Source: Xiphydria camelus (lineage: Eukaryota > Arthropoda > Insecta > Hymenoptera > Xiphydriidae). Taken from it: a stretch of DNA of 64,000 nt. Every line of letters begins with the position of its first letter. The stretch's first letter is position 1. The position numbers were made by a program, and so were the translations under genes. The notes beneath the pieces are model-generated. The model saw nothing but the letters and a program-made list of their open reading frames with translations, made no database searches and was not told where the DNA came from. Below are positions 1 through 64,000 of the stretch, in pieces. The stretch lies in contig OY783199.1 in NCBI GenBank assembly GCA_963678675.1, positions 10,624,356-10,688,355 of the forward strand, read 5' to 3'.

Positions 1-1
1 G

Positions 2-271
2 TATATTGGTGAGACAGGCAGATGCCTTAAAAAACGCTTATATGAACGTCAGTATAGTGTTAGAATGGGCAAAGAAAGCACAGGTCTTTCTAAGCATGCA
101 ATTGGTAATAAACATGTTTTTGAGTTTGATAATCCTAAAATTTTGTCACGAGAAAAGCATTGGGCAAAGAGAAAGATGTTAGAAAGTTTTTATATTAACA
201 AAATTAAAGACAATATAAATATTAAAACTGATAGTGTTGAACTTCATAAAATTTATCAATCAATAATATAA
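2..271 (+). pseudogene. C-terminal GIY-YIG endonuclease of a Penelope-like element, cut by the window edge
   Basis: The frame is open from base 2, before the first ATG at 65, to a TAA at 269-271. It begins YIGETGRCLKKRLYER, the GIY-YIG core with the arginine expected in the following helix. Further on, LSREKHWAKRKMLES supplies the downstream conserved segment. In Penelope-like elements this nuclease is fused behind a reverse transcriptase and nicks DNA to prime integration; the reverse transcriptase would lie left of the window. No stop interrupts the visible 89 codons, so this copy may be fairly young. A stand-alone GIY-YIG nuclease is the alternative, but the YIGETGR-type motif is typical of the retroelement family. 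Confidence 0.72.
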
Positions 272-1429
272 AAATTAAAATGTAAATGCAACAATAATAT
301 TGATTATAGAGATTGGTTTATGGGTTATTAACAATACTTTCGAATTTGACATTGGTAAGGTGACAGTGTTATTAGTAAATATCATTAGGGGGTTGAGAAG
401 AAGAAAGTAATATAAGTGGGGAAGGGAGGGGATAACGGTTGTTAGAGATATAGACAGAAGTATATTACCCCTTAAGAGAGGTTAATCCCTCTTTACCCTT
501 CCATTATGCAAATATTCAACGATGTACCATATTCTAACAAAATACTCCCATTTAATTATGCAACATATACCACATATTAATTCTAATGGAAATCTCAGAT
601 AATTTATATACGACGTAAATGAAATTGCAATCTCCTTGCGGATTTATATAAACTGAATCAAACTATATCTATACTGCGGCTTTAATTTTAGAATATCACT
701 CAAATATCTACATAGTATGATATCTACATAAAAAGCTTCAATTTTGGCTGCTCTTGTAATCTATAAATTAGAGCAATTTAACCTGGTATAGAGCCTTTTT
801 ATACATTGAAATACAATATTGAACCAAAAAAAATTATGCAGACTTTCAGAACGATTTCAAGTTTTTAATTTTATCTAAATTTGACTCTGGCATGGTAGCC
901 TACATAGGCCCTATATAGAAATGTCCCATTATTTTTTTTTGGGCCCTTATAGGCTATTTCAAATTGTCTCGATATAGGCTATCCTGCTTGGGCCAATATA
1001 GGTTGCCTAACTTAGGCTATTTTGATTAGAAAATTCTGTAATTAAGCTTCTGTTACCTTTAGTAGTTAAAATATAATTTAGCTTAATTTTTATTTCGGTA
1101 TTAGAAAACCTAACAATAAGATCCCCAGTTATCTTCGATTGTATCCAAAGCTGCTTCGAGTCCTCCTCAGAGATATAATCCGTTTATCTTTGACGAGGAC
1201 TTGAAGATGCAATTAAATTTGCTTAGAAACTTTTACCCTTCTAATACCAAAATGAAAATTAAGCGGAACTAATTTTTTCTTAGGTCATTATAATATTTTC
1301 AAACCTGGTCTTGGTTTGGTAGCCTGTGTGTAGGGTGTATATTTCCATATAGGACCTACATAGACTACTTATATAGGCTATTGGGTTCATACCCATTATA
1401 TGCCGTTCTAATGTCATTGAATATGAGAC
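272..1429. other. AT-rich non-coding DNA with degenerate TATAGGCT motifs
   Basis: No coding region is visible. Between about 900 and 1020, and again between 1310 and 1400, short variants of TATAGGCTA recur six or more times, suggesting an eroded tandem repeat. Between them lies an imperfect palindrome whose outer arms are about 1079-1106 and 1234-1262 (GCTTAATTTTTATTTCGG against CCAAAATGAAAATTAAGC). This may be an old MITE, but no target duplication is clear. Confidence 0.4.
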
Positions 1430-1794
1430 GCCTAATTTGATGTTAAGAATTAATAAAGGAAACTATGATAACATTATTGTAGATGCCTCATTCCCTAATT
1501 TGAAATCAATCGGGGAAACCAAAATAAAACGATCGTAGATGCCTAATTAAAGCCAGCATGAAATTAATGTGGTTGCCCAACTACAATAAATCTTAACTTG
1601 GCTTTCATTTAAAATTAACGGGGAAGACCGAGAAAAAATTATAGTGGATGCCCAGTTAAATCCAAACTGGGCCCTAGTTTCGAAATAATTCGGAAAGCCA
1701 GGATAAAATTAAGGTGGATGACACACTAAATCTTAACTTGGTCCTCGTTCGGAATTAACGTGAAAGCCGAGATAAGATTATCGCGTGAATGCCC
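1430..1794. repeat. Degenerate tandem repeat, period about 70 bp
   Basis: Variants of CGGGGAAACC..ATAAAA..TGGATGCCCA recur starting near 1511, 1618, 1690 and 1759. Each is followed by a TAAATCTTAACTTGG-type segment. Spacing varies and identity is modest, so this is an old array of four or five units. Confidence 0.5.
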
Positions 1795-2324
1795 AATTCA
1801 ATTTTTTCGGTTTTTGCAATTGAGAGTCGATTTATTCGATTCTGCAATACAATTGCGATAGAAATTTACATTTTTTATTCTCATACTTGATATTTTTGTT
1901 AAAAATTTAATTTAGTTTTGCAAATTTGAAGTGCAGATGCGTTCTGTACCTGGAATTCCCCCGGCGGATGGTATATTCCGGGAATCGTAGCTATTATTTC
2001 ACTAGTAGTCCGTTTTAATGATATCCGTTAACCTGAGTACACGTAAACAGGTACCGCTAATTGCCGGGTCTTCCGGACCCTCGAACCTCGATGTATTCCG
2101 AAAGGGATTATCCTTGAGTAAAATTAGCTTATTTCCTCTAACGGAACTTAGTGCGTCACGGGGAATTCCAGGTACAGAACGCATCTGCACTTCAAATTTG
2201 CAAAACTAAATTAAATTAAAAAAAAATATCAAGTATGAGAATAAAAAATGTAAATTTCTATCGCAATTGTATTGCAGAATCGAATAAATCGACTCTCAAT
2301 TGCAAAAACCGAAAAAATTGAATT
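1795..2324. mobile_element. Foldback MITE with about 165-bp terminal inverted repeats
   Basis: The arm at 1795-1960 is the near-perfect reverse complement of 2161-2324; outer ends read AATTCAATTTTTTCGG and CCGAAAAAATTGAATT. The spacer of about 200 bp has no convincing ORF. The palindromic AATT at the ends makes the target duplication ambiguous. No family is assigned. Confidence 0.75.
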
Positions 2325-2833
2325 TCGTAGATTATAGCGCCATCTGCCATGAATCGAAAAAAATGTTTCAAATAAAAGTTATGTAGTTTTTAATGTAGAA
2401 TGCGAATATGCAATCAAAAGTGGGGGTTCCTTTTTAAGATTTTGAAGCTTCCCCCTGCCCCACCCACAGGGGTTGGGGTGTGGGATCAATCTTGGTATCA
2501 TTTGATAGTTTTTAAAAAAATATCGGATACGTATTTTTTCGTTTCCCGTTCTGAAGCGTACTTTTCGAGATATTCAACCGTTTCCATACTTTACGGACAC
2601 CCTGCAAACAGTATGTACAAAGAAGGACATAAAGAGATAGTGAATGGAGGAGCATAAAACTGTGCCCATATAGGGAAATAGCGTACTCCTGCGAGAAAAG
2701 GAGAGAAAATGTCGAATTTCACTTGAAAGAAATTCGACGACGTTGCCGGCTAGAGGGAAAATGAAAAAATGTTGACCCTCGGCAGACTGAAATCCGCCCT
2801 TGTCGCTATACCTCCGCCGCTGGCAGTGCGCGT

Positions 2834-2894
2834 CCTCCCCCACCCTCTCCCCCACCCTCTCCCCCACCCTCTCACCCACCCTCTCCCCCATCCC
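2834..2894. repeat. 12-bp minisatellite (CCCCCACCCTCT)n
   Basis: About five units of a 12-bp pyrimidine-only motif lie in tandem, with small changes in the last units. Because 12 is divisible by 3, the array opens frames on both strands. Confidence 0.9.
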
Positions 2895-3467
2895 CTCCCT
2901 ACGCCCCCGAGCGACCCCTTTTTCCTTTGCTCAACCTGCACACACTCACTGTATCGCAATAAAATCCAAGGTGAAGGAGGAAGGCGAACGGGATGCCTTC
3001 GTTCTTTCCGGAATCCCTCCCGTACGCGCCATATGTTATATAGGGATATACATTTATTCGGTTGTTATTTACCCTTTGCCTGTGAGCATGTATCATTTTT
3101 ACGAGGTAGATTGAGAAGGGAGGGAATCGTGTGAAATATTGAGAAGTGAGGGAGCCGTGAGATAAAACGTTTCATAAAACAAATATCGGTTCCGTATTAC
3201 CTCTCGCATTATGCCAGCTGCACCGGTATTCTCTAGTCCGGAAGGGTGCCAATGTGTGAGATGCGTCTTCGTGTTTATATCTCGGAATTAAGAAATTCTC
3301 CTGTGATCGAGATATAAGGGAGAAATAATAAAGGAGTGAGAGTCGGATACATCGCAATGTCGAGCCACCCCCGTGCCTCGAATGATTCCAGTCTCCGGTT
3401 ATAGCAACTATTCATGCGTTAAGTAAAACGGGTCATTGCATTGGTCCTACCATACAGAGGAAGAGGG

Positions 3468-3496
3468 AGAAGAAGAAGAAGAAGAAGAAGAAGAAG
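3468..3496. repeat. GAA trinucleotide microsatellite
   Basis: Roughly ten uninterrupted GAA units follow the purine-rich lead-in GAGGAAGAGGGA. Confidence 0.95.
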
Positions 3497-3800
3497 CGTT
3501 TAATCTGCTCTAGGGCCGCGAAGGCCCTCTGAGAGCACACAAAACAGGAACAACATAACAAGAAAATAACGAAGAAAGCAACTAAGAGAGTGAACGAGCG
3601 TACAAGAGATAAAGTAAATAATAGAACGGGCTAGAGTAACAAAATAAGGTAGATAGAAGCGCACAATGCAAATGATACGGATTAAATTAACAAAGTAAAG
3701 TGTAACAGATACGGTAAGCAAGTGGAAGCACAATACAAATAATACTGGCTAAACTAACAAAGTAAAGAAAGAGAAAGCATGTGATACAAATATACGCTTA

Positions 3801-3929
3801 GGCCCAGTTATACAACTCAGGTTTAACTATAATCCTTGGTTGGGGTTGCTATGATACTAGCTTTGTTATAGGCTATTCCATAGCAACGAACCAGAAATTA
3901 TAGTTAAACCTGAGTTGTACAACTGGGCC
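3801..3929. mobile_element. Tourist-like MITE (PIF/Harbinger type) with TTA target duplication
   Basis: A 129-bp element has inverted repeats of about 33 bp beginning GGCCCAGTT and ending AACTGGGCC. TTA flanks both sides (3798-3800 and 3930-3932). A 3-bp TTA/TAA duplication is the signature of PIF/Harbinger elements. It has no coding capacity and would need a transposase in trans. Confidence 0.85.
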
Positions 3930-4104
3930 TTAAAGAAATACGTAAACACAAGAAAAAAACAAGGCGCAAAAGAGAGAGTAAACGAATGAATAATTGATCG
4001 TCAATGTGGGGCAGAAGGGACTGAGCAGTCACGCGGCAGATCCAAAGGCGACTTAGGAATCGTGTAGGTACACAGAACGCTAAGGCCAAAAACGGAAAGC
4101 CTTA

Positions 4105-4249
4105 GGCCAGGCGAACGTTGAGACGCAGTTCAGTGAGGTGACGCAGGGCGACCGTTGCCTCTATACCTATATATAGAATAGATATAGGTATAGAGGCAAC
4201 GGTCGCCCTGCGTCACCTCACTGAACTACGTCCTAACGTTTGCCTGGCC
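4105..4249. mobile_element. Second Tourist-like MITE, nearly perfect hairpin
   Basis: A 145-bp element whose two halves are almost exact reverse complements starts GGCCAGGC and ends GCCTGGCC. TTA flanks it at 4102-4104 and 4250-4252. It shares the GGCC terminus and target choice with the element at 3801-3929 but differs inside, so it is a separate family that could use a similar transposase. Confidence 0.85.
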
Positions 4250-4715
4250 TTATAGGTGCAGCAGCGGTCCCGAGGGAGACGAGGCAGTCATTGGGGAGAC
4301 TGCAGCACTGACGCCAGTGGAGTAACCAGGCGCAGACCCACGAGACGGAAGCACAGCAGCTGCGGCTGGCTGCAGGCCAGAGGTGAAAAAGCAGGGCAGG
4401 AGAGTGCTTGAAGAAGAAGGGATTGTTCGAAGGCGAGGAACGAATCGATCATATTGAGAAATTCCATTCGAAGTGCGGCGAGGTAAATGAGGAACGACCC
4501 TGTGGTTTATTTATAATAACCTACGAGCTGAAAAGTATTTTGTCGTTGTGAATATATTGTAGTTCAAGTTGACTTCAAATGTATGGCGCTGGCTACAGAT
4601 GCGTTTAAATTGTAGATCTTAATTCTTTATAAAGGTGCCTGTCTCCAAATATTCTCGTACCTTTAGGGTCGTAGCAGTGCTTCGGACATACGCCCTAATA
4701 AAGTATAACTTATAA
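4250..4715. other. Non-coding DNA, no feature recognised
   Basis: The first half is purine-rich and GC-rich (4260-4500), the second AT-rich. No ORF with recognisable similarity is seen. The segment 4636-4700 (AAGGTGCCTGT, then GGACATACGCCCTAAT) weakly resembles 54045-54110, suggesting an old dispersed repeat. Confidence 0.35.
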
Positions 4716-4719
4716 TTAA

Positions 4720-4957
4720 CACTAGAACTACCGCAGGCAGTCAATTTGACTGGTGTCTTATTCAGAGTTCCATTTAACTTCAATTATTTCATAACCTGTG
4801 AAATTATTGTCAAAATTGGTGGACCACTTTTTTGTAGAGCACATTTCGGTCTACAAAAAAGTTCTATAATAGTGTAGACGAAAAATCTACGGATAACGAG
4901 ATAATCACCCGCTAAAACGACCGTCTTATGAAGCGCGACCATTCGGCAGTTCTAGTT
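4720..4957. mobile_element. Non-autonomous piggyBac-type element with TTAA target duplication
   Basis: A 238-bp element is flanked by TTAA at 4716-4719 and 4958-4961. Its ends read CACTAGAACTACCG and, on the other strand, AACTAGAACTGCCG. TTAA duplication with a short CACTAGAAC-type inverted repeat fits piggyBac derivatives. It has no ORF. Confidence 0.75.
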
Positions 4958-5260
4958 TTAAAAGGATATCTCCATTTCTGAACATTTTTATACTCTGAAA
5001 CTATTTTTCATCAATTCTACGCGAATATTTACACACCGTACTGCAGTGTTTCTCATAAATAAACGGCTAGAAAATGTATTATTCAATTATGAAAATCGTG
5101 AGGGAGTTGACAAGCAAATTGGCAGCCGCGATACTTTTAACAATATTAGGTTTCTCGAGTACCTACTTACGCTAAAATCGGGCTGCCTTATGCTCCGCGG
5201 GCCACCTCGGGCATGCAGGAAAATTCACTCCACTGTTTCTTCCTTACGAGTTTTTGATAT

Positions 5261-5546
5261 GTAAACATCTATTACGGCGGTATGAGGGTAAACCTCGGGA
5301 ATTGGGACGGAAATGTGAAGCCGGATGTGATTAGTGCGCAGTGATTCGTGCGCAGCTACTTCAGCGCTTGCAGCCTAGGGTGGTATTACATTTTCTTTTC
5401 GATGATGTCGATATAGTAAATCGCTATACAACCTACTAATAGCGCAGCTAGCATTGGTGATGCACACAAGCCTAGTCACTTTCTCCTAGCTTCCCCACGC
5501 GCTCCGTAAACAGCTAATACTTGTATCTCTGTCTAAATAATCTATA
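5261..5546 (+). repeat. Dispersed repeat A, copy 1
   Basis: This 286-bp segment, from GTAAACATCTATTACGGCGG to TAAATAATCTATA, recurs at 17589-17876 in the same orientation with only scattered changes. Both copies start with GTAAACATCT, a string also found at the foldback junctions near 7.5, 9.6 and 18.2 kb. No ORF or inverted repeat is seen within it. Confidence 0.85.
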
Positions 5547-5574
5547 TATACCATAATACCGTATACCGCACGTC

Positions 5575-5699
5575 CCGTAAGAAACGCAACAAGCGACATT
5601 TTTCTTCGGCAGTATTTGCCGATGGTGTTTGAGTCTTTTACATGTGCACCGTTGGCAAATACTGCCGACGGTAAATGTCGCTTGTTGCGTTTCTTACGG
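5575..5699. mobile_element. Hairpin MITE
   Basis: The left arm CCGTAAGAAACGCAACAAGC is matched by its reverse complement ending at 5699, and pairing continues through GGCAGTATTTGCCGA-type sequence. The loop is about 30 bp. The internal GGCAGTATTTGCCGATGG block resembles part of the large palindrome at 55.6 kb. Confidence 0.75.
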
Positions 5700-5725
5700 A
5701 ATACCGTACCGTATGTATTATATAT

Positions 5726-6226
5726 AACCGTGAATTTATGAATTATGAATAATGGTAATTACTCACCATAATTCACAAATCCACGACTTCGAGGTTAGAC
5801 GCTTCGATCTCCCGAACTGATACCAACTCTACCGACTCTACCGTATGTCCGTCTCTGTACTGGCCAGTTTGAAAGTTACCTTCGGATAGGCTTGGTCGAT
5901 ACTCGAGTCATTTAATACGGTAGAAGTCGAGTCGGCAGTTAGACTTGATGTCAATTCGGGAGATCGAAGCGTCTAACTTCGACATTGTGAATTTGTGAAT
6001 AATGGAAATTATAAAAATAATTATAATTACGGTATAAATGTCTCGATTACCGACCAAGCCTATCCGAAGGTAACTTTCAAACTGGCCAGTACAGAGACGG
6101 ACATATGGTATACCGACTCGACTTCTACCTACCGGTAAAAGTTGCTCGAATATCGACCAAGCACGGCCGAAAGAAAATTTCAAGGTCCCTGTAACTGCGT
6201 GCGGTTCTGTGCGGGACATACGGTAA
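5726..6226. mobile_element. Foldback family F1, rearranged copy
   Basis: The block contains the family hallmarks: a GAATTATGGTGAGTAATT-type centre (5740-5790), GGGAGATCGAAGCGTCTAAC (5958-5977) and its inverse (5800-5815), and CCGTATGTCC ends. Segment 5824-5885 is repeated in inverse at 6047-6108. The right end at 6204-6226 matches, in inverse, the left end of the copy near 14.09 kb. It is several inverted blocks nested in one another rather than one clean hairpin. Confidence 0.65.
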
Positions 6227-6921
6227 TGCAGTACCTGGCTTATCCAGGTACGAGAGAGACAATTAACCGTTCAAGGTAGCCTGGCGGGTCCTCGCGGTCG
6301 ACATTCTTGATCCGTGAGTGCGGCGCTCGGGAAAGCGTAAAGTAAGCAACGGTACCTTCGACCTTCGGACACGGACCCCGACAGCCCCAGCGTCATCGGC
6401 TGTTCCACCACTCCCCTCTAATTAGCTAATCAGGGTGAATAGCGTCGCCCACGCTATCCCCTCCGTTGATCGAAAAGTTGCTACGTTCCGAACTATGTAA
6501 GACGAAGCCAGGAGGCTTCCGGCGTCTTCTCTTGCCTTCTCTTAATTGTATCAGTCATCAACGCATCTTGTATCACTTGAATATATCCATATCAGTCTTA
6601 TAGTGAGTGCAGTGTTCAGTTTATTCGTTACCCGTTTCCGCACCTATGAAGCAGAGTGGTTTAGCGCTCCACGGCCACGACCCGCCATCTACAGACGACC
6701 TGGACCGGCTCGGTATGCAACAGCAGTGAATTAATCCACTCCGACTGAAGCTGCCAGTAAGTATTATTGTTACAGAATTTTACTGCAAATATTAAATGCT
6801 GTACTGTGCGATGTTATTAGAGTATTTTTAGAGTATTTTGAGGTTACGAAATATTGCCATGACATATATACATATATATTATACAATTAATTTAATGAAT
6901 AAGTATTCCTTATTTTCACAG
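6227..6921. other. Non-coding DNA upstream of the Helitron-like exon
   Basis: No protein is recognised. The last bases (TTATTTTCACAG at 6910-6921) form a good splice acceptor in front of the ORF at 6924, so part of this stretch may be an intron and leader of the Helitron-like gene. Confidence 0.35.
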
Positions 6922-6923
6922 AA

Positions 6924-7497
6924 ATGGGTAAAAAAGCAGAATATCAGCGAGTGTATAGAAAATGGAAACGTGAAGAACAGTTGAGAGCTGGGCGAGTGGA
7001 ATCACGAAACGCTGCTCGAACTAGTACCGAGCGATCACAAGATTGGAGCACGTATGGCTAATTCTACTCTGGATTCTGTGCCATCCACAAGTCAATCAAC
7101 TCAGGGTCCACAAATCGTAAGCCACGCTACGTTAAGACCTTCAGCATTAGGATTTAATATAGGACCGTCGACATCGACGGTGATTATCGAGAATTCTGTA
7201 GAAAATCCAAGTGAAGAAATTAATAATGATTACGTGGATTATTCTAAACACACTAAAGCCCACACTGAGTTCAATAAGAAGTTCCTCGATACTAACTTCG
7301 GCGCAGTGTGTAGCGTATGTGATCGACTATGGTATGACACAAACATAAGAGCACCACCGCTATGTTCAAAGGATATCCTTGCAGTCGATTTTCCTGAAAT
7401 AAACTTCGAAACAGCCCTCGTTTGTAGTACTTGCGACGCCTCCCTTCGTAAAAAAACACAAAACGAGTCTGCTAGTACTCGAGACACTGATGTGTAA
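6924..7497 (+). pseudogene. N-terminal part of a Helitron-like Rep/helicase ORF, frameshifted
   Basis: Two overlapping frames (6924-7061 and 7054-7497) form one decayed ORF. The first encodes a basic YRKWKREEQ-type start, the second a Ser/Thr-rich stretch followed by FGAVCSVCDRLWYD and a second zinc-binding pair, LVCSTC. In insect Helitrons a CSVCDRLW finger precedes the Rep domain; none of Rep or helicase is present here. A CAG acceptor precedes the first ATG. The frame ends NESASTRDTDV then stop, exactly where the foldback at 7495 begins, and the same ending occurs on the minus strand at 18.4 kb. The family call is from motif memory, not a search. Confidence 0.62.
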
Positions 7498-7865
7498 ACA
7501 TCTAGTGAGCGAGATTTGATAGCTAAAATAAATCGGCTTATGATAGCTAAAAAAAATATATAAGTGAGTCGGAGTAGAGCCGATCGACGAGGAGTTACTC
7601 CAACTCACTTACTGTACATGGCGAACACCACTTCCATAAAACATTGTTCTGCCAGATGTTTACAGATCAATTACAAGTTAGAATGACTAATTGATGTGTA
7701 AATATCTGGCAGAACAATGTTGTATGGAAGTGGTGTTCACCATGTACAGTAAGTGAGTTGGAGTAACTCCTCGTCGATCGGCTCTACTCCGACTCACTTA
7801 TTTATTTTTTTTAGCTATCATAAGCCGATTTATTTTAGCTATCAAATCTCGCTCACTAGATGTTT
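7495..7865. mobile_element. Foldback family F2, full palindrome
   Basis: The sequence from TAAACATCTAGTGAGCGAG reads back as its reverse complement ending CTCGCTCACTAGATGTTTA. Nested inside is the second palindrome CAACATTGTTCTGCCAGATG. A short spacer (7660-7700) contains AGTCATTCTAACTTG. The same arm recurs as a half-copy at 18164-18398. It directly abuts the stop codon of the Helitron-like ORF. Confidence 0.8.
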
Positions 7866-8390
7866 ATTTTCCCTTCTTTCTTTCTTTTTTTCTGTATTGC
7901 GAGTTATCGTTTGGCGAAGATCCCGTACTGTTAGATGTATCTCTTAAGAAACATCTGCTTTCAAAACTGTTAGTACGAACACAACATGTGACGTCATCGA
8001 GTCGTTGCATGTATGATCGCTAAATGTCATTGAGTGAAAATAGTTATTTTCGATACCAGTGCGTGAAGCGCATGTTTTTAACGAGTGTGAAGTTTGCCGC
8101 ACGAGCGAAGCGAGTGCGGCTATCACACGAGTTAAAAATGGCGCGAAACAAACGAATATCGAATTTGACTTTTTGTCACCAGTGTCAAAACCGAGGTTGG
8201 AGCGTGGGCGCCAGTGAAGAAAAAACTATTAACGCACTGCGCATGTACTTTCACGCACTGCGCAGGTTGTTTACACACTGAGCAGCTTCAGTGTGTGAAA
8301 TATGATTTCACAAGCGTCGAGGACGATCGAAAAACCGAGGTTTTTGACACTGAGTGACAAAAAGGAACATTTTGTTTTCAATGAGTAATA
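7866..8390. other. Non-coding DNA with a GC-rich hairpin
   Basis: No gene is recognised. A short inverted motif, GCACGAGCGAAGCGAGTGC, lies at about 8099-8117. The segment 8139-8195 (GGCGCGAAACAAACG, then TTTTTGTCACCAGTGTCAAA) resembles 12318-12370, so it is probably an eroded repeat. Confidence 0.35.
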
Positions 8391-8392
8391 TA

Positions 8393-9535
8393 TTAGGTGT
8401 ACACACAAGTTTTAGAACACTTTTGCAAAAATTCAAAATTTATTTTTGAAAAAAGTAAAATACATTTATTTATCAAAATAATCCCCCTCACTTTCAATAA
8501 CCTTCAGCCATATTTTAGGCAATTCACGGATGCCTTCCATAAAGATAGTTTCATCTTACGAGATGAGGAAGTTATCGACCAATTTTTGGATTTCTTCAAA
8601 TGTTTTGAACCGCACACCAGACAATTCGTTTTTGCATTTTCCAAAATAAATGAAAATCAGTTGTAGCTAAGTCTGGTGAATACGCCGGGAGTGGTACAAC
8701 TTTCCATCCAAGAGCCATTAACGTATCCTTGACCGGTTTAGCCACATGAGGTCTAGAGTTGTCATCGAGCAGTTTTACTGGATGTTTTCCTTTGCCAGTA
8801 AATTGACGCTCTTGGTCAATTTCTTAGTTTAATCGTATTAATTGTTGACGATAGCGATCGGCAGTAACTATCTAGCCAGGTTTCAGAAGTTCATAATGGA
8901 GTACGCCTTTCATATCTCACCATATACACTGCATGACTTTGTCACAGTGAATATTCCGCTTTGGCGTCGATGTCGTCGGCTCATCGGGGTCAACCCAATG
9001 ATATCAGCGTTTCGGATTATCAAAATAAATCCACTTTTCATCGCCCATCAATATTTTCTACAAAAAAGACATTATTTGTTGTTTGTTGTTAACATTCAAA
9101 CATACGTCAAAAGACAGCTATTTTTATTTGCTTGAGTCAAAGAACGTGGTACCCACTTTGTTCCTTTTCGAATTTTTCCCATTGCTTCAGAGCAAACAGT
9201 AAATAGGAAATAGTTTGTTGAGTTAATCGTAGCTGTTCTGAAAGTTGCTTTTCCGTCTAACAAGTGTTTTTATCCAGCAACGCTTGCAATTCCTGGTCGT
9301 CCACCTTTACAGGGGCCCCGGTACGTTCACGGTCACTGATATCAAAATTACCATCTTTTTAAATCTCTTATACCAATGCTTACATGTACCTACTTCTAAA
9401 TACAATGTCGTCCTTAAGAAGAAAAGAGATCGATTCACATGCTTTCCTAACACTTTTTCCTTGATGGAATTCATAAGCGAATGCAGTGTCTAATAAAGAG
9501 CTTAATCTGTCTGCATGTTTTATTCACAGAATTTA
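8393..9535 (-). mobile_element. Decayed mariner element
   Basis: The right-hand (plus-strand left) end reads TTAGGTGTACACACAAG, a mariner-type inverted terminal repeat preceded by the TA target at 8391-8392. The partner repeat is not recognisable near 9.53 kb, so the 5' end is lost or diverged. The body is the transposase pseudogene below. Confidence 0.8.
8466..9500 (-). pseudogene. mariner transposase pseudogene
   Basis: Reading the minus strand with frameshifts gives a full-length mariner transposase. The N-terminal DNA-binding part contains DFDISDR-like sequence. Then come MGDEKWIYFDNPKRR (first catalytic D), VDPDEPTTSTPKRN, LLDDNSRPHVAKPVK (second D) and PAYSPDLATTDFHLF (third D), followed by the C-terminal GIRELPK..WLKVIESEGDYF end. 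The D..D34D spacing matches mariner. At least six stops or shifts break it, so it is inactive. Family members cut and paste DNA at TA sites. Confidence 0.88.
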
Positions 9536-9588
9536 AAGGTTATATTTATGATTCCCTTATGTTTCGATACTACATAACTAAAAACGAG

Positions 9589-10042
9589 TTAGTCATTCTA
9601 ACTTGCAATAGATGTGTAAACATCTGGCCGAACAATGTTGCGTAGAAGTGATGTGGGTGTATTCGGTTACAGACAATTATTAAAAAAATGATCGTCTTTT
9701 TGTTCTAATAACTTTATTTAACCGAATATACCCACATCACTTCCACGCAACATTGTTCTGCCAGATGTTAACACATCAATTAGATATGTCTTCCTTGCAA
9801 TCACATACTATTTCACATGGTTGGATGGAGGTTGGATATGAAATTGATATGTTAACATCTGGCAGAACAATGTTGCGTGGAAGTGATGTGGGTATGTTCG
9901 GTTAAATAAAGTTATTAGAACAAAAAGACAATCATTTTTTTAATAAATAATTGTAACCGAATACACCCACATCACTTCCACGCAACATTGTTCGGCCAGA
10001 TGTTTACACATCTATTGCAAGTTAGAATGACTAACTCGTTTT
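9589..10042. mobile_element. Foldback family F2, palindrome of palindromes
   Basis: The whole 454 bp is symmetrical about roughly 9815. Each half is itself a hairpin carrying two inverted copies of GAACAATGTTGCGTGGAAGT, so that block occurs four times. The outer arms are ACGAGTTAGTCATTCTAACT and its complement. Inner arms contain a shared 35-bp stretch around GATCGTCTTTTTGTTC. It abuts a Helitron-like ORF on the minus strand. A half-copy lies at 62736-62862. Confidence 0.85.
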
Positions 10043-10049
10043 TAGTTTT

Positions 10050-10460
10050 TTTTTTCGTACCACAGGCGATCACCGACACTACAAACAGCGCCGAAATTAT
10101 TCTTCTTAAATTGTCTGTCGATTTCCACGTGAGCGTTGATATTGGTCTCATAGCCGTTATAACTGACATTCTGCAGTGTTTCTGAAGCCTCTTGAGTAAC
10201 GGGCATCCTCTGTTGTCTGTCTTGCGCAGTATTGTTCAGTATATCTCTTGGCGAAGCTGTTGGTTCTATTTAATAATGATGAAGCCTCGGTTGTACAGAG
10301 TCAGCCGAAGTGGATTGCTCTGGCAGTGGTAGTTGTGGCAAAGTATTGTTAATGAATAAGTTGGGTACTTCAGTGGACCTTAGTGCCGAAGAGAGTGAAG
10401 CAGAACCTATTGCTGCACCAGGCCCTTGCATCACAAGCCCTTCCTCTGCTGAGATTTATA
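10050..10460 (-). pseudogene. Helitron-like zinc-finger ORF, second locus (C-terminal piece)
   Basis: On the minus strand a Ser/Pro-rich frame with one stop leads into HVEIDRQFKKNNFGAVCS and then VGDRLWYEKK. This aligns by eye with the copy at 7.26-7.35 kb (HTEFNKKFLDTNFGAVCSVC, then DRLWYD); here the second cysteine is glycine. It ends at the F2 foldback, where KTKNE echoes KTQNES of the first copy, implying an internal deletion just before the junction. The 5' part was displaced by the insertion at 10461-13825 and lies at 13826-13931. Confidence 0.55.
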
Positions 10461-11084
10461 GTACTGGAGCCCGTGTACAAAAGTGCAATGATTATCGGGC
10501 AGTTTCTTTATATTTTTATTCGGTTGTACCCACATTGTACAGATACGTTTCAGGTGTCAGGCTAGGTAACGGTGGGGGTAGTTGCTAAGGGGTTGCAAAC
10601 ACATGAAAAAAATCGTGACGGGAGTCAGTCCCGGGCAGCACGAAACTTTTATGAATGGAAAATGTTGTTCAATAATGAACATTGGACATTGTCAGCTAGC
10701 CGGGGGGTGGTGGGGTACTTGTCAGCTAGGGGTGCGAATGAGTCCGAAAATGCGAATTTTCAAAACGATGTCGGGCAACTTGAAATTTGGGTGGATACTA
10801 ATATTTTATATATGAATCACGAAAAAAAGTGTCAGCTGCTCGTATGTCGGTGGAAAAGTTGTCAGCTGGGGCCACAAAAGAATCCGGGCGTAGACGCGCT
10901 GTTAGCTGGAACGCACGACCTTTAATGCTTCGGCTGACAATTTGTCTACCAACATACGAGCAGCTGATACTTTTTTTTCGCAAATATTACATTAAATATT
11001 AGTATCCAATTAAATTACAAGTTTCCCGAAATTATTATTGATGATTTAATCATGAAAAACATGCACGGGGCAATTTCGACTTAA

Positions 11085-11813
11085 GGGGGAAAGCCACTGT
11101 GATGACCGGAAAATGTAGAATAACTTTGTGAATTTTTTCTGATTAAAATAAAAAACGAGGGAAAAAACTTTTACAACTACATGAAGGTACATATATTTTA
11201 GTATATTAGAAAAAAAAAGCAATACATAATATCAATAAACTACACAATAATACGCGATGCCGTAAAGCTTCTCTGAAAAATGTTTGGCGCATGGGCGCCA
11301 TTGCTGTGTCCGAATGGTATATCCAAACCAAAAAAATCAATTATTTTCTTAAACTACACGAGTCTAGCTTCAGTTAAGCGTACGGATTTATAAAAATTTT
11401 AATTTTTAACAAAGTAACGCATGTTTAAAGATAGAACTTCGAAATTTAGAGAAAAATTGCTCAGTTTTTTAATTATTATCTCAACAAGTAATCGCTTAAT
11501 CGAAAAAATCATACGCTTAACTGAAGATAATTCTTTTAAAAATATTCTGTGAAAATTTCAAGGTAATCGGATAAAAATTGACTGAGTTATGATGGCGCCC
11601 AGTTGGAAAAATGTAGTTTCGAGATAAAAGCCTTTAAAACCGCGCGGTCAAGTTCGAGCGTATGCGCTTACTCACACAAAACCTTTCATAACTCCATAAA
11701 ATTTTCGAATTTCGGTTTGAAACTTAGGGAACAGATTCTTGAAACCTCGAACATTAAGAAAATGTAAAAATAAAAAAATCTATTTTTTGAACATATCACA
11801 GTGGCTTTCCCCC
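11085..11813. mobile_element. TTAA-targeting non-autonomous element
   Basis: The 729-bp insertion starts GGGGGAAAGCCACTGTGAT and ends with the complement. TTAA flanks it at 11081-11084 and 11814-11817. The other arm of the host palindrome has a single TTAA at the equivalent place (13156-13159, in TTGTTAAGTCGAAATT), a natural empty site. TTAA specificity suggests piggyBac or Kolobok mobilisation; there is no ORF. Confidence 0.85.
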
Positions 11814-12397
11814 TTAACAACTTCAGTTCTACATAATCAGAAATTCATTTAACTATCAATGGATAATTATTTAGTGCTTAATTATAATGCATTATAATAC
11901 TGTACTACATAAATTAACATAGTAAACAATGTTACTATACAAAATCTTATTATTAGTAAAAAAATATTAAATCATCTTAACAAGGCGATATTTAGTCTCA
12001 ATCTTCGTCATCGTCTTCTTCTTCGGCATCATCAGAGTCTTCAATCTCCTGTTCGATTGGAATATTTATTTTATTGAATATTTATTCACTTTATAGAAAT
12101 AAGAAAAGGGTTGACATACCTAAAAAAAATATTCGTAAAACTTATATTTCTTATGTTTTTACACATACGATTGCGGAGGCTATTTTTCAAAAAGTTCCAA
12201 AAACCTCCTTTTCAGTTTAGTATTTTATTAAAGCTTGTACATTCCTCTGAACACCTATATATTGTTTTATTTGCTCAGGGCTGCTCAAACCAAACTATAG
12301 ATATTTTCGTTATGAGGGCGCGAAACGCCCGAATGATGAATTCTATTTTTTGTCACTAAGTGTCAAATACACGGTTGACGGGGTTCAGGACGAGGTG

Positions 12398-12434
12398 TTG
12401 GGGGGGGGGGGGCACCGCCCCCCAACACCCCATT
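12398..12434. repeat. GC hairpin with G-run
   Basis: GGTGTTGGGGGG continues as a run of G and pairs with CCCCCCAACACC around a short CACCG loop. Comparable GC hairpins occur at 27.79 and 58.77 kb. Confidence 0.7.
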
Positions 12435-12552
12435 ACAAACAAAAAAATCACAAGTATTTTTTAAAGTAAAAAGAAATAAATAAACAGACAAACAAAGAAT
12501 TTTAAAACAAAATTTAAATGTTTATTATTTTGAATTTTTGCAAATATAACCA

Positions 12553-12835
12553 TATTCGTAATCAGCGACCCAAGAAATCCCCCCGTACCAAATTTGGCAT
12601 GAATCCGTCGATTTTCGAAAATCCCGTCCGCCATATTGGATCCGCCATCTTCAATTTTTGAAATCTGACTTCAGATTCGTGATCAGCGACCCAAGAACCC
12701 CCCTATACCAAATTTGACATGACTTCGTCGATTTTCGAAAATCTCGTCCGCCATATTGGATCCACCATCTTCCATTTTTGAAATCTGACTTCAAATTCGT
12801 GATCAGCGATCCAAAAAACCTCCTTAACAATCATT
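12553..12835 (-). repeat. 122-bp satellite, array 1 (2.3 units)
   Basis: Units start ATTCGTAATCAGCGACC at 12553, 12675 and 12795, giving periods of 122 and 120 bp. Each contains CGCCATATTGGATC. The reverse complement matches the array at 51037-51650, which has the same 122-bp period, so the two are one satellite family in opposite orientation. Confidence 0.85.
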
Positions 12836-13460
12836 TATTTACTGTTTGATTAACCGTCAAGAGGAATTTCTATTTTTGTCCACTCTCCCATATACCGGGG
12901 AGCACTGTAGGCCGGTCGAAATCTTCCGAAACGGTAGGGATGTTCCGATTCATCGTATCGATCCGGCACGCAAAACAGGATATCGATTCAGTTCAATATT
13001 GTATTGAAAAAGATCGATACGGAATATTTTAATCTGCAATTTTTTAAATGACTATTAATTTATATAGTACAGTATTATAATGCATTATAATTAAGCACTA
13101 AATAATTATCCATTGATAGTTAAATGAATTTCTAATTATGTAAAACTGAAGTTGTTAAGTCGAAATTGCCCCGTGCATGTTTTTCATGATTAAATCTTCA
13201 ATAATGATTTCGGGAAACTTGTAATTTAATTGGATACTAATATTTAATGCAATATTTACGAAAAAAAAGTATCAGCTGCTCGTATGTTGGTGGAAAAATT
13301 GTCAGCCGCGCGATGCATTAAAGGTCGTGCGTGCCAGCTAACAACGCGTCTATGCCCAGAATCTTTTGTGACCCCAGCTGACAACTTTTCCACCGACATA
13401 CGAGCAGCTGACACTTTTTTTCGTGATTCATATATAAAATATTACCACCCACTAATATAT

Positions 13461-13473
13461 CCCCCCCCCCCCC
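13461..13473. repeat. C homopolymer in the right arm of the 3.4-kb element
   Basis: Thirteen C separate two related ACTAATATAT/ATTAATATAT segments. The left arm lacks this run, so it arose after arm duplication or is an assembly artefact. Confidence 0.8.
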
Positions 13474-13825
13474 ATTAATATATCCACCCAAATTTCAAGT
13501 TGCCCGACATCGTTTTGAAAATTCGCATTTTCGGACTCATTCGCACCCCTAGCTGACAAGTACCCCACTACCCCCCAGCTAGCTGACAATGTTCAATGTT
13601 CATTATTGAACATCATTTTCCGTTCATAAAAGTTTCATGCTGCCCGGGACTGATTCCTGCCACGATTTTTTTCATGTGTTTGGAACCCCTTAGCAATTAC
13701 CCCCACCGTCACCTAGCCAGCTGACACCTCAAACGTATCTGCACAATGTGGGTACAATCGAATAAAAATATAAAGAAACTGCCCGAAATCGTTGCGATTT
13801 TTGTACACGGGCTCCAGGACTATTA

Positions 13826-13931
13826 GTGGCAATTGCAACCGCCTGACGTGGTGCTGCATTCTTCTGTTTCTCCTCTCGTTTCTTTTTTCTGTAGTTCCAC
13901 ATGTAGTTTGCCTTCCTCTTCCTCGCAATAT
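13826..13931 (-). pseudogene. 5' exon piece of the split Helitron-like ORF
   Basis: On the minus strand TTTTACAG, a splice acceptor, is followed by IARKRKANYMWNYRKKKREE and a Gln/Ala-rich run. This resembles the basic start of the ORF at 6924. It ends at the border of the 3.4-kb insertion; the downstream part continues at 10460 and below. Confidence 0.45.
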
Positions 13932-14085
13932 CTGTAAAATATTAATCAGTAAGTAATTAAAACAGTCAAAACTACAAATTAGTAAATAAATTATTGTCAT
14001 ATACAAATGAAATATGTATACAAAAAGATGAAAGTATTCCATATATTTACACTTACCAGCGGCATGCGATTCCATTGTGGGTATA

Positions 14086-14316
14086 CCGTAGGTATGTCTC
14101 GGGCAGAACTGCACAGTTGCAGGGACCTCTTCGGCCGGGCTTGGTCGGTATTCGAGCCACTTTTACCGGTAGAAGTCGAGTCGGTAATTAGAGTTGGTGT
14201 CAATTCGGGAGATCGAAGCGTCTAATCTCTAAATCGTGAATTTGTGAATAATGGTAATTACTCACCATAATTCACAAATCCACGATTTCGAGGTTAGAAG
14301 CTTCGATCTCCCAAAT
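14086..14316. mobile_element. Foldback family F1 copy, interrupted
   Basis: The copy runs from TACCGTAGGTATGTCTCGG through CTTGGTCGG, GGTAGAAGTCGAGTCGG, GGGAGATCGAAGCG and the palindromic centre GGTAATTACTCACC, then into the inverse arm. After ATCTCCCAAAT it is broken by the insertion at 14317-15896 and resumes as ATTGATACCAATTCTAACTACC up to about 15925. Confidence 0.75.
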
Positions 14317-15896
14317 CAGGAATATGCACCTATTTTTTTACATCAAAAATGGATTGAGCACGTAAAAAAAGTTGGGACGTATTTTTTTATTTTTGTTTCT
14401 GACGCGAAATTAAGCCGTAAGAAATTAATAAAGTTTGCGCTAAGCTCCGCCCACTTGAAACGGCTGATCGAGCGGCACGCCGGGTCGTGACGTCACTATG
14501 CACTCTCGGATATCGCATTCGTGTTGACGGCGTCTGCGGAATCGTAAGCGTGTGTTATAGTTCTTCGTTTTGAGGGCTGTTTAACTGTTTCGAGTACGAA
14601 GCTTGTGTTGTGCTGTGAAAATGGACAGTTGATTTGTGCAAGGGAAATCTGACAATTTGCCGCAAATCGATGCGTTGTCAGAGTGTTCGCTTTTCTTGGA
14701 TCAAACCAAGATTTCATTGGAGCAGAAACGCGAAATATTAAAGCAATAAGGTAAGATTTAAAGATACGGTATGAATAAGTCAGATTGTATACCTCAAAAT
14801 AAAATAAATAGCAGTCTGCCTATATGTAATTTGTAAATATACGCGGTGTCGCCTTTTCGATGTACCTACGGAGTTTTGGGAAAAACGTTATAGAAAAAAT
14901 CCAGTTACACATCCTCGGGGCCGATTTTGAAAACAAATTTAATGCTGTCAAAATCTCACGGCTAACTAGATCCAGTATTGAGATACAGGGTGTTTTTCAT
15001 TTTTTGCCATTTACTTCATGGCCTTATATTTCGGTTATTTTTAAAGATAGAAGAACAGTATAACGGTGATTTTTCGTAGATCTTTATGTAGTTGTTATAT
15101 GATTGGTATTAGATATTTATAAGTGGTATTATTTCATTCAATAGATACTACTTAGTTGTTATAAGTACTTTAAATTTGTATACGTACACTCTGCTGTTTT
15201 TGAACTATGTTGTTGGTAACTTTCTTTAAATTTACGTTATCTTAATGTAAATTTTTTGAAATATGCCATTAATAAAATATGTACAATATACAGTACAATA
15301 CAGTTACAACAATGTGCAAATATAGGTATATAACTCTGTACCTATAACTTACATTAAAATGGTCCTCACAACAGTATAGCGAGGTCTTTAGAGGAAGTGG
15401 CGGTTCTTTTTCTTATCCTTCTTCATTGCCGTACACCACTTCTTCCGAATATCCTAATTTTTTGGAACGGAAAAGAATATTTTTTCCGGTGTTACCACAG
15501 ATGTATTTGTATATCTCGGCACTATACAATATTTATAAATCCTTCTTCCTTCCTTCTTCGACATTCTACTATCAAACGTCAAACAAAAATAGTCACAAAA
15601 AATAAACAAACTTCCACTTCACTTGTACTCTTCCGATACGCAAGGCATTGAGAAACAGACTAGAAGGTGTACTGGCGGGCCGGTTTCGTGCATAGTGACG
15701 TTACGAGCCAGCGCCTCCCACAACAGAGCGTTTTGAAATACGTCACCGGGAGGCGTGGCCGTACTACATTTAAAGTAATGTTTTTGGGGTAGGAGTTTTT
15801 CTTATCAACTTTTTACTATTGGTACTGTGTTTTGAATAACTTTAACTATTATGTCTGCTGTGTTTCATGCATATTAAAATTTCATGCATATTCCTG
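14317..15896 (+). mobile_element. 1.6-kb DNA element with CAGGAATATGCA ends
   Basis: The ends are CAGGAATATGCA and TGCATATTCCTG, and the flanking F1 sequence rejoins cleanly, giving an AT dinucleotide duplication or none. Subterminal inverse blocks also match (GTGACGTCACTATGCAC at 14487 against GTGCATAGTGACGTTAC at 15688). A short exon-like frame at 14621-14749 (MDS, stop, FVQGKSDNLPQIDALSEC) is followed by GGTAAGA, a splice donor. The rest has no recognised protein. Family unknown; likely an internally deleted or decayed transposon. Confidence 0.6.
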
Positions 15897-15924
15897 ATTG
15901 ATACCAATTCTAACTACCGAGTAG

Positions 15925-16335
15925 TACCATTACAGCAAAAAGTTCAACCTCCTAAAACCCGGAAATTTTCTTCGTTTCGTCGTATCTCTACCGTTTCCAA
16001 AATATTTGCAGTTTATTTTTTAAACAAATTATCATTTCGCTCTTTTTGGTAATATCATCATTGTTAAAAGTTGGACCCCATCCTTTGCCGTAAAGGCGAA
16101 AATTTTCCCCGTTTCGTCGTATCTTTTACCGCTTTTACCGCTTTTACAAACGTTTATTTTCTAAATAAATTGTTAAATAATTTATCGACTCGCTATGTGT
16201 GATAATACCATCACGGCTAAAAGTTTAACCCCCTAGTCGACGCCCCAAAATTTTCTCCATTTAGTCGTATCCCTTACCATTTTCGAGATATTTTCAAAAG
16301 TTTATTGTCTAAACAAATTGTTATCAACTCGGGCC
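15925..16335 (+). repeat. Degenerate tandem repeat, period about 150 bp
   Basis: Three units each contain TACCATnACnGCnAAAAGTT, a TTTTCnnCGTTTCGTCGTATC segment and a TAAACAAATTGTTA tail. A related unit is found at 56700-56830 (ATATCATAACAACTGAAAGT, then TTTTCTCCGTTTTGCC). Confidence 0.6.
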
Positions 16336-16930
16336 GTTTGGTTATACTTCTTGTCCTCCACCTCTTCAAATGTCGCTACATTTATACACTGGAGGATAAA
16401 GAGATTTCATATTCTCTTAATATGAATGTAGTGTACGTATGTAGTGTATGTAGCCATCTACGTACTATAGCTGGGACCAGTTGGAATTTCTGAAATCAGC
16501 ATCGAGTTTCCTCTCATATGACGATTTCGACGAAAAAATAATTTTTTAAAGATTAGAAACGTTTGATTTCGAAGCAGCACATCTCTCTGACCTATTTGTT
16601 GATTTGATTGAATGTAGGCTCGATTGAAAGCGCGAGCTAAAAAGTACACACCAAAGTAATTTGTAATTCGGAATTTCTTAGTTACTGAGAAATAAAGACT
16701 TCATTATAGGTGCGAACTATACGCGGAGTAAAATAAGTCTTTGCGAGCCTGGCGACGCGACGGGCGCTTCGCTTTTAGGCGCGAAACTCTATCGAGACTC
16801 TTGATCGGATCCCGACAAATTATTTAGAACAATTGCGTTGTACAATAACCGAGTAGAAAACCAAAATAAATATGTCTACTTATGTGAATGGGCTATTAAA
16901 TATTGTTATTGAAGTAAAAAAAAAATTAAA
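16336..16930. other. AT-rich DNA, no feature recognised
   Basis: No coding region, inverted repeat or tandem repeat strong enough to name is seen. A short TATGTAGTGTA-type repetition lies at 16425-16455. Confidence 0.3.
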
Positions 16931-16937
16931 AATGGTA

Positions 16938-17046
16938 GCTTACTGCCGCACCCTACCGGGACTGGAACCTGTGCTCTTTAGGACGGGCTGCTTTGAAACT
17001 GGGAATGCTTTCGCATTCTATCAATTGAGCCACCGACTCTTGTATA
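16938..17046 (-). repeat. tRNA-like sequence, probable SINE head or tRNA relic
   Basis: On the minus strand TGGCTCAATTGATAGAATGC resembles a tRNA A box and D arm, and GGTTCCAGTCCCGG a B box and T arm. Between them GAAAGCATTCCCAGTTTC can form an anticodon-like stem. Spacing between the boxes is longer than in a normal tRNA, so I favour a tRNA-derived SINE or relic over a working gene. Confidence 0.4.
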
Positions 17047-17104
17047 AATTATTTGAAACGATGGTATACGAGTTAAAAAATCCAATGCGATATATTTTAC
17101 TTAA

Positions 17105-17582
17105 GATATAAGGACTTCAATCCTTTGCGGCATAATGAGTTGTTCAACGATACTTTGCGTCCAAGATATAATTTTTAGACAAGGTAAAAAAACGTAATCC
17201 TGGCGGGAACTCGATGATGTAACTCCAATGAACCTCGTGTTCAAAATAAAATTTTGAAACAAGGCAAAAGGACGCGACCCCGATGAGGATCCGATTGCAT
17301 AATCCTACCGGACTTTACGTCCAAAATAAAATATTTAAACAAGGTAAAAGGACGTGATCTGGACGAGGATCCGATGGTATAACCTTCTTACTGGACTTCG
17401 CGTTCAAAATAAAATTTTCAGACTAGGCAAAAGTTAGTTGATCCCCACAAGGACTAAATATGGTATAACCTTATAGAACTAGGTGTCAAAAAAAATTTCC
17501 AGATGAGGCAAAAGGACTTAATCCCGACGAGTACCCGATTGTGTAATCCTGTTGAACTTTGCGTTTAAAAAAGTAAAATTTT
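17105..17582 (+). repeat. 81-bp tandem array, about six units
   Basis: The motif AACAAGGTAAAAGGACGTGAT with variants starts at about 17178, 17257, 17338, 17421 and 17502. Each unit carries GAnGAnnnCGATnGnnTAAnCCT and TTnGCGTnCAAAATAAAATTT. Units diverge by perhaps 20 percent, so the array is old. Confidence 0.75.
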
Positions 17583-17588
17583 TTATGT

Positions 17589-17876
17589 GTAAACATCTAT
17601 TACGGCGGTATGAGGGTAAACCTCGGGAAATGGGACGGAAATGTGAAGCCGGATGTGATTAGTGCGCAGTGATTCGTGCGCAGCTACTTCAGCGCTTGCG
17701 GCCTATAGGGTGGTATTACATTTTCTTGTCGATGATGTCGATATAGTAAATTGCTATACAACCTACTAATAGCGCAGCTAGCATTGGTGACGCACACAAG
17801 CCTAGTCACTTTCTCCTAGCTTCCCCACGCGCTCCGTAAATAGCTAACACTTGTATCTCTGTCTAAATAATCTATA
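17589..17876 (+). repeat. Dispersed repeat A, copy 2
   Basis: It matches 5261-5546 along its whole length in the same orientation, with few substitutions and a 2-bp length difference. It starts at the end of the 81-bp array and stops where an F1 foldback copy begins, showing that its boundaries are real. Confidence 0.85.
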
Positions 17877-17877
17877 C

Positions 17878-18163
17878 CGTGTCCCACTCTGTACGGGCCA
17901 GTTTGAAGTTACCTTCGGGGAGGCTTGGTCGGTACTTGAGTCATTTAATACCGGTAGAAGTCGAGTCGGTAGTTAGAGTTGGTGTCAATTCGGGTGATCG
18001 AAGCATCTAACTTCGAAATTATGAATTTGTGAATAATGGTGAGTAATTTTCATTATTCACAAATTCATAATTTCGAGGTTAGACGCTTCGAACTCTCGAA
18101 TTGACACCAACTCTAACTACCGACTCAGCTTCTACCGGTATTAAATAACTCAAGTACTGAGGT
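17878..18163. mobile_element. Foldback family F1, most symmetrical small copy
   Basis: It runs from CCGTGTCCCACTCTGTACGG through CTTGGTCGGTACTTGAGTCA, GGTAGAAGTCGAGTCGG, GGTGTCAATTCGG and GATCGAAGCATCTAAC to the centre AATAATGGTGAGTAATTTTC near 18040, then back through the inverse of the same blocks. The F2 half-copy begins at its right edge. Confidence 0.8.
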
Positions 18164-18398
18164 ACAACATTGTTCTGCCAGATATTTACACATCAATTAG
18201 TCATTCTAACTTGTAATTGATGTGTAAACATCTGGCAGAACAATGTTGAATGGAAGTGGTGTTCGCCATGTACAGTAAGTGAGTTGGAGTAACTCCTCGT
18301 CGATCGGCTCTACTCCGACTCACTTATTAATTTTTTTTAGCTATAATAAGCCGATTTATTTTAGCTATCAAATCTCGCTCACTAGATGTTTACACATC
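18164..18398. mobile_element. Foldback family F2, half copy
   Basis: It contains the inner hairpin CAACATTGTTCTGCCAGAT and its complement (18164-18245), then one long arm identical in order to 7700-7865, ending CTCACTAGATGTTTACACATC. It abuts a Helitron-like frame on the minus strand, the same junction as at 7.49 kb. Confidence 0.8.
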
Positions 18399-19449
18399 AG
18401 TGTCTCGAGTACTAGCAGACTCGTTTTTATCGAGGCAAACAGGACATGAAACTGATGAGGCCCTGATCATGTAGATCTTGTGGACTTTTACTGATTTGAT
18501 ACCGATAAGGATCTCATCTGGCACGCCTGAGTAGGGTATGCCTTAGGAATACCCGATCAGGTCCTTATGGGACATCGGGATAATTTCCAGTCGGAATTAT
18601 GTTGTATAATATATTATATATTGCGTGTTATCGAATTACATTATATTAATTCTTATAATTGAAAGATATCGGACCCAGACACAAACAACAATTTGTACAG
18701 GCAGGGACACGTCTGGTACTATTTTGAACATATGTACGTAGGTAGCATGCGTACTAACATGCGTGCGTGCCTGCATGCGTAGTATAGTCATTCATCGTTT
18801 CTGCTTCAAATTGTAAAACAAGATGGTGTGGTATTCCTGGATATGAAAAGCTATTATATCTCAATAATGTTTGAATGCCATTCTGGTGAGAGATTGTTTG
18901 TAAGTGACACACATTTTAATTTCTTCTCTGTTGATTGTTGACTTCTTCTTCTAGAATTGCGTCTAGAATTTCTCCATGTTGGGGTCCTGGGATTTTTAAA
19001 TCTTCTGGAAATCATAATCTGTTACAAATTAAGCAAGGAAACCCGAAAGAATTGATCTTGAATTTTTTATCGAATTATTTATGAATAGGTACTCTTGTAT
19101 CGATAAAAGTCTTTGTAAGGTGGATTAGGATTCACCGCATTGTTCCTCGAGGCATCTTCCCTTGTTGATGGTCCTGATAGGTTTCCATCAACACGTGGAA
19201 TATTCATATCATGAGAAATTCTAGACGGATTATTCGGTAACTCCGGAGGCATATCACAATCACTTCGATGGTCAATGCGATCGATTTCCTCAACCAATAG
19301 AGGGTTCTGAAGTGTTTATAAATTGGAAGCTTTTTCCCTTGCCCTGTATTCCCTGACACGTCCAGTACTAATTTTTGTTTTTTTTTTAACTCTGTTGAGT
19401 GCATTTCTAGGACGCCGTCGATCATAGAATTTTTTACACCACTGTGCAT
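18390..19449 (-). pseudogene. Helitron-like ORF remnant, third locus
   Basis: The minus-strand frame ending at 18390 reads SCPVCLDKNESASTRDTDV then stop. Its last eleven residues equal the end of the ORF at 7497, and CPVC replaces the LVCSTC pair. About 0.9 kb upstream, frames at 19449-19080 contain GRVREYRAREKAS, the basic YRAR-type start seen in such ORFs, then an Asn/Pro/Ser-rich stretch. The DNA between (18460-19080) shows no clear coding, so the link between the parts is inferred. Confidence 0.42.
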
Positions 19450-19499
19450 TTTATTTAGGCATTATTCTCACTTAAAAATATTCTCTACACTATCTTGAA

Positions 19500-20301
19500 A
19501 TATTGCTCACCCCTTTATAACCTCAATGTGTGTACAGTATATACACAATACTCGTATAACCTCGGTGCTCACTGAATATGCACGACTGATATATATAGTA
19601 CGTATATACAAACTTTACACGACGGTGTATTTGATTTGGCCACTATTCTCACTCGAAAATAACCTCCACATTACGCAGAAATATTTCTGACATAGTACAT
19701 ATATACATATGTACATAGTACATATATATATATGTACATATATATGATATATTATATAGTACGTATGTCTGATTTCAAACGTCGATTTTTGAACTTCCCT
19801 GAAATTTGACTTCGGTAGTGGTTGGGACGGTGCTCTAGTAATTTATAGTTGAGAGTTGAACACTTGAAATGAAATTAACTTTAAACTATTAATATTAAAA
19901 CATAATAAAAATTTAAATTTTGTTCTAGTTCTTCGTTTGTTTGTTTATTTATTTATTTTTACTTAAAAAATAAATAAATCGGTTAAAAAACGATTAGGGT
20001 TATGTGTTGCAGAAGGAGGTGGCATATTTGAAATTTTACTGTAAATGTACCTACTTATGTTGCCTTAAGAATATTTTCATCAAATTAGCAAAAACTTTGA
20101 AATAAAGGAGTTATAGCACATTTTCAAAAATCATAATTATGGATTTTTTTCAAATTGCAGACGAACCGTTCAAGATAATTACAATTTATTTACAGATTAT
20201 TGATCAGCGTAAAATTCAGCAACTTTGCCTCCATTTAAACAACTTTGTATCTCTTCAAACTAGCGAGACCCCCATGTTGCTACGCGAAATTCAATCACCC
20301 T
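19500..20301. other. AT-rich DNA with TA/TACATA simple repeats
   Basis: Between 19690 and 19760 ATATATACATATGTACATAG-type repeats dominate. The segment 19780-19850 (GAAATTTGACTTCGGTAGTG, then GACGGTGCTCTAG) resembles, in inverse, 28590-28660 and shares TTTGACTTCGGCAGTG with 55.59 kb. No gene is seen. Confidence 0.4.
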
Positions 20302-20533
20302 TGTTGTAAATAGGCCTTAAGTTTCCTTAGTTGGGTGGACATGCCGGCAGAACGCGTCTCTTGCGGTTGGATGTGCGTCTTATATAGATAAGCGTTTGTA
20401 CTCGTAGACTTCCTCCTGTTTGCCCGAGCTCGCGCTGCCATGCGGTTACTATACTTTTCTACTTTTGTAATAAATCCGTTGTGAAATATCATTTAACCAC
20501 TGCAATCATTATTTGCATACCCAAAATCCAACA
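20302..20533 (+). mobile_element. 5' LTR of a Ty1/copia-type retrotransposon
   Basis: The boundary at 20533 is fixed by the primer-binding region just after it; TGTTG...CCAACA gives a 232-bp LTR. AATAAA-like sequence (GTAATAAATC) lies about 60 bp before the end. Segment 20384-20483 is matched by the LTR fragment split across 24.49-24.53 and 27.58-27.63 kb. The start at 20302 is inferred from the TG/CA rule. Confidence 0.6.
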
Positions 20534-20556
20534 GGTTACTGGGTATGGGCCCAGAT
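20534..20556 (+). promoter_or_regulatory. Primer-binding region of the copia element
   Basis: GGTTACTGGGTATGGGCCCAG follows the LTR directly. It resembles the GGTTATGGGCCCAG site of insect copia elements, which is primed by an internal fragment of initiator methionine tRNA, with a small insertion. Confidence 0.55.
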
Positions 20557-20592
20557 ATGCGAGTGAAGTGATATTTTTGAACTTTAATCGCG

Positions 20593-21335
20593 ATGGACAA
20601 CGAGATTTTGAGAATGAAGAAACTTGATGGAATTGAGAACTGGGGAACATGGAAATTCCAGGTAAGAATTCTCGTCAACGCGCATGGAGCAATGGAGGTT
20701 ATGACCGGCGAGTCAAAGAAACCGGTATTGGAAAGCCAAGGCGCGGCAGCAACTGCGGAGTACCAGAAAGCACTCAAGGATTGGAAGAAGCTTGATAGCT
20801 TGGCACAAAAGACGATTGTGACTACGGTGAGTCAACAACCTTTAATTCACATAATGAACTGTCAATCCGCAAAAGAAATGTGGGATATACTGCACAAAAT
20901 CTATGAAAGCAAAAACGAGACGTCTAAGCATATTTTGCAACAAAAATGGTATTCGATGGCCAAGGACGCTGAGGATGATATTTCTCTGCATATTGCAAAA
21001 ATAAAAGATCTCGTCTGTAGACTGAGTGTGCTTGGAGAGCCAGTATCAGATAGTATGACAATGGCTACAATTTTGATGGCTCTTTCGGCTTCCTATAAGT
21101 AATTTGCCACAGCGTGGGAGTCGACGCCTTTGGATCAGTGCACTTTGCCAAATCTAGTTTCCAGGCTTACTCTGGAAGAACTTCACATGAACCCGGATGA
21201 GGGTAAGCACAGCAGCGCTTTCTCGATGAAAGCAGAGAAGTATCACGGTGCGAAGGCCAAGAGGATCAAAAACCTGGAAAGTGTTTCAAGTGCGGGAAAG
21301 TAGGACACTGGAAAAAAGACTGTCGCTCGAAGGGC
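20593..21335 (+). pseudogene. copia gag remnant
   Basis: The ATG at 20593 opens a 169-codon frame with the copia Gag pattern: LDGIENWGTWKFQV near the start, AKEMWDILHKIYE and ILQQKWYSM in the middle. A TAA follows ASYK at 21100, after which the same reading continues to the zinc knuckle CFKCGKVGHWKKDC at about 21283-21324 via a frameshift. Gag packages element RNA in a virus-like particle. The stop and shift make this copy inactive. Confidence 0.8.
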
Positions 21336-21650
21336 CAAGTGAGGCCCAATGGACTTTTCGAATCAAGAGGAAGTGCTTTTATCGGCGGGATTATTTCAGC
21401 ACAGGAGCTGAGCTCTGAAAAGGCTCCGGAGGATTGGTACCTCGATTCTGGCGCCAGTCAGAATATGTCTCCAGTGTATAGCGCTTTCGTCAAGTACCGA
21501 AAATTAACCTCTCCAATATTGGTGAGAGTTGGCAACGGTGAAATCATCCAGGGAGAAAGAGTGGGAGAAAATGACATTTTCTCTTCAAACGACTCAAAGT
21601 GGGAACGAAATCACCTCGCTCCTATACTGTATGTGCCCGAGAACTAAAAT
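21336..21650 (+). pseudogene. copia protease region
   Basis: The frame continues from the zinc knuckle and contains DWYLDSGASQNMS, the aspartic protease active site (DSG), at about 21433-21471. It ends at a stop near 21647, with the reading resuming in another frame at 21599. The protease would cleave the gag-pol polyprotein. Confidence 0.75.
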
Positions 21651-22960
21651 ATAATTTATTTTCTATGTCATTAGCTCTCGACAAAGGACTCGAGCTCTCA
21701 TCTGATAACTTGAAATGTAAATTGCTTGAAAATGGGAAGATCGTTGCAGTGGGAGATAGGTACGGAGATCTCTACAAGATGCGCTTTAAATTCAACAATC
21801 AAGATCGCAGAGAAATCTCGGAACTGGTGGAAGCCCACGTTAGCCAGAGTGGAAATAAAAATCCTTCGCTGAAAATTTGGCACGAGCGCCTCGCTCACCA
21901 AAACATTCAGCATGTTTCAGAAACTTTAAGGAAATAGAACATCAACACCGAGCCAGTGGGAAATTGGCACTGCGATGGGTGCTCGCTAGGAAAGATGACC
22001 TGGAAGCCGTTCCCAAAAAGAAAAACTTCATCGAAGGAGCCTGGAGATCTGATCCATGCAGACTTGTGTGGACCCATAGAGCACCTTTCGTCTGGAAAAC
22101 CCAGATACTTTTTCCAGATACTAAAGGATGACTTTTCGCACTACAAATTCGTGTTTTTTCTACGCAAAAAGTTTGAGGTTAAAGAATACTTCCAAGATTT
22201 TCTGAGGGCATCGGAGACTCAGTTCGGGAGAAAAATTAAAGTTATAAGAACGGATAATAGGCTGGAATTCATCAACGAGGAAATGCGAAGCATTACGAGC
22301 AGGAACGGAATAAAGCACGAAACAAGTACTCCATATACACCGGAACAAAATGGGGCCATTTTTTGAATGAGAAAACCGAACAGTCGGTGAAGCAGCGCGG
22401 AGTATGCTGCATGCAAAGAAGATGAAACTCGAACTGTGGGCCGAGGCAGTTCATACGGCTTACTACGTACTCAACACGACTAGCACAAGCAGCGTAAAAG
22501 GAAAGACGCCGTACGAGTTATGGTTTGGTGAGAAACCAAGGAATCTCCATTTCAGAGTTTTCGGCACGGAAGTATATACTCACATCCCAAAGCAAAAAAG
22601 GACAAAATGGAGCCCGAAAGCCAAACAGGGTGTCTTCGTTGGATACGACGACTGCAAAAGGGCTACAGGATCTGGTTTTCGCGAGAAGCAAAAATCAATA
22701 CTTATCGGGACGTTAATTTTCTGCCAGAGGAAAAAGAAGAAAACTCACAAGAAAATGCAGTCACCGATAGCGTAGAAGAGGGTAGTTTAGAGATTCAGAT
22801 TGAATCAGAAAATTTAGAGCAGCGATGAAGAGGATTCTCAAGAGATACAGGAACTCGAAGAGGAACTCGAAGAGGAACTTCAAGAGGATCATAGGAACGC
22901 TCAACCTCTGGTGCCTTTTTTTTACAGCGAGGAAGATTTTATATCCGCTCAGGGCTGAGC
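21599..22960 (+). pseudogene. copia integrase, truncated before the reverse transcriptase
   Basis: Several frames cover the integrase. WHERLAHQN and CDGCSLGK form the HHCC zinc finger. The catalytic triad is seen as HADLCGP, IRTDNRLEF and TPYTPEQNG. Downstream are the conserved ELWAEAV, TPYELWFGEKP and GVFVGYDD segments, followed by a Glu-rich linker. Frameshifts lie near 21937, 22366 and 22660. No reverse transcriptase or RNase H follows, so the element is cut at about 22.96 kb. Described only; the frames are not joined here. Confidence 0.82.
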
Positions 22961-23052
22961 TAGGCCCGGACGAGTGTCGGACTCAGGGGCTCTAAGGGTG
23001 CAAGTCCCCCTCTACCGACTAAACCCCACTTTCGCCTCAGAATCCTTTAAAA
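22961..23052. other. Short GC-rich segment at the copia break
   Basis: The stretch GGGCTCTAAGGGTGCAAGTC and its surroundings are unrelated to the neighbours. A tRNA T-arm-like GGTGCAAGTCCCC is visible, but no A box fits. Confidence 0.25.
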
Positions 23053-23994
23053 GGAGGGAACCCGGAAGGCTTTGGGCTCCCTAATACGTCTCTGTAAGTC
23101 TACCGGAGTGGTCGGCCGATTCACGTAAACAACGTCTTTCACGAAGCCCTACAGGTAGTAATCAAGTGGCGTAAGATCCGGTGATCGTGGAGGCCATGGA
23201 ATGTAAAAACCTCGACCAATCAAACAATTCGGGAAGGCATCATTCAGATGATTCCTCACAGCTCGAGCAAAATGAAGTGGAGCGCCATCCTGTTGAAACC
23301 ACATTCTCTGTCTCGTCTGCAAGTTCACGTTCTCCTTCAGTGCTGGTAACTGATTACGCAAGAATTCCATGTAACTCTGATCGGTGACATTACCATCAAA
23401 AAAGTATGGACCTATCACTTGCTCATCGACGATACCGCACCACACGTTCACTTTCCAACGATGCTGATGATCAATATGTTGACTCCAACGAGGATTTTCC
23501 CTTTACCAATAATGACAATTGTGTCGATTCAATGAACCAGTACTCTCGAACGTTGCCTCGTCACTGAAGAGAACGTACTGGAAAAAATTCGGATCTTTGC
23601 AAGGCCCAATTACAAAAGTCGACACGATTCCGTCGGTCTTGCGCGGACAATGCTTGAGTCAACGTTATGTGATACGGATGGTAGCGGTCAGATCGGAGGA
23701 TTCTTTGGACGGTGCTCCATGGTACACCTGAATCTCGTTCAATTTCTCTCAAACTGATGTGCGGATTTATGTGAATCATAGCGAAAATGGCAGCAGCTCG
23801 AGGATCATTACGACTAATGCCTTGTTGTTGTAGTTGCCGTCGTCGATAAATTCGTCCTCTCGTACAATTCCGTTCAATGTTGCGAATTACTGCATGGGTG
23901 GGATGACGTCAGCGATTAGGGTACCGTTCTCGATAGAATCCTCGGCACTCTTCTAATACGAGTAAAATATCAACAATTTCACTCGCTGAGTACA
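23053..23994 (-). pseudogene. IS630-Tc1-mariner superfamily transposase pseudogene
   Basis: The minus strand from an ATG at 23994 reads MYSASEIVDILLVLEECRG, then helix-turn-helix sequence (ISLREIERDSGVPWSTVQRI), VLFSDEATFESTG (first catalytic D), NVWCGIVDEQVIGPYFFDGN, WFQQDGAPLHF (second D) and WPPRSPDLTPLDYY (third acidic position). It ends FRVPSF near 23053. A stop in the N-terminal third (YPNR stop) and a TAG in place of Trp after DYYL mark it as dead. The right border near 24.48 kb carries GTTTCAAATAGGACACC, a likely inverted terminal repeat next to a TA. Confidence 0.85.
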
Positions 23995-24489
23995 TCGTAA
24001 TGTGTTCAATGAAACTACAGGCGATACTAACTCGATTCTGGTTGAATTGAAACTGTTTCGAATAACAGAATCCTCGAGGTAATGGGGAATTCTTTGTTAT
24101 TGTTTACATTCCATAAGTACGGTTGGTGAATGGATTAGCGGAACAATCATCCGCGCCAACACGCATCAAGGGTATGTGAATCTTCAGTTTGATACCAGAA
24201 CTCATTTCCGTCGCATTATTCGAGTAAAATCGAAGGAATTGACATGAATGATGAGGTATTTGAAAACAACTCATCAAGGCAGACAAGTTTAATTGGGGTG
24301 AAAAATGCGATTGCCATTTGAAAAAGAGCTCCTTGTGCTTGCAGCTTGCAAGCATGGCCTTAAAAGCTCAAAAAAATGCATGCATCAATTGTCCCTCTCG
24401 AAACCCTACAACTTATGTCTCTAAAAATTTCCTGTCACTTGCCCCCCTCATTAGATATTTTGGTGGATTGTTTCAAATAGGACACCATG
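23995..24489. other. Probable 5' flank of the transposase element
   Basis: No ORF is recognised. The stretch ends in TTTCAAATAGGACACCATG, which is followed by a TA and then copia LTR sequence, so it is most simply the untranslated end of the Tc1/mariner-type element inserted in an LTR. Confidence 0.45.
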
Positions 24490-24531
24490 TATAAGCGTAT
24501 GTACTCGTAGACTTCCTCCTGTTTGCCCGAG
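24490..24531 (+). mobile_element. copia LTR fragment, left part
   Basis: ATAAGCGTATGTACTCGTAG up to GTTTGCCCGAG matches 20384-20428 of the copia LTR. It is cut at GAG by the insertion at 24532-27574 and continues at 27575 with GAG repeated. Confidence 0.8.
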
Positions 24532-27500
24532 TAGTCCATGAAAATCGTACTAAAAAAAGGGTGTTGCCTTGCATGAAATGAGGTAGTTCCGATTTTTGGA
24601 TATGTTGTATTTGATGAAGTGGTAATAACAAATCCGAGTTTTTGACCTCGGAAGCCCTCCGGATCATTGTTAAATAATTGAAAAACCGCTAAGTTTTAGG
24701 ACTTTTTTCAGTTTTTGCCAATTTTGACCACCGAGGACTGATGTTACGGCAAAATCATTCAATACAATTCTTAATCAAATAAAATTTGCAACAAAATGAG
24801 ATTAATTTGGTCTTGGTAGGCCAAATAGTTTCTAAGATATAGCAAATCGAAATTTTGCAAAATTTCCAAGAAAAGGAAATTTTCGTTTTTTTAGTTTTCG
24901 TCAATTTTAACCACTAAGGACCTATTTTATGAAAAAATTACCGTATACGTTATTAAAGTAGACTAAATTTGCACCAAAGCGAGACAAATTTGGTCTATAT
25001 AGACCTAATAGCGCACCTGAGATACAGCTGTTCATAGTTGATGCGATAAGTATGTATGTATGCAAATCGTTGAAACATGGTTTGTAAAAGTGTTACCTAT
25101 CGATTTCGTGTATTTACCGCTCAGATTTTAGACCTGTATGTAAATACCTAATCTATACAGCATTTAGACTAGCGTATGCTGAGCTAGCGTCTAGCCAGTG
25201 CTCCCGAGTGTTACCGAACTCACAATCAGTCCAATGCTACTGTTCGGTCGCCGCGCGATCAAAGACTCTCGGATCTCCTCGAGGTCGTAGATCCCGAGTA
25301 CACTATACGTGACGCGGCTATGCGAATGAACCGAACGTACCGCAAGATGTCTTTCAATCTATCGGCTAGTTTAATTAATCGTACACTGCCCGAGTCTAAA
25401 GTGCGAGGGTACCATTAATTACGATTTCCCGAGCCTCGCACTTCATGATCGAGAAAATCGAATGCTCGTTCTCGACTGTGGGAATCAATAGTGAATTGAA
25501 TTCCTGGATATGCTTGTCATTAAGTTTTCCCTAATTGGCCATTGACTGCATTCGTCATTCCTGCCCTTAAGCCGGCTCGACACTAACGTCACCACGGGAG
25601 ACGGCTTATGGTGATCTGTCAGATACCTTCTTTCCGGGAAGGTACGGAACCGAGGTATTAACAACCTACGCTCACCAAAATGTGACGTTTCGCTGATAAC
25701 GCGATTAATTATGGTTGGCGAGTTATTTATGAGTGATGCTGTGAATCAACCTTTCAACTCCGTCGCTCAGTGCGACGGAACACTACAATGTGTAACTAAC
25801 TGCCTCTGTTCGTCAGTCGCTCACATCTATTCGGCCGAGTTAGATATGTTCTAAAAGTTACGTGACGCGTTCGCCTCCGTGGATTCCCGTTGTTTTATAT
25901 GCAATGATAGTTTGAGTGAAGACGAAGTGATTTTGGTGAAACAGAGGGGAGTGAAAGCCCTGCTTACGTGCAGTATTAAATTAAAAAACTGAGAACACGA
26001 TCGTTTACTGAAGGAAGTGCGCGAGATTTCAGTGCATCGTGCGTGTCAAAAACGATACACCAATCCCAAATTGAAAAAAGAAGCTGTGCAACGTGGGAAA
26101 AAGGAAGTGAGATCAGCGAGACCTACAAGAAGTTCAACTGAGCAGTTCAACTTCAGAGAGAACTGTTTTTTATGTGGAGAGCAAATAACTGTTGAATTCA
26201 TTGAAGCTCAGAAAAAAACAATCCTGAAAAAAGGAATAATGTGATTGCCGTGGAGAACTTGCAGCTGGTTTCAACCTTATGAAAGCAGCTGTGAAAAGAA
26301 GTGATGAATGGGCACTGAAAATAATAGAACGCATCTCAGAAAAAAGATACCGATTTGCCTGCACTAGATGCAAGATATTATCGGTTTTGCCAGAGGAAGC
26401 TGTAAAGACCTGTTAGAAAAGGACTACAGAGGGGAGAACATACTCGTGGCACTATTGATGAAGCCATAGATAACATTTTCGACTTCCTAGAAGAAAACTC
26501 GGAAGAGTGCCAGTTTTCCCTGACAGAGTTGACTGAGCTGTTAGGTGAGAACCCCTCTGATGTGCGAACCATTAAAGATCGCTTAATTAAAAAGTACTGA
26601 GATGACTTAATACTAGTGAGTAATACTAGTTACCACATCAAACAAAAGAACAATTGTTTGCTTCAAAAATACTGGATACAAAATTTTATCAGATGTCTGG
26701 TATACTGAACAGAAATCAGATCCACAAGAAGAGCGACTTCGGATGGTTAAAGCAGCAGCTGATATTATCCGAGAGGATATTCGCTCTCAAGTGTACAGCA
26801 TAAAAGAATACCCGCCCTCACATGATTTTTTGCAGAATGTGGATTCTGTAATACCACACTCGCTGAAAACGTATATGGAGACCGTGATTGTAAAAAATAA
26901 CAATTTTCCACACAGTACTGGTTATATACAATGAGGTGTTTCATATTGCAACAAAAATTTGAAATAATAATTTTATACTTACTACAATGGTTTTGTCAAT
27001 AAATTATAATGCTTATTTCGTTAACGGCCGTACATCATTTTACAAACCATCCTTTTAATATTTGCTTAATAACCTCATCAATTTTGGACCGCTGTATCTC
27101 AGGTGCTATTAGGTCTACATAGACTAAATTTGTCTCGCTTTGGTGCAAATTTAGTCTACTTTAATAACGTATACTATAATTTTTTCATAAAATAGATCCT
27201 TAGTGGTTAAAACTGACGAAAACTAAAAAAACTAAAATTTCCTTTTCTTGGAAATTTTGCAAATCTTTGAATTGCTGTATCGTAGAAATTATTTGGCCTA
27301 AAAAGACCAAATAAATCTCATTTTGTTGCAAATTTTATTTGCTTTAAAATTGTATTGAATGATTTTGCCGTAACATTAGTCCTTGGTGGTAAAAATTGAA
27401 AAAACTGAAAAAAGTCCTAAAATTTAGCGGTTTTTCAATTATTTAACAATGATCCAGAGGGCTTCCGAGGTCGAAAACTCGGATTTGTTATTACCACTTC

Positions 27501-27574
27501 ATCAGATATAACATATCCAAAAATCAGAACTACCTCATTTCATGCAAGGTAAAATGTATCAATTCCATGGACTA
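24532..27574 (+). mobile_element. 3.0-kb DNA transposon with about 500-bp terminal inverted repeats and 3-bp duplication
   Basis: The left repeat 24532-25043 is the reverse complement of 27075-27574; the extreme ends are TAGTCCATG and CATGGACTA. Target site GAG is present on both sides, and joining the flanks restores the copia LTR seen at 20.4 kb, so the borders are certain. The inside carries a GC-richer leader (25.1-25.85 kb) and a broken Cys-rich ORF. The superfamily is not established; TIRs this long with a 3-bp duplication are unusual. Confidence 0.85.
25853..26934 (+). pseudogene. Broken Cys-rich ORF inside the 3.0-kb transposon
   Basis: From 25853 the frame reads DSRCFICNDSLSEDEVILVK, crosses a TGA at 25990, then VHRACQKRY and NFRENCFLCGEQITVEFIEA. 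With frameshifts it continues as DNIFDFLEENSEECQFSLTE and, at 26743-26934, a frame with EYPPSHDFLQNVDSVIPHSL. Paired cysteines (CFIC, C..C of the second block) suggest zinc fingers. I have an impression of similar N-terminal regions in predicted invertebrate transposon proteins but cannot name the family. No catalytic DDE domain is present. Confidence 0.55.
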
Positions 27575-27627
27575 GAGCTCGCGCTGCCACATGCGGTTAC
27601 TATACTTCTCTACTCTTGTAATAAGTC
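27575..27627 (+). mobile_element. copia LTR fragment, right part
   Basis: GAGCTCGCGCTGCCACATGC to TTGTAATAAGTCC continues the LTR segment interrupted at 24531, matching 20426-20483 with about 8 percent difference. It diverges from the LTR after 27627, so the 3' end is lost. Confidence 0.75.
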
Positions 27628-27790
27628 CCCCACCATGAGCGCTCACCCTTTATTCCCTGTGAATATTTTCGTTTCATGTCAGTTTCATTTTACTGCCTAC
27701 AGCGCCGTAAGAAGTTTCACTTCAAAACAACATTTTTTAATGTATATCTACAACTTATTATCTTATAACAATTTCTTTTTTAAAAACTAG
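27628..27790. other. Non-coding DNA with a GAAGTTTCACTTC motif
   Basis: The only notable element is AGAAGTTTCACTTCAAAAC at 27710-27728. The same 13-mer core occurs at 37.97, 38.12, 39.66, 60.53 and 61.82 kb. Confidence 0.4.
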
Positions 27791-27860
27791 GGGGCTCTGC
27801 CCCCTACTAGCTTCACTCGTCAATCCCCGGGGGGCTGACGCCCCCGCGCCACTGTCGCGG
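27791..27860. repeat. GC hairpins
   Basis: GGGGGCTCTGCCCCC and GGGGGGCTGACGCCCCC are two adjacent stem-loops, followed by CGCCACTGTCGCGG. Hairpins of this kind recur at 12.40 and 58.77 kb. Confidence 0.65.
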
Positions 27861-27907
27861 TGCTCCATCAAGCTTGTAGAGGACGTTGGTCGGCCAACGG
27901 CTTTATC

Positions 27908-28112
27908 TTTCTCCTCCTCCTTCCTACTACTCCCTTCTCCTCCTCCTCTTTCATCCTCCCTTATCCTCCTTCTCCTCCTCCCCAGAAGAGGAAGAAGAGG
28001 AAGAGAGGGAAGAAGAGGAGAAAGAGAAGAACGGGAGGAAGAAGAAGAAGAGGAGGAAGAGAAAGAAGAGGAGGAAGAGGAAAAAGAGGTGGAGGAGGAG
28101 GAGGAGGACCGC
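27908..28112. repeat. Polypyrimidine to polypurine low-complexity block
   Basis: About 75 bp of CTCCTCCTT-type sequence switches at 27986 to about 125 bp of GAAGAGGAG-type sequence. The switch makes the block an imperfect inverted repeat able to fold on itself. The Ser-, Arg- or Glu-rich open frames over it are repeat artefacts. Confidence 0.85.
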
Positions 28113-28377
28113 ATAACAACCGTCCGTACTTCGCGCACCCGGTCCCATGGTCGCCGGGATTTTTGTCCACGCATTTAATCGAAAACTATTTTATAACAGA
28201 AGGATGTTAGAAGATTTTACATTGCAGAAGGGTTTCTTTAGTAGTTTTCTCAAACTATAGGAAAAATATGTTCAGTGGATATACGCTATAATGAATCTTC
28301 CTTGCCGCTCGACAAACAAATTCGATAACCGGCTGAATTGTGAGAAAACCTTTCGCCTCGTTCTAGTCTAATAACTA

Positions 28378-29035
28378 CCCACAAAAACAGATTCTCATCT
28401 GTTCAGATTCAATTAAGATCGCCATGTTCAAGATTTATATATAAAAAGTAAAAGGCATCATTTTAAAGGAAAATTATTCTAAATCAAGTTACTAAAAAAT
28501 TCGACTAAAAGAAGTTATAAAAAAATTTTAATAAAAAAGAACTTGCCGCGTTTAAGTTTTCATATTTTCTCCACTATACCGAATAATTGGCAGTGCTTGG
28601 ACGGTGCTAGAGTGATTCATAAATTGCACTGCCGAAGTCAAATTCAGAGAAATTCAGAAGGCCCCCGCCTGATCGGTTTCCCGTGCGACATTCGGTATAC
28701 TGGTGGTATCATATAAGTGTATGAATTTATTTAAAATCATAAGTGCATAAACATCGAGTATAATTCTGTCTGAATTTTTTATTTTGAAGGAAAAACGCGG
28801 CAAGTTCTTTTTTATTAAAATTTTTTTATAACTTCTTTTAGTCGAATTTTTTAGTAACTTGATTTACAATAATTTTCCTTTAAAATGATGCCTTTTACTT
28901 TTTATATATAAATCTTGAACATGGCGATCTTAATTGATATCAAATCTTTTTTGGAGAGTATTTTACGTATCAATTTTTGTTGGCACTGAATGAACATGCC
29001 GCCTTTTTTTTTACAGAGAATCTGTTTTTGTGGGG
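28378..29035. mobile_element. Foldback element, 147-bp inner arms
   Basis: The ends are CCCACAAAAACAGATTCTC and its complement. The main arms 28406-28552 and 28797-28943 are almost perfect inverses. The spacer holds GTCAAATTCAGAGAAATTCAG and TTCGGTATACTGG, pieces shared with other foldbacks in the window. No clear target duplication is seen. Confidence 0.7.
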
Positions 29036-29400
29036 ATTTCACTACTTTTTGGAATTTATTCATGGGGAGAATACGTACATGTAGAAGAATAGCTTTTTAT
29101 TACCACAAAATTAAAATCTCACATTTTATACCGATACGAGCTAATTAATTATAACCACGTTACTTTTGATTTATTCTCGTGATATTTTGAAAGAGATTTA
29201 TAGACTAGAGAGCCCTTATTTTTTTACTTTGCCTTAGTATTTTGAAGAAATAAAACATATACCGCTTTCGCGAATTTACAGGCCATCGGATTTTTTCTTA
29301 TATTTTCCATCCATGAAGAAGTTTTACCTTCAACTCTCTAAGTATACTCTTCCAATGACCATGACGAATTGTTTCATCACAAATAAAGATACCACTTATG
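29036..29400. other. AT-rich DNA, no feature recognised
   Basis: No ORF or repeat that I can support. Confidence 0.3.
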
Positions 29401-29510
29401 ACAGTATATATGTTGTTACATATATTAACTCGAGCCATTGGTATAGTTTTAAGAAATCCTTTTGCATGCACCGCTGAAATTTCGCCCTTACTCGTAAATA
29501 AATTTCTAGC
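29401..29510 (+). repeat. Direct repeat D, copy 1 (empty site for the TA element)
   Basis: GACAGTATATATGTTGTTAC through TTACTCGTAAATAAATTT matches 30214-30224 plus 30480-30583. The second copy is interrupted by a 255-bp insertion; this copy shows the uninterrupted target. Confidence 0.8.
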
Positions 29511-29900
29511 ACAGCATCGATATTTTGCTGCACCTGTATTCTTTTGGGAGGTCCTATAATAATTATAAAAACCCCATATAGTTCAGCCCTAACAAGTACA
29601 ATCTTATCGAGCTGTACCTTATCGAGGAGATCTTTCGACGTAATGATTCTGAAATGCTTCTATGATGTTTTGCCACATTCGCGAATTTATCGAGAAATAT
29701 TTATTATGAGTAAAGGAATGTTTCAAACATACGGTAGTGTTCACGAATATTGTAAAATATCGCAGGAATGTTACGGAAAAGTTACTTACAAAAACGTACT
29801 TTGCAGAGTGTAAATGGTGGTATTTTGTAAGTTCCATCGTTATACCAGAGGCAAAGAAGAGATTAAATAGAAGTGAGGTACATGTATACTTCACGTTTGA
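29507..29900 (+). repeat. Arm of a large interrupted inverted repeat
   Basis: This segment (TTTCTAGCACAGCATCGATA to AGAAGTGAGGTACATG) is the reverse complement of 35090-35415. Together with hairpin family M on the inner side it marks an old palindromic unit now expanded to about 6 kb by nested insertions. Confidence 0.75.
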
Positions 29901-29924
29901 CAGGTCGGTATATAAATTGAAACT

Positions 29925-30217
29925 TGTGATAGTATAATACGAAAGAGAAAAAACTTATATCGATAAAGGAAAAATAATAATAAAGTAGTTACTCCATTAT
30001 TGTAATCCAATAACATGGTATCAATTATTTTTCTGCCACGACTTTAATTGCTGATAGTGAAGAAAAATCAAATTTATTTGTTGATCCATCCACTATCAAC
30101 AATCAAAGTCGTGGCAGAAAAATAAGGGATACAATAGAAATGGATTACAATAATAGAGTAACTACTTTATTATTATTTTTTCTTTACCGATATAAGCTTT
30201 TCCTCTTTCGTATGACA
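29925..30217. mobile_element. Hairpin family M, copy 1
   Basis: Arms of about 140 bp run from GATAGTATAATACGAAAGAG through AAAGTAGTTACTCCATTATT and CTGCCACGACTTTAATTG, then back as the complement. The loop is GAAAAATCAAATTTATTTG. Other copies are at 30998, 32116 and 35740. Confidence 0.8.
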
Positions 30218-30224
30218 GTATATA

Positions 30225-30479
30225 TCGTCCCCTTCCTGCAAAAAGTCACTAACTAACATATTTTGTAAAATTTACCTAACTGGACCTAGTAGCGCTTAAT
30301 TTTATTAAATCTTTAAATGGTAAAACTCACTAAGTGCTAAATGCGTTGGAAGTGAGCATGCGCGCATCATAAAAAGTCATTAACCGAAATATTATACCGA
30401 TATTATAGAGCAGAAAAACTACCTACTAAGTCAATTGATGATAAATGTTTGTTAGTGACTTTTTGCAGGAAGGGGACGA
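30225..30479. mobile_element. 255-bp Tc1/mariner-type MITE with TA duplication
   Basis: The ends are TCGTCCCCTTCCTGCAAAAA and its complement, about 29 bp long. TA flanks both sides (30223-30224 and 30480-30481). The direct repeat at 29401 carries the same site without the insertion, with a single TA, confirming the duplication. No ORF. Confidence 0.82.
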
Positions 30480-30583
30480 TATGTTGTTACATATATTAAC
30501 TCGAGACGTTGGAATAGTTTTAAGAAATCCTTTTGCATGCATCGCTGAAATTTAGCCCCCTTACTCGTAAATAAATTTAATTT
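30480..30583 (+). repeat. Direct repeat D, copy 2
   Basis: It matches 29409-29510 (TATGTTGTTACATATATTAA to TTACTCGTAAATAAATTT) with a few substitutions. Its left end is separated by the TA insertion. Confidence 0.8.
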
Positions 30584-30711
30584 AATTATTACCACATCAT
30601 TTACAGCTTCGATGCTGACCTTACGACTCATTTCAGTCCGAGTAGAACATTAATTGCAAATATCATCATAAACATGCCAATGCGAATAAAAATCATCTAT
30701 TAACTGTTGCA

Positions 30712-30823
30712 GATCAAGTATTCCGTTGTGGTGGGGGTCCTGATTGGTCTACTCGCTAAGATGCGTATACGGTTCTTAGCGAGTAGACCAATCAGGACCC
30801 CCACCGCAATGGAATACTTGATC
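30712..30823. mobile_element. 112-bp near-perfect hairpin
   Basis: GATCAAGTATTCCGTTGTGG pairs with its complement at 30804-30823, and pairing continues through TCCTGATTGGTCTACTCGCT. A third partial copy, CTGATTGGTCTCTTCGCTGA, follows at 30824. The flank at 30885-30945 contains GAGATCGAAGCATCTAACCT of family F1. Confidence 0.8.
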
Positions 30824-30997
30824 CTGATTGGTCTCTTCGCTGAGTTGCGTGCACGCAAAGATACGAGTGCCTCGAGAAAGGCCCCCTGATCTCCCGGTAG
30901 CTCTCAATTCTAGAGATCGAAGCATCTAACCTCGAAATCAAGTGTACAAGTGATAAGATAATAATTATTCGGGTTTCTTCGGTGAGTTTCCCCAAGT

Positions 30998-31309
30998 GTT
31001 TAAAGTAGTTACTCCATTATTGTAATCCAATTCCATTGTATCCCTTATTTTTCTGCCAGGACTTTGATCGTTGATAGTGGATGGATTAGCTAATAAATTT
31101 GATTTTTATTCACTATCAACTATCAAAGTCGTGGCAGAAAAATAAGGGATTCAATGGAATTGGATTACAGTTATGTAGTAACTACTTTATTATTATTTTT
31201 TCTTTATCAATATAGTCCCTCTTTCGTATTATACTATCCCGAGTTCGAATTTATATACCGACCTGTCAAACGTGAAGTGTACATGTACCTCACTTTTATC
31301 TCATTAAAT
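30998..31309. mobile_element. Hairpin family M, copy 2
   Basis: AAAGTAGTTACTCCATTATT at 30999 pairs with TAGTAACTACTTTATTATT at 31176-31194. The right arm continues through CCGACCTGTCAAACGTGAAG, whereas the left arm is cut where the family normally continues. Confidence 0.8.
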
Positions 31310-31361
31310 ATTACTGCAGACTCTGACATGTCATCTCGTACAGGTGCAACCGAAGAGGACC

Positions 31362-32032
31362 TAGCTCGTGTCCTGTCCGTAAAAAGATGACTCGATGGAC
31401 ATCGGAGAATGTCAGACTTGTCACCGAGCGCCTATTACCCACGGTACATTTATTGCAATATGCGCTTTTCGTTTAAATTATTCCTGCTTTAAATTACTTT
31501 CACTTCTTTCAAAGTATTTACCTCTTGTACAAAGTGTTCATCGTAGGATGCAGCCATCAATGATTGTGACTAATCGTGGACAAATTATTCCTGCGATGAT
31601 GTTCCAGTTGCAAAGCATACACTAGCAAGTCAGCTTACAGCATCCGATGGTTAGTATCAACTTTACCTCTTTTGGAACACCCATCACCCGAGTATAATCA
31701 CGATTATGTTAATGTTAATCGCAGAATAGACCGTGAGCTCGGGCACATTATCGCAGTAGTAGTTCGGTACACCGAATTTTGCCTTTTAGTTTTAATAGAC
31801 GAACTTGTCTACGACGAGTCGCTAATATCGATCGCTGCCTCCTACCACGAACAGTTCATAAAAGGTTATTACCTTGAAAGAAGTAAAAGTTATTTAACGC
31901 TGGAATAGTTGAATGAAACGAGAAGCGCGTATGGCAATTAATGTACCGTGGGTAATAGGCGCTCCGTGACAAGCCGGACATTCTCCGATGTCCATCGAGT
32001 CATCTTTTTACGGACAGGACACGAGCTATTTT
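31362..32032. mobile_element. Foldback element of about 670 bp
   Basis: TAGCTCGTGTCCTGTCCGTA and the following CGATGGACATCGGAGAATGT are matched in inverse at 31965-32030, and weaker pairing continues to about 31545 and 31850. The spacer of about 300 bp has no recognised ORF. The frame entering from the left (DMSSRTGATEEDLARVLSVK) ends inside the arm and could be a captured gene tail; I cannot name it. Confidence 0.65.
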
Positions 32033-32115
32033 ATGAGGTAACATGTGAGAAAATCGTGAGTCTTCATGAAAATCTTCTAACGTACTCGTTGTGCAGTAAT
32101 ACTTAATGAAATAAA

Positions 32116-32510
32116 AGTGAGGTACATGTACACTTCACGTTTGACACAGGTCGGTATATAAATTCGAACTTGTGTATGGGATAGTATAATACGAAAGAGG
32201 AAATATATCGATAAAGAAAAAATAATAATAAAGTAGTTACTACATTACTGTAATCCAATTCCATTGTATCCCTTATTTTTCTGCCACGACTTTGATAGTT
32301 GATAGTGAATAAAAATCAAATTTATTGGCTGATCCATCCACTATCAACAATCAAAGTCGTGGGAGAAAAATAAGGGATACACAATGGAATTGGATTACAA
32401 TAATGGTGTAACTACTTTATTATTATTTTTTATTTATTTATATATTTCCTCTTTCGTATTATACTATCACAAGTTCCAATTTATATACAAACCTGTCAAA
32501 CGTGAAATGT
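32116..32510. mobile_element. Hairpin family M, longest copy
   Basis: Arms run from AGTGAGGTACATGTACACTT through ACAGGTCGGTATATAAATTC to the shared AAAGTAGTTACTACATTACT core and back. The right arm is interrupted after GAAATGTACAT by the 2.55-kb insertion and continues at 35067 with ACATATAACTCACTTTTATT. Confidence 0.8.
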
Positions 32511-33412
32511 ACATGAGTCAAGCCATGTCAAGTCGGACTCGAAATTTCCACTAAATCGCGGATTTCGGAAATAATAACTCTATTGCGAAGGGAATATGGC
32601 ACTTACGTTACCGTATTAATATTTCGTGAAAATTCTGTTATTTGTTAATGTTATTAACAATCAAACTTTGAAGCGCAATTAAAATGAAAAATCGTTTTCT
32701 CTTAAACTACTTTAGATAATTACTTGAAATTTTGCACACTGATAAAGCAATGTTTACACTATCGAATAAATATTTGCTTCAGGTGAAATTGTTTTAAAAA
32801 ATGTATTTTGCATTAATTTTTTAAAAACAATTGCAATTTTTCTTGCGGTCTTCACGCTATAAAAAAATGAAACTTACATCAATTCATGCGGCAAACGTTG
32901 GCCTTTTATAATCTGCAAAGAGAACTTTGTACTTTTTCTTCATTCCGGAGATACGAAATTGTTTGTTACGCGGTGCGCTCGTAGATCGCGCGGCGCGCTC
33001 CGCTACTGGCGTCCGCGGCAACTTGATGGCCGCGCAAACTTGAGCAAAAACCGTTTGAACTTGCATGAACATGATTTTCCGAGTTTGGCAAACATAGACA
33101 GTTTTCTTGTCAGTTTGCTGATGGTGCTCGTGCGGTATACTTGCTTAAAAACTATTCGGTGTTTCAATATCATTTAGTGAAAATCTTTCGACCGAAGGAA
33201 TGTTGTAATCCTTTGAAAAGGAAAGGTCATAATTGTGTTCGTCATAAGTTGTTCCTCGCGCGTTACTGCCAAGTGGAATAAAAAATTCGAAGAATACATT
33301 GATCGATATATTTGTCAAATATGTCGTAAGGACATGTATAATGATGTTAAAATTGCTTCAAATGTAGAAAATGAAGACCCAAGCACCCAAGACCCAAGAT
33401 AGTTAATACCGA

Positions 33413-33567
33413 TAATTAATTGCTATACTGTAATACCTTCCAGGGAACGAATTGAATTTTTAACTGAATGTAAATATTGGATTTGAACAGTGAACAGTTA
33501 TAATTACTTGGAAGTTTATTCGTGGTTCACTATTAAAGAAGGTGTTACAGTATAGCAATTAATTATA
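33413..33567. mobile_element. Hairpin nested in the giant palindrome
   Basis: TAATTAATTGCTATACTGTA pairs with its complement at 33548-33567, and GGAAGGTATT-type sequence extends the stem. The spacer is about 100 bp. Confidence 0.7.
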
Positions 33568-33585
33568 CAATAAAATATAAAAATA

Positions 33586-34175
33586 ACACAGGTTTACAAC
33601 AAAAAAAAAGTCCGGACTATTTGACCGGACCATGGTATTCCGAGGTATTTTTGCGTCCTGAATCCGATCCCGAGGTCATCTGAGCCCCATCACGTCAGAA
33701 AAACGAGATTTCGAAATAAATAAATAAGGAAATGGGACTGCCCTGAGCAGCACCCAGAGCATGACTCCAAGGTTCTAAGGCCATTACGGTCAGTGCTGGG
33801 TCCACTGTCACAGTGAACGGATCGCCGGAATTGGATGCCTTGACAGGGAGATCGTAATCCGCGAGATACAACGATCATGGCAACATTTTATCCACTGGGG
33901 TGGTTCTGTGATAGTCCCGGTCGAGATTTAGGACTCTATTCCAATGTTTGGAAGGTATTCAAGACCTAAACAGCTACCCTCCAACTCAACAGGTCGCTTG
34001 AGAAATTGTCCCGGATCCAGTTCCAAAAAATGGTCATTTTAACCTCTAAATGACCTTGAAACCTCATTTTTCTGACGTGATGGGGCTCAGATGACCTCGG
34101 GATCGGATTCAGGACGCAAAAATACCTCGGAATACCATGGTCAAATAGTCCGGACTTTTTTTTTGTAAACCTGTG
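33586..34175. mobile_element. Foldback nested in the giant palindrome
   Basis: ACACAGGTTTACAAC, an A-run and GTCCGGACTATTTGACC open the left arm (33586-33707), which is mirrored at 34063-34175. The arms contain GGTATTCCGAGGTATTTTTG and CATCTGAGCCCCATCACG. The spacer of about 355 bp has no recognised gene. Confidence 0.8.
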
Positions 34176-34189
34176 TAATTAGTAAACTC

Positions 34190-34398
34190 ACTTCGTGCTT
34201 GGGTCTTCATTTTCTACATTTGAAGCAATTTTAACATCATTATACATGTCTTTACGACATATCTGACAAATATATCGATCAATGTATTCTTCGAATTTTT
34301 TATTCCACTTGGCGGTAACGCGCGAGGAACAACTTATGACGAACACAATTATGACCTTTCTTTTTAAAAGGATTACAACATTCCTTCGGTCGAACCAT
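34190..34398 (-). pseudogene. Short Cys/Lys-rich exon in the right arm of the giant palindrome
   Basis: From an ATG at 34398 the minus strand reads MVRPKECCNPFKKKGHNC, then shifts frame into WNKKFEEYIDRYICQICRKD and ends near GAAGTGAGT, a plausible splice donor. CC..C and CQIC suggest a zinc-binding fold. The left-arm copy (33190-33400) has ATC instead of ATG and a different tail, so it cannot start. Function unknown; it may be the first exon of the element's own lost transposase. Confidence 0.4.
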
Positions 34399-35089
34399 TT
34401 TCACTTAATGATATTGAAACACCGAATAGTTTTTACGCAAGTATACCGCACGAACACCATCAGCAAACTGACAAGAAAACTGTGTATGTTTGCCAAACTC
34501 GGAAAATCATGTTCATGCAAGTTCAAACGGTTTTTGCTAAAGTTTGCGCGGCCATCAAGATGCCGCGGACGCCAGTAGCGGAGCGCGCCGCGCGATCTAC
34601 GAGCGCACCGCGTAACAAACAATTTCGTATCTCCGGAATGGAGAAAAAGTACAAAGTTCTCTTTGCAGATTATAAAAGGCCAACGTTTGCCGCATGAATT
34701 TATGTAAGTTCCATTTTTTTATAGCGTGAAGAACGCATGAAAAATTGCAATTGTTTTAAAAAAATTAATGCAAAATTCATTTCTTAAAACAATTTCACCT
34801 CAAGCAAATATTTATTCGATAGTGTAAACATTGCTTTATCAGTGTGCAAAATTTTAAGTAATTGTCTAAAGTAGTTTAAGAGAAAACGATTTTTCATTTT
34901 AATCGCGCTTCAAAGTTTGATTGTTAATAACATTAACAAATAACGGAATTTTCACGAAATATTAATACGGTAACGTAAGTGCCATACTCCCTTCGTAATA
35001 GAGTTATTATTTTCGAAATCCGCGATTTAGTGGAAATTTCGAGTCCGACTTGACATGGCTTGACTCACATATAACTCACTTTTATTTCA

Positions 35090-35415
35090 TCTCTTCTTCG
35101 CCTCTGGTATAATCATTTACACCCCACAAAGCACGTTTTTGCAAGTAACTTTTCTGTAATATTCCTGCGATATTTTGCATTATTCGTAAATACTACCGTA
35201 TATTAGAAATACATATTTCTCGATAAATTCGCGAATGTTGCAAAATATCATAGAAACATTTCGGAATCATTACATCGAAAGATCTCCTCGATAAGGTACA
35301 GCTCGATAAGATTGTACTTGTCAGGGCTGAACTATGTGGGGTTTTTATAATTATTTTAGGAAATCTCAGAAGAAAACAGGTGCAGCATAATATAGATCTG
35401 TGCTAGAAAGAATAA
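35090..35415 (-). repeat. Opposite arm of the interrupted inverted repeat
   Basis: Reverse complement of 29507-29900, including GATCTCCTCGATAAGGTACA and GGTGCAGCATAATATAGATC. The arms differ by several small indels, so they are old. Confidence 0.75.
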
Positions 35416-35700
35416 GGAATAACCTTCGACGAGCATTCGGGCTGTGGCAACAGAGGTTAGAATCAGCAAGACCATGGCAGGGAGGATATTGAAGGATGGA
35501 CGCACGTCCATGCACTCGAGGCAGCAAATCTAACTCGCGGAATGAACCAATGCAGCTGGTTCTTGGAACAACAAGTGGACGATCCCTCGTTCGAAAGAAA
35601 ACCCCTCGGATTCGCACATGATTTGGAGTCCTTGTGGGTGGAATTGAATAGCAGCACGTTTATTTCTGTAACAGATTATAAATAACAAAATTATATGCAG
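35416..35700 (+). other. Unrecognised open stretch
   Basis: A frame without ATG, open from 35458 to a TAA near 35686, encodes about 76 residues including WTHVHALEAANLTRGMNQCS and FAHDLESLWVELNSSTF. It looks less random than its surroundings, but I cannot match it to a family, and neither splice sites nor a promoter are clear. Confidence 0.2.
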
Positions 35701-35739
35701 CATTTCGCTATTTAAAATATAGTATGAAGGAGGAAATAT

Positions 35740-35872
35740 ATCAATAGAGAAAAACTAACGTTAAAGTAATTACTTGATTATTGTGATCCAATTCCATTGC
35801 ATCTGCTATTCTTCTGCCACGGTTTTGATGGAAAAGAAACATCAAATTTATTTGTTAATCCATCGATTCACC
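35740..35872 (+). mobile_element. Hairpin family M, truncated copy 4
   Basis: TATCAATAGAGAAAAACTAA, AAAGTAATTACTTGATTATT and CTTCTGCCACGGTTTTGATG match one arm of the family. The loop AACATCAAATTTATTTG is present, but the second arm is missing. Confidence 0.7.
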
Positions 35873-36887
35873 CCATGCTCGCATGACGCTGAAAACAAAA
35901 AATAGAATTACCACAAAGATATTTGTCCTTCCATCGAAAGTGAGGTTAAAGCTGTCAGATGGCAATTAAACTTATCTGATGGGAATTCTTCTGAGACCGT
36001 CTCCTTTCCTGCTTTTGATGCACAGGCAACTAGAGAAAAATACCACTGCATCCGTTTATTATCTCGATTAAACGAAAAAAATACAAACGATTATTAAACT
36101 ATACGAAGCGTCTGTCACATTCACCACTATTGAGATTCATTACTCCGATTGCACTGAATTATCACTTTTTATTAACAACCGCGTCCGAGGATCGAAATAA
36201 ACGCGAGGTTAATCATTTCGCGAATGGAAATATTTTATTCACTTTGAAAACCGCGACCAAACATTCAAGGAATATATTCTTTCACACACTCTCACATACA
36301 TTTGATGGCGGATGCGTGTACCCGCATCTGTGTAGACATTTCCGATCATGGCCGACTATCGCCGAAGATAAGCGGAATTAGAGTGACATTTTGACATATA
36401 TATATATTGCCCGAGAAATCGGATTCTCGACTTTCAGGCAGCAGGGGCGTGGCTTAGCGTTGCTAAGGGCGAATCTCTGTTAATATTTAACTTATAACAT
36501 TTATTCTGGTCTCTATCAATAGAGAATAGTCGACTTATATGGCGTAACTAAGCATAGTTTTGGTTATAACCGTATATTTATTGAGAAAATTCGATGTAAA
36601 ATTTGAGGGGTGAAGGGGGCAGACATTTTTCCTGTAAAGATACACGGGTGCTCGCTCGCTGCGACAGCGCTGTCGGCGTCGTTCTGACGAACTTGAATGA
36701 ACATGCCGCGAGACACTACCGTGTCTCTTGATAGATTTCTTCTCGAGATACATATGTACGATATTTACACATAAATACACGTGCATATATCGCACATTTA
36801 AGTTCGCACAGGTTCATCCGTTAATCGAACGAGAAACGCGAGCCTCGATATATCGCGCATCATCCCAATATAGAAAACTCAACTCCG
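35873..36887. other. Non-coding DNA, no feature recognised
   Basis: No ORF, tandem repeat or long inverted repeat is supported. A short TATATATA run lies at 36396-36405. Confidence 0.3.
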
Positions 36888-36891
36888 ATGA

Positions 36892-37906
36892 GGGTCATTC
36901 CATACCAAATCGGACACTTTTTGGAGTAACATTTCGGATTTTGCTCAAATTTGGATATATTGTAGTCTTTGTCGATGTTTTACCGTATCTCGAAGGATTT
37001 TTCAAAATTTTGAAAATTGTTGATTTTACAGCCACTTGAAAAATAACGCTGCTTTTTTTTCATTAAATTATAATTATCAAACCGGTTTTCGGCTGAGAAT
37101 AATCTTTTGGGTACTAAAAGTGAAAGAGTTGAAAAACCAGAGAAAAATTGCATCGATCAAAAAAAAAAATTTTTTAATAATTTTATTTGCACTTGATTTA
37201 AACAAATGACGTATTTTCATAGCTGGCCACTTTTTAAAAATCTGAAAAAAAGCAAGCATATACTTTGATATCCTCTCCTTAACGACAAACAAACAAAAAT
37301 AATGACACTTTAAAATTGACGACACAAAAATTAATTGAAGTTGACGCCGCGTCGGAATTGGCACGTCGGCCCCGCCACCAGCCACCGGTCGGTGGGTTCG
37401 ACTGGCTTGGCGACACGCTCGCGGCGGGGCCGACGCGGCGAGGCCGACGCGGCGTCAACTTCAATTAATTTTTGTGTCGTCAATTTTAAAGTGTCGTTAT
37501 TTTTGTTTGTTTGTCGTTAAAGAGAGGATATCAAAGTATATGCTTGCTTTTTTTCAGATTTTTAAAAAGTGGCCAGCTATGAAAATACGTCATTTGTTTA
37601 AATCAATTGCAAATAAAATTATTTAAAAAAGTTTTTTTTGATCGATGCAATTTTTCTCTAATTTTTCAACTCTTTCACTTTTAGTACCCAAAAGATTATT
37701 CTCAGCCGACAACCGGTTTGATAATTATAATTTAATGAAAAAAAAGCAGCGTTATTTTTCAAGTGGCTGTAAAATCAACAATTTTCAAAATTTTGAAAAA
37801 TCCTTCGAGATGCGGTTAAACATCGACAAAGACTACAATATATCCAAATTTGAGCAAAATCCGAAATGTTACTCCAAAAAGTGTCCGATTTGGTATGGAA
37901 TGACCC
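36892..37906. mobile_element. 1.0-kb near-perfect palindrome with ATGA duplication
   Basis: Arms of about 455 bp (36892-37346 and 37447-37906) are almost exact inverses. The ends are GGGTCATTCCATACCAAATC and its complement, and ATGA flanks both sides (36888-36891, 37907-37910). The central 100 bp is GC-rich (GTCGGCCCCGCC, GCGGCGGGGCCGAC). A 4-bp duplication is compatible with Chapaev/CMC-type elements, but there is no transposase to confirm this. Confidence 0.85.
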
Positions 37907-37935
37907 ATGAACGATAAAGTAGATTTCTACTAACG

Positions 37936-38162
37936 GAATGAAACACAAAACGTGTGACCGCCACACGTGGAAGAAGTGAAACTTCGATATCAGTTTGTCT
38001 GAAATTGATTCCGGTGGTATTAGTTTCAATTGGCTCTACGAAGAAGCATAATAAGAGACTTGTATAGAGCCAATTGAAACTAATACCACCGGAATCAAAT
38101 TCAGAGAATCTGGTATCGAAGTTTCACTTCTTCCGCGTGTGGCGGCCACAAGTTTTGTGTTT
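37936..38162. mobile_element. Foldback element of about 225 bp
   Basis: ACACAAAACGTGTGACCGCC is mirrored by GGCGGCCACAAGTTTTGTGT. The stem continues through GGAAGAAGTGAAACTTCGAT and TTCCGGTGGTATTAGTTTCA, with a loop of about 35 bp. Confidence 0.8.
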
Positions 38163-38273
38163 TTTGTTGGATTCAATATGAATTTTTTTATGGGCATAAA
38201 TGTAGTGTAAGGAATATCATATTCACTGGATGTATTTTCACCGATATTGGATCCTCAGGAACTTGAAAATCTG

Positions 38274-38655
38274 TTACATTCCCAGGGTTTGGGACTGGTG
38301 TTGATCTGCATTAGCAGATATAGCAATATTTGATTGTGTTAATTTAATTCTCTCTCTCCATTTTCGACTTCGTTCTGCATCAGTTTTAGGTAGTATCTTC
38401 GTCATTGTTTTCTTTACACGGTGCCTGTCACGAAACTCTTTTGCCCGTTGTTTTCCTGTTTTTGCTATAATAATTTTAATATAACACACACGCGAAAGGA
38501 TGTTCAGTGTTTATTGACGTTAACGAAATTGAAAGTTTATTTTACACGTTGCCTATCACTGTACTCTTTTGACCGTTCTGTTGTTTTTTTTGCAACAATA
38601 ATTATAAATTAATACACACACACGCGCGCGCGCGCGAAAGAATGTACAGTAATGC
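38274..38655 (-). pseudogene. Tandemly duplicated exon-like segment with basic YR.R motifs
   Basis: On the minus strand two units of about 125 bp each encode a basic motif: KTGKQRAKEFRDRHRVKK in one and KKTTERSKEYSDRQRVK in the other. A third motif, TDAERSRKWRERIK, follows downstream in the first. Units share the CACACACACGCG microsatellite and a TATAATAATT lead-in. Such motifs begin Helitron-like and other transposon ORFs in this window (6.92 and 60.88 kb). No zinc finger follows, so it is a fragment. Confidence 0.45.
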
Positions 38656-38659
38656 ATGG

Positions 38660-39500
38660 TGGTTACTCGAGAAAGGTCACGACTCCGATCGCAGACTATA
38701 CGAGCTCCGTATAACCGGCCATTCGACGCGGTAAAATCAGGAAAACTGAAAATGTACAAACGAAATACAAAACTCACAAGTAACTCTGGGCCCTCTAGTC
38801 TGGCTTCTCATATCATCTTATGGATACGCCCAATAAAGGGTCCTAAACGCTAGATTTATGGTGAGACTAAACAGTCCTCTTAGTGGAGGTGCGACACTGC
38901 GTCGCGTCATAATACGAACAATAGCTTTCATCGGCAGAAGAAACCCTCTCGAACAACACAAACCAGACCCCCTCTGCACAGTCTAAACAGCGATTGATTT
39001 TTGCGTCATTTTTCTTCAGCTTCAAGTTAATAACTATAACATCTGCGATCAAGAGTAGATCTCCTCGAGGTTGTAAATCCCGAAGGCACTACTGCGTGAC
39101 ACGAATAGTGACTGAAAACGTAGAGTGGTGGATTTAAACCGTATCGGTTAGTTGAAATGATTTAACACTGCACTCACAATATTACTGGTGATTATATTGG
39201 ATTCAAAGAGATACAGTAATTCTGTGATGTAGCCGTGGTTTACAATTAGATGCACTGAGAGGTATTTTTGAGGGAAATGTGTGGGACTGCGAATGCATTC
39301 GTAACTCCCATTCACCAAAACATACCGCCTGCCTCGCTGTTGCGACCGATGTACAGATGATATCTAGATTAGTGCGTTTTACTTAGGTTGCGATAATAGT
39401 GACCCTCGCCGCGTGAGTGATAGATAGTCGCACGGCGTCCTGGCGCTCCAGCCTCGCAAAATCGACACATGGTTTGCCTGGCAAAGGCGATAGTCTACGT
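38660..39500. other. Non-coding DNA with a leader-like block
   Basis: GATCTCCTCGAGGTTGTAAA, then CACTACTGCGTGACACG (39057-39100), resembles 25272-25320 in the leader of the 3.0-kb transposon. Weak similarity continues to about 39330. It may be a remnant of the same element family. Confidence 0.35.
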
Positions 39501-39506
39501 ACGGTA

Positions 39507-39625
39507 GAAAGCGGTGGAATGGGGCAGAGTTAAGAGCGGTGTATTGGGGCAGGGTCGAGAGCGCTGTATGAGTGAGGCACGGTCGGAAGCGCTGGAGTGT
39601 GTGGGTTTCGTTACGGTCTCTCGTG
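39507..39625 (+). repeat. Degenerate tandem repeat, period about 28 bp
   Basis: AAGCGGTGGAATGGGGCAGAG is followed by three related units ending in GGAAGCGCTGGAGTG. The block is GC-rich compared with its surroundings. Confidence 0.55.
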
Positions 39626-40049
39626 TCGGCGCGCGCGATTTTAGTACCCTCAGCAAAGAAGTTTCACTTCAAAACCATGAGCTACCTACTACTTTCCTGA
39701 TTGACTCCGATCTTTCTTCGACAGAGTGAATCGTGCCTCCTTCCATCGACCGGCGCACGAAGTAGGCCAAGGAGTCGAAGCTCGCTCCTTCGCCTCTTTC
39801 AAGAACTCCTAGGGAGAGCGCCCACCAAAATGGCGTGGCACGCGACATGGCACAGACGTCGCAGTGGCGTTGCATGCTTTTCAGGAGAGCGCCCACCAAA
39901 GTGGCGTGGCATGTGACATGGTACAGACGTGGCAGTGGCACGACAGTGGCGTTGAATGATTTTCAGTGGAACGCAGGTCAAAGTGTAGTCACAGTGGCCA
40001 AGATGTCCTCGGAAGACAAAGATATGTTGGCAGTTGTGAATGTAATTAT

Positions 40050-40290
40050 TATCAATCAAAATCGTCCGAAGCGCCGGGGGGTATTGGGTATATCCCTTGT
40101 GCAAGGAGAAACAAAAAGATAGTGGGTTCAATGTTCTCAAGGAACTGAATATGTATCCTGAAAGATTCCAATCATTCTATAGAATGAAAAAAGAAACGTT
40201 TGATCTATTAGTTGGAAACGTTACGCCGATAATTTCGAAAAGTTATGGCAATTATAGACGGGCAATAACGAGTTTTAATAACATTAAGGT
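40050..40290 (+). pseudogene. Harbinger transposase, first exon
   Basis: The frame at 40097 reads GFNVLKELNMYPERFQSFYR, then MKKETFDLLVGNVTP, the conserved N-terminal region of Harbinger transposases, and stops being similar at ITSFNNIK followed by GTAAGT, a good splice donor. Just upstream YIPCARRNKK lies in another frame, indicating a frameshift. The DDE domain expected in the next exon is not found between 40.3 and 41.0 kb. Confidence 0.72.
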
Positions 40291-40939
40291 AAGTTTACAA
40301 TTCTGTTTGGTTATCATGATAAAAATGTATTTGAACTAAAAGTAGCTATTATAACTTAAAGTAGTGGTAAGTAAAGTTGTCGCACATATAATCCAAAAGT
40401 GTCACTGTACGAAATTTTTGCCGCAAGCAACAGTGACATTAAATAAGTAGTAACCGGTGTGCGGGGCAAGTTTTAACATAAAAATCCTAAATATTTCATC
40501 CACATAAAGCCACATTATTTCGATTTCATTTTGATTGCAAATTTTAGAATGCTTCTTCTAAAAAATTTAGCTTTTTGGTATAGTGACGGTGTACGAATAT
40601 GTGTGCGATATCATAATAAAAATAATAAGTGAATGTATTTATAAACAAACCGAACTGAAAGTGTACATCACTATACGTTTAGGGTGAAGTGGGGTAATTG
40701 TGTTAATGACCAAAATTTTGAAAATCAACACATGTATACTTCAAATTTTTTGTGACTTTTTAAGACATTTATGAATGACATGTCCGAAACAGACGTCGAC
40801 GTATTGATTGTAAAGAAGTGCGCAAAGTTAGTTAACGATTTTTCTCTACCACACTTATCCTACTTCACCCTAACTATTTTCTTTGGAAGTACAGAATGTC
40901 CGCTATCGATAGAATCTGTATTTTGAAGCGCCCTGTTTG

Positions 40940-41480
40940 CCTATCGACCATTCTCATCATATCCGGTTCCTTCATACTGGCGCGTTCCTTACTTAATGCC
41001 TTTTCCGCCGCCTGCATAATAAAAATCAAAAGTTAACGTATTTATAATCGAACTGAATTGAAAGTTTACATCACGAAACGTTTACCTATCTTTTTTGGAA
41101 GTGCAGAAAGTCCGATAATCGGTGCCCACTGCAACATTTTGCATCTCAATCGATGTATTGTCAGATAAATTAACTCGGGATTCGTTTTATGTGTTATTAC
41201 TATGCGGCAGCAGTCTTTCGGAGTTAAATGATGGAGTGCTTCTTGACGAAGAACTGGTCTTTCCACCGACGGTCTCATTTCCGAGTCCATGGGTGAAGAA
41301 CTGGATTCATTTATATTGCCAGTTAAAGTAGTGTCCGCTATCGATAAAATCTGTATTTTGAAGCGCCTTTTTTGCATATCATCCATTGTCTTCATACCTG
41401 GTAACCGGCCGATTAAAAATGATTTGCCACTTGCACGTTTCTGGCTGCGGTACTTCAGTGTGCGCTGATTCATTTCTTAC
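40940..41480 (-). pseudogene. Second Harbinger ORF with BESS-like motifs
   Basis: The minus-strand frame 41473-41066 includes FLIGRLPGMKTMDDMQKRRF, then KIQILSIADTTL, which has the pattern of a BESS protein-interaction motif. A second partial copy (RFKIQILSIADILYFQRK) lies at about 40.90-40.95 kb, so the segment is duplicated. Harbinger elements often encode a Myb/MADF-type partner that carries the transposase to DNA; the MADF part itself is not visible here. Confidence 0.5.
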
Positions 41481-41579
41481 CGTTGGTTTCAACTCGAAGT
41501 GACATGCCAGATGCATGCTACTTGCCATGTCGCTGCCACGTCGCATGCCACGCCACTTTGGTGGGCGCTCTCCCCTACC

Positions 41580-43336
41580 ACGCTTACATTCGGTGCCACT
41601 CACAATATCGACGCACCGATGATTGAAAATGATGGTAGAACTTCTAGCATATTCTTCCGGCAAAATGAACGTATGAATATTCGTTCACACAAGATACAAT
41701 ATTAGATTTCTTTTTCTTAAATAATAACGCATATGCTGTGTAGGGGGGGAGGGGGTAGGATCTAAAAATCAATTTTTTTATTGCCTTTTCTTATAGTAAA
41801 CCATTTAAAGAATGTTGTGTCAAAATTTCAAGTTAATCGGAGCAAAACTCTCAGTCATAGACCTTTAAGTCTTCCCTGCTCTAATACTGCAGAGCGGCAA
41901 GAACTCGGCGCTTTAAACGCTTTCTTCTCGAAACCAAGTTTTAAAAGCCCGTCGACATCATCATTTAAAAACTACTGCACCGATTCTTTTCAAATTTTGT
42001 ACACACTTTCTACATATAAAATACCAGACCCCAACGTTTTTCCTTTTTATTACATTAAGGGGGTTTTACATCAACAAAATGGCGGATTTTTTCTTGAAAA
42101 ATCGCAATCTTAACTTCCAACAACCACCAAAAATTTAAAAATGGGAAAAAATGTAAACAAAAAATGTTAGGGTCTAGAAAAACATCTGTTTTAACTAAAT
42201 TGCTTTGATTTTTTGATTTGAGATAATTCTACGCTGAAATATAGTGTCCACCGCAAATCATCTTTTTTAAAAGCCGTCCTCGAAAATGCTTCGTCACCGG
42301 CTTATTTCTCAATATTTTTATACGAAAAAAATACAAAATGTGCGAATGATGCTTTGTAACATGCGAAACATTAAAATATATCTACTTCAACAATAGCTCT
42401 AAAAAATTCGTAAAAATAGAGTTTTTTCCCATCCGTTAGACCCCCCCTAAGTATACCTATAACGTACAAGAAGTTAAATTTGTCGGGATATGTTATTTTT
42501 TATTCGTTTTTTACACTTTTTAAGAGCACCATAGAAATTAATTAAAATACAGCATCCAACTTCGAGAATTACTAAACATATGGGACATTTTGTCTTTAAT
42601 TCAGCACATAATAAAGTAGAATACTTTTGGAAAACCAGAAAATGTATAGTGCTTTTGTAAAACTTGTCTTATAAAAATTAGTATTCTTTTGAATAAAATC
42701 AAGAAACAGCTTAATTATATTTTAAGTAGATTAGATATGTTTCTCTGATCAATATGCTATATATAATTAGAAAACAAATGAAAATTGGGAACGAATGTTC
42801 AACGGCATTTTCGAAATAGCCCAATTCTCTTTGTAATCTGCCACAGATACCGTATAAACGAACAGAGAGAGAGAGAGAATGACAATTTTACTAACTATAC
42901 TAGCCTGCGCCTATGCCATATAATTGAGTTTAGAAACATGCTATATATCACGCATACCTGATATTTTGCAGTGGCGGTGACTTTATAAGTGAATAAATTT
43001 TTCCGCCTACTGAATTTCGACCGGTTTTATTGGTCCAATTATTCCGTACAAATTTCAATTTCGAAAAAGCTGCACATAACGTACGGCCGCACATAGATAT
43101 ACCTATAAATACGCCCCACGGCTTATTTAAAATTATTAAATACCTCGCCTTTTTGTTCCCTATTTACTGTTATCCTGTATTCGTAAAATTGTGATATCAC
43201 ATGAACCTCGCCATAAAAAGGTCGAAATTAATCAAAATCCGGATTTGGACGAGTGAGAATATCTACTGCATAAGCAACTGATCGCTCGAAATTGGAAATA
43301 TTGAGAAATAAGTAAAACATGGCTTAATTTATTATG
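41580..43336. other. AT-rich non-coding DNA
   Basis: No gene is supported. The phrase AAAATTTCAAGTTAATCGGA at 41822 resembles AAAATTTCAAGGTAATCGGA at 11552 inside the TTAA element, so part of 41.74-42.45 kb may be a related old insertion bounded by TAGGGGGG and CCCCCCTA. A GA repeat lies at 42866-42879. Confidence 0.35.
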
Positions 43337-43688
43337 TAGGAGGGATTTGTAATAATAAGGAGGATATAAGGAGGGAGAAGTACGCACGAAGCGGGAATAA
43401 CGATAACAAGAGTTTATTCACGATACGGGAGTACAAGTGGTGTGTGTGTGGGTGTGGGTGATCGGAAGAAGCCCGGTCACGGAGAAGCGTCGGAGGTACT
43501 AGCAGCAGTCAGGCCGCTCGGAGGTGGTGCGAGGGCACCGGTCCCAGGGAATGGCCGCGTCAAGTCGTGCCTGGAGCGGCTCGCGTCCCAAGCGTCGTCG
43601 TTGGTCCTCGAGGTGGGATGGCTCGTCCTCGTAGTAGATCGCCGAATAGGCGAAGCGACGTGAAAGCGTCGGCGGTGCGACTAAGAGG

Positions 43689-43727
43689 CCGCTGGGGTGT
43701 TGGCAGAGCGAAAGCTGCCGCCAGCGG
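43689..43727. repeat. Array hairpin H1
   Basis: Stem CCGCTGGGG pairs with CCGCCAGCGG with one bulged G (43720). The cap is TGTTGGCAGAGCGAAAGCTG (43698-43717), one base different from the other three caps. Confidence 0.75.
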
Positions 43728-43768
43728 GACTCAAGCCGGGACGTCGTGAGATGTCAGGGAGCGCAGCG

Positions 43769-43804
43769 CGAGAGAGTGTTCGCAGAGCGAAAGCTGCTCT
43801 CTCG
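43769..43804. repeat. Array hairpin H2
   Basis: Stem CGAGAGAG pairs with CTCTCTCG without mismatch. The cap is TGTTCGCAGAGCGAAAGCTG (43777-43796). Confidence 0.8.
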
Positions 43805-43834
43805 GTCGCGAGTGTAGATCGGTGGGCCACGAGC

Positions 43835-43869
43835 GTTAGGGTGTTCGCAGAGCGAAAGCTGCCGCTGAC
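43835..43869. repeat. Array hairpin H3
   Basis: Stem GTTAGGG pairs with CCGCTGAC using one G-U pair and one bulged G (43864), the same bulge position as H1. The cap is TGTTCGCAGAGCGAAAGCTG (43842-43861). Confidence 0.7.
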
Positions 43870-43904
43870 AGTCTCGGGGGTCGATCCCGTGGAGTGCTGC
43901 GAGG

Positions 43905-43940
43905 GGTAGTGATGTTCGCAGAGCGAAAGCTGTCACTACC
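43905..43940. repeat. Array hairpin H4
   Basis: Stem GGTAGTGA pairs with TCACTACC without mismatch. The cap is TGTTCGCAGAGCGAAAGCTG (43913-43932). Confidence 0.8.
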
Positions 43941-44599
43941 GATGCTCGCCTCCTTCTCGCTATCGTGGTTCGCCGGCCGCCTAATGTACTGCTTTGGCGG
44001 ACCTTGCCGAGAGCCCTTACCGTTAGTCCTAACGGTAAAGTCGTCGGTCGTTGGGGTGACTTCATGCGCCTCGCTAACGGTCGTGTTCGGGGTGACTCAG
44101 TGCGCCCCGAATGCCTAGCTGTCTAGCGCATGTCGCCTTGGCAGCGACTTGCGTGTTACAAGGATGAATTATCGGATACCTCTATAAATACCAAAGAAAT
44201 ATCGCATTTAAATTGTCGCATTTTCCATTCGCATCGCATTCCTACATTGTTTGATTTTGTTAAATACATTTTTATCACATACCATTTTTGTCACGTATAT
44301 TCTGATCGATATATGGTTATCAATATCATATTATCTAATATCCCGCCATAATCTTTGTTGGAGAAGATCAATCAAATTAAATTGAGAATTTATTAGATAC
44401 TAAATACTGTGACGTATAATGATCCCTTTAATAAAAGAACATCCAAGTGATACGATATAGAAGGATTAATATTCTTACTTCATCGATGCAATTGTCATAT
44501 CGATTAAAATTGTCAATATTTCCGCAATACTTGATTATTCAAATATAACGATGTTCCACATAAGCCTTTTCAAATACAGAGTTTTTTAAGACTCGAAGT

Positions 44600-45150
44600 C
44601 TCATTTATTTTCATTATTCTAATTTTACGAAAAAAATGTTTCTAATAAAAGTTGTTTGGTGTTAAGGGAAACATGTGATACATGAAAAAGGTTTTGATAG
44701 CACGTGTCGTTTACGAGATATGAAGATCACCTTCATTTCCTTTAAATAAAAATCGGTTTTTTACCCATGTGAAAGAGCTTACCAATACTTTAAATCGAGA
44801 TCTGAGTTAACTCTCTCCTATTCTTTACTTTAGTACTTTATACAGTAATATCTCGTAAACGGTTTAGCGGACGGATATTACATCTTATCTTTTTACCTTA
44901 CATCTTTTTTATCTTCTTGTATTACCCTTTTTCATCAGTCTCTACAAGCTCTACTAATTTCTAGAATAAAAAAATCAATTTCTATTCTAAAAAATGAAGG
45001 TAACCTTCATATCTCGTAAATAACACGTGCTGTTAAAAATTCCTTGCATGTATCATATATCTCTCTCGACACTAAACAACTTTCATTCGAAAGATTTTTT
45101 CGTACAATGTTAAATAACGGAAATAAATGAGGTTCCGCGGGTTTTAGAAA
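44600..45150. repeat. Imperfect inverted repeat, about 145-bp arms
   Basis: The segment 44600-44745 (CTCATTTATTTTCATTATTC, AAAGTTGTTTGGTGTTAAGG, TTTACGAGATATGAAG) is matched in inverse at 44995-45140, at perhaps 70-75 percent identity. The spacer is AT-rich. Probably an old foldback element. Confidence 0.6.
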
Positions 45151-45543
45151 ATTCACCCTGTATATCGTGTTAAATGTGCATTTGAGGATACATGATAGTT
45201 TAGGTACCGTTTCGATCAAAAATTCTAATTGAGATACACAGAGTGTGCTAAATTTCGAGGATCCGACATACATGGTGCGACTCTGTAACAAATTAATGAA
45301 CGAATATGCTACAATGCAGTCTCCCTAACTTCTGCACCCCGTAACTTCGCAAGCTACAGCAACGGAGGAGAGAAGGTTTCTCCACTCTTCTGACTTTATA
45401 GTCTAAGAGCCAGTGACGTTTTTCATGTAGTAACTTTAAAGAATGAAAAAGTATAACAAATCTATGTGTTTTTATCCTTTTTTTTTCAATTTTGTGAGCC
45501 TGGGGCTCGCTCTCCCCCTTGTACAATGTCGCCAGATGTACTT

Positions 45544-45647
<104 letters not shown>

Positions 45648-45732
45648 TATGCTATTAGGACACGAACGTCCCTGAATGCCACCGAAAACTTAATTGTTTT
45701 ATTGTAGCCCCGCTATGTTTGGGGAGTGTATT

Positions 45733-46081
45733 TTAGATCTGCATCCTAGCCCTTTTGGCCAGTTTCCATATCTCTTTCTCTCCCATCCCTCTAACCCTTT
45801 CTAGGGTAGGAAACGCCTCGCCTATCAGGTGATGTCTAAGAGCCCCCAGTGCTGGACAGTCCAGCAGCAGGTGCTGGGCATCTTCCCTCTCCTTTTCGCA
45901 GTACCGGCATCTATCCGTATCTGAGAGACCCAGGTTCCTGCAGTGAGAGTTGAATCTTCCGTGACCAGTTAATAACCTGATCGTAATGCTCAGACTCATT
46001 CTATTCATGTTCAGCAGTGATCTGGCTCTCTCTTGTGCCAGGCGAGGCATTAAATTTCTCGCCTCTCTGCACGTTTCTAGA
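45733..46081 (-). pseudogene. Non-LTR ORF2, C-terminal zinc knuckle
   Basis: The frame reads LLTGHGRFNSHCRNLGLSDT, then RCRYCEKEREDAQHLLLDCP, a Cys/His knuckle of the C..C...H...C type that ends ORF2 in this group. It stops at 45733 after ARMQI. Upstream ETCREARNLMPRLA joins, across the piggyBac insertion, to the RNase H domain. Confidence 0.85.
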
Positions 46082-46085
46082 TTAA

Positions 46086-46864
46086 CCCTTAACTGGTCAT
46101 GTGGAGTCTCACAGACTCCGCCGTTTAGATTTGTCCAGATATTTCTAGAACGCCACTCCTCTTAAGCTTACCTCTCCACCTAATCTATCTTCTATTGGTA
46201 CAGAATTTGTCACGTGATTTACAGTGGTGGGAGCATTGCTGACTGTGCAGTATTATAAATTTAGTCTTTAGGAGTCTGTCAGACTCAACGTATCGGTTAA
46301 TGTGATTTATTTCATATCATTGCGAACATGGCTGGACCATCAAAAGCGTGCGCTATGGACAAGAATTTTGAAGAAATATTGCTACTTGTGTCCTACTACG
46401 AAACATCGTAAGACTAAATACCTTTGCTTGCAGTGCAATCAGGCTATCTGTCTACAGTGTTCCAAGCCTATATGCAATGCATGTGCAGAAAAGCTAGAAG
46501 TTTAGGGCATGCTGTAATGTACTGGGTTATCATTTTTGGGACTAAATGTACAACTGAAGTTACGTTAGTTTATGTTTAATAACTATAATTATAAAAAAAA
46601 TACATATTTCAGTTTTTTATTATTCTTTCATTCAAGTTCTGAAAATTGAGGAAAATTGGTTAGTCGCTTTATATATATGTTGTCTCAGCATTGATTTATT
46701 AACGAATATGTTCATGCATTTGTATTATTTAAGAAAAAGTGTATTCCTTTTAAGTTCAATATAAAGTTTAAAAAAAAATTTTTTTTTCTTATCAAATAAG
46801 CCCAGGAGTCTGTCAGACTCCCCCTGACCGTTAGTGTAAAAAATTGCACCTGACCAGTTAAGGG
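46086..46864 (+). mobile_element. Deleted piggyBac element inserted in the non-LTR ORF
   Basis: The ends are CCCTTAACTGGTCA and its complement, with TTAA at 46082-46085 and 46865-46868. Just inside each end GGAGTCTnnCAGACTCC is repeated. The insertion interrupts the non-LTR frame, which is continuous once it is removed. At 779 bp most of the transposase is gone. Confidence 0.88.
46302..46505 (+). pseudogene. piggyBac transposase, C-terminal cysteine-rich domain
   Basis: The frame contains KKYCYLCPTTKHRKTKYLCL, then QCNQAICLQCSKPICNAC. This is the cross-braced zinc domain with which piggyBac transposases bind their terminal repeats. The catalytic DDD core is absent and the start is not native. 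If translated it could still bind piggyBac ends, but that is speculation. Confidence 0.85.
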
Positions 46865-46865
46865 T

Positions 46866-47250
46866 TAATCCGGTATAAATGCTCCCTGTAGAATTTCCTT
46901 TTAATTGCTTGAATGTCCATAGCAAAGGGTAATCCCACCAGCATGAGGTTTTCCTTTTTGGTACCCTCTTTTGCCAGCTCGTCCGCTACCTCATTACCAT
47001 GAACTCCCGTATGTTCAGGGATGCATACAAGAATAATCTTGTTGGTTTTTCCCAGTGTCTTCAGCACTTGCATAGTTTCCCACACAGTCCGTGAATCTGT
47101 GCTGGTCCTGTGGAGTGCTTTTATTGCAGCCTGACTGTCTGACCAAATATAAATATATTTGTTTACAATACGCTGCTCTGTGAGCAGTTCTAAGCAGCGC
47201 CTTATTGCTAAAACTTCTGCCTGAACCACTATAGCTTTATCTCCCAGGGC
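46866..47250 (-). pseudogene. Non-LTR ORF2, RNase H domain
   Basis: The frame starts at about 47229 with VQAEVLAIRRCLELL, then YIWSDSQAAIKAL (catalytic Asp), LVCIPEHTGVHGNEVADELA (His and Asp). It ends at the TTAA insertion with REHLYRIN. The domain degrades RNA of the RNA-DNA hybrid during copying. Confidence 0.88.
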
Positions 47251-48067
47251 AATGCTTACCCTGATGTCTTCTTGAGGTCCAAAGACTCCCGCCCCAAAGC
47301 GACCCTCGTACCCCGACCCGTCGGTGCACCAGTGTTTAACAGTGGGGCCCGGAGTCCTCTTGGTCGTTTCCCAGAGATTTCTTTCAGGCAGTAAACCTTA
47401 AAGGTCTTCCTTATCTGATATCTCCTGGTTGTTTTATCTTGGCTCAAGGTCATAGATCCTTGGTCAAGTATGCCTAATCTGGCGTGTGCCGCTCTTGCCC
47501 TGATCCATTCACCAATGCAGTTCATTCAGTATGCCAAGAGTTCCGCTCTTTCTTTTACCAAAAGATCTAGAGGTAGCACGTCTCGTGCCACCTCCAGGGC
47601 CTCCGTTGGTGTGGTTCTCATCGCCCCTGTTGCAGCCCTCAGAAACATGCCCTGGAAGGCCTTCAACCGGTTTCTTGATTCGATCCTCCCAACCCTTGGC
47701 CACAAAACCACTGCTGCATACAGTAATCTTGGCAATAATACCATTTTATATACCCATAGACAAACCTTGGAACTAAAGCTCCAGTTTCTACCCATTGCTC
47801 TTCTGCACGCCCATAGCGAGGCATATACCTTTGCAATATGGCCCGTGATATGTATTTTCCAGTGCAACTTGGTGTCTAAGATGACCCCCAAGTATTTCTG
47901 TGATTTAACATACTCGATGTTTGTCCCCCTGAAATTTAATGGTCTAGGGTACTCCACTTTGTATTTCCTAGTGAATATCAAGGCAGACGTTTTCTCCGGG
48001 TTCATCGAGAGATTAGTTTTTTTACACCATTCATCCTCTATACTCACTGCACAGCTCATTATGTCCC
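47251..48067 (-). pseudogene. Non-LTR ORF2, RT thumb and linker
   Basis: The frame 48086-47526 contains KKTNLSMNPEKTSALIFTRK, QKYLGVILDTKLHW, LLPRLLYAAVVLWP and QGMFLRAATGAMRTTPTEAL, the post-catalytic RT and thumb region. Frames 47525-47256 continue toward RNase H with a frameshift near 47526. Confidence 0.82.
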
Positions 48068-48070
48068 TTA

Positions 48071-48196
48071 GGGCCGGTTTTACCAACAGGTATAAACGCG
48101 GTATAGCGCTATACTGAGAATAACCAGCAATAAGCCTTATGGTTATTCTCAGTATAGCGCTATACCGCGTTTATACCGTGTTGGTAAAACCGGCCC
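48071..48196. mobile_element. Tourist-like MITE inserted in the RT domain
   Basis: A 126-bp hairpin has ends GGGCCGGTTTTACCAAC and complement, flanked by TTA at 48068-48070 and 48197-48199. Removing it joins NFLSVLR to DIMSCAVS of the reverse transcriptase. This is the third TTA-flanked GGCC-type MITE in the window. Confidence 0.9.
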
Positions 48197-48199
48197 TTA

Positions 48200-48990
48200 G
48201 TACACTTAGGAAGTTACCCCTGACCACGACCGCAGCATCATCTGCATAGCCATAGACTAGGAATCCCTCTCCTCTCAGTGGTTCTAAAAGCTCGTCCACT
48301 ACAAGGCACCACAGTAGAGGTGATAAAACCCTTCCCTGCGGACATCCTCCCAGTGGTCGCCCTCTTACCTCTATGTCTTCTTCCTTGGCGATGACCATTC
48401 TGTTCGCCAACATACTCAGTACAGTCGAGTCTATAAGGGTTTCTGGTAACTCTCTTCTAGACACGACCTCAGTTACAACATTGTAACCGGTGCGATCAAA
48501 CGCCCCTTCATATCTGTGAAAAGTGCCATAGCATAGCCTCCTGCCTCCATCTGCTCCTCCACCTTTGCCACGAGGTGATGTAGAGCAGTCTCTATAGATC
48601 TGCCCTCCCTGTAGGCATACTGTGCAGGGGATAGAGGTCGTTCCACTAGGTATGTACTTTTGATATGTCTATCCACAAGCCTCTCCAAGGTTTTCAACAC
48701 AAAGGAAGTTAGACTTATGGGTCTGAAGTCCCTCGGCCTAATGTAGCCGTTTTTTCCGGGTTTGGGAATGAAGGCAATCCTTGCCTCTCCCCTGACCCTT
48801 GGGACCCTGAACCAAGAGCGACGCTAGCTCTGAGCAGTTTAGTTAGTGGTCCAATTATGACACCTAGACCCTTTTGAAGCATTAAGGGATAGATGCCATC
48901 TGGTCCTGGTGACTTCAGTGGTTTGAATGTACTAACAGCCCATTCAACCGCCTGAGGGTATACAATTTTGGCAGCAAGAGTCCAGTTTTG
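48200..48990 (-). pseudogene. Non-LTR ORF2, RT catalytic palm and fingers
   Basis: From upstream: FKPLKSPGPDGIYPLML, LSPAQYAYREGRSIETALHH, MALFTDMKG (first Asp region), GCPQGRVLSPLLWC, and YGYADDAAVVV carrying the paired aspartates. Frameshifts lie near 48490 and 48790, and the expected AFD after the first Asp is displaced into another frame, so the enzyme is inactive. Confidence 0.88.
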
Positions 48991-49089
48991 TGCTTTTTCC
49001 CCATTCCTCTCCTCTCGCTTTCATTCTTCCGTTTTCTCAATACCCGGAAAATATTCTTCTAGCTCCTGCTCCACAGTTTCCTCCGTGCT

Positions 49090-49359
49090 TTAGTTGTATT
49101 CGCCGTCTAGTTTGATTAAACAACCCACATTAGCGTTGTTCTTTTCTCCCAGTATTTTAACTAGTCTGGAGGCCTCAGCATATTTCTCAATACTACTGCT
49201 GAATTCTCTCCAGCCTATTTTCTTAGCGTATGCTAATTCTTTGTTATATTTCCTCTGAAGGGATCGTCTCTCCTCCAGAGCTTTTCTTTTATTAGACAGG
49301 TCTCTAGCATTCCTGACCTTGTTCCAAACTTTCCTTGGCAGGCTTCTTATTGCAGCCAA
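49090..49359 (-). pseudogene. Non-LTR ORF2, basic linker
   Basis: A Lys/Arg-rich helical stretch (VRNARDLSNKRKALEERRSL, IGWREFSSSIEKYAEASRLV) connects endonuclease and RT, as in related elements. Confidence 0.75.
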
Positions 49360-49459
49360 CTTATTATTCTACCAACTGATCTTTTTGGTTCCCTTGGGGG
49401 TATTACAGCGCTACTTGCTTCGTATGGCAGTCTCAGTGCTTCTACGAAGCGTTCAGCTG

Positions 49460-50100
49460 TCACTTCGAGCTGTTTGTTATTACAGAACCGGACAGGTACA
49501 GCTCAGATCCTCTGTTTGAGTTCCTCCAAGTACTATCCCAGTCTGTCTTTTTCGGGTTCCTTCTAGAAGTTCCCTCCCGATGCCCTTTCACCGTCAGTAG
49601 TATTTGGCTATGGTCAGATCCTGAAGGTTCTTTGGACACCCTCCAGTGTCTAACCCGATCCAGTACTCCCACGGTGCATAAGGTGATATCTAACACTTCA
49701 TGTCTTCTACGGTCCATGAAGGTAGGTTCATTTCCCCTATTCAGTATCAACAAATCTGATGCTAGGATGTACATATTCGTACAGGGTTTCTCCCCTAGCA
49801 TTGGTGTTACTGCTTCCCCACCCTTCATGGTGTGAGTTCGCATCACATCCCACCAGGAGTTCACCCTTCCTTTTCCTCACCTTCTCTACAAGATATTTAA
49901 ATTCCCTTGTAAGTGAAGGTTCTCTTGAATCATATGGCAGATAAGCTGACCCTATGATAAGCTCTTATTTACTTCCACTTCTTTCTGCCAGGATCATTTA
50001 GCTACCGCTAGGTCTCGCAGCTCAGTTGTGGAATGAAAAAACAGCCTGTACTCCCTTTACAAGAAGATCTGATCTTTTAGCATGCTCTTTTAACTGCTAC
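49460..50100 (-). pseudogene. Non-LTR ORF2, endonuclease domain, 5'-truncated
   Basis: Downstream frame: SDLLILNRGNEPTFMDRRRH, DITLCT and SKEPSGSDHSQI (the catalytic SDH). Upstream, in another frame, IIGSAYLPYD, LLVGCDANSHHEGWG and, to about 50.09 kb, KRSDLLVKGVQAVFS. The metal-binding Asn and Glu of the domain start are missing. Several stops are present. Confidence 0.82.
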
Positions 50101-51036
50101 ACTTGCTTGATATAAGCATGCTACTTTCAATCGTGTTTCTAAATAAGCATGCTTAAAGCAAGCACTCGAATACACATGCTATTTACTAGGAGGCTGTCTG
50201 TAGCAGGCAGGCTGTAATTCGTGAAAAACTGCAACTGGCGAATATTTGTTATCGCGCTCAAAGATAAAAGTGGAAATATAATTTGTAATGTATATCACAT
50301 TCTGAGAAACAGCGATTAATTTTTTATCACAGTCAAATTTGGAAGTAAAATTCCTTGATTCTGTTTATGATTTTCTAGAAATTTGTCAGTTTAGCGATTA
50401 CTTCGTTCGCTCGATCAAAGTTACTTTATATATTGAGAAAAGAGTTTATTTGCAGTTAATAAATGTATAATTGATTACGGCGGAAAAATATTTTGTTAGG
50501 CCAAGTAAATATAATATTAATTATTACAATGTCTCTTTCATTCAAACAAAAATAGAGTAATAGCTAATGAATATTTACTTGGCCCAAAGAAACATTTCTT
50601 TCGCCATAATCAAGTACTCTGAGGGAAGAGGTTTAGTTATCTACAAACCTATAAGACAAACATTTATTTGAGATAAATAGACATTTATTTACATTTAATA
50701 AAAGTCTATTTACATTAAATGAATGTTTCGCATATCTTTTTAATCGAGTACGAACGTAGTAGAACATTTATCTAATTCAAATAGAGTCTTATTCAATGAG
50801 AATAAATTCCTTTTCATCTCAAATAATTTTTTTATTATGTTCAACACAAACCGCGACCGTTCAACTAGACGCGACGGATATGAGCATGCTCATTACCAAA
50901 CACCGTCTACACTTGCTTATAACCATTCCCTTTTTCTCCTCCGCCTCAGGAAGCATGCTCGAAAATCAACCGTCGCACAGTGTGGTCAAATCCCGAAAAG
51001 CTGGCATCAATTCGAAAACGTATATATAATCGTGAT
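50101..51036. other. AT-rich DNA with clustered AGCATGCT motifs
   Basis: AAGCATGCT-type octamers occur near 50079, 50114, 50145, 50882 and 50951. An imperfect hairpin (AGGCCAAGTAAATAT against ATATTTACTTGGCCC) spans 50468-50625. A unit of about 55 bp around 50145-50200 (GCATGCTT, then CACTCGAATACACATGCT) recurs at 53403-53460. No ORF. Confidence 0.45.
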
Positions 51037-51650
51037 GAAATTGAGTACTCGGGAGTTTTTGGGCGGATCCAATATAGCGGAAGGGTTCCTCAAAAATTGA
51101 TCGAATCTGGGTGAAATTGAGTACTCGGGGGTTTTTGGGGTCGGTGATTGCGAATCCGAAGCCAAAATTTCGAAAAACAATATTGCGGATCGAATCTGGG
51201 TGAAATTGAGTACTTGAGGGGTTTTGGGGTCGCTGATTGCCAATCCAAAGTCAGAATTTCGAAAAACAATATGGCGGATCTAATATGGCGAAAGGGTTCC
51301 TCAAAAATTGATCGAATCTGGGTGAAATTGAGTACTCGGAGGTTTTTGGGGTTGCTGATTGCGAATCCAAAGTCAAAATTTCGAAAAACAATATGGCGGA
51401 TCCAATATGGCGGAAGGGTTCCTCAAAAATTGATCGAATCTGGGTGAAATTGAGTGTTCGGGGGTTTTTGGCGTCGCTAATTGCGAACCCAAAGTCAAAA
51501 TTTCGAAAAACAATATGGCGGATCCAATATGGCGGAAAGGTTCCTAAAAAATTGATCAATTCTGGGTGAAACTGTGTACTCGGGGGTTTTTGGGGTCGCT
51601 GATTACGAATCCAGAGTCAACATTTCAAAAAACAATATGGGAATACAGAA
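51037..51650 (+). repeat. 122-bp satellite, array 2 (about 5 units)
   Basis: GAAATTGAGTACTCGGGGG starts units at 51037, 51113, 51202, 51324, 51446 and 51568. The last intervals are exactly 122 bp; the first two units are shortened to 76 and 89 bp by internal deletions. Each unit carries AATATGGCGGATCCAATATG and TTTTTGGGGTCGCTGATTAC. Same family as 12553-12835, opposite orientation. Confidence 0.92.
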
Positions 51651-51829
51651 TCTCATAAATTTACTAACGATGCAACGGAAACCTACTTTTTTTTGCGCAA
51701 TGATATTGTGTGTAAGCTTCCACAACCACACACTGTAAGTGGAACAATGAAAAAAATTCAAATTCAGGTAACAGATAGCATCCTATTTTATAATTTGAAA
51801 CATTTCATAAATTATTAATACGTATCTAT

Positions 51830-52180
51830 AACCTAATTAGTCACTGCCCGAGTCACTTGAATACAATTCGTTCATCTCTTCTTCGCTTGTCTCCACTTCT
51901 TTCTCTTTCAATTGGATTTGGGTTGGTGCTTGAAATAAGCTCAGGGCTTCTTTGCTGAATTTTAGAATTTTATTTTTAGGCAAAGGTCTGAGACTGGTTA
52001 TGACAGGATCCGAAGTTATCAACAGTCGCTTGAATACGTCTTCGTTACTTTTTGTTCTCGAGGATTTGCGCGAGTAACTCACGAAAATTTTTTATTTCCT
52101 TATTTCTGGCCTCTTGTGCCACTTCGGAAAGCTGCCCGATGAGAACCAAAGCATTTCGAATCAATTCAGAGCCATGAATC
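51830..52180 (-). pseudogene. Unrecognised acidic-tailed ORF fragment
   Basis: On the minus strand LIRNALVLIGQLSEVAQEAR, then IKNFRELLAQIL, lies at 52175-52060, and in another frame KRLLITSDPVITSLRPLPKN, ILKFSKEALSLF and an acidic end NELYSSDSGSD (82 codons, 52082-51837). Composition looks protein-like, and a helical repeat or BESS-like end is possible. No family is assigned and the frames are broken. Confidence 0.3.
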
Positions 52181-54189
52181 ATGAATCATATAGCTTCAAT
52201 TATTTATTATTTGTCATTTGCGCGATATTAAACAAAGGTTATTAAACCTGCAGAAATACTAAGCAAACTATTTCAAAAAGAAAATATTGAACCCACAATA
52301 AATCACGAAAACGATGAAGATTAAAACGAAGCTTCTATGTCAGTACCTTTAATTTGATTTAATTTCGCTTTAGATGTACATATATTACATGTGGCAAATT
52401 GTATTCTCGTTAGTGATAATTAATTGTAAATAAATACTATTATTTGGGTACAGTAAAATTTCGAAGTAATAGGTGTACAACTTTGCTTTCGCCGTTTCCC
52501 GCTATCTATTAAGTTAGGAGAACGGCGGAAGCAAAGGTGTTTCATTTTCATTAATTTATTTCGACTTGTTGTCCCACACCAATCATCTTGTAAAAATTAT
52601 GTCATAGTTTAATCGTGCTAGAATCCCAAAAGTTTTTTGTAATTTAACTACATGATGATGCATAACATATATTTTGCCGTGCGAAATCGGTTGAGTAGTT
52701 TTCGAGATAAAAAATATTTCCATTTTCCGGTTTTTGACGATAACTTTTGATTAAATCAATATTTTTATCTAAAAAGGTACTGAGAGCTTATATATAAACA
52801 CATAATATACCTGAATGGGAAAAAAATTCATTCGGGGGCACTTTGTATACGCTTATCCGGCTATACCCTTTACATAAATTCATCAACATCGAATACTTAT
52901 GTTTATTTCAAAAGTGTGTGTACATGGGTGTAATATTCCGGTTGGAGCACTAAGCCAGATAAAAGAGGTATACGTCAACCCCAAAAAATTTATCCGGAAG
53001 TGCCCGGAAGTAAACTTTATTAAATTGTTAACATCAAACTTTAATTTACTAATATTCTATAAGAAATAAAAAATAATACATACCCCCAGGTGTTGGATCC
53101 ATATTTAACAGAACACGCGACACACACTTCCGTCGTGGAAAAATTAAAAATTAACAATTCCTTGTTTACGCACGTTCACTTTTTCTTATATCTTATTCTT
53201 ACGACCAATAACTTAAGTACCTGCATGCACGGCAGTGCAAATTTAGTGACACCGGGAGTGGGGATATCGATGAGCAGTATCATTGGCTTCACGAATATAC
53301 TACCCAGGGTAATTAAAATGCGAGTTTGTGTAAAATTGATTTTCTGCCAGCTTTTCGGGATTTGGCCACACTGTGCGTCGGTCGATTTGTGAGCATACTT
53401 ATTTCAAGCATGCTCGATACGAGCAAGGCTTGGATACACATGCTCCTAGGAGCACTTCCTCGAAAAAAGCATGCTTGCGTGCTCGAAACTAGAATGTGTA
53501 TCTGGACCTTTAGTGTGGTGTGGTAGGGAGAACCCTAACATTGCAATTCGGTAAATTCAGAGCCCGGTGGCCTAGAAGTTAGGGAGACTCTACTGTATTC
53601 AAATCTCGCAGTCAGTAGATTTTGAGCAGCATCAGGAAGTAACTCTGCAACAGTACACTATTAAAAATTTGTTTTATTTTCAGATACGATGATAAGCGAA
53701 GGTAACTTAAATTTACGAAATAATCTCTTAATTTTAATGGTTGTGTACTTATCTTAATTTCAAGTAATTATTTGTAATATTTCGATCGTTTCTTAATTTT
53801 GAAGCACAACGTTACAGGACCCATGCGAGAGTTTTCTGAATTTCAAGGAAAGCTTATACATTGCTAGACACTGGAGGAGTTAACAAACTCAGAATTAAGA
53901 GTTAATGATTTCGAAGTTAAAATGAACGCAAGTAACGGTGTTAAAAGTACTTCGTCGATGGATTTAAAATCGTACCGCAGTAATTTCTCTCCGTTTTGGT
54001 TACATAGTGATGCTAACGTCATCGGAATTGCCACTTAAGGTGCCTGTTTCCAGGTTTCTGACGACATGTAGGTTGGCACCACTGGTTTGGACATAAGCCC
54101 TAATGATCCCACCACCAGAATGTTTATGATAAAATGTCTAAAGATTTTTCCACTTACAAATTAATTATCATTCATTCTGGATCACCCTT
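52181..54189. other. Mostly AT-rich non-coding DNA
   Basis: It contains an imperfect hairpin at 52484-52538 (CTTTGCTTTCGCCGTT against GAACGGCGGAAGCAAAG), the AGCATGCT cluster at 53403-53480, and a tRNA-like stretch listed separately. No gene is supported. Confidence 0.35.
53566..53620 (+). repeat. tRNA-like A and B boxes, probable SINE relic
   Basis: GCCCGGTGGCCTAGAAGTTA contains an A-box-like TGGCCTAGAAGTTAGG, and ATTCAAATCTCG resembles a B box. The boxes are too close for a working tRNA, so a deleted tRNA or SINE head is more likely. Confidence 0.3.
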
Positions 54190-55135
54190 TATACAGGGTG
54201 TTTCACCTAACTTGACCACCTCAAATATCACGGCAGTGTTTGATGATATCAAAAAGTATTGAGAGGAAAAATTGTTAGATACAAAGGGGCAAATACCGTT
54301 ATTAGAAAAGAATTATTTTCTAATTAGTTTTTTTTCAAGATTTCAAGGTCATCGATATTATTTAAAATTGGTCGACATATTTTCATTACCACAGTCTTGT
54401 AGCTTATAAGAGGACAAATTTAGCAACTGGTTATATGATGACCTTCATTTGACGTTCAACGAGGAGAATCACGAAATGCGTGCCATGAATTCCAATACTT
54501 GTTCGAAGACGATAAATGAATGAATTTCAATGTCATTGGGATTGTGTGAAATGTGTGTTATTGTTTCTGATGCTTATAAACAAACCTTCGAGGTATCTTG
54601 TTCCGTCAGGAAGGAGAAAGTAAGGATCGGTTCGGTTTGGAACCCGAGAGAGTCGAATACTCTTTGAGCGCACGTGGTCACAGAACATCTTAATCGAACT
54701 AAACTTAAAAATACGCGTAGTTTACACTATTCGATGCGCACAGTAATTAATGGCGCTCACTTTGAACACCTTTTAAAATAAATGTTCTGCACTAAAGCAC
54801 AAATCATTCATTTATCGTCTTCGAACAAGTATTGGAATTCATGGCACACATTTCATGATTCTTCTCGTTCAACGTCAAGTGAAGGTCATCATATTAACAG
54901 TTGCTGAATTTGTCCTCTTATAAGCTACAAGACTGTGGTAATGAAAATATGTCGACCCATTTAAAATAATATCGATGACCTTGATATGTTGAAAAAAACT
55001 AATTAGAAAATAATTCTTTTCTAATAACAGTATTTGCCCCTTTGTATCGAACAATTTTTCCTATCAATACTTTTTCATATCATCAAAGACTGCCGTGATA
55101 TTTGAGGTGGTCAAGTTAGGTGAAACACCCTATAT
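54190..55135. mobile_element. 0.95-kb foldback with about 335-bp arms
   Basis: Arms 54197-54530 and 54803-55133 are inverse copies. The ends are AGGGTGTTTCACCTAACTTG and complement, next to TATA-rich flanks. Several substitutions separate the arms. The spacer of about 270 bp has no recognised ORF. Confidence 0.85.
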
Positions 55136-55411
55136 ATTGCAATATAAAATTTCTTATGAACCAATAGCTATAGAAACTCTATTATTCATTTACAACAATT
55201 GCAAGAACAACTGACAGCTACAATACTTTTAATAATATTAAATTTTGTATAAAAGGTTATAATTACGCTTCCCCCTCCCGTATAAGGATTTGGTGTTGCA
55301 AAAATACGAATAAGTGCTTATTCGTGTAGAAATTCTTTCGAACGCAAACATGGAACATATTAATTTTCCTCATAATTTTTTAAGCCTAGTTGGAACCGTT
55401 GAGATAGTTAA

Positions 55412-56069
55412 ATTACCACTAGTTTTTTAAAAGTTGTTTACAGCTTATGGATTTTTATATCTTCTGACAATTCAATATACTCTACATATTGTCGGCATTT
55501 CACTGACCCTGCCATATCTAACACTATTATACCGTATGTCCCAGGAGAATTCGAGCAAGTGCCGATGCCTAAGGCCGATAACTTGAAATTTGACTTCGGC
55601 AGTGTTTGCCGATGGTCGAGAATTTAGATAGTTAGAGTTGGCTTGAGAAGAGTGCGCTGTGTGTGCTGCGTGAGAGCGAAAAGTGTCAAAAGTCGGATTT
55701 CCTGATAGCTGTCAATTCGGGAGATCGAAGTATTTCGTCTATTATTCAATACTTCGATCTCCCGAATTTATAGCTATCGGGAAATCAGACGTTTGACACT
55801 TTCCGCTCTCACGCAGCACACACAGCGCACTCTTCTCAAGCCAAATCTAACTATCAAATTCTCGACCATCGGCAAACACTGCCGAAGTCAAATTTCAAGT
55901 TATCGGCCATAGGCATCGGCACTTGCTCGAATTCTCCTGGGACATACGGTATAATAGTGATAGATATGGCAGGGTCAGTGAAATGCCGACAATATGTAGA
56001 GTATATTGAATTGTCAGAAGATATAAAAATCCATAAGCTGTAAACAACTTTTAAAAAACTAGTGGTAAT
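55412..56069. mobile_element. 658-bp near-perfect palindrome, family F1 relative
   Basis: Starting ATTACCACTAGTTTTTTAAA and ending in its complement, the two halves match almost base for base around 55740. Inside each arm are ACCGTATGTCCCAGGAGAAT, TTTGACTTCGGCAGTGTTTG and, at the centre, GGGAGATCGAAGTATT, blocks shared with family F1 and the hairpin at 5.6 kb. A lone copy of the terminus, CTCCTGGGACATACGGTAT, lies at 56406. Confidence 0.88.
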
Positions 56070-57315
56070 CCCCATAATACATTAAAAGCGTAAATATACA
56101 CTAAGGACTATGCGGGGCCCCTTAAAAATCTGAAACACTAAAAATTGTCTTTACTTTAGAAAGCCCAATAAATACTACATGCTGCGTTTCGCCTTCTTCC
56201 CTGTCCTCAAAAAAGTACCTTCGAAAATGTATCCAGTCCATATTGTATCGATAATAACCCCGACAAAAATTGAACGCCATATTTCGCCCGCCTTCCCCAA
56301 AAAATATTGATATCCAAATGCAGTACCCAGTACCTACCTACCAAGTATTTCTCAGGGTAGGCGAAATACGAGATGCGTGAGGGCGGGTGAGAAATCACTC
56401 GGTATTCTCCTGGGACATACGGTATGATGTCTCATAAAGTCCACACCAGTTTCAAAGTACCGATCGGTGCTATAATAACAGCCATGGATGTCTAAAATTC
56501 ACCGAGCAGAATGAATTCATTTCCGAACTCCATAAATTTGTAACAGTGTATACATATTGTTTACACAAATTATCGATTTGCACTGTTCGGTAGTACTACT
56601 GCGGCTGAAAATTCGACCTACGAGTTACTTTAAATTTGTGTCCACTTCATCATCCTTCTCACCATTTCCAAGATATTTGCAATTGTTCATTGTTTAAATA
56701 TTTGATAAATAACTGAACTGATAAGTTCGTATTGCACGATAATATCATAACAACTGAAAGTTCAACCACCTGTAAGAAATCTCCAGATTTTCTCCGTTTT
56801 GCCATCCATACCTTTCAGGTATGGAGTGAAAACAGTTCGAATCGTTGTATTTCTGAAATTTTTGAACTTATGTTACAATATTGTAATATTTATGTAAATT
56901 TTAAATCTCCCATTGCCAACATTGTAATGACTTAATATTTATATCGTATTATATATAATATATTCCTTCTTGATAAAAACATCGTGTTATTTTTCGCCCC
57001 AGTGAGTACAATTATAACACCGCACGCGAGCATTCATTTAATTTCGTGAGGTGATTCTGCATCATAATTTTATGTACTTTGTGCATTTATACAAAAAAGT
57101 TCATATAAACACATATGAGCTAAAATAACTTTCAAAGGTTCTATGGCCCTGTCAAGTATTCATTCGATACAAGACAATGTCTCTACGAAGAACATCAATA
57201 CAATTATGTGGAATCAAGAAAAGGAAACGATTTTTTTTTGAATTCATAATGAAACTGTACTCAACAATTCGGGAAATAGTTCATGAAAGTAAATGTTCGA
57301 AATGACCACCATTCA
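56070..57315. other. AT-rich DNA with one unit of the 150-bp repeat
   Basis: The stretch 56580-56830 contains units related to the tandem repeat at 15.9-16.3 kb. Nothing else is recognised. Confidence 0.4.
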
Positions 57316-58253
57316 TTTTGTGACGTAGAGATTCGCTCTGCGTCACAAAAAGGGTGCAATCGGCCCCTTCGGACTAATGCGTGCGAATCGGCAGTCGAAA
57401 AGGCCGCGCGAAACGCCACGAGCGCGATCGCGGCGACGGTACGAATCCGGACGAGCCCGTGTAGCGCGCGCGAATCGGTATCGAGATCCGGAGGATAGTT
57501 AGTTCCGCTCGAGTCACGATACGAGCACGCGATCGCTTAACGAGTTCGAAAGAGTTTAGCTAGGGATCTTTTGACCAGTGCGTATCGTGTGTGAGAGAAA
57601 ACGAAACCCCGTCAGTCCCTAAGTCTAAAAAATTCGTGCAGAACGAGTGCCACGAGGAGCCACGCCGAGCTCCAACGGGAGAGCCCTACTCCCTCGAGAG
57701 AGAGCTCCCCCAGGAGGACGAGACCGGAAGAAGGCGAGACTCCGGATCCGCAGCCCGGGAACCGAGGGGCCAGGAAGCGCCTGGCCACGAACGGCCGCTG
57801 TAGTCCCGGTACGCTCCCCCCTTTCTAACGTCGATCGCCGTTAGCTCGAGGACGCTCCGATAGCGCCTCCACGCAAGCGTTTCGCCTCGTCGGCGAATCG
57901 AGCGGTGTCCGCGTCGTTGTGCGGCACCACTCCGTTGTTTCTTTTGTTCGATCGTTTGTCCAGCGACCGCGAGTGCTGTTCGGGGACCACCGTATCGTCC
58001 CCGCCCGAATAAACGATTTTTTTTTTTAATTTACGTAGTCGATTTGCTTTCTCGCGGACCCGTCCGCGAACCCGTCCTCCCGTGTCCCAGCCCGCGCACC
58101 ACGAACCGCCCCTCTACCATTAACTAGAGGTAGCCGAGCCCGCCGGAGATCGGATCGTTTCCGATCTCGCGGATCTCGTCCGTTCCCGGTCTCGCGGAGA
58201 TCGGCCGTACGGGGGGAGATCGTACGCCTCCCCTCGCGGTGCAGCCGTTGCAC
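57316..58253 (+). mobile_element. Candidate gypsy-type LTR, GC-rich
   Basis: The block begins with the hairpin TTTTGTGACG/C..CGTCACAAAA and is GC-rich throughout. AATAAA occurs at 58010 before a T-run, and about 240 bp later TGGCGCCCAGC (58254-58264) follows the possible LTR end, resembling the TGGCGCC primer-binding sites of gypsy and retroviral-type elements. There is no partner LTR and no gag-pol, so the call is tentative. Confidence 0.4.
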
Positions 58254-58264
58254 CTGGCGCCCAG
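58254..58264 (+). promoter_or_regulatory. Possible tRNA primer-binding site
   Basis: TGGCGCCCAGC could pair with the 3' end of a lysine-type tRNA. The downstream sequence departs from the usual continuation. Confidence 0.35.
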
Positions 58265-58329
58265 CATTTGTCTGCGTCGTAGTGCGCGCGGTATCGTTAC
58301 CGCCTGATTATAAGTAGCGGAGGGCACCG

Positions 58330-60012
58330 AGGGCCCTAGTCAAACGCTATACGTCATAATTTCTACACAAGATATTAAACGGCGTTGCGCATCGATCTTA
58401 ATGTACGAGCAAGATCTTCTGGCTTATTTATGTTTTTGAGTAATTGATGAGTAGGCCAGAAAGGGACAATGAATGTTACACTGTTCACGTTAATGTTGAT
58501 TGAAAAAGATTTAAAGTGGGCGATAATTTCTGAGAAGTGTAGATCCTTTAAAAATAATTTTGGGACCCAAGTTTATAGGAACTTTTTTAAGTATTTTATG
58601 AGGCAGAATCACCTCACGAATTTAATGACTGCATACCTGAAACACCTTGTATATTAGTTTTTATAGTCTAATATGTTACCTATCGTACAATATTTTTGTT
58701 TCTTCAGAAATTGTTATTTGTCACTTCCGGAAAACTGGAGATGTAAAGATATTTTTAATTGTACCCGTTTTCCGGGGGGGGGGGGGGCTTCCCCCCGAAG
58801 AGTGGAAACGGTGTTAGCTCTGTATATTTGGTAAAAACCACAATATTTTCCTGAAGTTTCAGATCAATATTTTTAACAGTGTATCACAGTTTAATAGGAA
58901 ATCGCCTACCCCGACCTCTGAAACCTGACTAGAAATTTTCGGCTGACCCTGCCCTGGCCCAGGTAAGGAATGCCTGACTGGCACCTGACAAGCTATGTAA
59001 CGCAAATCATTACCCTCTGGACTCGATCAGGAATTCCTAATGAGGACCAGACGTGGTTAACCAGATCGGGTCCGGAGTATTGATTTGATCTCGATTCCTT
59101 GCGTGGACCTCATTTACAAACCAGATCAAGACCTGATAATGTATTTTAAATGATTTTTCGACAGTGTAAATTATACGAAATCTAGTATTTTATTTGCTTT
59201 TCAATAAGTATTGAAAGTAAATTAAACAATTTGAATGTTGCACTCAATAAATTATTTCAGTGCAAACAATTGTCACTAATTAATACAAATCACACAAACC
59301 CGAGTACACAAAGCAAGCACCAATTTGAGGTTATGATAGACGGTAGGCAACACTTTCTTATTATCTTATATAACATGCATGTGAGTTTTACGCTGGAAAG
59401 CAGTGAGGGGAGAACACCGGAGAGATCGAAGCTAACGAAACAACTTTATATTACGAATAAAATATATTAATGTACTAAATACTACAGTCTAGGTATTCTA
59501 GGGTTTAGCACGTCGTTCCGTCTTTCGTCTTTCGCCATTCCCGTAAAACTGCCTTCTTCCTTCCCAATCGCCTCGGTTACCCTCACCCCTATCCATTCCG
59601 TACCGACTACCTACAGTTATTTTTAGCAAACGGACAACGGACAACCCATGGCGTATTTCCCTCGGCCTAAATGCCTTCAGCGCCTACGAATTTCTTTATT
59701 GCAATCCAGCGGCACTTACTTTCTATTAGACCTCCCTACAGACGGGGAAAAGCCCGACTCATTTTCACCTTCACTCCGCATACTCTATTCATTCCTTATA
59801 CTACATACATCATATATTTATATTCATTGGATTCCAACTCAAAAATGAATTTACTATAATATAGTAGTTTTCATCTGGGAAAATAATGAATAAATATAAA
59901 AAAAATAGTGTGTGAGATTTTTCCAGAAGTAAAATATATGATTCGGTCAAAAATAATTAAATTGTCTGATATGATCCTGATTTGGTAGTGGTCTGGAAGA
60001 GCTAGTGAGACT
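58330..60012. other. Non-coding DNA with a G-run hairpin and CTGATCAGG-type words
   Basis: A run of about fourteen G followed by GCTTCCCCCC lies at 58768-58796. From 58940 to 59130 words such as GACTCGATCAGGAATTCC and AACCAGATCGGGTCC resemble the 72-bp minisatellite that follows and a stretch at 18.47-18.58 kb. No gene. Confidence 0.4.
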
Positions 60013-60330
60013 TATGACGTGTCACGATCAGGAAAAACTAGCGTGACATCGGATTTCACGTGATCAGGATATCCCGATCTGGTTCTGATCTGGACCTGGC
60101 CAGGAAAAACTAGCGTGATATCGAGTGTCAGGTGATCAGGATATCCCGATCTGATTCTGATCTGGACCTGGTCAGGAAAAACTAGCGTGACGTTGGGTGT
60201 CACGTGATCAGGATATCCCGATCTGGTCCTGATCTGGACCTGGTGAGGAAAAACTAGCGTGATGTCGGGTGTCACGTAATCAGGATATCCCGATCTGGTC
60301 CTGATCTGGACCTGGTCAAGAAAAACTCGT
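60013..60330. repeat. 72-bp minisatellite, 4 full units
   Basis: AAAAACTAGCGTGA begins units at 60033, 60105, 60177, 60249 and 60321, exactly 72 bp apart. Each unit contains GATCAGGATATCCCGATCTG and TGATCTGGACCTGG, themselves rich in short palindromes. Since 72 is divisible by 3 and no unit has a stop in one minus-strand frame, a 118-codon frame with a 24-residue repeat is open (60012-60368). I regard it as non-coding. Confidence 0.9.
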
Positions 60331-60534
60331 AGGGAATTCCTTGTCGGAACCTGATGGGGTCCAGACATATGATCTGGTTGACCCGATGAAATTTCTAGTC
60401 GGGAATGAGCGTATCATAAGCAGATTAAAAATAAGCCTTGTACGTATACATCTATTAATAGTGACAACACAGAACAAAATTAATTGTAGCATCTACAAAC
60501 TTTCCGGTAAACTTTGGGACAAGGCCAATTTATT

Positions 60535-61833
60535 GAAGTGAAACTTCTATAGGCGTCTTTGGCGTGAATCGGTTTTGCCGGAGTCAGGTATGTGACAAAA
60601 ATCCGACACCATGAATCATCACTGTGCCTCATGGGTCGAGCGTTTAGAGAGGGAAGGGAGGAATGTAGGATCGGTAACATCGCGGTTACCATTACCGGCG
60701 GACGTTAGCCTAATAAGTTAGGTGACCTCACTGGCCCCCCGAATAAATTTGGTGCTTGCGTATACAGCTGACTGGGGACCAGTATGGCGTCTTCATTCGT
60801 GTGCGTGCTGTAAGTGATATTCATTTGTTTTGTTTTGTGCTATTTTTGAGTGACATTTAATTGAATTAATTTATAATGGCGAAATCAAATGCGCAGAAAT
60901 GTAAGGAATATCGTGAGAGACAACGTAAAAAGGATGACAGTAGTGTAAAAAAAAGCGAAAAAGTCTGGGGCCCAACGCACGAGGGAGAGTAGGTTACGAA
61001 AACAACTGAGAAACACAGTGAATCAAATTTCCGACGATCAGTTATTAACCAGTGAACCTGAAAATCATAATGTGAAAAAATTAATGACATTTTAGCTCCT
61101 AACTATTCATCTTCGGTTCAACCCGCTTTTGTTGACAATGATATCCGCGGCGAGCCAGGACCATCCAATTTACGACGCAATGAACCAGGGCCACGTGAAC
61201 ATAATTTATGTTAGGACTTGCCATATAGCCATTATAACCGAAATCAAATCGCTCATAGGGAATTCAAAAAAAAGTTTATAAATAATTCTTTCGACCATAC
61301 GTGCTCTATTTGTGATAGGTTATGGTTTCAAGACGATTAAAAAATTTCCGTTCGTAAACAAGAGGATATTTTGAACGTAATTCTCCCTCGGATTGATGGG
61401 AAAATCATTCAAATCTGCTCACCTATCGTCAAGCACTCAAAAAGAAGACTATCCCTGCAATGGCCACTTACAACGGTTTCAAATATCCACCGATACCCGA
61501 CCATTTACCTCCACTAGAGATTTGGTATTAGAGCGACTTATATCTCCACGAATCCCCTTTATGCAGATTCGTCGATTGAGACATGTACATGGTCAATATG
61601 GAATTTACGGACAGGTTATTAACGTACCAGTATCTGTGGACACAATGGTTCATCACCTACCGCGAGGCGTTTGTGCATAAGAAATTACATAAGATATCGG
61701 TAATTAATACTGGAGAATTACCGTATGAAATCACATTGTGTAAATAGTACACACAACAAATATAAAACTTCGTTGGTAACCTCAAAAAAAAACAAAAACG
61801 TGTACAGGGTACACGCAACAGAAGTGAAACTTC
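60535..61833 (+). mobile_element. Helitron fragment bracketed by GAAGTGAAACTTC
   Basis: The 13-mer GAAGTGAAACTTC occurs in the same orientation at 60535 and 61821, on either side of the Helitron-type ORF. Whether these are true termini is unknown. Rep and helicase domains are absent. Confidence 0.5.
60876..61680 (+). pseudogene. N-terminal part of a Helitron Rep/helicase ORF
   Basis: The ATG at 60876 gives MAKSNAQKCKEYRERQRKKD, the basic start. After frameshifts come FKKKFINNSFDHTCSICDRL then WF (about 61266-61329), the zinc finger also seen at 7.3 and 10.1 kb. Then, in the frame ending at 61680, LERLISPRIPFMQIRRLRHV and GQYGIYGQVINVPVSVDTMV, the segment that precedes the Rep domain in insect Helitrons. 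At least four stops or shifts. The strongest Helitron evidence in the window. Confidence 0.75.
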
Positions 61834-61866
61834 ACGCGTAAACCCACGAAATACTAAGATTGAAAA

Positions 61867-62153
61867 ATAAAATTAGAAAAAAATAACATTGTAAAACAAA
61901 AGTAGGAAAAAAAAAGGTAAGGTGAAAAAACAGAATAAAATGTAATCATGCAGTCAAGAAGGTGACGAGAAGTTTTGCGTATAATCATCAATAAATAAAC
62001 AGACGATTGGTATAATCATCAATAAATAAACAGGCGCGAAAGTTCTCGTCACCTCTTGACTGCATGATTATATTTTATTCTGTTTTTTTCACCTTACCTT
62101 TTTTTTCCTACTTTTGTTTTACAATGTTATTTTTTTCTAATTTTATTTTTTTA
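61867..62153. mobile_element. Palindrome with duplicated centre
   Basis: AATAAAATTAGAAAAAAATA through TCATGCAGTCAAGAAGGTGA is mirrored from 62044 to 62153. The centre holds two direct copies of ATAATCATCAATAAATAAAC. Confidence 0.82.
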
Positions 62154-62735
62154 TTATGATAACTACAATTTTAGTAAAAATTACAGCAACGCTTACAACT
62201 TTTATAAATTTTATTATAATTTTTACTGAATTTGTAGTTATTCTAACAATAAATTGGCCTTGTACCAAAATTTACCAGAAAGTTTGTTTAAATGCTAAAA
62301 TTTATTTTTCCTCACTCATGCCCATTTCGAGGCCATTTCCAGCCTATTCTTAGACCGTAAGGTAACGTTTTTCCCGCTTGACACCGACCGGGAGGCCGCA
62401 GGCTGTTAAAAGATTGCTTATTGTTAGTCCGAAGTGGGTCCTTTTTCCAAACTGATAAACGCAACCTAAAATGAGCCGTGTATACTTTTGTTTATTTTGT
62501 TTTGAGAAATGAGCATTCGTGAGAAAAAATAGTATATGTCATTCGGCTGAAATCCTCGGATTATTAAGGCTGTGTTTAAGTCGTAACACGAGGCATGGTA
62601 GAGGAACGAGGCTCATCCTCCCATCATACCTCGTGCTACGACCAATTAATTACAGCCTGAAAAAAACCTCGGACTTCCGCCTAATGACATAAGATACTAT
62701 ATTTAAGTAAAATGTTTAAAAATATTTAAAAAATG
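62154..62735. other. Non-coding DNA, one weak inverted repeat
   Basis: CCTCGGATTATTAAGGCTGT with ACACGAGGCATGG pairs imperfectly with CCATCATACCTCGTGCTACG and ACAGCCTGAAAAAAACCTCGG (62563-62672). No gene. Confidence 0.4.
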
Positions 62736-62862
62736 ATCGTCTTTTTGTTCTAATAACTTTATTTAACCGAATATACCCACATCACTTCCACGCAACATTG
62801 TTCTGCCAGATGTTTACACATCTATTGCAAGTTAGGATGACTAACTCGTTTTTAGTTTTTTC
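62736..62862 (+). mobile_element. Foldback family F2, half copy
   Basis: ATGATCGTCTTTTTGTTCTA, CCACATCACTTCCACGCAAC, TTCTGCCAGATGTTTACACA and GACTAACTCGTTTTTAGTT match one half of the palindrome at 9589-10042. A further fragment, GTAGCGTGGAAGTGATGTGG, lies at 63756. Confidence 0.85.
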
Positions 62863-62920
62863 CCACCTACCGCACCTCCACTAGCATTTTTCGCGAGATT
62901 CCTATATGAATTCCGCGTAA

Positions 62921-63654
62921 AGGTTGATTCTCACTATACGTTCCGTTTCCGTTCCATAACCGTTCCATATACGTTCAGTAAAATTCTAGTCTGTTCACAT
63001 TTTTCCGTCAACGTTCAGTTTCCTTTCCATCAAAATAGTGGGTGTTGTATGCAATAGTGTTAAAATATGGTCCGATGAAAACCTAATCATAGCTGCTATT
63101 ACATTAGATGAAAAAGCTTGCTTAAAAAGAAAAAAACGAAGATTTTGGGTTCATGAAATATTAAAAAAAAAAGAAATATTGATGGAGAATATGTTACATT
63201 ATATGGACGAATAGAAGTCGAGGGAGATCTAGAACGCGCGAGATCATTGTGACCTCTCGCTCCCCTATAATGATGAAGAAACGGTAGCTGTTGAGGAAAT
63301 TCGATCCTGCAAGTAATGTATCGTTAGCACTCCTTCAGGGATAGGATTTTGCCTCACCAGTTCAATCAGTTTCTCGTCATTCATATTTCAAAACTAAAAG
63401 CAAACGCGCTGTCCGCCAAACAATATGTAACTGACCCGCAAAGACTGTTCCCACTATCCTTACCGCTTCCGACACGTTTCAGTCTCTCCGTCAAAAATAC
63501 GTTTGCGTTTAAACTGAACGGAAGTGTTCGGAAACGGTATCTAAATGGAACGGAAAGTGTGTATACCTACACTTATTTTCATGTCATAATATTTTATGTA
63601 AATGGAACGGAACTGATATGGAACGGAAACGGAACGTATAGTGAGAATCAACCC
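62921..63654 (+). mobile_element. Deleted PIF/Harbinger element with TAA duplication
   Basis: The ends are AGGTTGATTCTCACTATACG and, inverted, GGGTTGATTCTCACTATACG, with TAA on both sides (62918-62920, 63655-63657). Inside the ends TTCCGTTTCCGTTCC-type words are repeated. At 734 bp it keeps only part of one gene. Confidence 0.85.
63060..63252 (+). pseudogene. Harbinger transposase N-terminal fragment
   Basis: A frame without its own ATG reads WSDENLIIAAITLDEKACLK, then RRFWVHEILKKKRNIDGEYV and TLYGRIEVEGDLERARSL before a TGA at 63250. RRFWVH..LKKR..GEY is the conserved start of Harbinger transposases. The rest of the enzyme is deleted. Confidence 0.75.
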
Positions 63655-63657
63655 TAA

Positions 63658-64000
63658 AGTACCTTGAGTTTGTGGGGGGAAACTTTCGACGCAAGTTGGG
63701 AAGAATGGGAATGAAATTTTAATTTTGGAATGCCGCGATGTTTGCATACGAAAATGTAGCGTGGAAGTGATGTGGGTATAATCGGTGAAAGGAAAATATG
63801 AAAACCAAAAATCGAAGTGTGTGAAAAGATTTTACAGGTTGAAGTGTAGTTGTTGTGTATTCATATTTCATTTGTACACGACAATCATTTATGTAGTAAT
63901 TTGTAGTTTGAACTGGTGAAATGAAATAGTGATTAATAATGTACAAGAATTGAAAAGAAACGTAGGGCAGAATACATGAGAAACTATGGACAAAAAGAAA
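63658..64000. other. Non-coding DNA to the window end
   Basis: Only the F2 fragment at 63756-63785 is recognisable. Confidence 0.4.

Follow-up and report, generated by a model that had tools for sequence, protein, structure and literature searches.

HIV-2 TAR is a multi-hairpin structure, and the constitutive transport element places two loops in one long hairpin. How animal Ty3/gypsy elements choose their own RNA is, to our knowledge, poorly known. Retroviral packaging signals (Psi), in the 5' leader, are bound by Gag. Passages of PMC12789967 describe structural motifs in the 5' UTR. The UTRs of Ty1 and Ty3 are described in passages of PMC4974528, where a search for "hairpin" and for "Ty3 RNA packaging" returned 0 matches.

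The window analyzed here, 64,000 nucleotides of the hymenopteran Xiphydria camelus (contig OY783199.1, positions 10,624,356 to 10,688,355), holds four hairpins with a common cap and different stems. We show that they form one array of a repeated RNA element, conserved across LTR subfamilies with compensatory stem changes.

Four hairpins in the window

The cap TGTTCGCAGAGCGAAAGCTG occurs four times in the window, at 43698 (with one mismatch), 43777, 43842, and 43913, at spacings of 79, 65, and 71, just as a sequence-only reading of this DNA had listed; shuffles average 0.01 matches, and 0 of 100 reached four copies. All four hairpins lie on the minus strand and were scored with R1, a model built from units, hairpins A and D among them. 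Hairpin A (43905 to 43940, earlier H4), the first in the RNA, has the stem GGUAGUGA and scores 55.8 bits (E 8.7e-13; R1 training sequence), and hairpin D (43769 to 43804, earlier H2), with the stem CGAGAGAG, scores 51.2 bits (R1 training sequence). The other two, neither of them an R1 training sequence, have bulged stems: hairpin C (43834 to 43870, earlier H3), with one C.A mismatch where relatives pair, scores 34.2 bits, and hairpin B (43689 to 43727, earlier H1; class B), with one cap change, scores 28.8 bits.

The sequence-only reading had the flanks of every copy pairing in stems of different sequence. Stem duplex energies for H1 to H4 are -16.0, -12.5, -5.5, and -12.1 kcal/mol, and since these rank 1, 6, 165, and 7 among 754 LTR positions, three of the four window stems stand out, whereas that of H3 is weak here. 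The claimed pairing of the flanks is confirmed. In H3 of the window, CTGAC leaves a C.A on the transcribed strand, and 9 of 9 other copies at 98 to 99% identity (L002 to L010) carry CTAAC and pair. The single bulge noticed in both H1 and H3 is confirmed, and relatives retain it. The cap change of H1, C to G at window position 43702, is also seen in the 92% copy L011.

The element that houses the hairpins

We queried the insect's own genome (357 Mb, 38 contigs) with window positions 43330 to 44165 and obtained at least 54 matches, among which 10 are long at 98 to 100% identity (self included) and 2 stand at 91 to 92%; the remainder are shorter or more diverged (69 to 99%). Genome copies and the flanks of 12 copies place an LTR of a Ty3/gypsy-type retrotransposon at 43365 to 44160 on the minus strand (796 bp, sense TGTAACACG...CTCCTTATA), and flank comparison gives the two copies of a target-site duplication, AGGA, at 43361 to 43364 and 44161 to 44164. 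Because the flanks set the LTR at these limits with a 4-bp duplication, the window copy is a solo LTR, and the earlier suggestion that the host block is an LTR, rich in GC and with the minus strand as its sense, gains support from the genome copies and flank boundaries alike. Other copies show, by eye, 4-bp duplications of GTCA (L006), AATA (L009), and AAGG (L012). The window LTR ends in TTATA, not in ...CA, and L011 and L012 end in TTACA. A presumed polyadenylation signal, AATAAA, lies at 43413 to 43418 (minus strand; sense LTR position 743). Further upstream in the sense direction, window positions 44018 to 44039 carry another perfect 10-bp palindrome, TTACCGTTAG-TC-CTAACGGTAA (by eye), and elsewhere in the window, at 20581 to 22775, frames resemble a degraded Copia-type gag-pol (by eye).

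Relatives supply what a solo LTR lacks, namely Ty3-like domains, paired LTRs, a primer binding site, and a polypurine tract. In copies with an internal region we see by eye TGGCGCCCAAC directly after the LTR and the purine tract AGAGGGGGAGA before it; we take TGGCGCCCAAC to be the primer binding site, with tRNA-Lys as primer. Six presumed LTR pairs are 98.5 to 100% identical. Pfam finds gag-asp_proteas and RVT_1 in L083 and, in another copy, L086, RVT_1, RT_RNaseH, Integrase_H2C2, and rve, so that pieces of two copies give internal frames in the Ty3-like order of protease, then reverse transcriptase, RNase H, and integrase; a Ty3_capsid match in these frames falls below its cut-off. The top match of the reverse transcriptase-RNase H-integrase region among solved structures is Ty3-G (chain E 1.3e-48). 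There are 982 protein relatives, and among the 120 matches listed the identity is 46 to 67% and all those named by organism are arthropods; no relatives of the reverse transcriptase protein were found in viral contigs. By eye, the Gag frame contains two cysteine-rich motifs, one of them a CCHC motif that resembles a zinc knuckle. Ty3-like gag, protease, reverse transcriptase, RNase H, and integrase together set the coding strand of the element as the window's minus strand.

Shortened and damaged copies are also present. L088 and L089 (2.8 kb) keep gag and protease and have lost pol (Pfam on L089 only), with the gag-protease frame of L089 open for 616 amino acids; their LTR pairs are 99.8 to 99.9% identical and five hairpin units are kept. 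Since the LTRs are needed anyway, these units do not separate one explanation of the array from another. By eye, 14 pairs with the same cap variant are spaced 2.7 to 2.9 kb apart among the first 100 of 118 places; the check for pol loss covers L088 and L089. Repeats in tandem, each about 24 bases long (CCAACTTCCGGGTAGAATCCTCAC), start inside the primer binding site (L083:30-120 and L089:1175-1260, by eye), and a two-LTR copy on C10 (L083 to L085) is broken by a DNA transposon that looks pogo-like by eye.

Arrays across the genome

The sense core AGNNTTYGCTMNGCGAACA has 690 exact matches in the genome compared to 0 for the reversed control, and the cap with up to two mismatches has 265 compared to 4, so the copy number that the sequence-only reading had made a check is far above chance. 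By eye, about 94 of the first 100 core matches listed have another within 200 bases. We sampled 66 loci (L001 to L030 and L088 to L123) and found 300 units, of which one chance match was dropped and 4 stayed unassigned, leaving 295 occurrences of 135 distinct sequences; two locus pairs overlap (L016/L017 and L030/L089), so that occurrences and arrays are partly double-counted and distinct sequences are not. These loci hold 70 arrays, of which 57 have four to six units (33 with five, 17 with four, and 7 with six) and 13 have one to three. Spacing between units is mostly 46 to 80 bases, and units were never found on both strands in one locus. With the R1 model, no hairpins up to E 10 were detected beyond the LTRs in the internal pieces L083 to L087. 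The D unit is doubled in L022, where the copies stand 67 bp apart and are recent duplicates.

Fold and shared surface of a unit

On the transcribed strand, a unit consists of a variable stem, an internal loop MAGNN/CA, a 5-bp stem UUYGC/GCGAA, and a triloop UMN; from the set A2 described below, RNAalifold recovers the same fold without guidance. Counting the base before AG as 1, core positions A2, G3, T11, and A17 are invariant in the 135 distinct units, with A20 conserved in 134 of them, G14 in 132, and C19 in 131; position 13 is free. The cap had been proposed to fold as CAGAGC-GAAA-GCTG with a GNRA tetraloop. We reject this fold: its 3-bp helix is intact in 46 of the 135 distinct units, the inner stem UUYGC/GCGAA in 113, and the sequence at the proposed loop would read UUUC on the transcribed strand instead of GAAA.

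Wobble pairs say little about the strand: the outer stem shows no bias (33 G-U and 33 A.C), whereas the inner stem leans toward sense (29 compared to 11). This signal is weak, and we therefore assign the strand by the direction of the coding frames. In a first comparison of energies, antisense had a small advantage (-13.2 compared to -12.0 kcal/mol), and when nine R regions were folded, 36 of 45 inner stems exceeded a probability of 0.5 in sense compared to 28 of 45 in antisense (by eye). The sense R fold disfavors the first two hairpins in L026 and L030 and hairpin B in the window copy.

Compensatory change in the stems

Pairing was counted over all assigned units, without selection, with the pairs set by eye in eight stem classes from the same sequences. 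In the outer stem, 763 of 850 cells pair (730 Watson-Crick and 33 G-U, with 33 A.C and 54 other), and in the inner stem 651 of 675 pair (622 Watson-Crick and 29 G-U, with 11 A.C and 13 other). A unit's own flanks average -12.0 kcal/mol compared to -7.8 for swapped partners, the best of 20 swaps reaching -8.7. Across 11 LTRs, 51 of 56 cases have the unit's own flank as the strongest partner, with means of -11.6 kcal/mol for own pairs and -5.1 for cross pairs. The other genomic copies examined keep paired flanks, and caps without them were what the sequence-only reading had named as evidence against itself.

For covariation, three sets were chosen by eye from 120 distinct trimmed units: A1 (74), A2 (43 of 62), and A3 (30 of 32). 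A2, which spans four stem classes without a bulge, has two-sided changes at 8 of 8 outer pairs, in 104 cells compared to a shuffled mean of 35 (standard deviation, 5); its two-sided cells, share paired, and covariation score were each reached by 0 of 500 shuffles, and the signal is lost when the partner strand is slid. Two weaker measures lie closer to the shuffles: 22 of 500 had as many covarying pairs as A2, 45 as many as A1, and 271 as many as A3, and for pair types the corresponding counts are 26, 222, and 500 of 500. The pooled A1 gives a smaller signal, since the count common to its units is limited to the two innermost outer pairs, and A3, made up of bulged classes, is 95.6% paired with covariation at 2 of 8 outer pairs. 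Two-sided changes are also found within classes, at pair 7 of class A (A-T, G-C, and C-G), pair 5 of class B (A-T and G-C), pair 2 of class D (G-C and A-T), and pair 6 of class E (T-A and C-G). The shuffle controls leave kinship among units in place; despite this, several stem classes at separate LTR places agree on paired change and point the same way. Between two subfamilies (L012 compared to L019, L020, L023, and L029), caps are 82 to 85% identical, stems 85 to 88%, and spacers 63 to 65%.

The pairing counts and the two-sided cells of A2 support the earlier claim that selection acts on a structure, of RNA or of a single strand, whose stems covary. Simple duplication, which that reading had named as the competing account, holds for some units such as the D pair of L022, while otherwise the stems differ and the pairing is kept. 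In the related copies examined, matched mutations that keep the fold mark the hairpin as a selected RNA signal of the element.

Position in the element RNA

A TATA-like position (TACAT in the window, TATAT or TATAA in relatives), presumably a promoter box, lies at 43984 to 43988 on the minus strand, 56 nucleotides upstream of the first hairpin core. Among 39 distinct upstream sequences, a set that omits L027, L028, L090, L098, and L110, 25 have a TATA-like box 47 to 66 nucleotides before the first core (27 raw matches, from which L013 and L108 were set aside by eye as truncated copies); by eye, a further 8 contain at that place an insert ending in poly(A), and the last 6 lack the box or are truncated. 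Sense-strand ATG is scarce in R-U5, taken as the stretch that starts 40 nucleotides upstream of the first core and stops roughly where the LTR does: 14 were observed compared to 55.6 expected from shuffles (hand sums over 21 LTRs, which are related and not independent; 24 were given, 3 being without a polyadenylation pattern). No sense ATG occurs in 9 of the 21, and the complementary CAT occurs 122 times in the same stretches. Because of the TATA-like box about 56 nucleotides upstream and the few sense ATGs, the array most likely opens the 5' leader of the element RNA, at the 5' end of R.

The poly(A)-ended inserts (L026, L016, L022, L023, L099, L105, L107, and L109) end at the same LTR place just before the array, in several subfamilies. 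That of L022 is a LINE (RVT_1, 2.7e-40); that of L026, which lies some 640 bases before its first hairpin, has a 12-bp duplication, CCATCGCCGGCA, at both ends, and L016 has a similar pair. This looks like a LINE that may target the promoter region of another retrotransposon.

What may read the array

The array would be the first structured part of the element RNA, and because R is repeated it would occur again in the 3' UTR. Every unit would present the same surface (MAGNN/CA, UUYGC/GCGAA, and UMN) on a stem that is free in sequence except for pairing, and the divergence of the stems may keep the units from mispairing with each other. We tentatively favor, with somewhat less than an even chance, a surface to which a single protein, most likely the Gag of the element itself, binds repeatedly for selective packaging. 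Gag is the simplest candidate since its frame has a CCHC zinc-knuckle-like motif and R is in every packaged RNA; as putative multivalent binder, it would have the element RNA selectively packaged, and perhaps dimerized, in particles. A broader proposal, that this Ty3/gypsy lineage marks its RNA with four to six Gag-recognition hairpins, with stems diverged for solo folding and carried in R at both RNA ends, is less likely than not, and we hold it with considerable doubt. We know of no retrovirus with a packaging code of such a multivalent-array form.

A host RNA-binding protein, rather than Gag, could read the hairpins for transcription, nuclear export, or stability, in the manner of retroviral TAR or export elements. 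A repeated identical surface suits any protein, and the predicted 5' end of R is, according to passages of PMC2664473, a place where several groups of retroviruses have predicted stem-loops. Among the listed reading frames no accessory protein stood out, and we regard this explanation as unlikely but worth keeping in view. A structured leader acting on translation, by slowing, shunting, or bypass of scanning, is improbable: the leader is long with few ATGs down to the gag ATG, but that same scarcity suggests ordinary scanning, and translation control has no need of one conserved cap sequence. Help with the first strand transfer of reverse transcription would suit hairpins in the predicted R, at what would be both RNA ends; since that step needs homology and not four to six copies of one cap with different stems, we judge it more improbable still.

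An equally slim likelihood attaches to an array of double-stranded DNA sites, each the palindrome TTCGC-NGA-GCGAA, that would serve a transcription factor or an insulator. Such a reading fits the inner palindrome and a spacing that is regular, mostly 46 to 80 bp, but it leaves unexplained the covarying outer stems, with flanks constrained to pair, the conserved unpaired AG and CA, and the strand-specific scarcity of ATG, and it is disfavored. That one hairpin was duplicated neutrally, its pairing never under selection, is hardly credible, recent duplicates such as the D unit of L022 notwithstanding, given stems that differ at most positions yet pair and spacers less conserved (63 to 65%) than stems (85 to 88%).

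Comparison with known systems

We found no known RNA family in Rfam: Rfam 15 at gathering score gave 0 across the whole window with 4227 families, the hammerhead ribozyme included, and a relaxed scan of 43340 to 44180 gave 3 that are far below gathering scores. A self-cleaving RNA likewise has no match in Rfam, the one resource tried for it. We also reject a bacterial or viral origin of the cap, which was found in 8 stretches of genome contigs and in 0 and 14 of viral contigs, with a single match each; 8 is about chance for 18 fixed bases in 257 Gb. In the open-licence PMC literature, we found no description of such a hairpin array, and the cap string occurs in one paper, on another subject.

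The 690 exact cores and 135 distinct units show which parts are fixed (AG, CA, and the inner stem) and which are free (the outer stem sequence), and RNA recognition in an arthropod retroelement becomes directly testable with short synthetic hairpins. A solo LTR may also carry a ready, putative module for RNA binding to other sites in the genome of its host.

The preferred reading, packaging through Gag, would resemble Psi, where the RNA of an LTR retroelement carries structural motifs in its 5' UTR (PMC12789967, in passages), the place that is predicted for the array. Psi, however, brings a few different stem-loops together, whereas here one hairpin type recurs four to six times with different stems inside the predicted R, and Gag is a putative binder. 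TAR and other retroviral R stem-loops share the predicted place at the start of R and a stem-loop that is kept while its stem sequence is less conserved (PMC2664473, in passages). TAR is present as one copy, compared to four to six here, in a different host and element group and with no known trans-activator, none having been noticed in the relatives' frames listed. The constitutive transport element is likewise part of a retroelement RNA and has an internal-loop motif that recurs on stems of varying sequence, but it joins its two loops in one long hairpin, whereas the present hairpins are separate and differ from it in sequence. The packaging determinants of Ty1 and Ty3, compared through passages only, belong to the same broad class, and the reverse transcriptase-RNase H-integrase region here matches Ty3-G. 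Cis-acting leader hairpins of LTR retroelements are known; their array form with covarying stems had no counterpart in the literature searched.
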